Assembly: GCA_022641835.1 (NCBI GenBank)
Contig: CP048715.1
Location: 2,604,001-2,668,000, forward strand
Origin: Petasospora fabianii
Lineage: Eukaryota > Ascomycota > Saccharomycetes > Phaffomycetales > Wickerhamomycetaceae
Length of the DNA stretch: 64,000 bases
Direction of reading: 5' to 3'
Within the stretch, counting starts at the first letter, position 1. Each line of letters starts with the position of its first letter. The notes below the pieces were generated by a model that did no database searches, had not been told where the DNA came from, and saw only the letters and a list, made by a program, of their open reading frames with translations. The position numbers and the translations under genes are program-made. Below are positions 1-64,000 of the stretch, piece after piece.

Positions 1-1093
1 TCCATCGGCCGGTGCTCGAATCCCGCTTGTGTCCATGTTCTCCTTAACAAACCACCTGGTCTCGCGGCACATTAATGGCCTACAGCGAGATCATCCTGAG
101 ACAGCAGAGAGACGCCGCAGACCTCTAACACAGCCATCCTATGGGGTGTCTTTTGTTCGTAAAACCCCGTTAACCCCGAATTAGGCCGAAGGCTTAGGGA
201 ATCGCACAAGTCTGCTTACCAAAGAATGGTGAAAGGTTTCAGCCGGTCAAACCCCGCGTGCGTACCCGTTCGCATGGAGGCGGTGTTCGCTTCAACAAGT
301 GGATACACAAACTAGCGCAGTGTTGTCAGACAATGTGCGTGGATGTATGGCTGAAGCCGTGTGCAAAGTAGCGGAGTTGTCCCTTGCTGAGGTGATCTCG
401 AAGGTGAGGCTGGACATCTGCGCTGTCGCCTCAAGTTTGTGGGGGATTATGTAGCGAGTGGACGGACGTCTGAGAGTCTACAATCATCTTATGTTTCCAC
501 GGAATGAGCTAATTCTTCGAGAACCCATAGAGAACAGTTGAGGCTCAGCCCATGGTTGCCATAGACCTGCTGGTTGATCAGCTATATGTGATCTTGGTGA
601 GTGCTCTTGTTTTGAACTGCGTTTTCGAGACCGAGAAAACGTTGACGCAACATCTCTTCGCCATCGAATCTTCTCAGCAGGAAAGGCCAGTTACGCGTAC
701 GATAAACGTTCATTCCAAAATAGCACCGACTAAGAACTGTCTACAATGTTCCTGTCAGTAATTCACGCGGCGAGTAGAGGGCTCCAACTTCGAAGCTGGA
801 GCTCGGGTTTACTGCCGTACCCCACCTTCCCCACCTTCCCCGCGACCCCTCATTCCTTGATGCATACGTATACAAGTAAACAAACGGACTGAAGGAAGTG
901 TAAACTGAGGTACCAATTGGACCTTCAAAGTGGAGAGTCTTGTTCTGTGTTTCTCACTAGGTTTTGCTAAAATGCCTAGCTTGGACGAGTAGGTCATAAC
1001 GAGGTAACTAGACATACATAATCATCAGTACCACTCCAGCATGTATTGAAAACAAGAACAGATTTATTGAAGACTTTGAGCACCACAAGTCTC
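1..1093. other. Intergenic, no gene recognised
   Basis: Mixed-composition DNA on the 3' side of the glutathione transferase gene. The open frames here are short, low in quality and lack recognisable motifs. A run of C/T-rich sequence lies near 819-850. No tRNA, snRNA or repeat could be supported. The gene to which any 5' part belongs lies outside the window. Confidence 0.5.
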
Positions 1094-1894
1094 TTATTTA
1101 GACGATAGGATATCATACTTACCCTTAGCTTGTTCCTCAACCTTTTGGACAGACTTTTTAAAAGTAGCAGAGTTGAGAACGTTCTCACTCCACTTCACTA
1201 AGTTTGGATACTTTTTCTTGTCAACAGCAGATGCACAACGCTTAGAGTTGAAGCAGATCTGGGCCACTGGATAGACCAACATGATGTCTGCAGCAGAGAG
1301 CTTACCACCAACAAAGTAAGATCCACCAGCAGCAGAGATATCCTTCTCCAATTTATCAAGAATTCGAACAACCTCTGGGAAGTTGAATGTCTCACGCACT
1401 TGAGTATTGTACTTCTGGACAACTGAGCGTACCATAAATGGTGCCTTAGAGTCACCAACTTCCATGATAGTAAGGAGTGTAAGCGGTGGCTGCAAAGATC
1501 CTTCAGACATCTGGATGTAGTAGTCAATCTGTTCATCATCATCCTCGTTAGCTGGTTTGAACTTTCCGTCGTGGTCAAAGTGCTTGATCAGGTAATTAAC
1601 AATGTGACCAGACTCAGCCAGGATCTTGGTATTACCACTACCATAGTCAAGCTCCACCAATGGACTTTTACCAAATGGGTGTATCTCCTTCAATTCATCT
1701 GGAGCGCGCTTGTGGTCATTACGCTTGTACAACTTGATCTTATAGTCAAGACCAAGTTCTTCAAGGAGCCAAACGATTCTTTGGGCTCTGGAAGATTCAA
1801 GCCTGTTAACAACTGTCTTAGTAACCCAATCTGGATGCTACAATGAAGACAATACATACCAGTGAATAGTGATGTTTGGAGCGGATGTCGACAT
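1094..1894 (-). CDS. GTT1: Glutathione S-transferase, GTT1-like (spliced)
   Basis: Conjugates glutathione to electrophiles; the yeast Gtt1 relative is ER-associated. Two exons: 1860-1894 (ATG at 1894) and 1094-1802. The 57-nt intron (1803-1859) has donor GTATGT, a TACTAAG branch-like site and AACAG acceptor. Splicing restores the family N-terminus HWLESSRAQRIVWLLEELG, then YKRNDHKRAPDELKEIHPFGKSP and the glutathione-binding ILAESG turn (thioredoxin-like domain). The all-helical C-terminal domain follows, with EGSLQPPL and GKLSAADI. The product is 247 aa, close to the usual 234 aa. The frame is checked: 35 + 709 nt gives 248 codons including the stop. A TATA box lies about 110 bp upstream. Identity as a GTT1-class GST is firm; exact substrate range is unknown. 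Confidence 0.93.
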
Positions 1895-2002
1895 TGTTGT
1901 ATTGTGTGATCTATGAGTGCTGCTGCAGTGGTTGTATAAAGACCAGTCGTTATAGTCAATTGGGAAACTACCTTGAACTATATACCTATGGACGTCTGGA
2001 CC

Positions 2003-2010
2003 TTTTTATA
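2003..2010 (-). promoter_or_regulatory. TATA box of the GST gene
   Basis: On the minus strand the sequence reads TATAAAAA, about 110-116 bp upstream of the GST start codon. This is a typical yeast distance. Motif and position are seen; function is inferred. Confidence 0.5.
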
Positions 2011-4143
2011 TCTCCATTTTTTATATTGCTCCTGACCTTTACCAGTATGGTTGAAACGGCTGTGCATGTGCGGAGAACACTAAATCTTTGTTTTGACATG
2101 ACATTTAAGAGGAGATTCATCCTCGGTTTCGGGCTTACTCGGAACTTTGACTCAGCAAATGCGGGGTTCATTATATAATCAAGTTCAAGAGTTGAGGCAC
2201 AATTGATGAAAAGTAGCTCCCAAAATTTTGCAAGATAGCAGAGGAGCTAGCCTATCGATATTAGGTACAATCAGCTTAGTACTAACTATGGCATCGTGAG
2301 TTGTAGAGACGTTAAGAGATCGACCAATAATCACTGGTATCACAGGGTCTTGCCGACATCTGAGCCCTTTGATTGCGCCTTTTGTCTTCATTAAGCAGGT
2401 AATGGAGGGTCGAGCCTTTCTTTGACTCGCAGTATTGCTCTCAGATTGATCTGTCCTAGCACGACGGTCGATGTCCCCATTGTAAATGCGGTAGGTAGGT
2501 TAATCGTGGTCGAGACAGGATACCTTTAAGAGTGCGGAGCCTTCATAATCGGCTTGTTCGGATGAAAGGTTACTTGGCAAATACCCCTGTTTAAGCGGCT
2601 ATTGGTCTGTATGTTACAGATACCCCATCATAGAGCAATTGATGCAATAAGATCATTTGTGTGTACCGTACAACTAGACATCGTTCACCCGCTGGCAGCT
2701 GTTCGTAAAGCGGCCTTCTATCAATACACGAACGGCGTTAGCTACGACTAAATCTAAAGTCGGACACACACCTTAGCACGGAACACAATTATGCCATATA
2801 AGTATGCAGCTTTCTGAGACAAGAGCAATAACTGGCTGGCCAAAGCGACGTAGGGTGTTGTCTTGTAACATTGCACTCTGTGTGCTTAGTGTCATACCGA
2901 CAATTTGGCTTTTTGTGACAATCAGTGAGCTTGTTTTTTTTTTCAGAAGCCAGATGAGTTCAAACTTCGAGGAGTTTGTCTTAGCTGTGTCAAAACTTTG
3001 TGTGTCTGTCATGGGACTAGATGCACTGAGAGACAGCTAGCACCAGCCTGGTATGTGGCTGTTAGTTATGTGTGCTGTGAAGTCGGTCCGCGTATGTCTT
3101 CTGGTTTAAATTTAAACAACGAGACATCAAACAACGTGACACGACTTTGCAGGTGTCTAGTGCAGAGACATCTACCGGATGATGGGTATGATGATCTGGA
3201 TACGAACTACATTTGCCTCATGGGGTAAAATGACATTTAGCCGATATGAATTTGATCTACAGTCTCATATGTGCAGTTTGGATTGACTATATCCACGCCT
3301 TGTAATCTATCCGCAAGTGCATGGCTCTCAACGGACGCTTATGTCGGGGGAGGTGTACCTGTTGGTGGAATTAACACGGCGTGCGTCGTGTGCCTGGATG
3401 CTTTGCGCGATTGGACGTGTCAAATACCTGTCTAATCCCTGTGTGTTCTCCCGCTTATGGCCATCTAGTCTTGCTAATAACCAAATCATAATATTACTGG
3501 AAAAAACCACATCGGTGGGCTCACTATTGTGTAAACTCACAGGGACCCGCTGTGATGACTTAGGAACGCTTGTGGCTATACCGGACTTTGATGCGAACTC
3601 AATCGATCCTCGTGAAGATGACGTAACGTATATTAGAAGCGAGGTAAGCCTCATGAATAGCATGTCGTACCTCCAAAGTTTAGTATATAGGCTCCTTATA
3701 CTTAATCTGTGAAGGCTATGTAGGGTCACGGCACCACTGCATTCTTGAGGGCCACTCAAGTGCAGACTTTCACGCCGTTTGCCATCCATCAACACGCTCA
3801 AAATGTAGTTGACGAACTAGCGCTGTCATGCGAGTTTCACGGCCGCTGACTACAAAGGATTAACCATCAATATGTACGTGAATTGAACATCGGAAATAGC
3901 GCCCTTCAAGGGAGACTATATAACCACCAGATTGACATGCCGAGGAGAGGAGGAGACCCACAACGACGTAGAACATCCAAAACACTCCTTATAAATACCC
4001 ATTTTTTGTCAGTTTTTATTTTGTTTTATTTTTTTATTCTTGCTCCTTGAGAGCACATAAGAAACCGAGAAAACCTCATCAATACCATAAGCTGGAAAAC
4101 AGAAATCAAATCGTGAAACGCATATATCAAACATAATCCTCAT
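2011..4143. other. 2.1-kb intergenic region
   Basis: Lies between the GST promoter and the 3' end of the homeodomain gene. The longest frames (for example about 157 codons on the minus strand at 3328-3801) have no recognisable domain and overlap opposing frames of similar size. They are treated as chance. The stretch just after the homeodomain stop (about 4010-4040) is T-rich, as expected for a yeast 3' end. Confidence 0.45.
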
Positions 4144-5058
4144 TCAAAACATCAATGAAATGCTCTGATCATTCTCCTTCAACTTTCTCAACTCATTGAT
4201 TTTTCTTCTTCTAGCATTGATAAACCAGTTGTCCAACTGTTGAATAGTCAGTCTCGTTTTGATCAACAACTCATACTTCTCTCTGCTGTTTGGGTATGGT
4301 CTGTCAAGATGCTCGCTCAGCCAGCTGAGGAGAATCATTGTGGTTTGGCGTGGAAGGTTCTGTCTTTTCTTGCGCGATGTGAGCTTGGCAACCTTTGTTG
4401 GTTCAAAGTATGTCGAGTCTGTAGATGAGACTGGGGAGGCGGACTCTGAACGGGACTCTGGGGTTGGAATCATGTTAGGGATACGCGATTGGGCGTGTGT
4501 GTGTGATGTGAGTTGGTGAGATGAAGAAGAGGCCGCGAGTCCTGAGAAGGAGCTAGTGTGGTGTTGAGCCACTGGGGATGGAATACGTGGGTGGTGACTC
4601 AAATAGTTTGGCAATGAGGCAGAACGGCCAATGCTGTGCGGGAGAGAAGATGGGGGTGGTGAGTTGTTGGATGGGTATGCTGGACCATTAAAGTACGGGG
4701 AAGATGTGTGGTAAACCGCTGGCAGTGGGCGTGGAGCAGGTGTAACGACAGGTTGTTGCACTGGAGATGACAGTGTTGTGCTTGTTGAAGTATTCGAGGT
4801 TGAGCCCGAGACACCTACTGGGCCAGGTGTCGCCTCCTTCAGGAGTTCTTTGATGGGTGGTAGTGAGAAGGATTGTGTTTGCTGGACCTGTGGTCTAGGC
4901 TCGAGGAAAGGTTGTGATGTTGATGTGGAGTTGAGAGGAGATCCTGTTTGCGGGGAGTAACGGGCTGGATCCGGAAGCATCATTGACAGCTTTGGCTTGT
5001 CTGCGAGTTGTGGAGCCAAGGCTGCGTGGTGGAGCATTGTGAGGTTGTCAACCGACAT
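4144..5058 (-). CDS. TALE homeodomain transcription factor (TOS8/CUP9 type)
   Basis: DNA-binding regulator of 304 aa. The C-terminal homeodomain (about residues 225-293) runs from SRKKRQNLPRQTT through the three-residue loop extension with the PYP signature of the TALE class. It ends in recognition helix LDNWFINARRRK with the invariant Trp, Phe, Asn and Arg. The rest is low-complexity Ser/Pro/Thr/Gln/His-rich sequence, typical of a regulator. It is one homolog of the S. cerevisiae pair TOS8 and CUP9, and the sequence does not decide between them. The 5' leader contains a long TCAC repeat (plus-strand GTGA) and a TATA box. Upstream lies an unusually long region without genes. No intron is apparent. 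Confidence 0.9.
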   Translation of the reverse strand: MSVDNLTMLHHAALAPQLADKPKLSMMLPDPARYSPQTGSPLNSTSTSQPFLEPRPQVQQTQSFSLPPIKELLKEATPGPVGVSGSTSNTSTSTTLSSPVQQPVVTPAPRPLPAVYHTSSPYFNGPAYPSNNSPPPSSLPHSIGRSASLPNYLSHHPRIPSPVAQHHTSSFSGLAASSSSHQLTSHTHAQSRIPNMIPTPESRSESASPVSSTDSTYFEPTKVAKLTSRKKRQNLPRQTTMILLSWLSEHLDRPYPNSREKYELLIKTRLTIQQLDNWFINARRRKINELRKLKENDQSISLMF

Positions 5059-5066
5059 GGAGATAT

Positions 5067-5111
5067 GTGAGTGAGAGTGAGTGAGTGAGTGAGTGAGTGA
5101 GTGTGTGTGTG
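5067..5111. repeat. GTGA/GT microsatellite in homeodomain gene leader
   Basis: Tandem GTGA units grading into GT repeats start 9 bp upstream of the homeodomain start codon. In the mRNA sense this is a CACA/TCAC-rich leader. It is likely length-variable between strains. Confidence 0.85.
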
Positions 5112-5242
5112 AAAAGTGTGCTGAGAAGTGAGTATGTACCGTATTGACTTTCAGGGGTCCGTTGATAGAACGAAATGAACAAGTGTGTCAATGGTATTAA
5201 GCTTGCGCGTAGACGGAATGGGGGAAGGCGGAGGGCGGGGGG

Positions 5243-5249
5243 TTATATA
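5243..5249 (-). promoter_or_regulatory. TATA box of the homeodomain gene
   Basis: TATATAA on the minus strand, about 185-190 bp upstream of the homeodomain ATG, next to a G-rich tract (plus strand). It is a candidate core promoter by motif and position only. Confidence 0.45.
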
Positions 5250-8200
5250 TTTGTATGTGTAGATGTGGACGTTGTGGTTGCCCGGTGCTGCTGGTGGCTG
5301 TCACACATTCTCAGAGGCGCGCGACGATAAATACTGCGAGTGCTGCGCGCTCGTATGTGTTTTTGCGCAGACACCTGTGGGAAGGTTATGCAGGCTGTTC
5401 GGACGCTTGTCCCGCCGCTACACGCATATCCGGTTTCCTTTTTGGTCAACTCCGCTGCAAGGTTCCCAGGCGGCTTGGAGAGGAGTACAGCAGGGAGTTC
5501 AACAAGCAGTCAACAAGCAAAGGGGCAGGCAGACAGATAGGCAGTATCGTGTTGCATTGGTTGCCAGTGCCAGGCTAGTCCTTACAGCCAATTGCCCCAA
5601 GCATCGACTGAAAGAGCCATTGTTGAATAGCATGGCTGTATCAACAGCAGCTGGGGCAAAAGCGGGCCGTGAAGCCGTCGAGATCGGCCGGTCGATTCGA
5701 GATCTCTGTACTGTTGGGCGAGGACGACATGCTTCAGCTTAAAAACATAAATAATAAAGCAGTGGGAGGTCCAGACGAGGGAGGGCGCCCCTGTCCGAGG
5801 ATTTGGATTAGATTCGCCTCCGGCCTGTCGCTGTCGCTAACCCGAACCTGTTGCTGCTTGGGTAATCAAAACCTTTGGAAGCCTTCAAATTGTTAGAAAG
5901 ACTACAGTGTATGCTTGCACGATTATGGCACTTGCAATCCATAGTTGACGCACTTTTTTTTTCAACACCTCCCTGTTCCTTGGCTTTGGCACTTGACACC
6001 TCTCCAGCCAACCACAAGTCCGATAAATAGCAGCTGTTGTTTGACGCGAAGATGTGCGGTGCTCGTCACGGCTGCTCTAGTGCTGACCCGATTCTCGGAC
6101 AAGTACTACGGGATCTCCGGCACAAACGAGACCTGGTTGCAACGGCTGTCAAGAGCGACCCGCAGGTGTGGACCGGCTACCAGCACCTTCTGTTGCTATT
6201 CCGTGATGGATTGGCCTATAAAAAAGGAGGCACTGGTAAATAGTTTTAGCAAGGTGTGGATACACACTTGGACAGACCCATGTTACGCTCTATCACCCGA
6301 TACCTCCGCCATTGCGCTGCCGGCTGTCAGGGCTATCACATCTGCCTAGCTGGCAAAGCGGGCACCTCGCACAACCAGAATTCGTCTTTTAGCCGCCCGA
6401 CGACCTGCACTTAACCGACGTCGCGTCCGTGTGAGGCTGTCATCTAGCGCCTGCCACTACAAAGGACCAGGGATGAGGATGCTGTTGATCTTACTGATGT
6501 TGATTGAATGTTGCCCTTGACGTTGTTGCCAGGATGCTCTGTCTCAATTGACGCATTCGACTTCTCTGTGTTCGACCCTTACCATACGAACATGTTGGTT
6601 TAGTCGGCTATGATCAGCAAAGCAGCTCCTTGTAATCGCTCGACTGCCAGCGCTCCATGCCCCTATGTTCGTCTTTTGATCGCCTGACAGAAGTTAGTGC
6701 GGATGTCAGATGACATCCTTGCAAGAGTTGGGATAACTGTAACAGTGGTATGTAGATATCATCATCTACGAAACAACCTGTGTGGCCCGGAAGCCTCAAC
6801 AAGCTTTTTTTTGCCCGCAATGTCCACCCCAAGCCCCCCATGACAGGCTGTCATTCTGTGCGCTGGCCGGTGAGATGTGCTTTTTCTCCAGGCACGGCGT
6901 GGGGAAGGGGCCCCGAAGAAAAGTAACCTTATGAAGGATGGACGGCACAAGTGCGCCCAGTGCACCACTGCCCCTCTAGGTGGAGAGGAAGACACACGCG
7001 ATTTTGGAAGAGGATGGACAAGACGGTAAAGACAACACCAAATTGCCTACCAACTTCACGGTTGAAACCTGGTGTTTCACCACCAACCTCTCCTTAAACC
7101 CACCGTGCGCAGGCTGCCGCACTTCTGAGCTTTGCAACTTCCCAAAGTCCTGTTTTTCTAGCTTGACGTGTCCCTTCATGCGCGCTGCTGCGAGACTTCT
7201 GCAATGATCCTGCAGTTGGTATGCATTAGCGTTCACCGCAGTTTCACTGCAAAATTGCTGTACAAATTCTGCAACTCTGATGCGAAACGCAGTATATCTC
7301 CGGGAGAACCAGTTTTGGTCAACTGCGGAATGACACACTTTGGGTCTCAATTGCCGGTATTCAATTGAGAATATGGACATTTTTCGCCCTAATGGGGAAC
7401 ATCCGCTGTGCGCGGTGCGATGTACTGTCGGAGCGATGGTGTACTGATGGGAGGGAGGAACATAAACTAGCACTTATAGCAGCTTGTGGAGCGATGGAGA
7501 TTGATAAGCGGCAGCCCGGCCTAAGGGAGCACCATGGGACAATTCGGCAGAACGGTGGTCTATTTGAGATGTTCAGCCCGGCTTAGGTATTGAAACGGAT
7601 TGAAAGCAGACGTAGTTGTGAGATTGTGGTTACGACCTACTGCCCATGCCTTATGGATGTGGTTTGTGAGCCATGCCTGGATGAGACATGAGACTCGAGC
7701 GCCGCCTCACAAACCCCATGCTGTGCCGGATCAGGATGTACTTATTCGAAAACCACAGCAGAAGTTGCATGTGAGCTGTCAAGGCGGGATAATTAGGAGC
7801 AATCACATGCCTCACCTTGGACAGGGTATTGGCGCAGAGGGGTTGACTTTTGTTATTGTAAGTGTATGACAAATTAGTACCCCGGTTATTTTTGGAAAGT
7901 TACGTTGCCAGGACGGTTGCAGCTCCGCCCCCACAACAAGAAATTGATGGTGGCTTGATAAGCTGATGATGTAACGAGATCTAAAAATCAAACACTACGG
8001 ATCCCTACTTCTAGATAGGGCCCTGAGCCATCCGAAATCGTGCGCATTGCCCAGTTTTAGCGCCTCTGTGCAGCATCCCATAGGCCCTTCTTTGCGTGCT
8101 GGGGGTTGCTTTCAGAAAATCCCTTGATCAGGCAGGCACCGCGGACGTCTGCCAGATGTCGCTTGCGGGAGAGTATGAGGTGGGAGAAAACTTATTCGTT

Positions 8201-10434
8201 GTTTTGTACTAGTGTATGAGCAGACTTTAAGGCTATATACGGCACCAAAAATGCATGAAGACCCAATATCAGGGATCAGCCCCATATGACACAGTGCCCA
8301 TGCTTGACAGCTGACAGCTGGCGCCCGCCGCTGAGTGGGCACAGGACACAAGCTGTACCAAACATGTGTGAGTTGTGGCACATATCGTCAATCGTTCATC
8401 ACGTCGGGCATGCAGTCATGGGATTGGTAAGTGATTAGAAAGTGACCGAAAGGCAAAAAAAAAAAGTGCCTCAACTAGTAAGCAGTTGCAGGCATCCGTG
8501 GTGTATAAAACACGAGTTAGAGAGACAGGGCGGGATGAACACAGATTGCACTTCCCCACTGCCGGGTCGCATAAATCCGGATCTTATCCCCGTAGCTCAA
8601 TAACACGAGAGCTGCTGTGAAGCATGCATAATTGACTCTAGTCAAAAGTTGCCAGATAATTCCTCGATGGCCAATGGTAAAAACATAGACGTTCATAGGA
8701 TACCCAACCGACAGTGTGCCAAGCCGGAAGACCAGCCAACAGGAGCACACTTGAAGATGCACGTAGACGCGCTGCCTACTGCGCGGACGTTTCCTTGTTT
8801 AGCGCACTTTCACCTCGTCTCGACGTCTTCAGCAGCAGTGGTCGGGCTACTTGGGTTCAATTGCAAGAGCAAAAGAAGCGGTTGTCTCCAGTTTTGACAG
8901 TTGTACATGCTTAGCACCCGCCAATCTCCCGTAAAGGCTGTGCCCGTTGTCTTTAATCCACCCCAGAGATTGTCAATGATGAGACAGCGTTGACCCTTGT
9001 TCGATGGCAGTCCGTTGCCCATAACCACCATTCCCCCCTGCCCACTGCCTACTAGCAGCTGCCTATATTACCTGCCGCTAACGGTACTAGAACCGAGCTA
9101 TCCAAACCCCTTTTTTCCTCTCTTCATTCCACGCCCAAGACAGACATAGCCTTGGATCTATGGCCAGGTCAAGGCTAGCTAGCACTAGAATCAGCTAGTA
9201 AGGACAGTGTCAATGCACAAGCCATCTGTGCGGAGGAAGCAATCACAACGCGCTCGAATAGCTTGGCCAGACTGTGTTATTGAAATTGGTCGGCCACCAT
9301 GGAGATATGTTTGTCTATAGGGGTATTTGCCACATAGCTCCGAATTACAGTGTTTTTGGACAAAATGACATCATAAACTGGTGCTATTCAGTTTTTATCC
9401 CTGCCTCACGACTACCGTTACAGCTGCTCTTTCCACCTTCTCCGATTCCGCGCCTTCCTCTTCCCTCACTAATCGCGGGCCTCTGTACTTTTTGAGAGGC
9501 TGTGCTTGGATAATATGCACGTGACATTTTGGCATGCCGATACTCCTTTAAAGAGCACAGCCCTGTCATCCACCTTCCACCTTTCTCCTCTGGCTGCCGG
9601 AACTGCTCTCCTTTTTTTTCAGTTACATTATCTAAAGAGTTCAACTCAGCATAACCCTACGATCCACTCGAGAGGTCACCTGTATATGGACAACGCTTCA
9701 TCCGATCCTCAACAACCATTAACAGAAGCAATCAAAATCACACAATTTATCGGAGCCCCGGTTGAACGTCTCCGAAAACACGTTATTATTCCCGTTTAAG
9801 GCCGCTCAAACACCCCGCGCGATCTGGCGGACTTACAGTTCGGCCCGACGGTGGGTCTCGGTGGCTTTCACCGACGGGTGGGGGGACTCAAGGGACTAGC
9901 TGGCTTGGCCTTTAGTTGAGCCTTACTATTCCCTTATATGGATCATTTTCCAATAATCATCGTGTTTTCTAGAGTAACTATATTGATACAGAAAGGATTC
10001 TCTAGAAATATCTCGAAACATTGAACCATATGGCATTCTTTAAAGGGGGATTACAGAAGGGCCTCCCTCCATTAGGTACCGACATCGAGTCTTGTGTCTG
10101 GTGGCCGCTTACCCCCATGGCAATCTTATGGTCTCAAGAGCAGAGTCCTCTCTCTTGTTTTAGCGCCCTTACAACCTAAAAGCAAGGCACTGGTAAATCA
10201 AAGAGCTTGAATCACAATCAATGACTTGATTGTAGATCAATTCCTACAAAGAAACCAAGATATTTCTTCAATTTCATACCTCATTCCCCGATATTTAGAG
10301 CGCAACGGAAAGAGCGGCATTACAGGGTCTGACCAAGACTTCTAGTCCAGCCCCAGATCGTATTCTGCCCAGACCCGGCCCAACTTAAACATGCGAGCAT
10401 GGCACCTCTCTACAGTTCTCTCCGTGAAATTAAT
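5250..10434. other. About 5.2 kb of divergent promoter DNA without a supportable gene
   Basis: Separates two divergent regulator genes. Open frames exist (up to about 165 codons) but overlap each other on both strands, lack domains and have no coding-like bias. The region is not AT-rich, so it does not look like a mitochondrial or plasmid insertion. Hairpin-prone patches include TCGGTG-GCTTT-CACCGA at 9858-9874 and a GACAGCT tandem near 8305-8320. Very long upstream regions are known for yeast developmental regulators. An unrecognised non-coding RNA is possible. Confidence 0.5.
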
Positions 10435-10441
10435 TATAAAA
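10435..10441 (+). promoter_or_regulatory. TATA box of Zn2Cys6 regulator gene
   Basis: TATAAAA lies 127 bp upstream of the ATG at 10568, in an AT-rich patch within otherwise mixed DNA. Motif and spacing fit a yeast core promoter. Confidence 0.5.
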
Positions 10442-10567
10442 CACCGTCATCGCCGGCTGGTTGGTTGCCAAACCGACAGATACAATAAAACCATCAACTT
10501 GGAAAAGTTGCCTTTGTGCGTGTGTCTCTGTGAGCTTATCGATACCCTCACCCGAACATAACGCATA

Positions 10568-12547
10568 ATGAGTCTCCATTCACTCCTTCATCACGATGAG
10601 AGGCTCTCATCCACCAGCAGTACAAGTTCCGTACTATCGAGTACGAGCACAAACCATACAAGCCATCACCCCGAAAGTCCAAGTCATGAACAGGATGGTT
10701 CAGTGCACAGTGCTGAGGAGGACGAAGGAAACAACAATGGCAACGTTGAGAGACATTCATATAGTTGTAAGAGATGCCGTCGTCTCAAGAAGAAGTGCTC
10801 ACGTACAAAGCCAGAATGTCAAAATTGTGGTAAGGCAAGAGAAAAATGTGAATACGTCCCGAGAGCACCAAGACGTAAAAAGTCTGAAATCCTTCGTTCC
10901 ATGGAGATGACTGAAACCTCACCAGTGCAACAAAGACCATTACCACCACTGACACAGCATGCTCATCAGACATATCATTTGCAGCAGGCACAACTACCAT
11001 CCTTGTCACAGTTGAACTTTACCAGGGATGATTCTAGACAAGTTACAGCATTCTCCACTTTTGATAAACAAAGACCGCAGCTCCCACCACTCCCATCTTT
11101 ACCTACTCGCTCTGAAATGCAGCCACCACCTACAACCATAACTAACGGAGGCGGAGCACAACCGCATCCAGTAACATCTCTACATAATCAGCTCCTTTCC
11201 ATCCCACAAATCATTCCAGGCCACTCACAAACCTCCAACGTGACGTCTCCATTATCCACAATCACAAATGATCTCCTAACACGATGCGTTGATCGCTTCT
11301 TCGAAGACTATGCCAAGACGTACCCTTTCCTCAACCATACAACCTTCTGCCACACACATAACCCACTCGCGCACTCATTCGCATCAGGCTCCCATTTTGA
11401 TGTAAACATGACGGTCCTCCTAGGGTACGTTGCCCTTTCTAAAGTTCGCAAAGTGCCCGATGACCCAGTTTTGAGAGACGCACTCCTCTCTCGTGCATTT
11501 GATAACGCTGAAATTGTTAGCGATGAGAGCATCGAAGGTATTAAGAAATTGCTGTATTATGGTATGTTTACACTCATGCAAAAAGATGGGGATACTAGTT
11601 GGTATGTTGCTGGGTTAATTGATCGAATGGTTGTGGCCCTTGGGTTAAATGAAGGGAAGGTTGGCTCAGATGAGGATACAAAGAGGGTCTTTTGGAGTTG
11701 TTACAACTTTGATAGAGTTGTTAGTGTGGCTCTGGGTCGACCTGCTGGATTGTTGGATAAAAATATTGATGTCCCCCTGTTGAGTCCTATGGGTGGTGAA
11801 GACGAGGATCTGATCAAGATGTTAAGAGCTGTGTCGAGTTTGAGAAGAGTTGAGGGTATGATTATGAGTGATGTTCATTCACCAGGTGCCCTCAAGACGG
11901 AGACTGGTGCCCTCAGAACTGCTGAAGATCGCTCACAAGTGTTGCAAAGACTAAGAATGGAGATTGAGGCTTGGTACAACAACACCAGTCTTCTATCATG
12001 TGCTGATCGTAAGGTCTCCCTCACTTCTTGCACAACATCATGGTACTCTGCCGTGTACTACACTCTTCTTTCCCTGCTCTACCGTCCATCGTTCCTTGTC
12101 CCTTCCCCACCAGCGGAGACACTCCAGCTCTTGGGCAAATGCACCCTCCAAGGTGCATCCTTCCAATACAACCTTCACACATTGCACCAACTCCCAATGC
12201 ATTGGGTTCAGCTCAATAGATGGCTGACACACTGCACCACTCTCATATACTGTATTTGCCACACGTATGTTGACGTCGTCGACACCAAGGCTGAGATCAG
12301 TTTTTGTATGGAACTCTTGGAGTACTTTGCCATGGAGTGGAGTGTTGCCGCTGAGTTGTTGGATGTGTTCAGAAAATTGAACATTGTGGCTTATGATCTT
12401 AGAGTCAACCAAGGTGAAATGGCTCATGGTGCGGATACATCAGCGATGTTCAAAAAAATTGGCGAGGAATATTGTGATGTCTTGATTAGAAATGGTTATA
12501 CCATGAAGTTTGATCAACCGGTTCTCAAGGGTATCAGAGGTGCTTAG
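10568..12547 (+). CDS. Zn2Cys6 fungal transcription factor
   Basis: 659-aa regulator. A binuclear zinc cluster lies at residues 67-94 with the exact C-X2-C-X6-C-X6-C-X2-C-X6-C pattern (Cys67, 70, 77, 84, 87, 94), followed by the basic linker RAPRRKK. The N-terminus is Ser/Thr/His-rich. A Pro/Gln-rich linker precedes the fungal-specific middle homology region, starting near RCVDRFFEDYAKTYPFLNH and including LGRPAGLLDKNIDVP and the LLYRPSFLVP segment. It closely resembles the protein at 23310-25250 in both the zinc cluster and the LxRPSxLV segment, so the two are likely paralogs. Target genes cannot be inferred. It converges on the next gene, with 132 bp between stops. Confidence 0.93.
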   Translation: MSLHSLLHHDERLSSTSSTSSVLSSTSTNHTSHHPESPSHEQDGSVHSAEEDEGNNNGNVERHSYSCKRCRRLKKKCSRTKPECQNCGKAREKCEYVPRAPRRKKSEILRSMEMTETSPVQQRPLPPLTQHAHQTYHLQQAQLPSLSQLNFTRDDSRQVTAFSTFDKQRPQLPPLPSLPTRSEMQPPPTTITNGGGAQPHPVTSLHNQLLSIPQIIPGHSQTSNVTSPLSTITNDLLTRCVDRFFEDYAKTYPFLNHTTFCHTHNPLAHSFASGSHFDVNMTVLLGYVALSKVRKVPDDPVLRDALLSRAFDNAEIVSDESIEGIKKLLYYGMFTLMQKDGDTSWYVAGLIDRMVVALGLNEGKVGSDEDTKRVFWSCYNFDRVVSVALGRPAGLLDKNIDVPLLSPMGGEDEDLIKMLRAVSSLRRVEGMIMSDVHSPGALKTETGALRTAEDRSQVLQRLRMEIEAWYNNTSLLSCADRKVSLTSCTTSWYSAVYYTLLSLLYRPSFLVPSPPAETLQLLGKCTLQGASFQYNLHTLHQLPMHWVQLNRWLTHCTTLIYCICHTYVDVVDTKAEISFCMELLEYFAMEWSVAAELLDVFRKLNIVAYDLRVNQGEMAHGADTSAMFKKIGEEYCDVLIRNGYTMKFDQPVLKGIRGA

Positions 12548-12679
12548 ATAGGATTTGAACTAGGTAGGTCGTAGGTGATGTTATGAAAAAGATAATGATA
12601 ATGACTATTATTCGTGCCAAAATCCAAGATCTTAAATTGTAGGCCCCATTGAATTGTGTTGAGTTGTTTATATTGGCCC

Positions 12680-13966
12680 TCACGACATGCTCATTATCTT
12701 GCTGAACAAGATTGGAGGAGCAGTCTCAAACAGGAATGAATCTTCAGCAGCAACATGTGTAATAAGATCCTTAGCGAAATCAAGCACTTGGCTCTCCGAG
12801 AAATGACCACGATCAAATAACTCCAACATTGTTTTGGCAGCATGGCGTCTTTGGTCAAGCTCCTCTCGGGTAAGACGGGCCCGGTACATAGGCTTTTGTG
12901 AAGTCAAAGTGTGTCCGGAGAGGATCATATCTGTGACATAACTTGTGCTAGAGTCTGGCGATGATCTGGCAAAGTCTGAATCTATGGCTTCTTGGTATGA
13001 AGTGATGAGCTTGCGTTTCTTCAGCTGTGGCGAGTGTAACACATTTGGAGCGTATTCACAGGGAACGTCGTCTACAATGCATCTCGAACACTGTGGTTTA
13101 TCCCTTGTACAATATTTCTTCTGGCTTTTGCAATAGCTGCACGGTGTCTTTGAGCGTTGGCTCTCTGTCATGGATGGAATTAGTGTGTGCTCCCTAGTAG
13201 GTGCCTTCTTTCCTGAAGACTTGACGACCACTGATCGTACTTTTCTCTTCGGTTTCTCTTCTAGGGTTCCCTTAGCAATCTCCATAAACTGGCCTATGTC
13301 AAATGATTTGGACTCGTCTTCCTCTGTGGTTGAGGACATTGGCAATGCGATGTTGACCAAAGGTAGGGATGGAGATGCCGTTGCTTGGTCCTCGCTCTCT
13401 GTGTTTTCATGCTCCTCATCTTCCATCCTTGAATCGTAGTTGTCTTCATCAGGATTATACCGAAAAATAATTTCCTCGTATTCAAGACCATCAATACTAG
13501 CAGGATCAATGCGTTCTCGCATTTCAAGATATCTCAAAGTATCTGCATGGTTGATTTGATACCAACTCAACGCTTTCTTTCTCGCTGTCTCCGGGAGGAC
13601 TTTCACTGCCTCATTATATTTCTCCTGTGAAGACACTATCAGCCCAGTAGACTTGTCATACTGTACGTCCTCATCAAGAAGTTTCGTGACACACATACCA
13701 CGATACATGACCTGTCTCCAGTGCTTGAAGATATCTTCAGTGTTATATTCATGTTCTGGGAACTTTCTGTTCATCTTCGACGCGATACGAGTCTTTTCCT
13801 CTTCTGAGAGTATCATACTCATTTTGATTTCAACTATTCGGGAGACAATCTTCATGAAGAAGAGACTTGGTCGTATGGGCCAAAGTGGACTAAAATTGGA
13901 GTAGAGGCGCGTTTTGTCCTTGGGGACTTCACTGAGTGGTTCAAGCTGTGCGATTCCGAGAGTCAT
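12680..13966 (-). CDS. Myb/SANT-like plus Zn2Cys6 regulator
   Basis: 428 aa. A zinc cluster sits unusually in the middle: Cys276, 279, 286, 293, 296 and 303 (CSYCKSQKKYC, then CSRC) with a KKRK basic tail. N-terminal residues about 24-150 resemble the Myb/SANT-like DNA-binding fold (Pfam Myb_DNA-bind_3 type). They show an opening Trp, a helix reaching KMNRKFPEHEYNTEDIFKHW, then LLDEDVQYDKSTGLIVSSQE in the position of the usual GWD...sdevW stretch. An acidic low-complexity region (about 180-215) separates the domains. There is no fungal-specific middle homology domain, so it is not a standard Gal4-class factor. The N-terminal assignment is by eye and moderate. An alternative is a lineage-specific domain of unknown function. 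Confidence 0.8.
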   Translation of the reverse strand: MTLGIAQLEPLSEVPKDKTRLYSNFSPLWPIRPSLFFMKIVSRIVEIKMSMILSEEEKTRIASKMNRKFPEHEYNTEDIFKHWRQVMYRGMCVTKLLDEDVQYDKSTGLIVSSQEKYNEAVKVLPETARKKALSWYQINHADTLRYLEMRERIDPASIDGLEYEEIIFRYNPDEDNYDSRMEDEEHENTESEDQATASPSLPLVNIALPMSSTTEEDESKSFDIGQFMEIAKGTLEEKPKRKVRSVVVKSSGKKAPTREHTLIPSMTESQRSKTPCSYCKSQKKYCTRDKPQCSRCIVDDVPCEYAPNVLHSPQLKKRKLITSYQEAIDSDFARSSPDSSTSYVTDMILSGHTLTSQKPMYRARLTREELDQRRHAAKTMLELFDRGHFSESQVLDFAKDLITHVAAEDSFLFETAPPILFSKIMSMS

Positions 13967-15106
13967 TTGATCATTTGCCTTGTCATGGATATTAGTTAGG
14001 TTAACAGAATAGGGTGTAAGGGAAATTATTGAACATCAAGGCACCAGTGATCGTGTAGTGCGATGCAGGTGTAAGTCCTAACGCGCCTTGAATCAATATC
14101 ATCCGGACACCACGTTTTAGACTACACTTCTCATCTCTGGTGCTATGTTTGCTATGAAGTTGACGTTCTCAAAGCTCATCTACCCAAGGTTCCTCGCTGA
14201 CGAACTCGAGCTACTGCCAGAGATCAGCTCTGTTTTGCACAAACTGGAGCACTTAATGTCTATCCAGTGGGCCACGCCATAAATCCTTACAATGTTCAGC
14301 TTCTACAAAGGACCTGACTTGTGATTGTACTAATGTTATGAAAGGATCCACTGACAACCAGATATCTGGGGTCCCTAAACTTAGAGCCTCACACTGAATG
14401 GCCTGCTGGAACCCTAGTGTAGCAAACTTAAATGTAGTTAGACTTTCAACGGGAGCCTTTGTTAGAGTAACGAGCGTCTAATTTGGAAAGCTTACAGATT
14501 TACGGCTTCTAATGCCAGATAGCTTGTACTGGGTGAAATAGTGTATTTCAATCACTGTTCTCTTTCAACTAAAGATGAAGATTGTTATGCAGTAAGGTGC
14601 TAACAGTCTCTAGTGACAGACCTCAAGCAGTAAACCACTACCATTCAATGTTGCAGTTGGGCTTGTTACCTTTATATTGAGTAAGCTCCTCATTCGAGAA
14701 TATCTTGTTCAAGATCACTCTTTCTCTGATTTTCATCTGTGAGGGCACTTTAAAGTGGTCAAACGACGGCTCTCATTTCCAGGACGGAGCAGAGAATGTT
14801 GATATCCCTCATGCTCAAAAAGTCTAGAACTACGGATCGATGAGTTAGCTATGACTGGAGGCGGTGAGTTTGGAGCGCATTACTCAAAGTCTTGGTGATG
14901 AAGTAGCGGTCATTATGTTGTTACTAGTGTCCATTGTTAGTTATCAGTTGATCTGGGGCCAGGGCCCAGGACCCAATAGCCGCGATATCGATCGGAAAAG
15001 TAATCGGAATTCCGGTTTGGTTGGTTGCCGGCTAAATTGTTTACCGAAAGGTAAACCCCGGCCTAGGTGGGGATTATCAGTAATCTAATAACCAGTAGCA
15101 CACTGA
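13967..15106. other. Intergenic between divergent regulator and phosphatase genes
   Basis: No coding frame with support. Near the right end a perfect 7-bp stem with a GAAA tetraloop (GTTTACC-GAAA-GGTAAAC) lies at 15039-15056. It is next to a GC-rich patch containing GGGCC-rich inverted repeats near 14955-14975. Nothing else recognised. Confidence 0.45.
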
Positions 15107-15228
15107 GCGCCAAAGCGAGCGCAATCAACCACAGGGAACAACAATGATCGACTCCTGAGACAAGACTCTGTCTAAGACGCTTGCGCCAAAGTGCGCCAAA
15201 GTGCGCCAAAAAATGCCCAGACACGCGT
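15107..15228. promoter_or_regulatory. GCGCCAAA motif cluster and MluI box
   Basis: Four identical GCGCCAAA motifs occur at 15107-15114, 15183-15190, 15193-15200 and 15203-15210. The last three are exactly 10 bp apart, about one helical turn. An ACGCGT box follows at 15223-15228. GCGCCAAA read in reverse is TTTGGCGC, which matches the E2F-type consensus. In yeasts related cell-cycle boxes are bound by SBF/MBF. Lies 180-300 bp upstream of the preferred phosphatase start. Confidence 0.55.
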
Positions 15229-15410
15229 CAAGAACGTCACAAATTTCAGATTCCTACGAAGGCTTGCTGTCTGGGCTGTGGGTCGGGGTATCGTTGAAAA
15301 GAGCCAATGACCGCAGGCTCAAAATCATCACAGCCTCACTGAGTGCAACACTACATTCGACACCAGCAGGCTCAATTCCACCAGCTACAGATCTTCCTCG
15401 GAGAACAACA

Positions 15411-17477
15411 ATGACTGGCCCTTCTAACATCGAGACCTGGATACAGGATGCCCATCCCCTTGACCAACTCTTCGAGAGACTCGAAGCCGCACAGGACTGT
15501 CCTAAGGAAGTGCCCATCGCTGAAGTTGCTGGCGGTCTTGACATACGATGTGGTCCCATTCTCAGACTCCTTGGTACTCTCGAGCAAGGGCAGTCTAATT
15601 ACCGTGCCACATTGATGATTGTCACCAAGGACGAGTCCACAACTGCAGATGTCCGTGTCACTTTTGTCAAGGGTCCAGTTCAACCACAGAATGATGCAGA
15701 CTTTTCTCAAGGTGAGTTCCCTGGAAAGATCTATCACGTCCAGGATGGTCATACTTTTTGGAGATTCCATATTGACCTCCCCCTTGAGCAGTACGAGCAG
15801 AAGGTGCGTTACACGGTCAATGACGCCCTCACTTTTGACTTTTACGTTCCAAGAGTGGACCAACCAATGAATATCATTTCTTACTCGTGCAATGGGTTCT
15901 CACTCTCCACTCAGACAGATTCATTCAAAGGTTCTCTCTGGTACGATGTCATCAGAAAGCACTACACCGAGAACCGCTACCACGTGATGCTTGGTGGTGG
16001 TGATCAACTCTACTGCGATGCTATCAAGAATGCTTCTGATGTCTTCCACAAGTGGCTCAATGAAAAGAACCCAATCAAGAAACAACATGCTAAGTTTACT
16101 GGTGATATTGAGCGCTCTTTCAACGAGTTCTACTTGAAGCAGTACCTGGAGTGGTTTGGTAAAGGTTTCTGGGTAGGAACTCAAGGGCGTACTTTGCAGT
16201 CTTTGTTCCCATTCGCCATGGCATGTATCCCATCAGTGAACATCTATGATGATCACGATATCATTGATGGATATGGCTCCTATCGTGATTCGACTATGGG
16301 AACAGAGATGTTTAGGGGTGTTGGTACCGTTGCATACAAGTACTACATGCTCTTCCAGCATCAAACCTCTCTAGAGAATGATAAGGAATACAACACAGAT
16401 CCAAGTTGGATCTTGGGAAAGCGTCCTGGTCCATTCATTGCTGAACATTCTCATTCGGTTTTCACCAAACTGGGTAACGGTATTGGCTTCTTGGGTCTTG
16501 ACTGCAGAACTGAGAGAAAGTTAAAGCAGATTGTCTCTGATGATACCTATAACGTTGTCTTTAAAAGACTTGAGGATGAGGTGCGTCAAGATCCGAACAT
16601 CAAGCACATGTTGGTAATGCTCGGTGTTCCAATTGCATACCCACGTCTGGTGTGGTTGGAATGGCTACTGACGTCTTCGATCTTGGCCCCAGTGAGAACA
16701 CTTGCACAGAAGGGTGTCATTGCCAAGGGTCTCGTTAACGAGTTTGATGGTTCGGTTGAAGTATTGGATGACTTGAACGATCATTGGTGTTCCAAGCACC
16801 ACAAGAAGGAGCGTAATGCTCTTGTTGCTAGACTTCAGGAGTTTGGTGCCTCACTTGGTGTCAGAGTTACCATCCTCTCTGGTGATGTCCACTTGTGTGC
16901 CATTGGAAGATTCAGAACCAAATTGCATCACCATTTGATCAGCCAGAGCAAATACGAAGAGCACAACAAACAGGTTCTTGAGCATCCAGAGGAAGATCCA
17001 AGACTCATGTTCAACATCATCTCATCTGCCATTGTCAATGCTCCACCTCCTGATGCAATGGCAACTCTGCTCAACAAGAGATCCAAAGGTCACCATTTCG
17101 ACCGTCTCACAGATGAGGATATGGTTCCAATCTTTGGCAAGGATGTGGATGGGTCCGAGCGTTCCAACAAACAATTCTTGAACAAGCGTAACTGGTCCGA
17201 TCTCGTGCACATCCGTAACTTCAACCCAGATGGTTCGAGACCAGGTTACGAAATTGGCACATGGAGGTATCCACAGTCCAGCGCTGGATTGGCCAAGGAC
17301 TTTGAGCCAGAGGAGCAGAGAGATTTCCAGTACCCAATTACTCAGAACTCTTTAGTTACGAGAATCCATGTGGAGAAGGACCCTGCTGATATTCAATCCG
17401 AGACCACGGACTATGAGATCATCGTTCCGGAGCTAGCTGGTAAGCACCAGTTGAAGGATATCGGTGTTAAAGACTGA
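15411..17477 (+). CDS. PhoD-like metallophosphatase
   Basis: 688 aa from the preferred start (MTGPSNIETW...). An in-frame ATG at 15213 would add 66 poorly conserved residues and would place the GCGCCAAA cluster almost on the start. Family signatures visible: SYSCNGFS, the metal-site loop MLGGGDQLYCD, the tandem-Asp motif VNIYDDHDIIDGYGSY, and LSGDVHLCAIGRF near the C-terminal third. These are the Asp/His ligands of PhoD-type phosphatases or phosphodiesterases. No signal peptide is evident, so the protein is probably intracellular like other fungal members. Substrate unknown. Common in fungi but not a standard S. cerevisiae housekeeping gene. Tandem with HIS4, 312 bp apart. Confidence 0.87.
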   Translation: MTGPSNIETWIQDAHPLDQLFERLEAAQDCPKEVPIAEVAGGLDIRCGPILRLLGTLEQGQSNYRATLMIVTKDESTTADVRVTFVKGPVQPQNDADFSQGEFPGKIYHVQDGHTFWRFHIDLPLEQYEQKVRYTVNDALTFDFYVPRVDQPMNIISYSCNGFSLSTQTDSFKGSLWYDVIRKHYTENRYHVMLGGGDQLYCDAIKNASDVFHKWLNEKNPIKKQHAKFTGDIERSFNEFYLKQYLEWFGKGFWVGTQGRTLQSLFPFAMACIPSVNIYDDHDIIDGYGSYRDSTMGTEMFRGVGTVAYKYYMLFQHQTSLENDKEYNTDPSWILGKRPGPFIAEHSHSVFTKLGNGIGFLGLDCRTERKLKQIVSDDTYNVVFKRLEDEVRQDPNIKHMLVMLGVPIAYPRLVWLEWLLTSSILAPVRTLAQKGVIAKGLVNEFDGSVEVLDDLNDHWCSKHHKKERNALVARLQEFGASLGVRVTILSGDVHLCAIGRFRTKLHHHLISQSKYEEHNKQVLEHPEEDPRLMFNIISSAIVNAPPPDAMATLLNKRSKGHHFDRLTDEDMVPIFGKDVDGSERSNKQFLNKRNWSDLVHIRNFNPDGSRPGYEIGTWRYPQSSAGLAKDFEPEEQRDFQYPITQNSLVTRIHVEKDPADIQSETTDYEIIVPELAGKHQLKDIGVKD

Positions 17478-17663
17478 GCCTTGAGCACAACTCACGTCAT
17501 CATTTTATTTGATATTTGCCTTTGTGTACTATTATCAGCTCTGGACCACCCAGACTGCTCTATTTAACTTAATCCTATCCCATGTCTAGAGACGATCATT
17601 GATTAGACGTAAACGGTTCCCCGGGATCCTCCGCATTGTTCGTGCGCCGGTCCGGCCCGGCCA

Positions 17664-17679
17664 CTTTTTTTTTTTTTTT
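17664..17679. promoter_or_regulatory. Poly(dA:dT) tract in HIS4 promoter
   Basis: A run of about 16 T residues lies about 110 bp upstream of the HIS4 ATG and just upstream of the Gcn4 site. Such tracts commonly disfavour nucleosomes in yeast promoters; that role here is inferred. Confidence 0.5.
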
Positions 17680-17706
17680 CCTTCTTCAATTCGCGGGCTC
17701 ACGCTT

Positions 17707-17713
17707 TGACTCA
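17707..17713 (+). promoter_or_regulatory. Gcn4 binding site (GCRE) of HIS4
   Basis: Perfect TGACTCA, 77 bp upstream of the HIS4 ATG. HIS4 is a classic target of general amino-acid control in S. cerevisiae. The site suggests that wiring is conserved here. Confidence 0.75.
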
Positions 17714-17789
17714 CTGCCCAAAAGGCTATCAGCGACCTCACCATCTGAGACCCCAAAACACTTTTAGAGGACCCACCACCACATAAAAG

Positions 17790-20321
17790 ATGCCATTCCC
17801 CGTTCTCCCTGTGTTTTCGGACGCTGGAGATTCTCAAATCGCTCCACTCTCCGTTGTGGGTGCTGCTCTCCTCGAAATCAGCTCCGTCGATGAGCTCAAG
17901 AAGTTCGTTATCGAGGCCACCACCATCGTCAAGCCAACAAAATTTGATGTCCAGGCTTCCATCGATCTTTTGAACGCCGGCGTCTCCCAGATTGTTGCCA
18001 CAACAGAGCAGTATACCGATCTTGTCTCTGCTGGTGTCCCTACCTCGAGAATTGCCCTCGTCATCGACTCTGCTGCAGAGATTACCAAGTCCGGTGCCGG
18101 AGCTTATGTCCTTCCACCCTCCACATCCACTGAAGACCTCACAACAGCTTCCGACAAGGGAAATCGTACCATATATGTCACACTTGATCAAGTCTCTGCT
18201 GAGACTGCCGCTGCTATTGTCAAGGCTCAGGCAATCCCAATTATCAAATCCTCCGCTTTGACCATTGAAGACAAGTCCACATCCTCCCAGATCTCCATCT
18301 CATCACTTTTCATCTCGTCTCTCACAACTGACAGACCTGATGGCCTCTACACCACACTCGTTACTGATACACGTGGAGCCTCCCTCGGCCTCGTGTACTC
18401 TTCTGACGAGTCCATCGCTGAGGCTATCAAGACCAAGGCTGGTGTCTATCAATCAAGACGTCATGGTTTGTGGCGCAAAGGTGCTACTTCCGGTGCTACC
18501 CAGGAGTTGCTTTCCCTCGATAAGGACTGTGATGGTGACTGTCTCAAGTTTGTCGTGAAGCAGGCTGGTACTGGCTTCTGTCACCTTGAGACCGACTCTT
18601 GCTTCGGTGATGTTGGTGGTCTCTCTAGACTCGAAAAGACATTGCAGGATAGATTGGAGAATGCTCCAGAGGGGTCCTACACAAAGAGACTCTTCACCGA
18701 TGAGAAACTTCTCTCTGCCAAAATCAAAGAAGAGGCCGATGAGCTTGTTGATGCCAAAACGAAGGATGAGATCGCTTGGGAGTGCGCTGATTTGTTCTAC
18801 TTCGCTTTGACTAGATGCATTAAGAACGGCGTCTCATTGCAGGACATCGAGAAGAACTTGGACCTCAAGGGATTAAAGATCACAAGAAGAAAGGGTGATG
18901 CCAAGCCACAGTATTTGGAGAAGGAGGAGCCAAAGAAAGAGGCTGCTGCCCTAGCACCAGAACCAACTACCGCACAGGACGATAAATACATCTCGATGGG
19001 CGTTATTGATGCCACCAAAGCTACCCCTGAGGAAGTTGAGAAGGTGTTGACTAGACCAGTTCAGAAGACTGCTGATATCATGAAGCTTGTGAACCCAATC
19101 GTCGAAGCTGTCCGTGCCCGTGGTGATGAGGCTCTTCTCGAGCTTACAGCCAAATTTGACGGTGTCAAACTCGATTCTCCAGTCCTAAAGGCTCCATTTG
19201 CTCCAGAGCTCTACGACATCTCTGATGAACTCAAGAAGGCAATTGACATCTCCATTGAGAACGTTGAGAAGTTCCACGCTGCTCAACTCCAGACCGAGAC
19301 ACTCAAGGTCGAGACCCAGCCTGGTGTGATCTGTTCCCGTTTCGCCAGACCAATTGAATCCGTTGGTTGTTATGTTCCAGGTGGTACCGCCGTTCTTCCA
19401 TCCACTGCTATCATGCTTGGTGTTCCAGCTAAGGTTGCCGGTTGTAAAAACATTATTTTGGCGTCCCCACCACGCAAGGATGGCTCTTTGTCTCCAGAGG
19501 TTGTTTACGTTGCTCACAAGATCGGTGCTCAGAGTATTGTCCTCGCCGGTGGTGCTCAGGCCGTTGCTGCCATGGCTTATGGTACCCAGAGTGTTACTAA
19601 GGTTGACAAGATTCTTGGTCCGGGAAACCAGTTTGTCACTGCTGCTAAGATGTATGTCCAGAACGACACATCTGCTCTCTGTTCCATTGATATGCCAGCT
19701 GGCCCATCTGAAGTCCTTGTGATTTGTGATGACAAGGCTGATCCAGACTTTGTCGCTTCCGACTTGCTCTCTCAGGCGGAGCACGGTGTTGACTCTCAGG
19801 TGATTCTTATTGGTGTCGACTTGTCCCAGAAGACTTTGAAGGCCATCGAGGACTCCTTGCACAACCAAGCCATGGCCCTCCCACGTGTCGACATTGTCCG
19901 CAAGTGTATTGAGCACTCTACCACCTTGCTCGTTCCAACCTATGAACAGGCATTTGATCTCTCCAATCAGTATGCTCCTGAACACTTGATTCTCCAGATC
20001 GAAAACGCTCCAAAATATGTTGACTTGGTCCAGCACGCTGGTTCCGTCTTTGTTGGTGCATACTCCCCAGAGTCCTGTGGTGATTACTCCTCGGGTACAA
20101 ACCACACTTTGCCAACTTATGGTTACGCCAAGATGTATTCTGGTGTCAACACTGCAACATTCCAGAAGTTCTTGACTTCTCAGGATGTCACCCCAGAAGG
20201 TTTGAAGAACATTGGATTCGCCGTGATGAGTGTGGCTAAGGTTGAGGGTTTGGATGCTCACAGAAACGCCGTTAAGATCAGAATGGACAAGCTTGGCTTG
20301 TTGCCTCAAAACTTCGAATGA
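17790..20321 (+). CDS. HIS4: Trifunctional histidine biosynthesis enzyme HIS4
   Basis: 843-aa enzyme for steps 2, 3 and 10 of histidine synthesis; the S. cerevisiae protein is 799 aa. N-terminal region about 1-210, then phosphoribosyl-AMP cyclohydrolase (about 215-280) with SRRHGLWRKGATSG, DKDCDGDCLKF and CHLETDSCFG (zinc and substrate Cys/His). Next is phosphoribosyl-ATP pyrophosphohydrolase (about 279-375) with EEADELVDA and ECADLFYF. The C-terminal histidinol dehydrogenase (about 402-843) has GCYVPGGTAVLPST, LAGGAQAVAAMAYGT, DMPAGPSE, QAEHGVDSQ, YAPEHL and SGTNHTLPT. All key motifs are present. The codon choice (GTC, CTC, GCC) suggests strong expression, and a long antisense frame is a by-product. 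Promoter has a Gcn4 site. Confidence 0.98.
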   Translation: MPFPVLPVFSDAGDSQIAPLSVVGAALLEISSVDELKKFVIEATTIVKPTKFDVQASIDLLNAGVSQIVATTEQYTDLVSAGVPTSRIALVIDSAAEITKSGAGAYVLPPSTSTEDLTTASDKGNRTIYVTLDQVSAETAAAIVKAQAIPIIKSSALTIEDKSTSSQISISSLFISSLTTDRPDGLYTTLVTDTRGASLGLVYSSDESIAEAIKTKAGVYQSRRHGLWRKGATSGATQELLSLDKDCDGDCLKFVVKQAGTGFCHLETDSCFGDVGGLSRLEKTLQDRLENAPEGSYTKRLFTDEKLLSAKIKEEADELVDAKTKDEIAWECADLFYFALTRCIKNGVSLQDIEKNLDLKGLKITRRKGDAKPQYLEKEEPKKEAAALAPEPTTAQDDKYISMGVIDATKATPEEVEKVLTRPVQKTADIMKLVNPIVEAVRARGDEALLELTAKFDGVKLDSPVLKAPFAPELYDISDELKKAIDISIENVEKFHAAQLQTETLKVETQPGVICSRFARPIESVGCYVPGGTAVLPSTAIMLGVPAKVAGCKNIILASPPRKDGSLSPEVVYVAHKIGAQSIVLAGGAQAVAAMAYGTQSVTKVDKILGPGNQFVTAAKMYVQNDTSALCSIDMPAGPSEVLVICDDKADPDFVASDLLSQAEHGVDSQVILIGVDLSQKTLKAIEDSLHNQAMALPRVDIVRKCIEHSTTLLVPTYEQAFDLSNQYAPEHLILQIENAPKYVDLVQHAGSVFVGAYSPESCGDYSSGTNHTLPTYGYAKMYSGVNTATFQKFLTSQDVTPEGLKNIGFAVMSVAKVEGLDAHRNAVKIRMDKLGLLPQNFE

Positions 20322-20740
20322 TTGGAGAAGTGACAAAGGTGCTGATGCTGTATAAAACGTGTACATGATTTCCTCAAAAATAGAAGTTTCAACGGTATAC
20401 TAATTCTGCTGGTAGGGACGATATGTCATCCATGACCAAATGATCGTTGATGAAGCGCTGCACCACGTCGAATGATCCAATTTTCGTGCATTACTGTTTA
20501 TTCACTGATCTCAATGATTTGAGTTGAGTTTTACCAGAATCGAGGGGCACTCGATCTCGGGCCACGCAAATAAGTACTGTCACTGCCAATCATGTCCCCT
20601 AGAGCACGATTCTCTAAGTAGTATCATGTAAAGGTGAGCACAGTTACCTTCTATATTCCGAAACCAATCATTTTGATTAATAACATTTACCTTATGCAGC
20701 TTAATAAATAGGGACAATGTGACCATAAACATCGTATAAA
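20322..20740. other. Intergenic between convergent HIS4 and NAR1
   Basis: About 420 bp containing the 3' ends of two convergent genes. AT-rich stretches suitable for polyadenylation occur around 20360-20385 and 20670-20710. No gene seen. Confidence 0.5.
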
Positions 20741-22264
20741 TCACCATTTGCTACCAACACTCAAAATGTCGGCGGCCTTCTCAATAACGCTAAACTTGTA
20801 GTTGTAGAATCTCTCATGTGAAACACCAAACGCGTTCATAAACTCACTCACGAACTGTTTCAAAAATGCTTCATCATTCAGGTTATCAGCCTGGGGCAAT
20901 TGGTAGTACTTAGCCAACAAAGTAGACACAAGCTCCTTGTTGTTGACGGAAGTACCACCATTGTTAACACCACCGCCGTTGATACATCCACCAGGGCAAG
21001 CCATGACCTCCACAAAATCACAGCTAGATGGGTCAGCAACAGCGTCAATTTCCGTGTCTTCTTTATTTTTCTGACGGGCTTTACGACGGGCAGCAAGACC
21101 AGACCCGATCTTGACTTTCCCCGTTGGCTTCAGCTTTCGCACCAAGTTTTGAATATTTCTGAAACCATTAACAACAGCACTAGATCCCAGCTTCTCACCA
21201 GACTCATTTATAAGTTGATATTCGACAACATCGGTATTTTTACCTTTAACCTCCTTCAACTTAGTAGCAACACCTTGGGTTTGATAATACTGCTGCAAAG
21301 CAATGATGTAGTTCTCAGCATAACCACCACTAGCGGAGCCAATGTGTGAGCTCCATGCCTCCTCTGCAAATGGCCAGTGTTGTGGTGCAGCCTGTTTGTA
21401 CAAATGTGTAGGAATTGCGTCATTATTGGTGATATAGTCGTTCACGTTGACAGCTTCGTCCTTGATGAGTTCAACGAGTTCCTTTGGCGTGAGGACACAG
21501 TCGACATCCACTTCATCTTCGGGACGAGCAGCTTCGAGTTTCTTGTCGAAGCATGGCATTATGGAAAGATGATAAACGGATGAATATGGGATGTTTAGTT
21601 GCTTGGAGATGAGAGACTTGAGTAGCTGACCGGTGATCTGCTGAGGGGACTTGACGTTGAGCAGATATGGGAGAATTTCTGGTTTAGTCTTCTCGACATA
21701 AAGGACAAAACCTGGGCAGATGGATGATAGGTATGGTTTAGACTGACCTGAAAGCTTTGACTGTATAACTTCTTGGTTGATCTGGGATATGCTGATGAGT
21801 CGTGAAAGTTCAGTTCCAACAACGAAGCGGAATCCGTAGCGCTCACTGAAGAGGTTGATTAGAAGTTCATCCACCTTGTATGTGGGCACATTCAAGTATA
21901 CAGCGATAGATACCCTGCTCTGGTGTGAGAGACTCAGGGCGAAGACCTTATCGTCCTTGTGCTTGTTCAAGTCATCTATGAGCACCTTGTGCGTCTGCTT
22001 GGCGAGCAGAACCTCTTCGGCGCTGGTGATGCATCCTGAGCATGCTAGGCAGTCCTGTAGAGAGATATTTGCCGTCTCCAAATTGTTCACTGTTCCATCG
22101 TCGACTGAAACCTCGAAAGCTTCAGCTCCTTCGTCTCCAATTTGTATCTCATATTGGCCATCTCGCTTAGTGGCACTGGCTCGTACCTCTCCTGCGGGCT
22201 TGATACAGGCGAGTCCGGGACTGATGAAGTCGTTGAGATCTGCCTCTGAAAGGATAGCACTCAT
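20741..22264 (-). CDS. NAR1: Cytosolic iron-sulfur assembly factor NAR1
   Basis: 507 aa, close to the family length (S. cerevisiae 491 aa). A hydrogenase-like protein that passes Fe-S clusters to the CIA targeting complex. The start MSAILSEADLNDFISPGLACIKP matches the conserved N-terminus. The N-terminal [4Fe-4S] ligands are Cys20, Cys72, Cys75 and Cys78 (QDCLACSGCIT). The hydrogenase-like cluster cysteines include those in ICPGF, MPCFDKK, and MACPGGCINGGG (Cys423 and Cys427). An Asp/Lys-rich linker about residues 395-410 (RRKARQKNKEDTEID) looks like a lineage insertion. Divergent from the small frame at 22399 and from KSH1. Essential in S. cerevisiae. Confidence 0.96.
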   Translation of the reverse strand: MSAILSEADLNDFISPGLACIKPAGEVRASATKRDGQYEIQIGDEGAEAFEVSVDDGTVNNLETANISLQDCLACSGCITSAEEVLLAKQTHKVLIDDLNKHKDDKVFALSLSHQSRVSIAVYLNVPTYKVDELLINLFSERYGFRFVVGTELSRLISISQINQEVIQSKLSGQSKPYLSSICPGFVLYVEKTKPEILPYLLNVKSPQQITGQLLKSLISKQLNIPYSSVYHLSIMPCFDKKLEAARPEDEVDVDCVLTPKELVELIKDEAVNVNDYITNNDAIPTHLYKQAAPQHWPFAEEAWSSHIGSASGGYAENYIIALQQYYQTQGVATKLKEVKGKNTDVVEYQLINESGEKLGSSAVVNGFRNIQNLVRKLKPTGKVKIGSGLAARRKARQKNKEDTEIDAVADPSSCDFVEVMACPGGCINGGGVNNGGTSVNNKELVSTLLAKYYQLPQADNLNDEAFLKQFVSEFMNAFGVSHERFYNYKFSVIEKAADILSVGSKW

Positions 22265-22398
22265 ATCGTGACTAACAAGTGGCTTGATGTGAGTTGAAGG
22301 ACTTGTCTATGTGGTTCAGGTCGGTAGGCGGAGAAGATCTCTGCTGAGTAAGTCCTTTGTGCTGATTGCACAAAAGAAATCTATTGACCCGGGATATA

Positions 22399-22530
22399 AT
22401 GGCAGTCGAGACTACGGAGGAAAATGAGAACACATCTAATGCGCCTGTAGACCTGAAGAAGTATTTCCCTGAATTGTATCCACCAAATTCAGCACAGATA
22501 ATAGCTACAAACCCTCAAAATCAGCAGTGA
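22399..22530 (+). CDS. Possible 43-aa small protein
   Basis: An ATG-started frame of 43 codons between divergent NAR1 and KSH1. It begins MAVETTEEN and contains VDLKKYFPELYPP, ending in NPQNQQ. The composition (acidic N-terminus, amphipathic DLKKYFPELYPP segment, no rare runs) looks more protein-like than neighbouring frames. I do not recognise a family. It could be a lineage-specific microprotein, a 5' leader frame of an alternative KSH1 transcript, or chance. Confidence 0.3.
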   Translation: MAVETTEENENTSNAPVDLKKYFPELYPPNSAQIIATNPQNQQ

Positions 22531-22743
22531 AAGACGGGTTTGCACTTTTAGTGACGTCCCCTCCCAAGCTCAGAGAAGCACTATCTATGGTGTGCCCATA
22601 CCACTGTCGCGAACCTGTTTGATCCGCACGTTAGCAGATCACTTCGAAGGTGAACAACGCGTTCATAACATCAACACTTTGCTTTGTAGGCCCTAGAGCT
22701 CAAATTTCACTGTAATTGAGGTTCGGAGCGCATAACATACAGA

Positions 22744-23123
22744 ATGGTGAGTCACTGCTTAACACATTCCCACTCAAGCTTTGCCAATACTAACACGCAA
22801 ATAAAAGTCTGCCTTGTTCAACTTCACATCACTGCTCCAAGTGATTCTCTTACTCATCTGTTCTTGCACATATATTCACCTCAGTTGGCCAAGTATCCTT
22901 GATAGAAACCACCATGGGTAAGTTAGTTAATGCTATCACCACGTTGTTTTGTACTCTTGGCATAGGCACCGCTACTCCTACAACAAATCTTCCCCTCGAT
23001 CCACAGTCACTAACATTGCTACATAGACCCCTTGGTGTTTTCTGGAAGTGTGCTCGTATTGGTCAGCGTGCCAGTCCGTACGTCTCTCTTGGATTGATCT
23101 TCATGGCCCTAAATCAGCTTTAG
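22744..23123 (+). CDS. KSH1: KSH1 secretory pathway protein (three exons)
   Basis: 69-aa early secretory pathway membrane protein (TMEM167/kish family). Exons: 22744-22746 (ATG only), 22808-22917 and 23027-23123. Intron 1 (61 nt) has GTGAGT, TACTAAC at 22788-22794 and AAAAG. Intron 2 (109 nt) has GTAAGT, CACTAAC at 23008-23014 and CATAG. The spliced product aligns end to end with yeast Ksh1: [19 protein letters not shown] (first membrane segment), WPSILDRN, then [20 protein letters not shown] and a second membrane segment ending ALNQL. Length 3 + 110 + 97 nt gives 70 codons including the stop. The CTG codon in TSLLQV sits at a conserved Leu. A 74-codon frame from 22899 is mostly intron. Confidence 0.95.
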
Positions 23124-23309
23124 AACTGATCTGATTTCAACCTTTGATTAACTCCCATACACTCACGCCCCTATCCTTTGATGTCATAATGAAACGTCTG
23201 TTTTAATGCTACAAATTTTATCCTTAGTATGAAACACGCGATCAACACATGTGTGTATAGTAAGCCAAACTTTTACATAAGCAAGAAAAGAAAAAACCAG
23301 AACAGAAAA

Positions 23310-25250
23310 CTAAGCCCCATACTCCTCCTCAATGCGATCATCCAGTCTACATCCGATGGAGTTCTCTTCAAGCAGCTCCTCTAACTGGTCACCAGCAAGA
23401 CTTGCCTCCTTAACAAGCACCTCGTTATCCTCATCGTCAAACGCAGATTTCAGCAATCTCTGGAAGATCAAAGCGACGTCATCCAAAAAGGCCCAATCAT
23501 CATTGGAGCCTCTATATCCCCTCGCAATCTCCAATGCCAAACTCAACTCTGTACGACTCTCCTTCACGTTCAACTCTCTCATAGCAAAGCACCTCAACAA
23601 GGATTTGAACACAATCAAAACTCTGAACATCTCGAGCCAGTTACATCCGCTCTTCTTAGCATTGTATGTATAGGTCAAGTTCTGCGTCACTGCTCTGCTC
23701 AATCTAGCATAGATCTCCTGTGACGGTTGAGAGACAAGATATGATGGTCTGTGGAGCAATGTCAAAGCGTTGAAGTACATTGTAGTGAGCCAGAGTGGGT
23801 CAAAGGTGGATGATTTAGTCAGTGTTGTGGTAGTGAGATACCAGCTCTCAATACGTTTGCGGAGGGGTTGAAGGATGAGTTTATCATTATGAGATGGTGC
23901 GTTGGTGTTGATGGAGGTTACAGAGTGGACTGAAGTGAAGATGTCTCCTTCCAGGTGTTTCAAGTCAAGAAGAATATGGAAATCTGTGGCAAAGTTCTCT
24001 GGATCCTGGTGGGTTTGAAGTGGGTATGGTGTGGTGATGAGTTCATCTGGGATGGCGATTGGCTTGTTAAGGTAGGTAGAGATGGTGCGGTCAAGGACAT
24101 AAACGGTCCAGAAGAGACGATAGCGTAGTTCAAGGGCCCATGTGTCATCCTTATACACTTTCTGGATCTCAGTGGAACTCAATCGACGATGATAGTGGTA
24201 TCTTAAGATAAGACCTGTGAGGATGTTTGACAGGTTTGTTGTGGAGAGACAGTTTCTCTGATGGAATGAATCGAGGACAAGCAAAGTCATGCAGACAATA
24301 TCCTCGTAGGTACGTAAGGAAAGGGTACCCTGTTTCAACCAATTGCCAACAGACTCAGCGCTGAAAATGTGCGAGTATGTGTATATCTCTTCCTTGGAAA
24401 GGCCAGTTGGTGAGGCGCCCATACGCTCCATGTCGTGAAAGCCAATACTTAGCATCATGTAGGTTTGGAAGCACTGTTTCTTTTCTCGTGGTGAGATGGT
24501 ACAACTTGGGTTCAAGATATTAAACAAGTTGGAGGTTTCAAATTTGGAAAGGAAGCTCTGTTTGTTGATGAAAGGGTATAGTTGATCACATTGGTTAAAG
24601 TATGAATCAATGCACTTGACTGCAACTTCACGTGGCAACAGCAGTGGTTGTGAGGTTGGTGTTAGAGGCTGTAGGTTTTGCTTGCCGAGAGATATAATGG
24701 TGGAGAGCAGTGCACTCTGAATCTCTGTTGGGCCTGATAGTCGTTGCTTCTGCGATTGGTCCTGTCTCGTCTCTGAGACTGACGGCATGCTTGCAAGTTG
24801 TGCGGCGTTAATGGAGGGAAGCTTGATAGCAGGGAGAACAGCATTTACATCGCTTGATGGGAAAGATATCGATGGAAGAGAAGGTGCTCTGTTCATGTCA
24901 GTCGAAGTGCGGTGTGTGTAGTTCCCCCAATCGCTCTGAAGAGGAGGAAGGAGAGGCGCAGGCTTAGTTGTCCCCACGAGGGCTGGAGATTTTGACTGTG
25001 ACAGAGTGTCTTCAGATGCTCCATTCCGGTCATCGGCATAGACACAATCCTGGCCCATCCGGAGGCAGGTGACACACTGTGGTGAGTGCTTGGAACACTT
25101 CTTCCTCAGCTTGCGACATCTTTGACATGCAATGGTCTTTTGTGGTGGCTGATTCATCATTTGTTCGAGCATGACTCTGTCCCTCTTGAGGGACCCCGGT
25201 TGTGCATGCTGCTTAAACACGTAGCTAAAGCCCGGGTTCGCAGTCGACAT
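23310..25250 (-). CDS. Zn2Cys6 fungal transcription factor
   Basis: 646 aa from MSTANPGFSYVFK. The frame stays open 73 codons further upstream to 25469, but that extension is hydrophobic and unlikely. Zinc cluster at residues 42-69 (Cys42, 45, 52, 59, 62, 69; CQRCRKLRKKC then CVTC). A Pro/Ser/Leu-rich linker follows (LPSISFP, LPAIKLPSINAA). The middle homology region starts near KCIDSYFNQCDQLYPFINK and includes LFWTVYVLDRTISTYLNKPIAIPDE and TLLHRPSYLVSQPS. It is similar in layout and local sequence to the regulator at 10568-12547. Acidic C-terminus. Target genes unknown. Convergent with KSH1. Confidence 0.92.
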   Translation of the reverse strand: MSTANPGFSYVFKQHAQPGSLKRDRVMLEQMMNQPPQKTIACQRCRKLRKKCSKHSPQCVTCLRMGQDCVYADDRNGASEDTLSQSKSPALVGTTKPAPLLPPLQSDWGNYTHRTSTDMNRAPSLPSISFPSSDVNAVLPAIKLPSINAAQLASMPSVSETRQDQSQKQRLSGPTEIQSALLSTIISLGKQNLQPLTPTSQPLLLPREVAVKCIDSYFNQCDQLYPFINKQSFLSKFETSNLFNILNPSCTISPREKKQCFQTYMMLSIGFHDMERMGASPTGLSKEEIYTYSHIFSAESVGNWLKQGTLSLRTYEDIVCMTLLVLDSFHQRNCLSTTNLSNILTGLILRYHYHRRLSSTEIQKVYKDDTWALELRYRLFWTVYVLDRTISTYLNKPIAIPDELITTPYPLQTHQDPENFATDFHILLDLKHLEGDIFTSVHSVTSINTNAPSHNDKLILQPLRKRIESWYLTTTTLTKSSTFDPLWLTTMYFNALTLLHRPSYLVSQPSQEIYARLSRAVTQNLTYTYNAKKSGCNWLEMFRVLIVFKSLLRCFAMRELNVKESRTELSLALEIARGYRGSNDDWAFLDDVALIFQRLLKSAFDDEDNEVLVKEASLAGDQLEELLEENSIGCRLDDRIEEEYGA

Positions 25251-26611
25251 TATTATAGGATAGTGGTCACCGTTGAGTTCTCTAGAGAGGGAAAAAGAGA
25301 AGAAGCTGTAAAAGATTGTTGACAAAACAAGTACGCAGTAGGAAACATCCTGCCTTATATGACTGCCGCATGCCGATCGAGCTCCCCGACTCCGACAGTA
25401 GCACCCAAGTTGCGTAATCGGTGCCACAGTGCAGTCTGTCAAGGGGGAGAAGCGCAGCTCTTGCCGCATAAATTCCGCCGTTGGAAATCATCGGCCGAGA
25501 CCGAAGACGAACAAAGAGATCGAAACTGCGGAAGGTCCCATTCCACGGTATGGGCCATAGAAGCAAAACAGGTTAATCTCTACAATGCTTTACACTTACA
25601 AAGCTCTCTGAGTTCATGAGAAAGCTCGCTTCACAGCTCAAAATACACCCCATAAATATGCTCTTGCCTAGAGCAATTTGTTTACCAAACCCAAAGAGCC
25701 ACACCGCGTGCGGTCTTTCCTCCTGACCGCTTAGCACCAGCCACACTTTTCCCCGCGATGGCCGGAGCTCTTGTGGCCCAGCTGATGTGGCGAGTGGCCC
25801 TTAAGTATGGGGCATCAAGCCTCTAGCACTCGCCACACCGGGCACTAGTCGGAGCATTCCTCCGCCCTGTTCTCAACGGCTTGAGTACAGGGGGCCAAAA
25901 ACCATCCTCTCTGTCCTACAGACAGCGTGACAGTTGAGACAGTGCGTCCACTACATATTCTAATGCTCCAACAGCCGGCTACGTCCTGAGCCTAACGCCC
26001 TCAGTGCCAGGTGCCAGGTGCCAGGTGCCAGATCGCGCGCAACCGGCGTACATTTATTTCAGTATGAGCATTCTCTATATTAACTCAGCTTGTCAAACTG
26101 GTGCCTCGTGCGTGTCTTATACCCTATACAGCAGCTTGTCATTCCCGCCACGTTTACTTTCTAGAAAATGAATTCGGCAAACAAGTTTCCCCATACGGCA
26201 CTTGCGGGTCTCTCTGTTCCTATAAGCGAAGGTGGCCCAGCGCCTCCGCGTGTCACTCCTGATCCGGTAATAGAGGCGCGCGCTCGCACTAGCCTCAAAC
26301 TAGCCACAAGGGGTCCGGGGCAAGGGGAAGGTGCACCCCAGTGGCTAGTGCGGAGCAGTGTAATTCAAGTCGCTCTGCGGAGGTGCACTTTATGTAGTAA
26401 TGGTTGATCATTAGCTTGGCTGAGCTCTTCACTCTTAGACAACAGTTTTGTAACGAAAATTATGCCCGGGAGATACCCCCAATTAAAATGCCTCCTCTGA
26501 CATGTGAAACCCGCGGGGCATCAGCTTTAGACGGGACCGGCAACGCAGCACTAGAAGTTGAGACTACAATGCAGGTACACCATGGTCAATGACATTAATT
26601 GTTGTTGTTCA
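25251..26611. other. Intergenic region with a short tandem repeat
   Basis: About 1.36 kb between the Zn2Cys6 gene start and the 3' end of the LRR gene. Several 60-95 codon frames overlap with no recognisable domain. It contains the GTGCCAG tandem repeat listed separately. No RNA gene recognised. Confidence 0.45.
26004..26031. repeat. Four perfect GTGCCAG tandem units
   Basis: A 7-bp unit repeated four times without mismatch in the region upstream of the Zn2Cys6 gene. Seen directly; function unknown. Confidence 0.85.
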
Positions 26612-28471
26612 CTACTCAAAAACCGTGGCTGCTCCCTTCCCCATTCTTACCAGCAATGGTGTATCTAGTTCAATCTGGTCCATATCCGTCTCAACACATG
26701 ATAGCTCCTTCAAACATATCAACTTGGGTGCGGTTACTTTCTTTAGAGTCTTGTTCTGTTTTATAGACAATTTCTCCAATCTTGTACAGCCACTCATATC
26801 CAGGTCATCCACATCTCCAAACACGGACAAGACTTCCAACTTTGGATAGCAGCTAACATCCAACAATTCGACATCAAACCACCCAAACTCTAAGTGTGTC
26901 AATTCCGGTGCCGCAACGTTAAATTTGAATGATTCAAGTTTCTTCACGGGGTCCTGTATCATCTGTAGTTGGTAATCATACTCCCATGGCTTAACCCGTA
27001 CCAAGGAGAGTTCATTCAAGTGTGGGGTTTTCACGTTATCAAACGTAAATCTCTCATCCTCAATCACGGTTTTGATACTGAGTTTCTTCAAGGTATTAGA
27101 CTCAATATTGCTAATACCTGAAAATTCAGAGTTATCAATGACGAGTTCCTCCAGTAAAGGATGTTCTTTCAGCACAGTAGGGATATCAACAGCAATACTA
27201 GAGCAGTGAATGGCGAGTTTTTTGAGATTGTCACATTGAGAGATCAAATGACACGACCTCACGTTTTTCTGGTCCAGAAACGTGAGCGACTCAAGCATCA
27301 GTAGCTCAAGAGTAGGATCAACTTCACACGTTCTTCCTTCCAGTTCAAGTTTTTTCACTTTCGGGAAGTAGGAGCAGAAACTATCAGCGTTTCGTAGTCG
27401 AACTTCTCTTACCTTCGTGAAGGCATAATGATCAAATTTGGAAATGTCAGGGATACGATGACCTGGACTTCCGTATTCCATCGTGATTTTCTCAAGATTA
27501 TGAGCTCTGAACCTCAAAAGTTTTTTGATAGTGCCGCAGTCAACTCTGAGTTCTTTGAGTCTTGGTGCAAAGAAACCATCAATTTCAACATTCCCCGGAC
27601 ATTCGATGTCAAGCTTCTCAAGATTTTCAAATGTAACGTCCTTAAACACTGCTGGCTTCGTTAAGCGAAGGGTCAGGTTCTTCACCGTATTGTAATCCCG
27701 ATTTTGGAACACAAGTCCTTGTTCAAACATGGTGTTAATCTTGATGTCTTCAAGTTTAGATACAATACCATCCCAATCCACCGACTTGAAGAACTCGAAC
27801 GAAACGGGCTTGCCATCTGCTCTTGGTCCAATGAAGCGGATCGTGTCCTCATCAGCTTTACCACGAACAAGAGGGACAAGAAACGTTTCTAGTACAGGAG
27901 CTCGAAGCTTACCTTCCCCATAAAATTCAGTTTTTGATGGGTTGAACTTGTTTAATTGGGGGAAAAAGAACCTTTCAAGGTGAATTGGACGAGAGCCGAT
28001 ATCAATTTCTTCCAAAGTTTCAAAAGTCACAGATGTTCTGGTCATTTGGAAAAGTTTTGTAAGTAGAAGTTTCTCCTCGAGCTCATTCACTCCATCCAGC
28101 ACCTTGATGAACACAGATACCTCAGGGCACTCTTCGGGAACCAATCCTCTTTGAGAGAGAAGTCGAGCATCAACTGCAACGTCATGAACCTCGATTATTA
28201 TCCTGAAACGTTTAGCAAACGTGTCGTTGAGAAAGCCTTCGTTAGACAAGGTAATTCCAGAGTCAGGAATGTTGGAAAACCCTTTTGAATGACGACAATC
28301 ACTCGTGATCTTCAACACCAAGGGCTCGAGACGAGCCACCATCGGTGCGTAAGAGAAGAGTTCATTGATGAGACTATTTGTACCCTTCTGTAAGATCCAC
28401 TTAAGATGGTCATCGGAGACGTGCTCGTACTCAGAAAGCGTTTGCGGAAATGTATAGCTCACTTCTTCCAT
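26612..28471 (-). CDS. Leucine-rich repeat-like orphan protein
   Basis: 619 aa with many irregular leucine-rich units, from about residue 150 onward (for example LEKLDIECPGNVEI, LKELRVDCGTI, LEELVIDNSEFSG, LEVLSVFGDVDDLDMSGC, LEKLSIKQN). These suggest a curved repeat solenoid. The N-terminal 120 residues contain no clear F-box (no LPxEL...I pattern), unlike most yeast LRR proteins. No signal peptide or membrane segment. I do not recognise an ortholog. It resembles lineage-specific LRR families that act as adaptors, but no function should be assumed. Base composition resembles its neighbours. Its start lies 357 bp from the divergent CPD1 start. Confidence 0.82.
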   Translation of the reverse strand: MEEVSYTFPQTLSEYEHVSDDHLKWILQKGTNSLINELFSYAPMVARLEPLVLKITSDCRHSKGFSNIPDSGITLSNEGFLNDTFAKRFRIIIEVHDVAVDARLLSQRGLVPEECPEVSVFIKVLDGVNELEEKLLLTKLFQMTRTSVTFETLEEIDIGSRPIHLERFFFPQLNKFNPSKTEFYGEGKLRAPVLETFLVPLVRGKADEDTIRFIGPRADGKPVSFEFFKSVDWDGIVSKLEDIKINTMFEQGLVFQNRDYNTVKNLTLRLTKPAVFKDVTFENLEKLDIECPGNVEIDGFFAPRLKELRVDCGTIKKLLRFRAHNLEKITMEYGSPGHRIPDISKFDHYAFTKVREVRLRNADSFCSYFPKVKKLELEGRTCEVDPTLELLMLESLTFLDQKNVRSCHLISQCDNLKKLAIHCSSIAVDIPTVLKEHPLLEELVIDNSEFSGISNIESNTLKKLSIKTVIEDERFTFDNVKTPHLNELSLVRVKPWEYDYQLQMIQDPVKKLESFKFNVAAPELTHLEFGWFDVELLDVSCYPKLEVLSVFGDVDDLDMSGCTRLEKLSIKQNKTLKKVTAPKLICLKELSCVETDMDQIELDTPLLVRMGKGAATVFE

Positions 28472-28828
28472 AGCTAAAGCCCTGTGCTGGACGTCTATTG
28501 TTTAAAGATGCCTATGTTTCTAACTGGGGAACAAGTCAGGAAATACTCTAATCACGTGAAAGTCACCTGCACTTTCTGGTTTGGGCCACATCTGCTCGCT
28601 AGAAGATATGTACCTCACTCACCCCGGTCCGAAAGGAACAACTGTTACACATCCAAGCTCAGAAGATCGTCAATTGCACCGCAAGACAACTGAAAGGACC
28701 TCCAACTACTGTTGACGTTGCAATCCAGCAGCAATCACTGGAAGCACGATTCAAGCAGGCCAGTCGCTTTACAGATACCCCTACGCCCTTATCGCCAATC
28801 CAGCACACACACTAAAATAACTTCAAAA

Positions 28829-29529
28829 ATGGGTAAGTCCACCAGCTGTCATCTTAAATCAGCAATTGAGTACTAAGACATTGAATAGGGATTGCATTAT
28901 GGCTTTGTCCCAAGCCCTCTTCTAAGATACATGATACTATCACCTCGCTCTCCCTTGGTTTGCACCCACTCTTTGATTCGCCTCAATTCGAACCACACAT
29001 CACTATCACCTCTCAACTAGCAGTGAATTCTCATGCCGATGTGCGTACTGTTCTCGAAAGCACAATTGCTGCCCTAGGTGACTCGCTCGAACTGGATATC
29101 AATATAAGTGGGCTTTACCTGAATCATAAGAATGGATACTTCAAAAAGGTATACCTTTCTGTGGAAAAGACAAAAAATTTGGTGAGTCTAGCCACAGTGA
29201 TACGTGAGTTATACGTCGAGCTCCCTTCAAGAAAGGATCCACAGGAGGCTAGGGACGCTGCGGAAACATGGGCAAAGGAGGTGTTTGATCCACATGTGTC
29301 GTTAGTGTACACAAGTTTAGCACACTTCGATACAGCGCTGGTAAAGACCGTCAAGACCAGGGTCGAAGATTATTTAAATGTGATGAATATTGAGGTGAAC
29401 CAAGAAGGAGAACTACAAGGGTATGGATATGGATGGAAAGGTGGTGTCTTGAAAATTGTTAATTGTGAAGGACCCGTAGGTGAATGGGAAGTGTTGGGAA
29501 GTGTCGACATTCATTCATCATGGAAATAG
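28829..29529 (+). CDS. CPD1: Cyclic nucleotide phosphodiesterase CPD1 (spliced)
   Basis: 214-aa 2H-superfamily phosphodiesterase. The yeast relative hydrolyses ADP-ribose 1'',2''-cyclic phosphate, made during tRNA splicing. Exon 1 is 4 nt (28829-28832, ATGG). The 56-nt intron (28833-28888) has GTAAGT, a TACTAAG branch-like site and AATAG. Exon 2 is 28889-29529. Splicing gives MGIALWLCPKPSSKIHDT, matching the Cpd1 start MAIALWYCPP. Both catalytic HxT/S motifs are present: His38-x-Thr40 (EPHITI) and His137-x-Ser139 (PHVSLVY). A KIVNCEGPVGEWEVLGSV ending is also family-typical. Convergent with EFG1, 81 bp apart. Confidence 0.94.
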
Positions 29530-29610
29530 ACAAGTCTACAATTGAGTTTTCGTACGCATGATTCATCATTATTTGTATACAGTTCGTTAACAGCTCCTGA
29601 GGTTCTATGA

Positions 29611-30303
29611 TCATTCAAAGAAGTCATCCTCATCCTCGTCTTCGTTAGCCTCAACCTCTTCCTCCTTCTGAGTCTCAAAGTTGGATGCAAGTGTGGTTCT
29701 CTCACCAGACTTTCCATCCAGAATATCCTTTAGTGAAATAGGTAAAGTATCTTCTTTCAACATAGACTCAATTTCCTTTTTGAAGGCGTTACGCTGTTCT
29801 TCGGTCTTGAGCAATCCTTTCTTGACATTCTCATCCTTAGCATCTGCAGAATCCTTGTTGGGGAACAAGGAGATATACTTCTTATCCTTTGGGAAATTGA
29901 CCACATAGCACAGATCCACTTCAGCATGTCTAAGCTTCGTTCTTGCCTTCTTGATCTCTTTCTTTCCCTCGTTTTTCTCGACAAGTGCATCGTATTCCTT
30001 TTTCGCTTGTCTGTACTTTCTCAACGACTTCTTCTTTTCGAAGAATCGCACCATATGATACTTCTTAGCAACTTCCTTAACCTTATTCTTCATCTGTGCA
30101 TTCTCCAATTCAACCTTTAACGTCTCAAGAGCACGCTCCTGCGCAACGACAACGTCAGCAGGAAGAACGTCACCTTTCTTCTTGAGAAGTCTTTCAATAT
30201 CACGGATCTTGGTCTTGATCTTGGATGCTCCAGAGCCGAGAACATTGGTGATTTCAACGGCTGTTCCAGCTGAGTGGTGCTTCTTGCTCTTGATTGGTGG
30301 CAT
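29611..30303 (-). CDS. EFG1: rRNA processing protein EFG1
   Basis: 230-aa nucleolar small-subunit biogenesis factor, similar in length to yeast Efg1 (233 aa). Starts MPPIKSKKHHSAGTAVEI, then the conserved block IKTKIRDIERLLKKKGDVLPADVVVAQERALE. It continues with a long charged coiled coil (KYHMVRFFEKKKSLRKYRQAKKEY), and DLCYVVNFPKDKKYISLFPN is diagnostic. The C-terminus is very acidic (EEEVEANEDEDEDDFFE). No intron seen. This is the ribosome factor EFG1, not the Candida morphogenesis regulator of the same name. Confidence 0.95.
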   Translation of the reverse strand: MPPIKSKKHHSAGTAVEITNVLGSGASKIKTKIRDIERLLKKKGDVLPADVVVAQERALETLKVELENAQMKNKVKEVAKKYHMVRFFEKKKSLRKYRQAKKEYDALVEKNEGKKEIKKARTKLRHAEVDLCYVVNFPKDKKYISLFPNKDSADAKDENVKKGLLKTEEQRNAFKKEIESMLKEDTLPISLKDILDGKSGERTTLASNFETQKEEEVEANEDEDEDDFFE

Positions 30304-30779
30304 GTTTTAATTTTTATCGGATCAGTTATGCGTTACCAAGAGGTTGGATATGTGTGGAGCTGATGAGCTTTATGTGCGAAGAGTTCAGGAAATAAATTTT
30401 TGTATGGTGCTGCCCGAACCATTTTGAGACCGCTGTCGCAGTGCAGAAACACACACTATAGTTATTAGATGACCCAGGTATTCTTCAAGGCTTTATGACG
30501 AGTGGAATCTATGTTGTTACTCAAAGATCGTTTTCCTTGATGGATCATTAAGACGTCACCAGGGAGGCTACTACGGGAGCACAAGCCAACATTGTGTGGA
30601 AGGCTCGAGAAACCTCTCCTCTGAAAGTTTGAATGAAACTGTCCTTTGTCCCTTGATGTAACCAAGAGATGATAATATAAATACATTAATTTACAGTATG
30701 TTGGTTTCTGATCAACAAGTGTCCGATTTGTAGTGGTGTGTCTTAGTGTATCATATCAAGAGGTTCCTCATCTAGCGAA

Positions 30780-31390
30780 TTAAACTGGAAGCACTCTGAC
30801 ACCAGCAAGTCTGTCGATGGTCTGTTCTTTGTGTTAGTGTCTTTGTCTCTTCGCTGAGTAAAGGATTTAAAGGTTAACATACTGGAGCGATGGCTGGGTG
30901 GGAGAGAATTGGACCGATGACCGGAATACTTCTCAGGAAGGAGATGATGACAGCGAAAAAATCACTATGAGATGTGTTAGTCCGAGTTGCTTAGAGTTGA
31001 AGGGAAGAAGAACATACCCGAAGAGTTGAAGAATTCCAAAAGCTTCAATAATGAAGCCAGTAAATGGCCATCTGATTAGGATCAGAAAGATGCCAAGCAC
31101 GAAGGCGATGGTGCCCCGGATCTTTGCTGGTCGTGTGAAGAAGACAACTGTACGTTGAGGACCGATGATACAAACGACACCAACGACAAAGAGGAGCTGT
31201 ATGAAGTGTTAGTGGACCGAAACACTCCATCAGGTTCAATTAGGGGAGATAACCCTATCAAATATGCCACACTTACGTTTCCCATCGCTAGAAAAGCTGC
31301 GTCGAAGAAAGTGAGCACTCCTAGCAAGAAGAAGAAAACACCTGCTGCGGTGAACGCCGTGCCGTACTTCTGGAGTTCCGAGAGCCACAT
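30780..31390 (-). CDS. GOT1: Golgi transport protein GOT1 (four exons)
   Basis: 138 aa, the same length as S. cerevisiae Got1, a small multi-spanning membrane protein of ER-Golgi traffic. Exons on the minus strand: 31277-31390, 31018-31196, 30883-30964 and 30780-30821. Introns are 80, 53 and 61 nt, with donors GTAAGT, GTATGT and GTATGT, branch sites CACTAAC, GACTAAC and CACTAAC, and acceptors CAG, TAG and CAG. The joined frame totals 417 nt. Product starts [20 protein letters not shown], with four hydrophobic segments, [15 protein letters not shown], and the ending PIIG-like region through LAGVRVLPV. Three introns in a gene that has none in S. cerevisiae is notable. Confidence 0.95.
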
Positions 31391-31687
31391 TCTGATTCTC
31401 TGTTGCTTTAGCCAGATTGCGCTGTTGGGAGAAACATCGACAAGCCCCTGGGGCGTTGTTTGGGTTCTGTTGAGGCTGTTGTTTGTTCTGCGTTTGCACC
31501 GCCACAGCGCGTACGCGCTTTCACTAGCCACACTAGAACTAATGCGGATGCCCAGATAATAAAGTAAGTGGCGGTGCATGCCCCCTCGGAGTGTGACAGA
31601 ACTTGTGGGGCCGAGTTAACCAACTCCTCTCTTTCAACATTGTTCAAGACTTGTTGATATCTTTCCAGAGACTTTATAATACTGACA

Positions 31688-32329
31688 ATGGGAACCCCTT
31701 CAGATCCACCTCCACCGTATATGCCGGTGGACCCAACAACTTCAACCTCATCCTCAGCTCCCCACAACTACACTACCGGCAACCCCACAGCCTCTGATCC
31801 TCTACGTGGCGACGGTACATGGCGTCCACCACCTCCACGTCCTCGTCCACAACAGCAGATCCCGTCCTCACAATCACTACATTCACAACAACATCCGAGA
31901 TTGCCCTGGACATATCCGCCTGGCTATCGCTGCTCCAAATGCAACAATACAGGCTATAAACTCAAGAACGGTAAATCTTGCAAGAGCTGTTGGGAGAAAT
32001 TCGCACGTCCTACAAATGTTAACTACCAATATGTCCCAAGCTATGACCCTGGCTTCCGTATCCCATTCACAGACTACCGAGTCCATGACGATTTGACAGT
32101 AACCAACGGGTACAGTCAACCGCCAACGCCAATGATGTACATGCAGCCGCCGATGATGGGTCAACCATACGGAATGATGCAGCCAACTCCTCAATATGTA
32201 AGTCCTGGAGACCCAAGGATAGGCGGGTATATGTGCGGGAGATGTAGGGGAAGTGGAAGGGTCTCGTTCATGCTGCTTGATGAGGAATTATGTCCGGTCT
32301 GCCATGGTGTGGGAAGAGTGTTCGGTTAG
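31688..32329 (+). CDS. HUA1: HUA1-like zinc-finger protein
   Basis: 213-aa cytoplasmic protein related to S. cerevisiae Hua1, linked to ubiquitin/actin assembly networks. Pro-rich N-terminus with PPPPY (possible WW-domain ligand for Rsp5-type ligases). Then the diagnostic block LPWTYPPGYRCSKCNNTGYK and KSCKSCW (two CxxC pairs). The C-terminal second zinc site CGRCRGSGRVSFMLLDEELC plus CHGVGR is DnaJ zinc-finger-like. A Met/Pro/Gln-rich linker joins the two. Divergent from GOT1, with about 297 bp between starts. Confidence 0.92.
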   Translation: MGTPSDPPPPYMPVDPTTSTSSSAPHNYTTGNPTASDPLRGDGTWRPPPPRPRPQQQIPSSQSLHSQQHPRLPWTYPPGYRCSKCNNTGYKLKNGKSCKSCWEKFARPTNVNYQYVPSYDPGFRIPFTDYRVHDDLTVTNGYSQPPTPMMYMQPPMMGQPYGMMQPTPQYVSPGDPRIGGYMCGRCRGSGRVSFMLLDEELCPVCHGVGRVFG

Positions 32330-32834
32330 TTGAGAAGGAAGCGTCATGCGGTCTACTTCCAACGTTTAATGATTAGGATCTTTTGATGATTAAGATGTGA
32401 ATGGAGACTAATGTGGTGCAGGTTATGCTGAATTGAGCGGATTGGGGTTCATCTCATGCGACTCCCGTGTTTCGGCAGAAAGCGCTTGGGCCATCAAGGA
32501 TCACATTACATATCAAATACATACTTTTGTTATGACTGATGAACTTAGGTGATGCCGTAGTACATCCGATCATCCATTGGGGTAAATTTTCCTCAGTAAA
32601 TCACCTATCAGTTACTTTAGATAACTAACATGAATCTTCATCCCCCCGCGCTTACTCATCACCACATGCTTTTCAGCAGAATTTTTTTCGAGATTGGCTG
32701 ACTGATTAAGTCGAATTGGACTCACAGAAAACGATCCCACATCTCCGAACGGACCGTGTGATCGCTCTACTATACCTTCACACATCACATACCCCCTTAA
32801 CAACCATTACTCCAATTCATTTGCATCTTAAGTC
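32330..32834. other. Intergenic between HUA1 and FOL2
   Basis: About 500 bp with no coding frame of note. A C-box-like TTGATGA (32383-32389) and a CTGA about 50 nt later resemble a box C/D snoRNA frame. No closing stem or guide could be established, so no RNA gene is called. Confidence 0.4.
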
Positions 32835-33668
32835 ATGGCTGAAAAGCTCACCAAGCAGATCTCTCAGCTGGATCTTTCCAGCCCTCTCCCAACCAATGCC
32901 CATGTCAAGGGAGCCGGTTACTCTGCCAGTGCCCAAACTACTTTGAAACACACAAAGCCACGGAAACCACAGACTGGTGCTGATTCTCCGTTACAGACGC
33001 GTCCTGCATCCCCTTACACCCTTCGTGCCCCAGTCGACAGTGATGGTCTCTCATGGCCCTCCATCGGTGCCCGTGAGAGAATTGAGGAGGATGAAGAGGC
33101 CAAACAAGGAAGAGAGAAGAGAATAAGTGATGCCGTGAAGGTCATTTTGGAAGAGCTTGGTGAAGATACAAACAGAGAAGGTCTCTTAGAGACTCCAGAG
33201 AGATACGCCAGAGCGATGCTCTACTTCACAAAGGGCTACGAGGACAATATCAGAGATGTCATCAAGCGTGCTGTGTTCGAGGAGGATCACGATGAGATGG
33301 TCATCGTGAGAGATATTGAGATCTACTCTCTGTGTGAGCATCACTTGGTTCCATTCTTTGGTAAGGTTCACATTGGATACATTCCAAACAAGAAGGTGCT
33401 TGGTCTTTCGAAGCTCGCTAGACTCGCAGAGATGTACGCCAGAAGACTCCAGGTTCAAGAAAGACTCACGAAGCAGATTGCAATGGCACTCACTGATATC
33501 CTCAAGCCACAAGGTGTTGCTGTGGTGATTGAGGCTACACACATGTGTATGGTGTCCCGTGGTGTTCAAAAGTCCGGCTCTAGTACAGTGACGAGTTGCA
33601 TGCTCGGATATTTCAGAGAGTCCCAAAAGACTAGAGAGGAGTTCCTTGGTCTTGTGGGGAAGAGATGA
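32835..33668 (+). CDS. FOL2: GTP cyclohydrolase I (FOL2)
   Basis: 277 aa, first enzyme of folate/pterin synthesis, converting GTP to dihydroneopterin triphosphate. The catalytic domain occupies about residues 85-277. It has [21 protein letters not shown], zinc ligands Cys167 and His170 in [20 protein letters not shown], Cys238 in [10 protein letters not shown], and the ending [16 protein letters not shown]. The N-terminal about 80 residues are a low-complexity Ser/Pro/Lys region, longer than in S. cerevisiae (243 aa in total). Start chosen at the only upstream ATG consistent with the frame. No intron. Confidence 0.97.
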
Positions 33669-34076
33669 TGTGATTTACATACCTTACGATACAGAGACAG
33701 TTTCAACAAGTGTCTTTTTTTACCAGTCATGCAAAGTTTACGATTACGATATATGTCCTCGGGTTCCAGATTGTCTCTCGCATTTTTATAAAGGGGGTCA
33801 CTGGAGCAGGTGTGCGCAGTGGTTTCAAGTTATGTTCAACCTACTAATTTAATTCTTTTCTTTAGTTCTCACGGCTATCATTACATAGATTATCAACCGA
33901 ATATTTTGTTACATAACTCGTAGAGTGATAAGAGGAACTTCTGTCGGCAATTAGAGTATAGCGATGTATCAGAAACCCAAACACCATAATCAGGGGAAAA
34001 TATTTTGGCAAGACGTCATAGGCCGACATAGGACTTTCTTCAGATCCCCTATCACTAGATCCTCAAACTCGTTAAA
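33669..34076. other. Intergenic between FOL2 and RKM1
   Basis: About 400 bp, AT-rich in the middle (33845-33930). Holds the FOL2 3' end and RKM1 promoter. No further gene seen. Confidence 0.45.
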
Positions 34077-35792
34077 ATGGCAGAAAACTTGGCTACTTTT
34101 CTCCAGTGGGCCAAGGCTAATGGTGCTGTTACGCACCCGGGCATTGACTTCAAGCACGATGAGAATTCCGGCACCTCCGCCATTTGGACCTCTTCCGATG
34201 CCTTCGACTCTACAGAAGACTTGATCGAGGTTCCATCCGAACTTACTATCAACCCAACTCTTGCTGAGGCCTTCTTTGGGAAAGACATGGTTCCTAGTGG
34301 AAACCGTAATGGTCTCACCCAGCTTCTTCTCGCAAAGCTCAGATTCGACACCAACGATACCGTCACCTCGGGCAAAAACCTCTCCGAATTCTTCAAACCG
34401 TACCTCAATATCCTCCCATCCGGCAAAGAGTCAGGATGTCCACACTTTTGGGACGGCGATGAAATTGCTCTCCTTCAAAAGACTGACGTTCCTGCCAGAC
34501 TGCTCCGTGAAACACGTGAAGCTATGACTCTATGGCACACCACCATTTCTGCACTTCCAGAATCTCTCCGTCCAGAAACGTACAATGAGGACATCACATT
34601 CTACAAGACTGGTATTGAAAGCAAGGAGCTCGTTTTTGCTTCATACTACAACAACCCAATTGGCTGGACATCCTTCCCTGCGTTCCTCTGGGCTCATGTC
34701 ATGTTCACAAGTAGAGGATTCCCATACTTCCTTGGTGATCACAAGGCTAGAGATCTGAATGAAGCTATGCTCCTCCCTGTGTTTGATCTTTTAAATCACA
34801 ATGCTAAAACTGAAGTGAAATGGGGTGTCAAGGATGAGGATGCCGCAGTGAAGATTTTCACTTTCAAAACGGAGCAGAAGTTGAGGAAGGGTGATGAGAT
34901 TTGGAACAGTTATGGGCCTAAAACCAATGAGGAATTGCTGCTAGGATACGGATTTGTTGTGGATGGGAACGAAGCTGAAAAGGCAATGCTTGTACTACAA
35001 CTTCCGGAATCTGAGATCATCAGAGCGAATAATGATGGTCTCAACCTGCCAAGTGGCCCGATCTATCACACTCTCACAAGGGAGGATCCACTTCCAGAGA
35101 ACCTCATCACACTTTTCATGCTCCTATCCAGACTGAACTCCACTGGCTCCTTCAAAAATCTGAGAAATAGGCTCGAAGCACTGCAAAGACTTCCAGACAT
35201 TCTCAATCAAAAATTGGAGGTCCACAAATTCGGTAAGGCCAAAGGTTCTATTCCGCCATCCATTGTCAAAACTGTCAAGATCTACAAGAGCAATCAGAAG
35301 CAGATCTTCCAACTTGCATTTGAAAAGGCTGCAAAGCTTGAAAAGGAGCTTTTGAAACAGTACACACCACTCTCATTCAAGACCGTTTTCAAGAATGACA
35401 AGACATTTGCCAACTCCCTCCTTGTCGTCTTTGGAATCACGTCCTATGAACAGCTGGCTAAATCTGATGATCTTGATCGTGCACTGATTCTCTGGATCAT
35501 AAGATGTGCTAACAAGAAACACTATAATGATACTAATGTTCTTCCTCTTTGGATCAACCAGAAGTTTCAAGATATCGCTCGCAAGATCAAAATCACCAAA
35601 GAAGACGTCCAGGAGAACATACCTCTCTACAAAGCACTCTTCCCAAACTTGGAACAAAGGGTCCCTGAGATATACAAGAAAGGTGACTGGAGTATCAAGA
35701 ACTTCATCATTGCGGAGAGAGTTATTAAAGAACTATGTTTCACAAGGGAAGCTAGTAAGGAGGTGTTCTTCATCGAAGAGATCAAGCTGTGA
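34077..35792 (+). CDS. RKM1: SET-domain ribosomal lysine methyltransferase RKM1
   Basis: 571 aa (S. cerevisiae Rkm1 is 583 aa and methylates Rpl23). A split SET domain: an N-terminal part, a large insert, then WTSFPAFLWAHVMFTSRGFPYF and LLPVFDLLNHNAKTEVKW with the SET catalytic NHN. IWNSYGPKTNEELLLGYGFV follows, with the conserved Tyr. A Rubisco-LSMT-type substrate-binding C-terminal domain spans about residues 320-571. The N-terminus LATFLQWAKANGAV matches the family ALKALLQWGAS-like opening. RKM1 is favoured over RKM2 and RKM3 by local similarity, but the paralog choice is by eye. Single exon. Confidence 0.88.
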   Translation: MAENLATFLQWAKANGAVTHPGIDFKHDENSGTSAIWTSSDAFDSTEDLIEVPSELTINPTLAEAFFGKDMVPSGNRNGLTQLLLAKLRFDTNDTVTSGKNLSEFFKPYLNILPSGKESGCPHFWDGDEIALLQKTDVPARLLRETREAMTLWHTTISALPESLRPETYNEDITFYKTGIESKELVFASYYNNPIGWTSFPAFLWAHVMFTSRGFPYFLGDHKARDLNEAMLLPVFDLLNHNAKTEVKWGVKDEDAAVKIFTFKTEQKLRKGDEIWNSYGPKTNEELLLGYGFVVDGNEAEKAMLVLQLPESEIIRANNDGLNLPSGPIYHTLTREDPLPENLITLFMLLSRLNSTGSFKNLRNRLEALQRLPDILNQKLEVHKFGKAKGSIPPSIVKTVKIYKSNQKQIFQLAFEKAAKLEKELLKQYTPLSFKTVFKNDKTFANSLLVVFGITSYEQLAKSDDLDRALILWIIRCANKKHYNDTNVLPLWINQKFQDIARKIKITKEDVQENIPLYKALFPNLEQRVPEIYKKGDWSIKNFIIAERVIKELCFTREASKEVFFIEEIKL

Positions 35793-36897
35793 AATAAGCA
35801 TCTATGTACGTGGAGAGGGCTTATACATAATCTCGCCAGCTATTGGCTCCTTGTCTATGCTTGTCGTTTGTAGATAAATCATTAGTGGTGGAGCTGGCTA
35901 TTCAGTCACTTCCTAAAGATACATCGATGCAACAACATAAAGAAGTTATTGAATTTGGCGCCGCCAAAGATAACTACTCCGCAAAGCTACTTGCAACCAG
36001 TTATTAGCTGTCAAGCAATCACTGCTTAGTAAGCAGTGTAACTATCTGACTTCTCGTTGACAAGTCAAGCTAGAACTGGCTCATTTATTGCCAACCAGGT
36101 TACCAATTTCTGTACTTTAAAGGTAGGTTATAATTTTGGATATTACCATTTAAAAAAAACGTTTTGAAAGGGTACTTTTTGTAATTAGGGCTGATATTTT
36201 GAAAAACTCAATCTAATGTTTTTCATATCCTCAAAACTCTTAATAAAAAAAAATGATATATTTTAGGAATGTACGATTAGATAGTAGCTATTCTGAATAT
36301 TTGGGGTCATATTCCCCAGATTATTGTCTGTTTATCGATGGTAAACTCACTAATAGGAAATATTGTTTGAACAAAGACTGGTGTGCAGGTTTCTTCCTTG
36401 GAGCAATTCACTGGTGTATCGACTATTTGTACAGTTCAAATTCAAAGCCAAAGAGGTAAGACTCTGCTAATATTAAACAGTGATGTGAGTGGGGAGTGAT
36501 CTGGCTGGGGAGTATTTCAACGTCATGGACCCTATTTTATATATATATATATATATATAGTTGGCCCAGATAGTGATTTCCATTGTTCTAGCAATTACGA
36601 CACTACAACCGTGCTGGTCGGCAAGGATTAATGAGCACCAAAGAAAGGATGATAGGACTACATAGAAATACTGTTCAGCATAAAAGGATTTTGTCGTTAG
36701 GGCCCCATCGCTCAAACACCAATAATCATTACTCAAGGCTATACAGTGACGGCCTTCCCCGGATTTTGGCCACCGAGCACGACCGCGATCAAATTCAGGG
36801 AGCCACGAGCCGAGTGATCCATAATGGCATTTGCCAGCAACACTAATGCAGCTAATCCAATTCTTTAGAAGTAAGGGTTGAGAACTTCACAGCAGAT
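35793..36897. other. Intergenic with AT-rich patch
   Basis: About 1.1 kb. A TTTGGCGCCGCCAAA palindrome lies near 35954-35968. The stretch about 36120-36300 is distinctly AT-rich, with long A and T runs. A 68-codon frame (36253-36459, starting MIYFRNVRLDSS and ending NSKPKR) begins there, but has no recognised relative and may be chance. A TA microsatellite follows. No insertion element could be identified. Confidence 0.4.
36538..36559. repeat. (TA)11 microsatellite
   Basis: Eleven TA dinucleotides without interruption, downstream of the AT-rich patch and about 340 bp upstream of the AMP deaminase-like gene. Confidence 0.9.
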
Positions 36898-39267
36898 ATG
36901 GTGAGCTTTGAAGATAACAAGCGAAATCCCGTGCTTTCCCCTGAGGAGCACTCGCTCGATCATAACACCCGACTGAAGGAAGCAATCACCCAACTTATTC
37001 CCAAAGACCAGGCTCTCTACCCTTCCGGTCACGTTGCATACATTCCAGAGAAATACTACGAAAGAGGTTTTGAGAGTGATGCAATACCCCTGAAAACTCG
37101 CTTTGACATCCAAGCTGCTATGGGACAGTTCTCCACGGAAGATCCTCAGCCAGCACACGGTGACCCAAATCAGCAACATAAGTTTGACCAATTGACAGAA
37201 CAGTACACCGATGGACTGAGAGAATTTTGTGCTGAAGTTGATGAAGTGATAAAGATAAGGGATAAGTACATTAAACTGTCCTGTCAGAGGCCTTTCGATA
37301 ACCCGTTGAACTGGGACGACTGGATCAGTTATCCTCCCCCACAACCCAAAGGCTGGCACTATGAGGATGTCTATGGTGCAATGGATTATTACTACGATGA
37401 AAGGGTTGTGCCGCACTATGTTGGAGAAACATTTGATATCGAAGATTACAGAACCAACATCGTTGAACCATACATGAGAAAGCTGAACCCAGACAAGAAT
37501 AGGAAGGTTATACATGGTGCATCAAGGGCATTGGAGGTGGAGGGGTTCGAGTGCCCCGGGGAGATTCCGAACTTTCACCAGTTTGTCGAAGATCTGAGCA
37601 AAGTGATTAAAATTAGTACCAATAAGGTTGGTTCCATTTTGTCTACACGAAGACTTGACTATCTCCGTGCCAAGTTTGAGTCCTACTCTCTTTTGAATGA
37701 AAACAAAGAAACTTACATCACTAAGCTCAACCCACACCGTGACTTCTACAATGTTAGGAAAGTTGACAACAACGTGGACCTTGCTATGTCCATGACGAAG
37801 AAGCTTCTATTGAATGTGATCAACTTCAAACTCAAGCAGGAACCGGATCGTGTGGTGTATGACGAAGACGGTGTGAAAATGACCCTCGCAGAATTGTTTG
37901 CCCCATATGTCACGGATGGAGATGAGAAAAGACTCAACATTGACGATTTGTTTGAGTTTGGTTTGATAGATCGAACATTCACCCAACAAGAGCAAAGTCT
38001 CTTTGGCAATTCGACAAGATATGACTCCATTATCAAGGATGAGATTCTCTTGAAGATTGATAAGACCTTTTTGAGAGTAGAGAACTCAATTAATGGTGAG
38101 TATCTCAGCTGTATCTTAAAGCAAGTGCTGAGTGACTATGAGAAGTCCAAGTATCAATATGCAGAGCTAGGTATCAACTTCAATCTTCTTGACTGTTGTG
38201 GCCGGGGCACAACAAACAAGTGGTCGTCTATTGCTAAATGGATTGTGGATAACAAACTTGTCAGTCACAATGTGAAATGGATCATCCGTCTTCCAAGAAA
38301 CTACACATCGTTGAGGAAGGCTGGTAAAGTTAGATCTTTCCAAGATTATCTTGACCTCGTCTTTAGACCACTCTTTGATGTCTCGATCAACCCGGAGATC
38401 GACGTGAACCTACACTTCTTTCTGACCAAGGTTGCATCTATCTCACTCCTGTCAGGTCATCATCAACATGACGAACGTACACTGTTCGATATTCAGAAAC
38501 TTCGCCCACCTAAGCGTTGGACCACATCTGAGAATCCGCCATACAGCTATTACCTCTACTATATCTTTATCAACCTCACCTCACTCAACCATTTCCGCAA
38601 GGGACGCCGCCTTCCAACGTTAACCCTCCGCTCCTTTGCTGCTTCTCAATCTGATCAAGTTGGTCTTGGTCTTATCACTGAATCACTGGCAACATCTTTC
38701 CTTCTGTCAAAAGACATTATTAATGGTGAGCAACTACGCAATCACCCAGTTCTTCAGTATCTCTACTTTTTAAAGCAGATCGGTATAACTATGAGTCCGT
38801 TGTGCTGGAATAAGACAACACAGCTAAAAAATGACGATGATCGCCATCCAAAAATGAACAGCAATGTCGCATATGAATCCAATCCAGCCATTGATTTCTT
38901 CAAAGTGGGAATGAGGGTGGCATTGAGCACAAACAAGCCACTGTTTGCATCATTTACTCGTGAATCGTTGATTGAGGAGTATTCAGTCGCAGCATCTATT
39001 TACAAGCTTGGTAATGTTGACTTGTGTGAACTGTGCCGTAACAGTGTGTTGATCAGTGGATTCAACAGCCACTTGAAAAGACATTGGATTGGTATCCAGT
39101 ATGTTGAGGATGAGGAGCATGATACAATCAGCTGTGACGAGTTTTCAATTCAAAGATGTAATGTGCCGGACATGAGATTGAATTACAGAGCCGACTGTGT
39201 TAAGGTGGAGCTGGAGTTTATTAGAAGCCATGGAACGGGAGTTGTCCTCAGTCCTTATCAGACATGA
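36898..39267 (+). CDS. AMP deaminase-like protein, predicted inactive
   Basis: 789 aa, similar along its length to yeast AMP deaminase Amd1 and closer in character to the inactive-looking S. cerevisiae YBR284W/YJL070C. Fold blocks are clear: AMSMTKKLLLNVINFKLKQEPD, WIVDNKLVSHNVKWIIRLPR, VRSFQDYLDLVFRPLFDVS, NPPYSYYLYYIFINLTSLNHFRKGR, LQYLYFLKQIGITMSPL, SFTRESLIEEYSVAASIYKLGNVDLCEL and LKRHWIGIQY. The metal and catalytic residues are lost. The HAHKDTFHRF motif is replaced near EFGLIDRTFTQQ, HCGEAG by SFAASQSD, and STDDP by STNKP. The open frame is intact, so it is a conserved pseudoenzyme rather than a pseudogene. Function unknown; binding or regulation of the true deaminase is possible. Confidence 0.88.
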   Translation: MVSFEDNKRNPVLSPEEHSLDHNTRLKEAITQLIPKDQALYPSGHVAYIPEKYYERGFESDAIPLKTRFDIQAAMGQFSTEDPQPAHGDPNQQHKFDQLTEQYTDGLREFCAEVDEVIKIRDKYIKLSCQRPFDNPLNWDDWISYPPPQPKGWHYEDVYGAMDYYYDERVVPHYVGETFDIEDYRTNIVEPYMRKLNPDKNRKVIHGASRALEVEGFECPGEIPNFHQFVEDLSKVIKISTNKVGSILSTRRLDYLRAKFESYSLLNENKETYITKLNPHRDFYNVRKVDNNVDLAMSMTKKLLLNVINFKLKQEPDRVVYDEDGVKMTLAELFAPYVTDGDEKRLNIDDLFEFGLIDRTFTQQEQSLFGNSTRYDSIIKDEILLKIDKTFLRVENSINGEYLSCILKQVLSDYEKSKYQYAELGINFNLLDCCGRGTTNKWSSIAKWIVDNKLVSHNVKWIIRLPRNYTSLRKAGKVRSFQDYLDLVFRPLFDVSINPEIDVNLHFFLTKVASISLLSGHHQHDERTLFDIQKLRPPKRWTTSENPPYSYYLYYIFINLTSLNHFRKGRRLPTLTLRSFAASQSDQVGLGLITESLATSFLLSKDIINGEQLRNHPVLQYLYFLKQIGITMSPLCWNKTTQLKNDDDRHPKMNSNVAYESNPAIDFFKVGMRVALSTNKPLFASFTRESLIEEYSVAASIYKLGNVDLCELCRNSVLISGFNSHLKRHWIGIQYVEDEEHDTISCDEFSIQRCNVPDMRLNYRADCVKVELEFIRSHGTGVVLSPYQT

Positions 39268-39412
39268 GTAACTACTTAGAGTTTAGAGTGAGTCTGATAA
39301 AGATGAGATAATGTCCGTATGAGACGCCTGCGCTCAATAATATAGCACTTTGCCTACAATAATGTGTTTCAATTCAGATAGTCGTAACATTTAGCGTAAC
39401 CGCACCTCCACA

Positions 39413-40056
39413 TCAGAAATCAAGCTCTCTTACACCGTCCTTGTCAACAACCTTGACATACACACCCTTGAAGTCCATTGGCATTCTTGTCTCAAGTTCC
39501 TTGATACAAAGCTTCATAAGGTCCATACCCTGTTCAACAGAGAAGTCTGGTCTGTAGTGGTGATCGAGAAGGGAAAATGTGTAGAAGGCGGCATAGCCAT
39601 GTGCGGCGTATGGAAGCTCCACATTCGTTCCGAGGTAGTCAATGGAGCTTAGGAAAGGCTCCTTTTTCTTGTCGTCGAAACCAGCGATCAACACATTGAC
39701 TTGGTACGGTTTCTGTAATTGATGTTAGTTCATGTCGGGGAGCATTAAGTATTTGAGGGAAGCAGACTCACTCTTGATCTAAGCGACTTCGCCAATTCAT
39801 TTCTCGTGAAGCTTGCAATGGCCTTTGGAGAGAGTTCATAACTTTCACGGATGTTATAGAGCTGAATATTAGCCTGAATGTACTCAGCAAATTGCACCTG
39901 GTCACCAGGCTCACCTGTAAAGGCCATCAATGTATGTTCGGAGAGGGGTCTTGTCTTATCGTCATCAGCCTTGAGAATGGAAATACCTCTGGTGGCAGCC
40001 TTCGATGTGGCCACAAGGACACTATCCTTGAGCTTGATTGAGAGAATGACGTCCAT
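39413..40056 (-). CDS. PRE1: Proteasome subunit beta 4, PRE1 (spliced)
   Basis: 194-aa non-catalytic 20S core subunit (yeast Pre1 is 198 aa). Exon 1 is 39772-40056; exon 2 is 39413-39712. The 59-nt intron has donor GTGAGT, branch AACTAAC and acceptor TACAG, phase 0. Splicing joins ELAKSLRSR to KPYQVNVLIAGF exactly as in the family. Start chosen at MDVILSIKL, matching yeast MDIILGIRV; an in-frame ATG at 40086 would add ten residues. Diagnostic segments: DDKTRPLSEHTLMAF, QFAEYIQANIQLYNIRE, YLGTNVELPYAAHGY and MPMDFKGVYVKVVDKDG. Divergent from PRI1. Confidence 0.96.
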
Positions 40057-40195
40057 TGTGGGATCAGTGCTGCTGAGGATGGCCAATGCTCACTGTTGAC
40101 TGTGTGGCAAATCGCCCCCCAAGTTGACTACGAGCCTCTGACAAGTTCGCGAAGATCTGTGGTGTCCAGGTGTGTTTTGTCTGGTTTTGCCAAAA

Positions 40196-40231
40196 ACGCG
40201 AAAACGCGGTACATTTCTGTAGCTGACGCGT
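40196..40231. promoter_or_regulatory. MluI cell-cycle boxes of PRI1
   Basis: An ACGCGAAAACGCGG tandem at 40196-40209 and a perfect ACGCGT at 40226-40231 lie 89-124 bp upstream of the PRI1 ATG. DNA synthesis genes including primase are classic MBF targets in yeasts, so G1/S control is likely. Motifs are seen; factor binding is inferred. Confidence 0.7.
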
Positions 40232-40319
40232 CTAGTGTCCCCGTCTCTCTAAACACGTTCTGCTTGGTGTTGTTCTCCACTGATTTACCAGTTAACCAAC
40301 TCAAATAAGACACTCAGAT

Positions 40320-41708
40320 ATGCCAACTATATCTGCAGCAGCTAATGACTCGCTCCCGGTAACGTCGTCAGCGTCGTCTAGCCCAATCAAGCCTGCGGGA
40401 AAGCCACTGGCATCTTCCCCAATCGCCGCTAACTCATCAATCCTCTCTGATGGGGTTAAGCCAGAGGAATCAGCGTCAAAGAAAGTGGAACTATCAGGAG
40501 AAGATATGCGTTTCTACTATGAGCGTCTGCTTCCCTTCCGATATGTCTTCCAGTGGCTAAATCACTCTCCAAAGCCACAACCAGACTTCACTATGAGAGA
40601 GTTCGCCTACGAGCACAGATCCGGTGCCTACCAACGTTACAACTCATTTGAGTCCTTGGAGAACTTCAAACAGTCTGTTGTGAGAGCCAACCCAATGCGT
40701 TTTGAAGTGGGTCCAGTCTATGCAATCAATCCAAGTAAGAGAAAGAGTGTACCAAAGAGTGCCATGAAAGCTCTTGAAAAGGAGTTGGTCTTTGATATTG
40801 ATCTGACAGATTACGATGAAATCCGTACATGTTGTTCCAAGACTAAGATCTGTACAAAGTGCTGGAGGTTCATTACTGCCGCCACAAAGGTTCTAGATGC
40901 TGCACTGAGGGAGGATTTTGGTTTTGAACACATGATTTGGGTTTTCTCGGGAAGACGTGGTGCACACTGTTGGATCAGTGATAAGAGAGCCAGGATGCTT
41001 GATGAGCCAAAGAGAAGAGCAATTGTCGAGTACTTGGACGTGCTGAAGACAAAGGGATCCAAGAGACTAAATCTTCGTCGTCCATTGCATCCACACATTG
41101 AACGTTCGTTGACAATGTTAAAACCGGACTTCATTACCATCATTCAGGAGCAGGACCCATGGAGAGATGATGAAGTTGCAACTCAAGAGCTCTTGTCAAA
41201 GATTCCTGTCCAGACACTTGTTGATGACATCAAAAAGATGTGGAAGACGAAGCCGAGAAGATCGAGTTTGGATAAGTTTAAAGATATCAGTGAGATGGCT
41301 CAACGTCTGCCAAAACCATTCGAGAAAAAGATGGTAATTGAGGCTGCAGAGGACATGATCTTGGAGATGGTATATCCGAGACTTGATGTCGAGGTTACCC
41401 GTCAGATGATTCACTTGCTGAAGTCACCATTCTGTATTCACCCAGGAACAGGTAATATCTGTGTTCCATTCGATGCAAGCTGGGATTTCAATCCAATGGA
41501 GGCACCAAATCTTCATCAGATCCAGAAGGAGCTGATTGATTACGACTCCAACAACACAGAAAACAGCGAGAGAAAGATTGCTAATTGGGACAAGACCTCA
41601 TTGAAGCCCTACACGGACTTCTTTGCTGACTTTGTCAAGGAGTTGCTCAAGTCTGAGAGAAACGGTAAGCGTGAACGTGATGACAACGAGGAGGACTTAG
41701 AGTTCTAG
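40320..41708 (+). CDS. PRI1: DNA primase small (catalytic) subunit PRI1
   Basis: 462 aa; makes RNA primers in the polymerase alpha-primase complex. Catalytic Asp159 and Asp161 in LVFDIDLTDYD, followed by the zinc-binding CCSKTKICTKCW. SGRRGAHCWISD is the nucleotide-binding His/Ser motif. KSPFCIHPGTGNICVPFD is also family-typical. The first about 60 residues are a Ser/Pro-rich extension before MRFYYERLLPFRYVFQWLNHS. S. cerevisiae Pri1 is 409 aa, so the extra length is N-terminal. The CTG codon in DIDLTDYD sits at a conserved hydrophobic position. Single exon. Confidence 0.97.
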   Translation: MPTISAAANDSLPVTSSASSSPIKPAGKPLASSPIAANSSILSDGVKPEESASKKVELSGEDMRFYYERLLPFRYVFQWLNHSPKPQPDFTMREFAYEHRSGAYQRYNSFESLENFKQSVVRANPMRFEVGPVYAINPSKRKSVPKSAMKALEKELVFDIDLTDYDEIRTCCSKTKICTKCWRFITAATKVLDAALREDFGFEHMIWVFSGRRGAHCWISDKRARMLDEPKRRAIVEYLDVLKTKGSKRLNLRRPLHPHIERSLTMLKPDFITIIQEQDPWRDDEVATQELLSKIPVQTLVDDIKKMWKTKPRRSSLDKFKDISEMAQRLPKPFEKKMVIEAAEDMILEMVYPRLDVEVTRQMIHLLKSPFCIHPGTGNICVPFDASWDFNPMEAPNLHQIQKELIDYDSNNTENSERKIANWDKTSLKPYTDFFADFVKELLKSERNGKRERDDNEEDLEF

Positions 41709-41821
41709 AGTCAACTGGATACTAGCAATGTGTGTACATTATAATTTATTGGATGGTCATGATAGTAAAGCAATGAATATGGTAAGTGGCGTTGTGATAA
41801 TAAGATAGAGGATCACGATGA

Positions 41822-44101
41822 CTAGCAGAGGAAGGATAAAAAAGTATCCAAGCATGTACGACCTTGAACTTTTGGAAGATAATCTAGGGAGCCATATGCA
41901 GTGATTTCGATACTTTGTCTTCCTGGACCATGATACCACAGCAAGTCGTCAGACACCTCATCAAACTCATATCTACCAGAAGAAGCAATAATCTTAGCGT
42001 CAACGGTAAAGTGCCAATCTGGGAAGTAGATCTTGGTTGGAGCATCAGTAGAGCTAGCACCGACAATTGTCAATGTATACTTCAGGTTCTTGAGATCAAA
42101 GAAGGCATCAATGAATTCACCATTGATAGCTGAACAGTACGGACGAATTATGGAGTCAACTGCCCTGAGTCCAGCAGAAGGCTGATTTGGTCCAGCGATC
42201 GCCTTTTGGTCGTCCTTGGTAGCCTTAACTGTTACTGCTAGCTTATTCTTTGTCGACTCAAAATTGCCTCCAGCAGAACTGTTAGCCGTTGAGTCCGAGT
42301 CACTGAACCCCGTAGTAGCCCGGAGACCGGACAGAGAACTTCTCGAGCCTGGCAAAGTGGAGTCATCAAGATCATCATCAACGGACCAAAATGAGAAGTC
42401 CTCAGAGTTGAATCTGTCACCCCATTTGTGACAGTTATCAGCTGTGTAGTTCCACCAGGTGTGAGACAAGTTGTTTCCCTCCAATGCGTATCCAAGGGCA
42501 TCCAACGACGAAGTCTGAGAGGAAAAGTCACCATCTTCATAAGCTTTCTTGTCATCCATGTCAAATGGAGAACCAATCTCAGTAAAAATGACAGGTACTG
42601 TAGCACCCAAATTTTCGACTGCTTCCTTCTTCATTTCTCCGAGTTGCTTTTTAAAACTGTTTCTGATATTGTTCTCGCCGAAGACCATACCAAAAACTGG
42701 GTTTGAGTACTTATGTCTCATAAGACCATATGTATCAACGTTGTAGCGCCTGTTCCAAGTTTTGAACATCAATGACATACCATCGTAATAATGTGGACAA
42801 AAGACGGTATTATCATCTATCAGATCTGTTCCCTTGAGCTTAGGTGGGATTCGAAGCGGAGGAGACTGCATGAACATCATGGTATCAGGGATCACATCTC
42901 TGACGGCCTTTCTGTATGCTCTGTAGTGATCAACAAAGTAGTGGTTGATGAAGTACTCCTCGTCGACAGTATCACCGGTCTCAGGATGAACGCTGAAATA
43001 GTCTCTTTTCAGTGGCTCACAGGTTTCTGGCTCCCACACTCCATGTTGTGCCCAAATGCATTCACCAGTATTCCATTCAGCTCCCCTCACAAAATTGTAA
43101 TGCTCGTCATACGAGGAGTCTTCCAACCATGCGATGACGCCTTCTGGATCAACGTATTGCGTTCCCGTCTTTCTTGGACCGAACACGGTAATCTTGTACT
43201 CATCAATCTCAGTGGCTATACCACTTCCCGTTCTCAGCGACTGGAACACAGTGGGACAGGTTCCAAGCTTCAGTTGTTGATCTGGTGGGATTTCGGTGAT
43301 GTCAGTGATACCGAGATAACCGCCATTCGGTTCGTTTAAACTCTCAACACCAATGATCAATTCATCGAATATGTGTGGGGCAGCATCCTTGATACGCTGT
43401 AGGAAGTGAGTGATGGCACCAATGTAGTGACTCTGGAGATAGTCTTGGATATTTACCCCATTGATGATGCACTTTGGCGCGAAGTCTTTGCCTGCAAAGA
43501 ACAATGTGAACATAGTGGCCGTGATGAGCCTTTGATAGTTGGTAGTCCAAAGCATCTTTGGGTAGGAATCTGGGTCTTGTGGGAAGTAGTTTTGCAAGAT
43601 GGCTGATTGTGTGACGTTGAAGTTGTGAGGATCCATGCCGGCAGCGTAGAGGGTCCATAACGGAGCTCCGTCTCCTCCGGTGTAGCGGGACCAAACGTCC
43701 TGGTGTGGGTCGATGAAGACGTACATACCGCCAACATGCTCGATGATCTTGAAGAGTTCAATGGTGTACCCAATGAAGTCTTCGTCGTACTTTCCAGGAC
43801 CTGCGTGTTCGATGGCTTCCCAAGTCACAACGTATCTAAGTGTGTTGTATCCGAGCCTCTTGATCCTGAGCAGGTGGCCCACAGCCTCGTCCAAGGGGAA
43901 GGGGCGCCCAACGAAAGACACATTATCTCCATCAAAGAAGACTCCCTCGTTACGCTCTACAGGAACGTGGGATGGAAAGTACGGCGTACGTGGGTATTTG
44001 GCGCCTCCATCAACGTTGATTCCTTTGAGCTGGATGATACGGCCCTGCGTGTCCGTAAAGTTCCCGTCCTTAATCTTGATCTTGCCGAAAGGAAGCGACA
44101 T
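41822..44101 (-). CDS. EGH1: Steryl-beta-glucosidase EGH1 (GH5 family)
   Basis: 759 aa, near the 764 aa of yeast Egh1, which degrades ergosteryl glucoside. Glycoside hydrolase family 5 barrel: GRIIQLKGINVDGGAKYP, RYVVTWEAIEHAGPGKYDE, FIDPHQDVWSRYTGGDGAP, the acid/base Glu257 in ESLNEPNGGY and the nucleophile Glu508 in VIFTEIGSPFDMDD. NNLSHTWWNYTADNCHKWGD follows. The C-terminal beta domain ends in SLDYLPKVQGRTCLDTFLSFLC. The last codons contain an in-phase T TTT TTA run, and the -1 frame past it is a strongly hydrophobic tail (see findings). Whether the annotated stop is the only end is uncertain. Divergent from PFK1. Confidence 0.95.
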   Translation of the reverse strand: MSLPFGKIKIKDGNFTDTQGRIIQLKGINVDGGAKYPRTPYFPSHVPVERNEGVFFDGDNVSFVGRPFPLDEAVGHLLRIKRLGYNTLRYVVTWEAIEHAGPGKYDEDFIGYTIELFKIIEHVGGMYVFIDPHQDVWSRYTGGDGAPLWTLYAAGMDPHNFNVTQSAILQNYFPQDPDSYPKMLWTTNYQRLITATMFTLFFAGKDFAPKCIINGVNIQDYLQSHYIGAITHFLQRIKDAAPHIFDELIIGVESLNEPNGGYLGITDITEIPPDQQLKLGTCPTVFQSLRTGSGIATEIDEYKITVFGPRKTGTQYVDPEGVIAWLEDSSYDEHYNFVRGAEWNTGECIWAQHGVWEPETCEPLKRDYFSVHPETGDTVDEEYFINHYFVDHYRAYRKAVRDVIPDTMMFMQSPPLRIPPKLKGTDLIDDNTVFCPHYYDGMSLMFKTWNRRYNVDTYGLMRHKYSNPVFGMVFGENNIRNSFKKQLGEMKKEAVENLGATVPVIFTEIGSPFDMDDKKAYEDGDFSSQTSSLDALGYALEGNNLSHTWWNYTADNCHKWGDRFNSEDFSFWSVDDDLDDSTLPGSRSSLSGLRATTGFSDSDSTANSSAGGNFESTKNKLAVTVKATKDDQKAIAGPNQPSAGLRAVDSIIRPYCSAINGEFIDAFFDLKNLKYTLTIVGASSTDAPTKIYFPDWHFTVDAKIIASSGRYEFDEVSDDLLWYHGPGRQSIEITAYGSLDYLPKVQGRTCLDTFLSFLC
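41837..41843 (-). promoter_or_regulatory. Candidate -1 ribosomal slippery heptamer in EGH1
   Basis: On the minus strand the EGH1 frame reads ACT TTT TTA TCC, so T TTT TTA is in the zero phase needed for tandem -1 slippage. Six codons further lies the EGH1 stop. The -1 frame stays open to 41757 and encodes a hydrophobic stretch. A weak GTGAT/ATCAC stem lies downstream. An indel in the T run is the main alternative. Confidence 0.4.
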
Positions 44102-44454
44102 TTTGAGAAGTCACCGTTGAGCTTGTGCTTCACTAACGTTGCAGTTGTATTCCTCAAGGCTTCAGAAAGGTGACAATAATGCTAAAATGGCCTTCCAGCC
44201 CTTGAACAAAGAGGTCACCCGCGTTTAATGATAAGCGCTGGTTTCTCCGCGGCAACCGTCTGTCACGTGAACGCATATCCCCGATTAAGCAAACTTCCGG
44301 ATATGGACGTCTGGGCCCTAGATCGCGAAACCATCACCAGGCGCCTTTGCATTCTGCGTCACGCAACATCGAGGCAGGCTCCTTGATGGAGGCATAAATT
44401 GCCACGACGCGCCCACCTCACTCTTCATCCTAGGCATTGAGCAGCCCAACAAAG

Positions 44455-47334
44455 ATGTCCGTTTCTGGTGTATCGTTTACATCATTTGCCACCGGCTCGA
44501 CCGAGTGCTACGAGGCCGCTGTTACCTGGTACAGGGCCCTTGGCTTCAAGCTTGTTCGCACATACAACCGTTCTGTGGGGGGTTCCTCCGTCGCTGCCTC
44601 GGGCGCATCCTTCGACTCACTCAGAGAGACATGGCTCGAATCATTTGAGCTTTCAGAGACAAAGAATGGTAAGAGAGTACCACTGCAGGAAAGTCATTCA
44701 CGTGAAAGTGAGGGCTGCGTTCTCAAGATCCGTCTCATCACTGCTGACGTTGGAGGTGTCGTCAAGAAGAGAATCAATGGTGAGATTGCATTCTTCACCA
44801 CCCAGCTCGATAAGACCTCGGAAATTCTCAAAACACCAATCAAGGATGGCCGTGTCGTTGTCAAGGACCCAATTGGTAACACAGTCCAATTTGTCGATGT
44901 CCCAACGCCATTCTCCGACCCTGTGGGCTCTGACTTCTTCTCAGAGCAGTTCCTGACAAAGGATGAAAAACCAGCCGCCTCTCTCGAAAAGAAGAAGAAG
45001 ATTGCCGTCATGACTTCCGGTGGTGACTCCCAAGGTATGAACGCTGCAGTGCGTGCCGTGGTGCGTGCCGGTATCTTCCAGGGTTGTGACGTCTATGCTG
45101 TCTACGAGGGCTACTCTGGTCTTGTTGCCGGTGGTGACTTGATCAAGAAGATGGCCTGGGAAGATGTCCGTGGGTGGCTTGCCCTTGGTGGTACACTTAT
45201 CGGTACTGCTAGATGTAAGGAATTTAGAGAGAGATGGGGCAGACTCAAAGCTGCCAAGAACATGATCACAAATGGTATTGATGCCCTCATTGTTTGTGGT
45301 GGTGATGGTTCTCTGACAGGTGCCGACTTGTTCAGGGCTGAATGGCCATCCCTCTTGGAAGAACTTGTCGCTACTGGTGAAATCAAAGACGAGGAACGCC
45401 AGCTTCACAAGAACTTGACTATTGTTGGCCTCGTTGGTTCAATCGACAACGATATGTCTGGTACCGATAACACCATCGGTGCCAACTCCTCATTGGAAAG
45501 AATCAGAGAAATGGTTGACTACATCGATGCCACTGCCACATCCCACTCTAGAGCCTTTGTCGTTGAAGTTATGGGTCGCCATTGCGGTTGGTTGGCTTTG
45601 AATGCGGGCATTGCCACAGGAGCTGACTATATCTTCATCCCAGAGCGTGCTGCAAACAGCAAGAGCTGGCGAACCGAGTTGAAGGAGGTTTGTCGTCGCC
45701 ACAGAGAGAAAGGTCGTCGTAAGACTACCGTTATTGTTGCTGAGGGAGCATTGGATTGTGATCTCAAGCCAATCACAAGTGAGGATGTCAAGGATGTTCT
45801 TGTTGAGTTAGGCTTGGACACAAGAATCACAACACTTGGTCATGTCCAGAGAGGTGGTACCGCTGTTGCCTCAGACAGACTCCTGGCCACTTTACAGGGT
45901 GTCGAGGCTGTCAAGGCCGTGATGGATCTCACACCTAACGACTCATCTCCACTCATTGGTATCTCTGAGAATAAGATCACACGCCAACCTCTCGTTGAAG
46001 CTGTCAAGATGACGAAGGAAGTTGCTACAGCCATTGAGAACAAGGACTTTGACAGGGCTATTGCATTGAGAGACTCTGACTTTATCGAATCCTATGAGAA
46101 CTTCCAGTCTATCTCGCTTCACGACGATGGCTCCCAAGTTCTTCCTGAAGCGAAGAAGCTTAACATTGCTATCATTCACGTTGGTGCCTCATCCGCTGCT
46201 TTGAACGCAGCAACAAGAGCTGCTACGTTATACTCACTTTCACACGGTCATAGAGTGTTTGCCATCCAGAATGGTTTCTCAGGTCTCGTTCGTCATGGAT
46301 CTGTTAGCGAGCTCAACTGGATTGATGTTGAGGGCTGGCACAATCGTGGTGGTTCTGACATCGGTACAAACAGATCCCTTCCCTCCCTTGACTTGGGTAC
46401 AGTTGCATACTACTTCCAGAAGTTTGAGTTTGACGGCTTGATCATCATTGGTGGCTTCGAGGGTTTCACCGCTCTGCATGAATTGAGCGAGGCTAGAGAC
46501 CAGTTCCCACAATTCCAAATCCCAATGACTCTCATTCCAGCCACAGTTTCCAACAACGTTCCGGGCACAGAGTACTCTCTTGGTTGTGACACATGTCTAA
46601 ACTCTCTTGTTGACTACTGTGACGCTGTCAAGCAGTCCGCTTCTGCGTCCAGAAGAAGAGTCTTTGTTGTTGAGGTTCAGGGTGGTCACTCTGGTTATGT
46701 CGCCTCTTATATTAGTTTAGTAACAGGCGCCGTGGCTGCATACACCCCCGAGAAGAAGATCACATTGAAGACACTCCAAGAAGACATTGCACTCCTGAAG
46801 GAAAACTACAACAAAGACCAAGGTGAGAACCGTACGGGTAAAATGTTGATTCGTAATGAGTCCGCCTCTGATATCTTCACTACTGACCTCATTGCTGACA
46901 TCATTTCCGAGGCTTCCAACAAGCGTTTCGAGACGCGTACTGCTATCCCAGGCCACGTTCAACAGGGTGGTGCCCCAACTGCCGTTGACAGAGTCGATGC
47001 TTCTAGATTTGCCATCAAGTGCTGTAAATTTATTGAAGACTGGAATGAAAAGATCGATGACTCCCAGCTTGATGGTTCTGACAAGGCTTTGAGATTCAAG
47101 TTCGTTTCTGGTAAAAAGGTGAGTACTGTGGGAGATAACACACCATCTGCTGCTGTGCTCGGTATCAAGGGATCTGAGCTTAAGTTCACATGCATCGAGG
47201 ATCTCTGGAATCATGAGGCTGATATCAACTTGAGAAAGGGTATTACTATCCACTGGGAGGAGTACAACGAGATTGCTGATGTTTTGAGTGGAAGATTAAT
47301 CCTCAGAAATAGAGCTGTCTTGGACGCTAACTGA
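44455..47334 (+). CDS. PFK1: 6-phosphofructokinase alpha subunit PFK1
   Basis: 959 aa. The upstream TTG in the open frame is not a start; the first ATG is at 44455. Heterooctameric glycolytic phosphofructokinase subunit. A glyoxalase-like N-terminal domain (about 1-170) shows the alpha-type block SFDSLRETWLESFELSE, which is absent from beta. The catalytic half (about 180-560) has GGDSQGMNAAVRAVVR, CGGDGSLTGADLF, GSIDND with catalytic Asp331, EVMGRHCGWLAL and TLGHVQRGGTAV. The C-terminal regulatory half (about 570-940) has VGASSAALNAATRA, IIGGFEGFTALHEL and AIPGHVQQGGAPTAVDR. Unusual: position 193 is Gln in GGDSQGMN, where yeast subunits have Pro. Strong codon bias. Confidence 0.97.
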   Translation: MSVSGVSFTSFATGSTECYEAAVTWYRALGFKLVRTYNRSVGGSSVAASGASFDSLRETWLESFELSETKNGKRVPLQESHSRESEGCVLKIRLITADVGGVVKKRINGEIAFFTTQLDKTSEILKTPIKDGRVVVKDPIGNTVQFVDVPTPFSDPVGSDFFSEQFLTKDEKPAASLEKKKKIAVMTSGGDSQGMNAAVRAVVRAGIFQGCDVYAVYEGYSGLVAGGDLIKKMAWEDVRGWLALGGTLIGTARCKEFRERWGRLKAAKNMITNGIDALIVCGGDGSLTGADLFRAEWPSLLEELVATGEIKDEERQLHKNLTIVGLVGSIDNDMSGTDNTIGANSSLERIREMVDYIDATATSHSRAFVVEVMGRHCGWLALNAGIATGADYIFIPERAANSKSWRTELKEVCRRHREKGRRKTTVIVAEGALDCDLKPITSEDVKDVLVELGLDTRITTLGHVQRGGTAVASDRLLATLQGVEAVKAVMDLTPNDSSPLIGISENKITRQPLVEAVKMTKEVATAIENKDFDRAIALRDSDFIESYENFQSISLHDDGSQVLPEAKKLNIAIIHVGASSAALNAATRAATLYSLSHGHRVFAIQNGFSGLVRHGSVSELNWIDVEGWHNRGGSDIGTNRSLPSLDLGTVAYYFQKFEFDGLIIIGGFEGFTALHELSEARDQFPQFQIPMTLIPATVSNNVPGTEYSLGCDTCLNSLVDYCDAVKQSASASRRRVFVVEVQGGHSGYVASYISLVTGAVAAYTPEKKITLKTLQEDIALLKENYNKDQGENRTGKMLIRNESASDIFTTDLIADIISEASNKRFETRTAIPGHVQQGGAPTAVDRVDASRFAIKCCKFIEDWNEKIDDSQLDGSDKALRFKFVSGKKVSTVGDNTPSAAVLGIKGSELKFTCIEDLWNHEADINLRKGITIHWEEYNEIADVLSGRLILRNRAVLDAN

Positions 47335-47586
47335 ATTATTTTCTCTCTCAACATGCAGCACACAACTCCTGCGACGAGGTTAGCACCAAACATGATAAAC
47401 ACAATCACGATGTACTTATATATAGACCACGGCAATTGATAATGAATAAGAGAAAGCATGAATTGACTTAAAAGTATGACTAGAAAAATAAACTTTGAAA
47501 AGCAGAAGCTGCTGGGAATGGGTGCAGTTGTTGGCCCACCAATTCCCGTTCGCTGGCATTTGCGCAATGATTATGCTTATGAAAAC

Positions 47587-48945
47587 TCACCGAGGTCCAA
47601 AATCTTCAGCTTTCTTGTAAGAGCCTGGTCTTCCTAGCTGTGGCAGTCTGTAGCTAGATTCAAAAGAGGCAGACACAGTATTTTTGGAAGGACGATCGTT
47701 GGTTGTCTTGATGGAGATCGTATCCGAATGCTCGTCCTCTTCATCTGAGGAGGATGGCGTCGACAACGAGGACCAGGTTTCGGTACCTGATGAGTAAGCA
47801 TATATTTTCTCAGAGCCAATGTCAATCGGGGTTATATGGGATCCTTGCTTTGTTGGCTCGAGCTTTTTGGACAGTTTTTCCTCGTTAGCCCTCTCAGTGA
47901 CAATCTCAGCATCGTTCATCTCACCATCCTGGATATCGTCAGTGCTATCCTTGGAGGTAGTAAAATTTATGGACTTTGGAATGGAGACAATCATGAAGTC
48001 TTTGATGACATACCAAGTAAGGTTGTCCATGTCAACCTCCTTCTCTTTGAATTGGTAGGACTCATAGACGTTGTCAGCATTGAATTTTATCTCAAGATTG
48101 ACACCACCTTTTCCGGCTTTGTAGGTAATAGCGTAGGACCCAAAGTCCTTCCTACGAGCATGAGGTCTCACGATCTGAACCTGGAACATATCTTCAGACT
48201 CTAAGACTCTCGAGTCAACCTTCAAAACGTTGAACGCTTGACCATGACGACCGCTGCGACCGTGACGACCGCGGTGGCGACCACCAAACGCTTTCATACC
48301 GGTGGCCCCGGCTTGACCAGGGAACTCATGGCCTCTGTGAGGACGACCGTGACGACCTAGATATTGGAAGCTGTGACGTGAACCCTTCTCAAAGAAGACA
48401 TTAGCATCTTGCTCGGTCTTCTCGGGCTTAAATTCAGGCTCGAATTCTGGATGTGCTGGAGGTGGAGGTGGTCCGTAGTGGTGGAAGCCGGAGCCCCCGG
48501 GGCCAGTTGATGGTGGAGGAGGTGGTGGTGGAGGTGGACCATGGCCGAAGCACCTCCGATGAAACTTCGGTGGAACAGGTGGTGGTGGGCCATACTCACC
48601 GCATCCTCTGAAAGAGAGATCCAGCGGTGGTGGAGGTGGATGAGGGCGGTGATGGCCATGGCCACCAGGGCCCCCTAGACCGTCACAACCTTTTGGGCGA
48701 CTTGTACCACCGCAACTTCTAATCCCCCTTGAAGCCTGGCGTATATCCCCGAAGTGAAAGACATTCGACTCATTGGCATATGGGCTTTGGAAACCACTTG
48801 TCTTTTGACGTGGGCAATCTTCGAAATCTGGTTGCCTGGAGCCGACGGCCTCGAAGTCGCCGTGGTGACAACGGATACCGCGTTGGCCATGGCGACCACG
48901 GCGATGTAGAGAAGATGCTTGGTAGCCAGAGAGACAGAACATCAT
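47587..48945 (-). CDS. Divergent small heat-shock-like protein (alpha-crystallin type)
   Basis: 452 aa. Residues about 1-240 are low-complexity: RRGRHGQRG and GRHGRSGRHGQ repeats, GGPGGHGHHRPHPPPPP, several long proline runs. Residues about 242-330 look like a divergent alpha-crystallin domain (FNVLKVDSRVLESEDMFQVQIVRP, YAITYKAGKGGVNLEIKF, WYVIKDFMIVSIPKS). The C-terminus is acidic and Ser/Thr-rich. The layout recalls Hsp42, which also has a long disordered N-terminus. The assignment is by eye and tentative. The stop codon overlaps a perfect GTGAGT donor, so a short downstream exon is possible. A TATA-like box lies about 70 bp upstream. Convergent with PFK1. Confidence 0.6.
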   Translation of the reverse strand: MMFCLSGYQASSLHRRGRHGQRGIRCHHGDFEAVGSRQPDFEDCPRQKTSGFQSPYANESNVFHFGDIRQASRGIRSCGGTSRPKGCDGLGGPGGHGHHRPHPPPPPLDLSFRGCGEYGPPPPVPPKFHRRCFGHGPPPPPPPPPSTGPGGSGFHHYGPPPPPAHPEFEPEFKPEKTEQDANVFFEKGSRHSFQYLGRHGRPHRGHEFPGQAGATGMKAFGGRHRGRHGRSGRHGQAFNVLKVDSRVLESEDMFQVQIVRPHARRKDFGSYAITYKAGKGGVNLEIKFNADNVYESYQFKEKEVDMDNLTWYVIKDFMIVSIPKSINFTTSKDSTDDIQDGEMNDAEIVTERANEEKLSKKLEPTKQGSHITPIDIGSEKIYAYSSGTETWSSLSTPSSSDEEDEHSDTISIKTTNDRPSKNTVSASFESSYRLPQLGRPGSYKKAEDFGPR

Positions 48946-49012
48946 GTGTACTTCCTATGATTTTGAAGGAGCCAAGAAACAAACATCCTGCGAAAATGTG
49001 GTAGGGCCTTGA

Positions 49013-49018
49013 CTTATA
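49013..49018 (-). promoter_or_regulatory. TATA-like box of small-heat-shock-like gene
   Basis: CATATAAG on the minus strand includes TATAAG at this position, about 68-73 bp upstream of the ATG at 48945. It is a motif-based call. No canonical heat-shock element with two-base spacing was found beside it. Confidence 0.35.
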
Positions 49019-49955
49019 TGCTTGGTGAGCCTGAGGGTGGAGTTGCCGATCTGAAAGCCGGTTTCAGAGACCGAAAGCGGCTTAGCTGCAGTGGACTGCA
49101 GCAGGAGGTGGCAAAATCGCTGTGACAGTAGACTTAGACAATCATATCGTCGCATCTCAACAATTGTGGGATATAGGATTGAGCTTGCTGCTCGCGCTTA
49201 TGAACTCCCATCTTCCTGGTGGATCACACACCAAAAGTCAGGGCTACCCTTCTCATTCCATACATTTGATTGGCCCAATTCTTTGCCAAACAGCCTCGCC
49301 CCTCGGTATTTCATAAAAAATGCAGCGGTCCGTGCGGCCCGGCGACCAGTACTGCCGCTATTCCGCATAGAGTTGCAGGCGCAAAAGCCGCTGGTCATTT
49401 TCAACAGCGGCTAGCTTGGCCACTTTGCAGAGTCCAAAAGCCGAAACACGAGTTGGTGTCTATAATTGGCGTTTTTGCAGCAAGCGTTCGACATGGAACT
49501 TATATAGCATCCCTGAAGACCCCTTGCGCTCTGCAGACTATGAGACATCTAGGGAAGAGAGTACTGTATCTCAAGTCCGTCAGACTCAAACTGCGGGTTC
49601 AGCTTCCACTTTCAATCTCGTACCTGGTTAAAGGGTATAAATGGCTCTTTTAGAGTGAATAATGGAGAACTGAGACGATTCGTTTTGGGAAATAGTCGGC
49701 CCTAAAAGGGCGGTTATGCATGTCTGAACTTTCACTAGAACAGCCCAGGTTACTCGGCAGTCATCGGAAGCTACATATTGACGGCTTATGATCATCTGTA
49801 GGTAATTACTATCATATCATATACTTGGTAGAAACAGAGTTATTTTCTTTATATTTCAGTAATGGATTTATAGCTGCTTCCTAGATAATAGCTGGATTGA
49901 TACTTAGCTCTCGACCATTGCCCACGTAGCCAGCTTGTAGTGAAAGATTCACTTA
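49019..49955. other. Intergenic region downstream of phosphogluconolactonase
   Basis: About 940 bp holding upstream DNA of the small-heat-shock-like gene. CCCCT stress-element matches occur at about 49299 and 49522. The right part (about 49790-49930) is AT-rich, consistent with a 3' end. Frames up to 127 codons overlap each other and are not supported. Confidence 0.4.
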
Positions 49956-50708
49956 TTAGTACTTCGAAGCGGTAACAGGGACACCCTCCAGAGCAGCATC
50001 GTTGGTAAACCAGCTCACAGGAACACCCAAACCATTGACCAACTCACATGGAAGGCCAGTCTTCTCGGCACCAAAGATCTCCTTGAAAATGGCAGCCTTC
50101 CCGGCACCTTCAGCGATGAAGGCGATCTCACGGGCAGCCTTCAATACAGGGAATGTCAATGTAATTCTTCTTGGTGGCGGCTTTGGAGAGTCAGCAATTG
50201 CAGCAACATTAAGGGTTTCCTCCTTGAGCAATGGATGACCCGGGAAGAGAGAGCATGTGTGACCATCTGGTCCACAGCCGAGAAGGATCAAGTCGAACTG
50301 CTTTGGAATGAAGCTAGCATACTCCTCCGCAATCTGAGAGTCGGTCTTGGTGTCGGTCTCATGGACAAGTGATTCGTTAATGGTGTAAACTGTCGGGCCC
50401 CTAACACCCTTCTCAGCCAATGGCTTAAGGACGAACTCATTGAGAGCACCGTAATTGGAATCTGGATGGTCCAATGGAACAATACGCTCATCAGAGAAGT
50501 ACACCTTCCACTGGTCCCACTTAATTTGGGAATGAGCTTCCTCGTTGTCAATGAGACCACTTCTTAGAACCTTGCCCATGGAGCCACCAGAGACAGCAAT
50601 GTGGAAGAAGTCGGCTGTCTTGAGTACCTCGTTCTGGATCTTAACGACGTGGCGAGCAACAGCAGCAGCCACGTCAGAGGAGTCAGCATAGGAGAAAACG
50701 GAAACCAT
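49956..50708 (-). CDS. 6-phosphogluconolactonase (SOL3/SOL4 type)
   Basis: 250 aa from MVSVFSYADSS, matching the yeast Sol3 start MVTVGVFSE. The frame is open 30 codons further, but that stretch is not family-like. Hydrolyses 6-phosphogluconolactone in the oxidative pentose phosphate pathway. Motifs: HIAVSGGSMGKVL, WKVYFSDERIVPLDHPDSNYGAL, the DLILLGCGPDGHTCSLFPGHPLL active-site loop, SPKPPPRRITLTFPVLK and AFIAEGAGKA. The GHTCSLFPGH His/Arg pair region is intact. One gene of the SOL family; orthology to SOL3 versus SOL4 cannot be set. Tandem behind SQT1, with 228 bp between. Confidence 0.95.
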   Translation of the reverse strand: MVSVFSYADSSDVAAAVARHVVKIQNEVLKTADFFHIAVSGGSMGKVLRSGLIDNEEAHSQIKWDQWKVYFSDERIVPLDHPDSNYGALNEFVLKPLAEKGVRGPTVYTINESLVHETDTKTDSQIAEEYASFIPKQFDLILLGCGPDGHTCSLFPGHPLLKEETLNVAAIADSPKPPPRRITLTFPVLKAAREIAFIAEGAGKAAIFKEIFGAEKTGLPCELVNGLGVPVSWFTNDAALEGVPVTASKY

Positions 50709-50936
50709 TGTGTATTTGTTTGTGATAGTAGAGCTTTCGTTGAATAGAGCGATAACGCTGCTTGGTGTGATGAAGTTGCCGTCATTTCGTGCACGCATCG
50801 GTGTGCCCCGGATACAGCATTGCCCGCGAAAGCCAGGGGCCGTAACCTTTCCTGATCGGGTTACCTACGAGTCTGCAAAGATTAGGTCATAATCAGCGTA
50901 CTTTGATTTAGTATACAAGGTGCCAATTATGTGCAT

Positions 50937-52193
50937 TTACTGTTCAGTTTTATAGATCAGCGCAACACCTTCATCACCAGCAGTTATCAATTTGTTACCC
51001 TGCTCAGTGAAGGTGAAGTCAAGAACACCCATGTTATGACCGACACCAACGAAAGTTTCAGCACCAGTTCTAGCATCCCACTTGTAGATCTTACCGTTCA
51101 TCGATGAGCCAACCAAGTATGGTGTACCTGGAACAAAAACAACCTTGGTGACAGCGTCGTCGATGGCAATGGAATGTCTCTCTCTCCAGCTCTTAGCATC
51201 GAACAACAAGACAGCACCAGACACCATACCCAATGCCATCAGTGGAAGTGTATCACTGAAGGAGATAGACTCAACAGATCCATCAAGCTCATCCTGGTCT
51301 TCCTTGAGCTCTATTACCTTGAATGTTGTGAGAACAGTTCCGTTGGAAATGTTGACAATAGCAATGGTACCCTGGTTGGAACCAACAGCAAGAACAGATG
51401 ACTTACCCTGGAGGCCCATGGAAACCCAAGGAATGACCAGACCCTTAAAGTCGGCCTCAGTAAGCTTGAAGTAAGGTGTTGCAGTGTATGCATTCCAGCC
51501 AACGATGGATCCATCTGTGGAGATAGTGACTAGCGTCAAAGAGTCCAAGTCGTCTGTGTTCACGAAAGTACCAGCAGTAGTCTCTGACTGATGAGAGAAG
51601 CCCGACATGATTTGTTCCAAGTCGGGTGTTATCTGGTAGACCCAGACGGAACCATCAGCACCACCAAAAGCGAAAACTGGCTGAGATGGGTGAACTGTGA
51701 TCCAGACGATCTCCTCAATTTCCTCCAACTCGGCATATACTTTCCACACCTGACCGCCCTTACGGGCCTGATGAACTATGATTTTACCGGCCATGTCACC
51801 TGTGATCAAGAACTCACCATCACCAGTAAATCCACCAGTGATGACAGATTCTTTGTGGCCCTTGAGCTGCTGAGCTAACTTAGGTGGCTGAGAGTGTGTA
51901 GTCCAAAGGTATGCAGTGTTGTCACCACCACCTGTGCAGGCGAGCGGCAACTTTGGGTGATGGAATACAGTAAACACAGAGTCCTCGTGTTTGTCGAAAT
52001 ATGTCCATGAGTTATTGGACATATCAATCTCAATCTTCTCTTCATCCTCGCCATCTTCCTGTTCCTGCGGTTCTTCAGTGTTGTCATCCTCATCCTCGGA
52101 CATTGGCTCAGCCTCATCCACCTGCTCGTCGACAACTTCTTCGACCTCAGTAGATTGGACAAACTCTTGCTCTTCTTCTGGGACTTCACTCAT
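50937..52193 (-). CDS. SQT1: Rpl10 chaperone SQT1 (WD40)
   Basis: 418 aa; binds the nascent N-terminus of uL16/Rpl10 and escorts it to 60S particles. The first about 55 residues are strongly acidic (EEEQEFVQSTEVEEVVDEQ), as in the yeast protein. The family hallmark EIDMSNNSWTYFDKHEDSVF leads into WD40 repeats: ACTGGGDNTAYLWTTHSQPPK, FLITGDMAGKIIVHQ, AFGGADGSVWVYQI, GSIVGWNAYT, GKIYKWDARTGAETFVGVGHNMGVLDF and ITAGDEGVALIYKTEQ. Length matches yeast Sqt1 (431 aa). Divergent from PRP22, about 267 bp between starts. Confidence 0.97.
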   Translation of the reverse strand: MSEVPEEEQEFVQSTEVEEVVDEQVDEAEPMSEDEDDNTEEPQEQEDGEDEEKIEIDMSNNSWTYFDKHEDSVFTVFHHPKLPLACTGGGDNTAYLWTTHSQPPKLAQQLKGHKESVITGGFTGDGEFLITGDMAGKIIVHQARKGGQVWKVYAELEEIEEIVWITVHPSQPVFAFGGADGSVWVYQITPDLEQIMSGFSHQSETTAGTFVNTDDLDSLTLVTISTDGSIVGWNAYTATPYFKLTEADFKGLVIPWVSMGLQGKSSVLAVGSNQGTIAIVNISNGTVLTTFKVIELKEDQDELDGSVESISFSDTLPLMALGMVSGAVLLFDAKSWRERHSIAIDDAVTKVVFVPGTPYLVGSSMNGKIYKWDARTGAETFVGVGHNMGVLDFTFTEQGNKLITAGDEGVALIYKTEQ

Positions 52194-52460
52194 GTCTGGT
52201 AGTAGATATATTTTAGGTAATTCACCTTACTAATGCAGACAGAAGTTAAGTTCTTTTATCGCGATGAGATGCCCCAGTTGAAGACCCAAAAAAAATTTGA
52301 GATCCGGCCATTCACGTGATATATGTCACGCTTAAAATTATGAGAAACGACCTTTGCACGACAAAAAATGACAGCTTAATGTTAAATGATATACGCCAGC
52401 TTTAAAGCTTTGTTTATCATCCAGCTGATCGAAGCCATCGAAAGTGCCCCTTTACTGACC

Positions 52461-55400
52461 ATGGTAGAGACTCTTGAAAGCATACGACGGTCTATTATGG
52501 ATGAGGCCGGGGTAGATGACGAAGATATCGCCGACTTCGTATGTCATCTCCATGAGGATTCCGCCACTCTTGAAGAATTCAGAACTTCTTTGGAAGAACA
52601 TGGTGCTTCATTTCCTATAGATTTTGTCAACAGAATCTATTACTTGCTGAAGCATTTGAGGAAGAATGTTTCGGTCAAGGTTGAAGAGAGCCATGAAGCT
52701 GCTATCAAGCAAGAGAATCATTCTCACGACAACTTCTTATCACTTCCTAACGAGGAAAGAACGATCAAGCCAGAGGACCAGACCAGCATCACACAGCTTT
52801 GGGATGATTTCAAATACGAAGACGATTTGAAACCAGATATTCGAAGCCGAGAACGTTCCAGGAGCCCCAGAACAGACAAACGAGAAGATTACCGAGACAG
52901 ACATGATCTTGACGAACTACCGATTGTGGGGAAGATCTACAGAGGGCGTGTAGCCAATATCACACACTTTGGCGCCTTTATTCGTCTAGAAGGGGTCCGT
53001 GGCCGCGTGGACGGACTCTGCCACATCTCTGCTATAGACAAACAGCGTATTGATCACCCATCAGATGTCTTGAAAAGAGACCAGGAAGTGTTTGTTCGTG
53101 TGAAGGATGTCAATGAACGAAAGATTGGGTTGAGCATGAAGGATGTCGATCAGACGAGTGGTGAAATGGTTGAGACATTTAATGATCGTCCAAGAGGAAG
53201 GGAAGTGTTCACTCACGTCAACGAGTCCAAACGACTTACTTCACCCGAGCGTTGGGAGTTGAGACAGCTCATTGCATCTGGCGCCATCTCGGCAGCTGAC
53301 CATCCAGAGCTCATTGAAGATGAGAAGCCGAATACATTTGAGCATAGCAATGATGCGGAAGAGGAGCTTAATGTTGAAGTGAAACCTTCGGTACCACCCT
53401 TTCTCCAAGGTGTAAACATTGATACGCATGCTGCAGCACCAAACAAGGTCATCACACTCCCCGAGGGATCTCTTAATCGAGCCGCAATGACAGGATCTGC
53501 CCTTGCCAAGGAGCGAAGAGAGAGGAAGCTCAAGGAAATGAAGGAGGAGAGAGATCAAAAGCTCAAGGAGAAGACCTTACAAGCAAGAAAGACTCATGAC
53601 GATCCAGTTGTTGACGATGAGCCTCCACAAGACGAAGGAAATATTGAATGGCAGAAACGTCACAACAAGGGTGTGTCATTTGGCAAGAGAAGCAACCTTC
53701 CAATGAGGGAGCAGCGTGAGTCCCTTCCCGTGTTCCAAGTCAGAGAACAGCTGATCAAGGCAGTGCAAGATAACCAGTTCCTCGTCATTGTCGGTGAAAC
53801 TGGTTCCGGTAAGACCACACAATTGACGCAGTACCTTAACGAGTCAGGGTTCTCAAGAAATGGAGTGATTGGATGCACACAACCACGTCGTGTTGCTGCC
53901 CAGTCTGTTGCCAAAAGAGTTGCGGAAGAGATGGGAGTCAGGCTCGGCCAAGAAGTTGGATATACTGTCAGATTCGACGATAATTCTTCTCCTTCGACCC
54001 TAATAAAGTACATGACAGATGGTATGTTACAGAGAGAGGTACTGCAAGACCCAGATATGTCAAGGTACTCCTGTATCATGCTCGATGAAGCGCATGAGAG
54101 AACTGTGGCTACTGATATTCTCTTTGCACTTTTGAAGAAAGCGGCATCCAGAAGACCGGACTTGAAGGTTATAGTGACCTCCGCTACTTTAGATGCTAAT
54201 AAGTTCTCCAAGTACTTCAATAGCTGCCCTATCATGGAGATTCCAGGAAGAACCTTCCCAGTAGAGATTCTTTATACTAATGAGCCGGAATCTGACTATC
54301 TGGCTGCTGCTCTCGAGACTGTCATCCATATTCACGTATCTGAGGGAGAAGGTGACATTTTGGTATTCTTGACTGGTGCTGATGAAATTGAGACATCCGT
54401 TGAGGTATTGAGAGAGAAGATCAAGGCACTTGGAGATTCGGTTGGTGAACTGCTTGTCTTGCCAGTGTATTCTGCCCTCCCTTCCGAGATGCAGTCGAGG
54501 ATCTTCGAACCAGCGGCGCCAGGTGTGAGAAAGGTAATTCTAGCAACAAATATCGCTGAAACTTCGTTGACTATTGACGGTATTTTCTATGTTGTTGATC
54601 CAGGCTTCTCCAAGGTGAACATGTATGATCCAAAACTTGGTATGGACACATTGACTGTGAAACCGATCTCACGTGCTCAGGCAAATCAGAGAGCAGGTAG
54701 AGCAGGAAGAACAGGTCCTGGTAAGTGTTACAGACTCTATACCGAGCTTGCTTACAAGAACGAAATGATTCCTAATACGATTCCTGAAATTCAAAGACAA
54801 AACTTAAGTAATACGCTGTTGATGTTGAAAGCGATCGGTATCAACGACCTGATCAACTTTGAGTTTATGGACCCTCCATCAACTGAATCAATTATGCTAT
54901 CCCTGAATGACCTATACTACTTGAGGGCCGTTGATGACGACTCAAGGATCACAGCACTCGGAAGAAACTTGGTGAACATTCCAGCCGAACCAAAGATCTC
55001 AAAGACATTGATAGAATCCATACACTACAAGTGTTCAGATGATATGATTTCGATCTTTGCTATGATCACTACACCAAACATCTTCTTCAGGCCTAAGGGT
55101 AAAGAGGAACTTTCTGACCGTAAGAAGGCCCGCTTTCATCACCCTCACGGTGACCATTTGACATTTTTGAACGTCTACAACCATTGGGTCAACAGCGGTT
55201 ATTCGAGAGACTGGTGTCAAGAGAACTTTGTTCAGGAAAGAAGCATGAACCGTGCAAGAGAAATCCGTAAACAGTTGGTTGACATCTTTAAGAGAAACAA
55301 GTATCCGCTTGTGAGTTGTGGAAGAGAGACAAATGCTGTTAGAAAGGCACTCTGCTCAGGATTCTTCAGAAATGTTGCTAAGAGAGACCAGCAGAGTGGA

Positions 55401-55712
55401 TACAAGACCCTCGAGGAAGGTACACAGGTATTCATTCATCCAGGTTCAAGTGTTCGCAGTACGCCTCAATATGTGCTCTACGATACGATCAGAAACACTA
55501 CCAAGGAGTATATGAATCATGTGACCACAGTCGAGCCGCAGTGGTTAATTGAGGTTGCCCCAGAGTTCTTTGAGGCCAATGGGACCAGGACGCAGGCCAA
55601 GAGAAAGAGTGAAAAGATTGTGCCTCTATTCAACAGATTCACGAAAGATCAGAACGATTGGAGGCTTAACAGACCAAATGCTGGTAGTGATAGAAAGAGA
55701 TTCAGAGCATAG
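52461..55712 (+). CDS. PRP22: Splicing DEAH-box helicase PRP22
   Basis: 1083 aa from MVETLESIRRSIMDEAG. An upstream in-frame ATG at 52386 would add 25 hydrophobic residues that are not family-like. Releases spliced mRNA from the spliceosome and proofreads exon ligation. N-terminal helical domain, an RS/KR-rich linker (SRERSRSPRTDKRED), then an S1 RNA-binding domain (about 153-232; VGKIYRGRVANITHFGAFIRL), specific to Prp22 among the spliceosomal DEAH helicases. Helicase motifs: GETGSGKTTQ (about 445), DEAH (542), SAT, LTGADEIE, TNIAETSLTIDGI and QRAGRAGRTGPGKCYRLY (about 742). HA2 and OB domains follow to the end. Single exon. Confidence 0.97.
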   Translation: MVETLESIRRSIMDEAGVDDEDIADFVCHLHEDSATLEEFRTSLEEHGASFPIDFVNRIYYLLKHLRKNVSVKVEESHEAAIKQENHSHDNFLSLPNEERTIKPEDQTSITQLWDDFKYEDDLKPDIRSRERSRSPRTDKREDYRDRHDLDELPIVGKIYRGRVANITHFGAFIRLEGVRGRVDGLCHISAIDKQRIDHPSDVLKRDQEVFVRVKDVNERKIGLSMKDVDQTSGEMVETFNDRPRGREVFTHVNESKRLTSPERWELRQLIASGAISAADHPELIEDEKPNTFEHSNDAEEELNVEVKPSVPPFLQGVNIDTHAAAPNKVITLPEGSLNRAAMTGSALAKERRERKLKEMKEERDQKLKEKTLQARKTHDDPVVDDEPPQDEGNIEWQKRHNKGVSFGKRSNLPMREQRESLPVFQVREQLIKAVQDNQFLVIVGETGSGKTTQLTQYLNESGFSRNGVIGCTQPRRVAAQSVAKRVAEEMGVRLGQEVGYTVRFDDNSSPSTLIKYMTDGMLQREVLQDPDMSRYSCIMLDEAHERTVATDILFALLKKAASRRPDLKVIVTSATLDANKFSKYFNSCPIMEIPGRTFPVEILYTNEPESDYLAAALETVIHIHVSEGEGDILVFLTGADEIETSVEVLREKIKALGDSVGELLVLPVYSALPSEMQSRIFEPAAPGVRKVILATNIAETSLTIDGIFYVVDPGFSKVNMYDPKLGMDTLTVKPISRAQANQRAGRAGRTGPGKCYRLYTELAYKNEMIPNTIPEIQRQNLSNTLLMLKAIGINDLINFEFMDPPSTESIMLSLNDLYYLRAVDDDSRITALGRNLVNIPAEPKISKTLIESIHYKCSDDMISIFAMITTPNIFFRPKGKEELSDRKKARFHHPHGDHLTFLNVYNHWVNSGYSRDWCQENFVQERSMNRAREIRKQLVDIFKRNKYPLVSCGRETNAVRKALCSGFFRNVAKRDQQSGYKTLEEGTQVFIHPGSSVRSTPQYVLYDTIRNTTKEYMNHVTTVEPQWLIEVAPEFFEANGTRTQAKRKSEKIVPLFNRFTKDQNDWRLNRPNAGSDRKRFRA

Positions 55713-56211
55713 ATCGAATATAAGCGAACTTGGCATCTATAGACTTATATAGTAACGCGATTGCTGGCCACATGGTCAGAAACCGGCTCAAAGGCTTATT
55801 GGACAATGCTGCTCCGGTATAAGAGTTGGAAATACACCTAGTAAGATAGAGGTGTCCGCGATGGGTAAGGGCCACATTGAAACGCGTGTGCGCGCGTCGA
55901 CTGATAAAAACAGCCCCCCATCAACTAGTAGAATCAACATCTTCCTTGAAGACATCAATCGAGTCAGCCTGTCCAGAACAGTGTTCCTTTCTACCGCACC
56001 TCACACGCAGCGATTCATAGGGTCCTCAGTCATCAACTCCAGAACCTCCACAAGGCCACACGTTCCCGCACCCGCGCCTCTTGCCACAGCAACCCGCTGT
56101 AGTGTACATGCCCCACTACAAGACGCGTCATTTTCACAAATCTAGCGAGCCAAACAACTTGATTGTCCTTTGACCTCAGTTACTGGTCTTTATATACTCT
56201 CCTACCCCCGA
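55713..56211. promoter_or_regulatory. Promoter region with two MluI boxes
   Basis: About 500 bp between PRP22 and the AT-hook gene. Perfect ACGCGT boxes at 55882-55887 and 56123-56128 (84 bp upstream of the ATG at 56212); a CGCGCG cluster follows the first. A 97-codon frame (55852-56145) is considered chance. Suggests G1/S expression of the AT-hook gene. Confidence 0.55.
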
Positions 56212-57153
56212 ATGTCACTTGGGCAATCTTCTGGAGCCTTCTCGGCTCTCAAGACACCCGTGTCGTCACCTGAAAAGACCCTAAACAATGTGAAGACCCC
56301 TCTCCTGAAGAAGCTCGAGAGTAATACAGTTCCATCTGCTGAAAACGCCAATCCAGCGAAGAAGAAAAGAGGGAGACCACCAAAAGCGAAGGTATCCGTT
56401 GATTCTGTACCCTTCCCAGGAACAACCTTGCCGTCAAGTGTGCCTCATTCCCTGGCTAACTCAACGGAGCCTCCGAAGAAGAAGAGAGGTAGACCACCAA
56501 AGTCTAAAAACCCCGCCGACTCAAATTCCTCAAAGCCAACTACTTCATCTACATCCATCGCTGTTCCGACTATCACACCTTCCAACGTGGCTAAAAGTGA
56601 GCTGTCATCTTCTGCTAGTTTGACCAGCACCCCATCAGGCAGTTCAAATGTACCAAAGAAAAGGGGCAGACCCAAAATGACCCCAGAGCAGAAGGAAGCT
56701 GCTAGAATTGCCAGGGCAGCCAGTACCATCCCATCTCAAAAGTCCAATGACCACGATGATGGTAAGAAGGTCAAAAAGCAGAAGCCTCCTGGCGCCTTGC
56801 AAGACAATACACCAGCTAGTGTTCCAGACGCTTCTGGCCCATCTGTGCCTTTGTGGAAATCCTCTAAATATACTCCAACTCGATTCCTTCCAGATCCAGA
56901 TATGTTCTACAGCATTCGAATGGCGCAGATTAATACATTGACCACGCTTGAGGAGGTTGCTGAAATCCGTGAGTACATGAGAGTAATGGGGCAGATAATG
57001 GACAGCTGGACCACCGAGATTGACTCTATCGAGAACAAAATTCTCTTTGACTATGTCATACAAAATGAGAAGCTAAAGCAGAACTTAAAAAGGGAAGCCA
57101 AGGTTGTCGAGGAGAAGGCTAAGACCCCAGATCACGTTAGCAATAGCAACTGA
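56212..57153 (+). CDS. AT-hook protein with C-terminal helical module
   Basis: 313 aa from MSLGQSSGAFSALKTP; the open frame reaches a TTG at 56170 that is not a start. Three AT hooks: RGRPPK at residues 53-58 and 92-97, and RGRPKM at 151-156, each preceded by lysines. These are minor-groove AT-binding motifs and imply a chromatin role. The low-complexity Ser/Pro/Thr linkers lack other domains. Residues about 237-300 form a predicted helical region (MAQINTLTTLEEVAEIREYMRVMG...), resembling the C-terminus of the next gene's product. I do not recognise an ortholog. Its shared promoter boxes with the next gene suggest joint function, perhaps as subunits of one chromatin complex. Confidence 0.8.
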   Translation: MSLGQSSGAFSALKTPVSSPEKTLNNVKTPLLKKLESNTVPSAENANPAKKKRGRPPKAKVSVDSVPFPGTTLPSSVPHSLANSTEPPKKKRGRPPKSKNPADSNSSKPTTSSTSIAVPTITPSNVAKSELSSSASLTSTPSGSSNVPKKRGRPKMTPEQKEAARIARAASTIPSQKSNDHDDGKKVKKQKPPGALQDNTPASVPDASGPSVPLWKSSKYTPTRFLPDPDMFYSIRMAQINTLTTLEEVAEIREYMRVMGQIMDSWTTEIDSIENKILFDYVIQNEKLKQNLKREAKVVEEKAKTPDHVSNSN

Positions 57154-57355
57154 TATCACAGTTGTGTATAACTAACCTTTCTGTATGATTTGTACTATAA
57201 TGCTATGCTCGTTCCTTTATTCATTTTTCTGGACAGCTGATAGGACTTTTACAACCATCATTTACCCTTTGACGGGGTTTCATACGTCCGGTAATAAGAT
57301 GTGGCGCCTACCACTCCAGTATACTAACAAAAGATGGTAGCTTGTCACATCCACG

Positions 57356-57379
57356 ACGCGTCTCTCTCTCTCTCTCTCT
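57356..57379. promoter_or_regulatory. MluI box and CT repeat upstream of second AT-hook-type gene
   Basis: ACGCGT at 57356-57361 is followed directly by a CT dinucleotide run to 57379, 37-60 bp upstream of the ATG at 57416. The close spacing suggests core promoter/leader elements with cell-cycle control by inference. Confidence 0.55.
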
Positions 57380-57415
57380 GGAGAAGGCCAGGTTTAACGT
57401 TACACATCACCAACA

Positions 57416-58258
57416 ATGGCACGTACAGAAGGTGTCCATACATTTCGTGTGGAAGGGTACGCGAAGAAAGCTACGACACCAATGAAACTTGCCTCGCCTA
57501 ACGCTGAATCTGATGTCACGAAGGGAACACCGCTCTTCTCCAGGTGGAGAACCACACCTCCATCGAACAGCAAACCCACACCACCGAGACGTGGTCGTAA
57601 AAGAAAGGACGATGGGGACCTTGAACCACTAGCTGATAGCTCTGCATTAACAGAGGACGATGTAACCCCTGACAACTCAATGGTTGAGCAAACTCCAAAG
57701 ACCAAGCAGCCCAAGACACGAGTGAGCGGGACACCAGCGAAGTCCGCTGATACTTCAGTAACAACCCCAGCCAAGACACCTCTCAGCGCCAAGTGGTCTG
57801 CTGATGCGAAGTCAAATACACAGACGCAACCTCTACTCCAATCAATGCAGAACCCAGTACCATTTATAACACAACCGCTCCCACCACCACCAGCAACAGT
57901 TATGCCCCCTCAGTATCCATCACAAGATGTAATGCTAAATCCTTCCCTACGTAATCGCCTTCGCTCGTGTTTTGAAGAGATCTCAACACTACAAGAGCTT
58001 CATGAGTTCCATGCCCTCTTCAACGGCCTCGTACAAGAGAAGCAAAGCATGCTTACAACAGCATACATGAACAGCTCCCCTGAGTTCAAAAATATGGTAG
58101 TGCAACAGGCCCTCATATATGAAAAACATAATAGCAGTCATGGTTGTGTGGGCCCTCCGGATGTACCGCCCAGTGCGATACAAAAGCCCGGTGTCTATTC
58201 GACGCAGGTGAAGGGTGTGTGGCAGCCGGAGAGACGTTCGCCTGGCGACGCCAAATGA
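57416..58258 (+). CDS. Possible paralog of the adjacent AT-hook protein
   Basis: 280 aa. One basic AT-hook-like patch (PPRRGRKRK, residues about 57-64). Two similar short motifs, GTPLFSRW (about 37-44) and KTPLSAKW (about 119-126), are spaced in Thr/Pro/Lys-rich disordered sequence. A Pro-rich stretch (PLPPPP) precedes a C-terminal helical region from about residue 182 (RLRSCFEEISTLQELHEFHALFNG) similar in pattern to residues 237-300 of the upstream protein. No catalytic domain. I do not recognise an ortholog. Tandem with the preceding gene, 262 bp between, both with ACGCGT boxes. A nuclear role is inferred only from the basic and hook motifs. Confidence 0.72.
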   Translation: MARTEGVHTFRVEGYAKKATTPMKLASPNAESDVTKGTPLFSRWRTTPPSNSKPTPPRRGRKRKDDGDLEPLADSSALTEDDVTPDNSMVEQTPKTKQPKTRVSGTPAKSADTSVTTPAKTPLSAKWSADAKSNTQTQPLLQSMQNPVPFITQPLPPPPATVMPPQYPSQDVMLNPSLRNRLRSCFEEISTLQELHEFHALFNGLVQEKQSMLTTAYMNSSPEFKNMVVQQALIYEKHNSSHGCVGPPDVPPSAIQKPGVYSTQVKGVWQPERRSPGDAK

Positions 58259-58467
58259 TTGATTTCACCAAGTTGGGAAATATGCTACGGTTTCATGATG
58301 TCAATGTACTATTTACTGCTCTAAAATCTCGTAACTAAGAATTTAGTCGAAGAGCGGCAGTGTTATTAAAATCATAAATCATTGTCATTACTATACCTCT
58401 GGTAATTTATATTCAAGCATGGAGTACTCTGAGAGGTCATGCCTCATTAAATAAGAAGGGCTGTGCC

Positions 58468-59589
58468 TCACTTCTTGGCACCCCATGTACTCTTGATGAC
58501 AACAACTTTCTTATCGTTTCTCTTCCAGAAGTCAATCAAGGTCAGAGCAGTTTTCTTTGGAACATCTTCCTGGATGAAGTGGCCCGAGTCCTGGAACACT
58601 ACCAGCTGGTATTTTCCCTGCATCTGACCAATCATCAGCTCACGGTCTAGAGAGTCTGTTCCAGCCAAGATCAATAGTTTCGACGTTGGGGCACTCACAA
58701 ACTGCTTCGAAAGACCCACAAACCATGTGTTCCAGTACTCTGCTGTCTGTGATAAGTCAATCCTCCATACGTACCGCCCTGAGTCCAGGCGCTTGAAATA
58801 GGAGGGCACCGAAACCTCTGCTGAGGTTTTGTTGCGTATAAGTCCGGTCTTAAGATGCCAATCAATGGCACTCTGTAATGATCCGAATGACTTTGGGAGG
58901 TTAGAAAGGTATGTATGCATGCCCTGAAGTGAATGAACGGCGGTATCCTCGACAATGTCAAGCATCCCGAGACCCTTAACATCGACCCCAAACTCATTCA
59001 CCAGACGATAGCAGCTTCCAGTCAGCACTGCACCACCCAAACTGTGACCAATCAAAAATATTGAGTTACTTCGAGCATTCGCCATCTCCCTGAATGTCTG
59101 TATCACAAATATTGCATCTTCAATTAAACTGTCGAGCTTATAGTCTTTCTCCATGACACGCGTCTCACCATGCCCGCGGCAGTCAAAGGCCATTATACCA
59201 CAACCATTTTTTTTACCATCTGTATCCTTTTCAAATCCTTCGACCAGTGAGCTTGCCAATAGAGCAAAAGACAACGCCGAAGATCCAGCACCATGGTGAA
59301 ACACGAACACGGGAGATTCAGCACTCTTCGGCTCGGTGTAGTACACGCGAAATGTGTCGTCCCCTCTCCGTAGTAAGCTCCGTTTCTCAAAAAAGTCCTC
59401 CCATGTGGGAAGAGAGACCATTGAGTCAATGCTGTCAGAAGAGTAGGAGTTCCGCATAGGCGGGGATGGTGGACGCAATGGTGTTAACTCGTCTTTAGCC
59501 TCGGATGAGTAACGCTGGAGATCTTCGGCACCAGATGACGCCTGCTCCCGGCTCATCTTCTTGATAAACAATTTCCTTTGTAGGTCCAT
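58468..59589 (-). CDS. PPE1: Protein phosphatase 2A methylesterase PPE1
   Basis: 373 aa from MDLQRKLFIKKMSREQ, matching the yeast Ppe1 start (MSDDLRRKI). The frame is open to an ATG at 59739 (423 aa), but that segment contains ACGCGT boxes and is not family-like. Removes the C-terminal methyl ester of PP2A catalytic subunits. Alpha/beta hydrolase: FVFHHGAGSSALSFALL (oxyanion region), GIMAFDCRGHGET, nucleophile Ser183 in LIGHSLGGAVLTG, KLLILAGTDSLDRELMIGQMQGKYQLVVF and catalytic His in DSGHFIQEDVPKKTA. Family-specific SLPTWEDFFEK is present. Divergent from DYN1, with about 290 bp between the chosen starts. Confidence 0.94.
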   Translation of the reverse strand: MDLQRKLFIKKMSREQASSGAEDLQRYSSEAKDELTPLRPPSPPMRNSYSSDSIDSMVSLPTWEDFFEKRSLLRRGDDTFRVYYTEPKSAESPVFVFHHGAGSSALSFALLASSLVEGFEKDTDGKKNGCGIMAFDCRGHGETRVMEKDYKLDSLIEDAIFVIQTFREMANARSNSIFLIGHSLGGAVLTGSCYRLVNEFGVDVKGLGMLDIVEDTAVHSLQGMHTYLSNLPKSFGSLQSAIDWHLKTGLIRNKTSAEVSVPSYFKRLDSGRYVWRIDLSQTAEYWNTWFVGLSKQFVSAPTSKLLILAGTDSLDRELMIGQMQGKYQLVVFQDSGHFIQEDVPKKTALTLIDFWKRNDKKVVVIKSTWGAKK

Positions 59590-59882
59590 TGGTAGCTGTC
59601 TACGGTTGTTATAGAGGAAGGTGGCCAATCTCTCATAGGGAAGCGAGAATAAAAGGAGAGATTCATCTCCACGGCGAGGCTGGTCCGGGGAAGCCGCATC
59701 TCTTCGCGAACATCCGGACATCACTGACGCGTGCGCCATGAAATGTAAACAGACGCGAGCGCCTCAACACTTTCTGCTATTTAGACTATACACCTCAGAT
59801 ACCTAGAGGTTTATACCGTCCTATCCTTGAAGTAGGTGAACAAAATCGACTCTATCAGATGAATTACTAACGATTCATAGTC
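59590..59882. promoter_or_regulatory. PPE1/DYN1 bidirectional promoter with MluI box
   Basis: ACGCGT at 59727-59732 and ACGCGAG near 59753-59759 lie between divergent PPE1 and DYN1. They are 150 bp or less upstream of the dynein start. This layout favours the shorter PPE1 start. Cell-cycle control is inferred from motif only. Confidence 0.45.
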
Positions 59883-62800
59883 ATGGATGAAGGACTGCCG
59901 GCTATCACCCCGGCTGATCTCATCGATCACCTCTTCGGCCTAACTAAAATTCTCCATGCCGCACAGTCGGACGACGTCGTCCATTTCAATACACCAGAGG
60001 TCAAAAGAGCCTGCTCTGAGTTTATCTCTGACCCGGTCGCTTCTACACTCTTTGTTACCAAACACACCAATGGTTGGGTCGTGTCTCTCCAATTAGATGA
60101 TGTCCCTGATGTTACCCCTGTCGCCACAATGGTTGTGATCAAGGAGAAGGGCCCAATCGTTGGGGACATTGACAAGAAACTTCAGGTTGTCCATATTCCA
60201 CATCACGGTGGTTCATTCGATACACTGAGGCTACTAGTGAGTCTTGGTGTCGGCACCTACTTTGATGCCATTACATCCCAGAATCGTACAGACGTTGTCA
60301 CCTCAACTAAAAAGAAGATCAATGAGCTTGCGCTGTCACTCCAACACCTCGAGCAAATGATCCAGGTTCCTGACTTGATAGGCACATCACATCCCATCAT
60401 TCGAGAGGCTGTGTCTAACGGCGCAACGCTGGATAATTATACCGAAATCATTCATGAGAGTACGCTCAACGATACCTCCTTCCTCAACAGTGTGCAAACC
60501 ATCGTGAACGAGTGGGTCCGTTCTATTCAGTCCCTGACCAGAATGGACCGTGATGTCTCTGAGGGATCTGCTCTTGATGAGGCGAACTTCTGGATATCTA
60601 TGGAATCCTCGCTTACTGCTATCCAAGAACAGCTCGATTCTTCAGATGTCCAACTCTCCTTAGAGGTTCTCAAGTACGCAAAGCGTTACCACGCCACTGT
60701 CAGCTTCATGTCCGATATCGGTATTAAGGATGCCATGGCTCGTGCTGTGGATTATAACAAACTCATGAAAGACATTCCTTTGAATGAACTTGTTGCTGCT
60801 GAGTCTTTCTCCAAGATTGAGGAGGCCATTGTTCTGATAATGAACCATCTCAAGAAGCTTCGTATTACATCATACCCTGTCAACAAGGCTCTTCGTTTCG
60901 TTGAAGCCATCTCGTCGGACCTGGACAACAAACTCAAACCGATGGTTCAGGATCTTATGGCTCTGGAGTTTGAGGCATTCACGAAACAGGTTCAGGATCT
61001 GGAGTTTGTTTTTGACACTTGGGATAGACAGGTCAAGGAGTTTGTCAATCTTTCCCGTGAGCTGCTCAGAAAACGTGGCGAAAAGTTCATCTTTGTCAAG
61101 ATCAATCCAAAAACTGACTACATCAAGGAGAGGCTTGCTGACGCTCTCGATTTTAGGACGAGGCATGAAAACTTTGTCGCTACAGTGAGAAACATTGAGA
61201 TGCCGCAGGATGATGTTGAGCACGCATATGCAGCCCTTAGAGATGTTGACTTTCTCGAGCAAGGCAAGAACTGGAATGCTGCCAAGAGGACGTATGACAA
61301 CCGAATTCAGCAGATTGAGAACCACATTGTCGCTCAATTGAGAACAAAACTTGAGGCTACCTCAAACTTCAACGAGATGTTTCAGGTCTTTGGTAGCCAT
61401 AAGTCACTGCTTGAGAGACCACGCATAAGAGGAGCTATTCAGGAGTATCAGTCTCAACTCCTTGCCGTTGTAAAGGACGAGATTGCCCATCTTCAACACA
61501 ATTTCACCAACAAGAAAGAGTTTGACTCATTTGCCCCCCTAAAAGACTACCCAGAGATTGCTTTCTCTTTAATATGGGCCAGACAGACTGAAGTGAAGTT
61601 GATTTACCTTCTTGAAAGGATTGAGCTAGTCTTAGGTAAGGAATGGAGTTCTTATGCTGAGGGCCAAAAGATCTACTCCGAGAGTATGACATTCAAGAAC
61701 AAGCTAAACGTTCAGGGCCTCTATAGCGAATGGCTCGACTCCGTTGCTGGCAAAACTGTCAGCGGCAAAATATTTCATCTTGTGAAAGAAAACAACACAA
61801 CAACACTCACTATCAACTTTGATGACTCATTGATGTCATTATTCAAGGAAGTCAGGGCTCTCTGCTGGCAGAAGTTTGCTGTTCCACATGGTGTGATCGT
61901 GAGTTCCAGACAGGTTCGCAAAGTTTATCCACATGCTATAATCCTGAAAGAGTCGTTGCGAACACTTGAGTCTACCTTGCAGAAGGTCGAATCACTAGGA
62001 CAGAGTGAAGTGCTGCTTCTTGCCGAGAAGAAGCAGATTTATGAGCTCATCGCTACATGCATGTCCATTGACTGGGAATCACTTTCGAGATCTCAGGATC
62101 TTGAAGTTGCGGAGATTTCAAGTACAGAGCACAACCAGTTATCACAGATTATGGACCTTGAGCGCTCTATCGAAAAGCTTTTCCATAAGGCTGAGGCCCT
62201 GCAGTCATATCAGGATGACATTTCCACTGCCTTGGAGAACATCAAGACTATTGAGTTTTCTTCAGATGGCCTTGGTACATGTACTCGTGATCTGCAAACA
62301 GTTACTGACAAAATCTCAAGTGCAGGCTTTTCCGGACTAGATGCGTTCGTTGATGGTCTGAACAACTCTTTGATTGAGGCTCTGATTGCTCGTTTCACTA
62401 AGACTTCAATCACTGGTATTACCATGGAGCATCAAATCCAGGTCGGATCGGCTCTGGCAGTGCATCCGCTTCTTGAAACATCCAAGGCTAGGTTGTACCA
62501 ATACGCCCATGACATTGTTGAAACCCTGTTATCCCAGAAGAAAATCATCGTGAGGACTTTACACTCCCCATCAGAGGCTGAAAGACTGAGCTTCACTCCT
62601 CACATGGACAAGATAACACGTCATTTGGAGGAAATGCTTACATTGCTGGAGCAGGACTTTAGTAATGCCACGTCATTTGTTGATACATGGTACCAGTTCC
62701 AGGCCCTGTGGGATGTCAATTCCGACACGATGTACGCCGATCTAACACTTACTGGGTGGTTCACTCTATTCGAAGAAATCCAGAAATCTCGTGTTCTCTT

Positions 62801-64000
62801 CGACAATGCTGAGGTCACAAGAACGTTTGGTCCCCTAGTCATCAACTTTGATGACACTAGGGTTCAAATAATCTCGAGATTCAACTTATGGAATCGTGAT
62901 GTTCTCGCACGCTTTGCTGGTTTCCTGAGTGTCACCACACGATCCACACACAACAGAATTGTTAATGCTCGCAAATCTCTGGAAAAGAATGACTTAAATA
63001 TTTCATCCGTACAGGACACTGTTGAGATGATCATGAATGTCCAGAAACAGAAGAGATGTGCTGAGGAGCTGAGAACTTTGATCCAGGACCTTCGCACTGC
63101 TGAAAAACTGCTTTACAAACTTCGATTCAAGCTTTCTGCGGACCATGTCTTCGCTGATCAGCTCGAGAATGATTTCGAAGCGCTGCTTGAGATTGTCTTC
63201 AGACGCAGCAACTCCATTGATGAGCACATTGATGTGATCCGGAAAACCCTCGAAAGTGAGTGCGCCAGAGTCCAAAATGCGATCTCAGAAGCTCACCAAA
63301 ACTGGCTCTCATCTAGGCCAACTGATAATTCTCTCAGTCCAAAGGATGCTATTGCTTCTCTAGATGATATGGAGAGGTACCTTGAGTCCATCCAGTCCCG
63401 CAGAACGCTTTTGCTCGATGCTACTGCTCTTCTTGCCATTCCAGTCGGTGTGAATGGAGATTTGAACTCGACCCTTCAAGAATTGAAGGATTTGAAGTCG
63501 GTTTGGCTCTCCATACAAGGTCTATGGGGCTCGTTGGAAGACTTGAGGAACATGAAGTGGTCTACTCTCAAGCCACGCTCTCTCAGGAGCCAACTCGAAG
63601 AGCTGGTCTCCAACACCAAAGCCATGCCTGTTCGGGTTCGTCAGCATCAGCCATTTCAGCATTTCCTCAAAACGGTGACTGAGCTCTCCACAACTCAGAA
63701 GACCTTGGTCTCATTGAAGGAGGACTATGTCAAAGAAAGACACATGAAGGCATTATTCAAGGCTGTCGGGCGTGATTATACTACTGACTTGACAGTTGGT
63801 CATGTTTGGGACTTGAACTTGCTGCTGAACCAGGGTATCATTAAATCTATCATTGAGCAGGCCAACTCCGAAAGGGCCATTGAGGAAGCACTACAGGGGA
63901 TTAGAGATGCTTGGGATGATCAAAGATTTGTGTTCTTTGAGTATAAGTTGCAACGTCTGGTCAAAAACTTCCCACAGTTGCTTGAGCTTGCTTCGAATGA
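59883..64000 (+). CDS. DYN1: Cytoplasmic dynein heavy chain DYN1 (N-terminal part)
   Basis: Open from ATG at 59883 (MDEGLPAITPADLIDHLFG) to the right edge: 1372 codons plus 2 nt, so about one third of the usual 4000-plus aa. The minus-end motor positions the mitotic spindle and nucleus. The visible part is the tail (DHC_N1 type; long helical bundles such as VVHIPHHGGSFDTLRLLVSLGVGTYFDAITSQN) and the start of the linker: LEDLRNMKWSTLKPRSLRSQLEELVSNTKAMPVRVRQH, LKEDYVKERHMKALFKAVG, LTVGHVWDLNLLLNQ, and IEQANSERAIEEALQGIRDAWDD. The AAA+ ring lies beyond the window. No intron or frame break seen in the visible part. Confidence 0.95.
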   Translation, partial: MDEGLPAITPADLIDHLFGLTKILHAAQSDDVVHFNTPEVKRACSEFISDPVASTLFVTKHTNGWVVSLQLDDVPDVTPVATMVVIKEKGPIVGDIDKKLQVVHIPHHGGSFDTLRLLVSLGVGTYFDAITSQNRTDVVTSTKKKINELALSLQHLEQMIQVPDLIGTSHPIIREAVSNGATLDNYTEIIHESTLNDTSFLNSVQTIVNEWVRSIQSLTRMDRDVSEGSALDEANFWISMESSLTAIQEQLDSSDVQLSLEVLKYAKRYHATVSFMSDIGIKDAMARAVDYNKLMKDIPLNELVAAESFSKIEEAIVLIMNHLKKLRITSYPVNKALRFVEAISSDLDNKLKPMVQDLMALEFEAFTKQVQDLEFVFDTWDRQVKEFVNLSRELLRKRGEKFIFVKINPKTDYIKERLADALDFRTRHENFVATVRNIEMPQDDVEHAYAALRDVDFLEQGKNWNAAKRTYDNRIQQIENHIVAQLRTKLEATSNFNEMFQVFGSHKSLLERPRIRGAIQEYQSQLLAVVKDEIAHLQHNFTNKKEFDSFAPLKDYPEIAFSLIWARQTEVKLIYLLERIELVLGKEWSSYAEGQKIYSESMTFKNKLNVQGLYSEWLDSVAGKTVSGKIFHLVKENNTTTLTINFDDSLMSLFKEVRALCWQKFAVPHGVIVSSRQVRKVYPHAIILKESLRTLESTLQKVESLGQSEVLLLAEKKQIYELIATCMSIDWESLSRSQDLEVAEISSTEHNQLSQIMDLERSIEKLFHKAEALQSYQDDISTALENIKTIEFSSDGLGTCTRDLQTVTDKISSAGFSGLDAFVDGLNNSLIEALIARFTKTSITGITMEHQIQVGSALAVHPLLETSKARLYQYAHDIVETLLSQKKIIVRTLHSPSEAERLSFTPHMDKITRHLEEMLTLLEQDFSNATSFVDTWYQFQALWDVNSDTMYADLTLTGWFTLFEEIQKSRVLFDNAEVTRTFGPLVINFDDTRVQIISRFNLWNRDVLARFAGFLSVTTRSTHNRIVNARKSLEKNDLNISSVQDTVEMIMNVQKQKRCAEELRTLIQDLRTAEKLLYKLRFKLSADHVFADQLENDFEALLEIVFRRSNSIDEHIDVIRKTLESECARVQNAISEAHQNWLSSRPTDNSLSPKDAIASLDDMERYLESIQSRRTLLLDATALLAIPVGVNGDLNSTLQELKDLKSVWLSIQGLWGSLEDLRNMKWSTLKPRSLRSQLEELVSNTKAMPVRVRQHQPFQHFLKTVTELSTTQKTLVSLKEDYVKERHMKALFKAVGRDYTTDLTVGHVWDLNLLLNQGIIKSIIEQANSERAIEEALQGIRDAWDDQRFVFFEYKLQRLVKNFPQLLELASN

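What the first reader, a model, noticed from the sequence alone, without database searches (positions are those of the whole stretch)
41757..41870. Candidate programmed -1 frameshift giving EGH1 a membrane-anchor tail
Seen: near the EGH1 C-terminus the zero frame reads ACT TTT TTA TCC, an in-phase T TTT TTA heptamer (the class used by several -1 frameshifting genes), six codons before the TAG. Shifting to -1 after it opens about 27 codons, running ILPLLVIVILYLII... to a TGA at 41757, a typical single-pass hydrophobic segment. A chance frame being this hydrophobic exactly at a slippery site is unlikely. Inference: Egh1 could exist as soluble and tail-anchored forms. Alternatives: a true or artefactual loss of one T in the run (a 7-T allele would read straight into the tail), or chance. 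The downstream stem (GTGAT/ATCAC) is weak.
Basis: partly seen in the sequence, partly recalled or inferred. Interest (0 to 1): 0.75.

Follow-up and report, generated by a model that had tools for sequence, protein, structure and literature searches.

The report
Out-of-frame hydrophobic tail after yeast EGH1
Just past the end of a yeast gene for a sterol-glucoside-cutting enzyme lies a very greasy stretch in the wrong reading frame that looks like a membrane anchor; nothing shows that ribosomes are programmed to reach it, and a one-base sequence difference or coincidence explains it at least as well.

Summary
In the EGH1-like gene (minus strand, 44101..41822) an in-phase T_TTT_TTA heptamer lies at 41843..41837, followed in the -1 frame by 26 very hydrophobic codons and a TGA at 41759..41757. 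The predicted fold ends near residue 735, before this point; residues 738-759 are of low confidence. The programmed-frameshift reading lacks its second defining part: no downstream structure was found (z = 0.25; the only weak stem starts 20 nt away). The -1 frame is open for 37 codons upstream, so a shift at many places would reach the tail. Such hydrophobicity is rare by chance (5e-5 to 6e-4 per frame, by method), though one other intergenic place in the window matches it. Codon choice in the tail is between coding and non-coding. In 11 of 90 prokaryotic relatives a C-terminal membrane segment sits at nearly the same distance from the domain. My favoured reading is a C-terminal anchor out of frame by a one-base difference (allele, recent loss or sequence error), 0.42; chance is close behind, 0.38; programmed frameshifting 0.12. 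No sister-species sequence was available, and that is the deciding test. Splicing was tested and rejected.

The parts
41822..44101 (-). EGH1-like (steryl-beta-glucosidase, GH5) zero-frame gene, 759 aa
   Evidence: Pfam Cellulase and Glyco_hydro_5_C 653-733; best solved relative SglA 8exd, E 1.3e-217
41891..44101 (-). residues 1-737: the part supported by homology or fold; last predicted strand 727-734
   Evidence: alignment to SglA ends at 737; AlphaFold2 model pLDDT <50 for 738-759
41837..41843 (-). in-phase T_TTT_TTA heptamer (six-T run 41843..41838)
41822..41824 (-). zero-frame TAG stop
41760..41837 (-). -1-frame hydrophobic tail, 26 codons (P0002)
41757..41759 (-). -1-frame TGA stop
41757..41948 (-). 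extent of the open -1 frame (37 codons before the slip point plus tail and stop); in-frame ATG at 41855
41794..41816 (-). weak GTGAT/ATCAC hairpin, no better than shuffled sequence; starts 20 nt after the heptamer

Best explanation
The soluble 759-residue zero-frame protein is the product of the sequence as given. The hydrophobic stretch behind it is most likely a C-terminal single-pass membrane anchor of this Egh1 that stands out of frame in this sequence by a one-base length difference between the end of the enzyme fold and the stop, most simply in the six-T run. The cause would be an allele, a recent lineage-specific loss or a sequence error. No dedicated recoding signal delivers it, though rare slippage at the T run could leak a little anchored protein. 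Shown: position, frame, hydrophobicity and the lack of a simple stimulatory fold. Inferred: that the tail was ever translated in frame.
For: (1) The tail is extreme: the only one of 24 -1 gene ends at KD19 2.5 or more. P(2.74 or more) is 5e-5 (all 3' flanks) or 6e-4 (own flank) in Markov simulations and 1.6e-4 in base shuffles. In real intergenic DNA of the window, 8 of 37,206 26-codon starts, all at one place, reach 2.7. (2) Synonymous codon choice lies inside the coding range (33rd percentile of 516 coding windows) and above 97% of 135 overlapping 3'-flank windows. With the tail's own base composition, P is 0.061 against the non-coding null and 0.088 against coding. (3) Geometry: in the 11 of 90 prokaryotic relatives with a TM-like tail the segment starts 95-101 residues after a conserved Arg-Pro and the protein ends 117-128 after it. 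The -1 tail here would start at 103 and end at 129, just outside both ranges. The zero frame ends at 107; the 79 others end at a median of 89. (4) C-terminal anchors come and go in the family: at least 2 changes forced, 3 needed, on an 89-row tree. Cryptococcus EGCrP1 is described as having a transmembrane domain (PMC9698648, passage). (5) A six-base run, a likely place for a one-base length change (recalled), lies in the unstructured linker; only 10 runs of 6 or more lie in the CDS examined.
Against: No ortholog was seen, so an in-frame tail is not shown in any yeast. Known fungal relatives do not carry one as far as seen: CnSgl1 is called cytosolic and without the transmembrane domain (PMC9698648, passage), and SglA was crystallised full length (PMC10128061, passage). 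No broken conserved gene was seen in 10 of 61 gap ORFs, and the genes listed were chosen for being open, so the assembly gives no sign of frequent one-base errors. The codon signal is weak. The tail lacks the basic residues that follow the segment in all 11 prokaryotic tails. One unrelated intergenic place is equally hydrophobic (maximum 2.99).
Confidence: 0.42

Rival explanations
1. Chance: the TAG is the genuine end of a soluble Egh1 and the C/T-rich 3' flank happens to read as a hydrophobic peptide in the -1 frame.
For: The EGH1 3' flank is 35% T and 26% C, and T-rich yeast intergenic DNA is reported to have a widespread potential to encode TM domains (PMC7005711, abstract and passages). 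Another gene in the window (12680..13966) has a 49-residue -1 tail with KD19 2.31 and no slippery heptamer, and a read-through frame after 17477 reaches 2.19. In real 3' flanks 4 of 72 sense frames reach 2.0 where a like-for-like Markov model expects 0.8, so the simulated P values are too small. An intergenic place at 13967..15212 (-) reaches 2.99. Some 48 shifted frames and several kinds of oddity were open to notice.
Against: Values of 2.7 or more are rare even in real intergenic DNA (one place in 20.7 kb, both strands; none of 72 flank frames). It must coincide with the only near-end heptamer (chance 0.03 per gene) and with partly coding-like codon choice.
Confidence: 0.38
2. Programmed -1 ribosomal frameshifting at T_TTT_TTA adds the anchor to a fraction of Egh1, giving soluble and membrane forms.
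For: Canonical heptamer in phase, U_UUU_UUA being the HIV shift site (PMC5009743, passage). It ends in TTA, the least used Leu codon here (23 of 480 in 7 genes). Long open hydrophobic -1 frame. [quoted passage not shown]
Against: No stimulatory structure by simple folding: MFE -2.5 kcal/mol, z 0.25, 111 of 200 shuffles fold as well, and the stem starts 20 nt downstream. Pseudoknots were not modelled. No conservation data.
Confidence: 0.12
3. A short overlapping reading frame starting at the -1-frame ATG (41855), 32 codons, is translated on its own as a small membrane peptide; or another route such as readthrough or splicing reaches the tail.
For: ATG at 41855 in the open -1 frame.
Against: That start lies over 2.2 kb downstream of the gene's own ATG, where scanning ribosomes would not be expected. 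Readthrough in frame 0 meets a stop after 2 codons. Splicing: no GTRNGT donor between 41960 and 41700, and the only CTRAC is at 41952, about 125 nt from the TAG and inside the Pfam domain; the window's own intron has GTGAGT, CTAAC and CAG within 59 nt.
Confidence: 0.08

Closest known systems
Fungal steryl-beta-glucosidases: S. cerevisiae Egh1 (YIR007W), C. neoformans Sgl1/EGCrP2, A. fumigatus SglA (GH5_12)
   Same: Same two-domain architecture and Pfam domains; SglA is the best solved match
   Different: Sgl1 is described as cytosolic and SglA was crystallised full length (passages); one later paper calls EGCrP2/Sgl1 vacuolar in its title (PMC12061408). No out-of-frame hydrophobic tail is mentioned in the passages I saw
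C. neoformans EGCrP1 (glucosylceramidase, GH5_12)
   Same: Same family; said to have a transmembrane domain (PMC9698648, passage)
   Different: Its domain is described as part of the protein; its position in the chain was not seen here
Chloroflexota GH5_12-like proteins with a C-terminal TM tail (for example L005, L053, L059)
   Same: Hydrophobic segment at nearly the same distance after the beta-sandwich
   Different: In frame, and followed by basic residues
Pezizomycotina Rab-GDI displacement factor -1 frameshift
   Same: Fungal nuclear gene, U-rich slip site close to the ORF end, new C-terminus
   Different: Pseudoknot 2 nt after the site in Podospora and long conservation (PMC5009743, passage); neither was seen here
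HIV shift site U_UUU_UUA
   Same: Identical heptamer (PMC5009743, passage)
   Different: Here no downstream structure was found

Membership tests
Programmed -1 ribosomal frameshift | in-phase X_XXY_YYZ heptamer | tested here: met
Programmed -1 ribosomal frameshift | stimulatory stem or pseudoknot a few nt downstream (about 5-9, recalled) | tested here: not met
   z 0.25, stem starts 20 nt downstream; pseudoknots not modelled
Programmed -1 ribosomal frameshift | site and tail conserved among relatives | not testable with these tools
   no yeast relative found
Programmed -1 ribosomal frameshift | frameshift product made | not testable with these tools
   needs a reporter, profiling or proteomics
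Egh1/Sgl1/SglA steryl-beta-glucosidase (GH5_12) | GH5 barrel plus C-terminal beta-sandwich | tested here: met
Egh1/Sgl1/SglA steryl-beta-glucosidase (GH5_12) | conserved Asn-Glu-Pro and second Glu of the active site (roles recalled) | tested here: met
   N256 E257 P258 and E508 invariant in 28 sequences
Egh1/Sgl1/SglA steryl-beta-glucosidase (GH5_12) | hydrolysis of steryl glucosides | not testable with these tools
   needs an enzyme assay
Tail-anchored membrane protein | single hydrophobic segment at the very C-terminus | tested here: inconclusive
   present only in the -1 frame; Kyte-Doolittle only, no dedicated TM predictor was run
Tail-anchored membrane protein | segment in the reading frame of the protein | tested here: not met
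   zero frame stops at 41822
Alternative splicing to a TM exon | donor and branch point before the TAG acceptor | tested here: not met
   with the intron as yardstick

The most novel reading that the evidence does not exclude
A yeast nuclear gene uses an HIV-type U_UUU_UUA site four codons before its stop to make a minority tail-anchored form of steryl-beta-glucosidase, setting the share of the enzyme held at the membrane where its lipid substrate lies, without a classical stimulatory structure.
Probability: 0.12. Interest if true: 0.75.

Novelty: new member of a known kind. Interest (0 to 1): 0.27.

Why it matters
If the tail is real, this yeast's Egh1 was, or in part is, a membrane-anchored enzyme acting on a membrane lipid, in a family where anchors come and go. 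If it is programmed, it would be a rare cellular -1 frameshift in a budding yeast. If it is chance, it is a clean example of how T-rich 3' flanks mimic anchors.

Tried and rejected
Splicing to the tail: rejected. In-frame readthrough: two codons only. A stimulatory fold: not found. Search for yeast relatives: none in viral contigs or by protein in genome contigs. All 118 encode relatives; 90 held a usable 3' end and 28 were cut or short. The TM cut-off was 1.55 (11 of 90); at 1.6 it is 10 of 90. The tree used 88 of those 90 plus the yeast protein; L043 and L034 were dropped. The structure alignment used 27 of the 118. Metagenome contigs was not scanned because its cap was 0. No whole genome is held. 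Assembly quality: 10 of 61 gap ORFs were tested against Pfam; two matched families over their length, eight matched nothing. A first null comparison set real flank frames against a simulation with another statistic and overstated the gap; one search repeated it like for like (4 of 72 against 0.8 expected). The intergenic count still held two genes; one search masked them (8 of 37,206 in place of 8 of 40,286). Papers on a yeast tail anchor made by frameshifting: searches listed 2 and 4 papers. By titles and abstract openings none described such a case; of these I saw passages only of PMC5009743. The papers cited for content were seen as passages or abstract, none as a whole text. Recalled and unverified: S. 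cerevisiae Egh1 may end in a prenylation-type motif; (CaaX with YIR007W) found 0 papers, so it carries no weight here.

Full report
What is there. The window looks like budding-yeast DNA from its genes; no whole genome is held for it. On the minus strand, 44101..41822 encodes a 759-residue GH5 enzyme with a Glyco_hydro_5_C domain at 653-733. Its closest solved relatives are A. fumigatus SglA (8exd, E 1.3e-217) and a C. neoformans protein (7lpo, E 2.4e-150) that is Sgl1. The convergent neighbour is a DNA primase small subunit gene ending at 41708, and a phosphofructokinase gene lies on the other side.

Where the enzyme ends. Alignment to SglA stops at residue 737. An AlphaFold2 model built on the protein and 27 prokaryotic relatives (mean pLDDT 80, pTM 0.85) puts the last strand at 727-734 and gives residues 738-759 pLDDT under 50. 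The linker, slippery site and TAG are therefore outside the confident fold; 22 codon positions separate the last aligned residue from the stop.

The observation. The heptamer T_TTT_TTA is in phase at 41843..41837, and the -1 frame yields 26 residues with a 19-residue Kyte-Doolittle maximum of 2.75 before a TGA at 41759..41757. It is the only T_TTT_TTA among 13,791 in-phase codon positions of 25 frames, and the only one of 18 canonical heptamers within 23 codons of the end of its frame. At that rate a gene has a 3% chance of one there. The -1 frame is open for another 37 codons upstream and contains an ATG at 41855, so the match of tail and slip site is looser than the finding implies.

How surprising is the tail? 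Among 24 gene ends (23 true ones, since 39745 is an exon end) it is the most hydrophobic in the -1 frame; 3 of 24 reach 1.6, 2 of 24 reach 2.0 and 1 of 24 reaches 2.5. In the +1 frame none of 24 reaches 1.6; for readthrough 2 of 24 do. Markov simulations give P(2.74 or more) of 5e-5 with all 3' flanks and 6e-4 with this gene's own flank; base shuffles of the tail give 1.6e-4. In real intergenic DNA, 8 of 37,206 starts of 26 codons reach 2.7, all at one place (13967..15212, minus strand, maximum 2.99). Real flanks are heavier-tailed than the model: 4 of 72 sense frames reach 2.0 against 0.8 expected like for like, and none of 72 reaches 2.7. T-rich yeast intergenic DNA is reported to harbour a widespread potential for TM domains (PMC7005711, abstract and passages). 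Many frames and oddities were open to notice, so chance stays a strong rival.

Codon choice. Measured by synonymous codon usage of 13,816 window codons, the tail scores 1.71: the 33rd percentile of 516 coding windows, above 86.6% of 516 shifted coding windows and above 97% of 135 overlapping flank windows, this gene's own flank included. Correcting for the tail's own base composition leaves it between the two models (P 0.061 against non-coding, 0.088 against coding). This leans weakly towards a coding past and is not decisive.

Programmed frameshifting. The 79 nt from 41838 to 41760 fold at -2.5 kcal/mol; 111 of 200 shuffles do as well, z = 0.25. The only hairpin starts 20 nt after the heptamer. 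Pseudoknots were not modelled. The heptamer itself is the HIV shift site (PMC5009743, passage). A fungal precedent near an ORF end exists, with a pseudoknot 2 nt after the site in Podospora and deep conservation (PMC5009743 section 27, passage). Programming is therefore possible but unsupported beyond the heptamer.

Splicing. The T run, pyrimidines and TAG resemble a 3' splice site. A proteasome-subunit-like gene in the window (name recalled) has an apparent 59-nt intron with GTGAGT, CTAAC and CAG. At EGH1 there is no GTRNGT donor between 41960 and 41700, and the only CTRAC is at 41952, inside the conserved domain. Splicing is rejected.

Relatives. No yeast relative was found. Of 90 with a usable C-terminus, 11 have a TM-like tail (cut-off 1.55; 10 at 1.6), all 11 from Chloroflexota records and all with basic residues behind the segment. 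Their segment starts 95-101 residues after a conserved Arg-Pro and they end 117-128 after it. The yeast -1 tail would start at 103 and, counting 755 residues up to the slip point plus 26, end at 129, just outside both ranges. The 79 others end at a median of 89, the yeast zero frame at 107. On an 89-row FastTree the TM label needs 3 changes, 2 of them forced by well-supported branches. EGCrP1 of Cryptococcus is said to have a transmembrane domain that Sgl1 lacks (PMC9698648, passage), and SglA was crystallised full length (PMC10128061, passage). So anchors come and go in this family, and this is about where one would sit; but the nearest known fungal members are described as soluble or without a TM domain.

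Verdict. I put 0.42 on an anchor left out of frame by a one-base difference, 0.38 on chance, 0.12 on programming and 0.08 on other routes. These weights are judgement, not computed; the corrections made on checking (129 in place of about 128 residues, five-fold in place of ten-fold excess) were too small to move them. One alignment with a sister species would settle it.

Noticed in passing
window 39771..39713 (-): Apparent 59-nt intron (GTGAGT ... CTAAC ... CAG) in a proteasome-subunit-like gene (name recalled); the ORF listed at 39745..40056 is only its first exon.
   Followed up: partly
window 12680..13966 (-) and its 3' flank: A Zn-cluster gene whose -1 frame also opens into a 49-residue hydrophobic tail (KD19 2.31) without any slippery heptamer; used as a chance control.
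   Followed up: yes
window 13967..15212 (-): Intergenic stretch with a minus-strand frame as hydrophobic as the EGH1 tail (26-codon maximum 2.99).
   Followed up: no
L059, L005, L105, L068, L031, L053, L029, L004, L079, L088, L097: Chloroflexota GH5_12-like glucosidases with an in-frame C-terminal membrane-like segment followed by basic residues; 11 of 90 relatives.
   Followed up: partly
window 56212..57153 (+) and 57416..58258 (+): Neighbouring genes, one with an AT-hook match and one with no Pfam match; their C-terminal parts look alike by eye and may be diverged tandem copies.
   Followed up: no
window 47587..48945 (-): 452-residue ORF with a Gly/Pro/His-rich first half and no Pfam match.
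   Followed up: no
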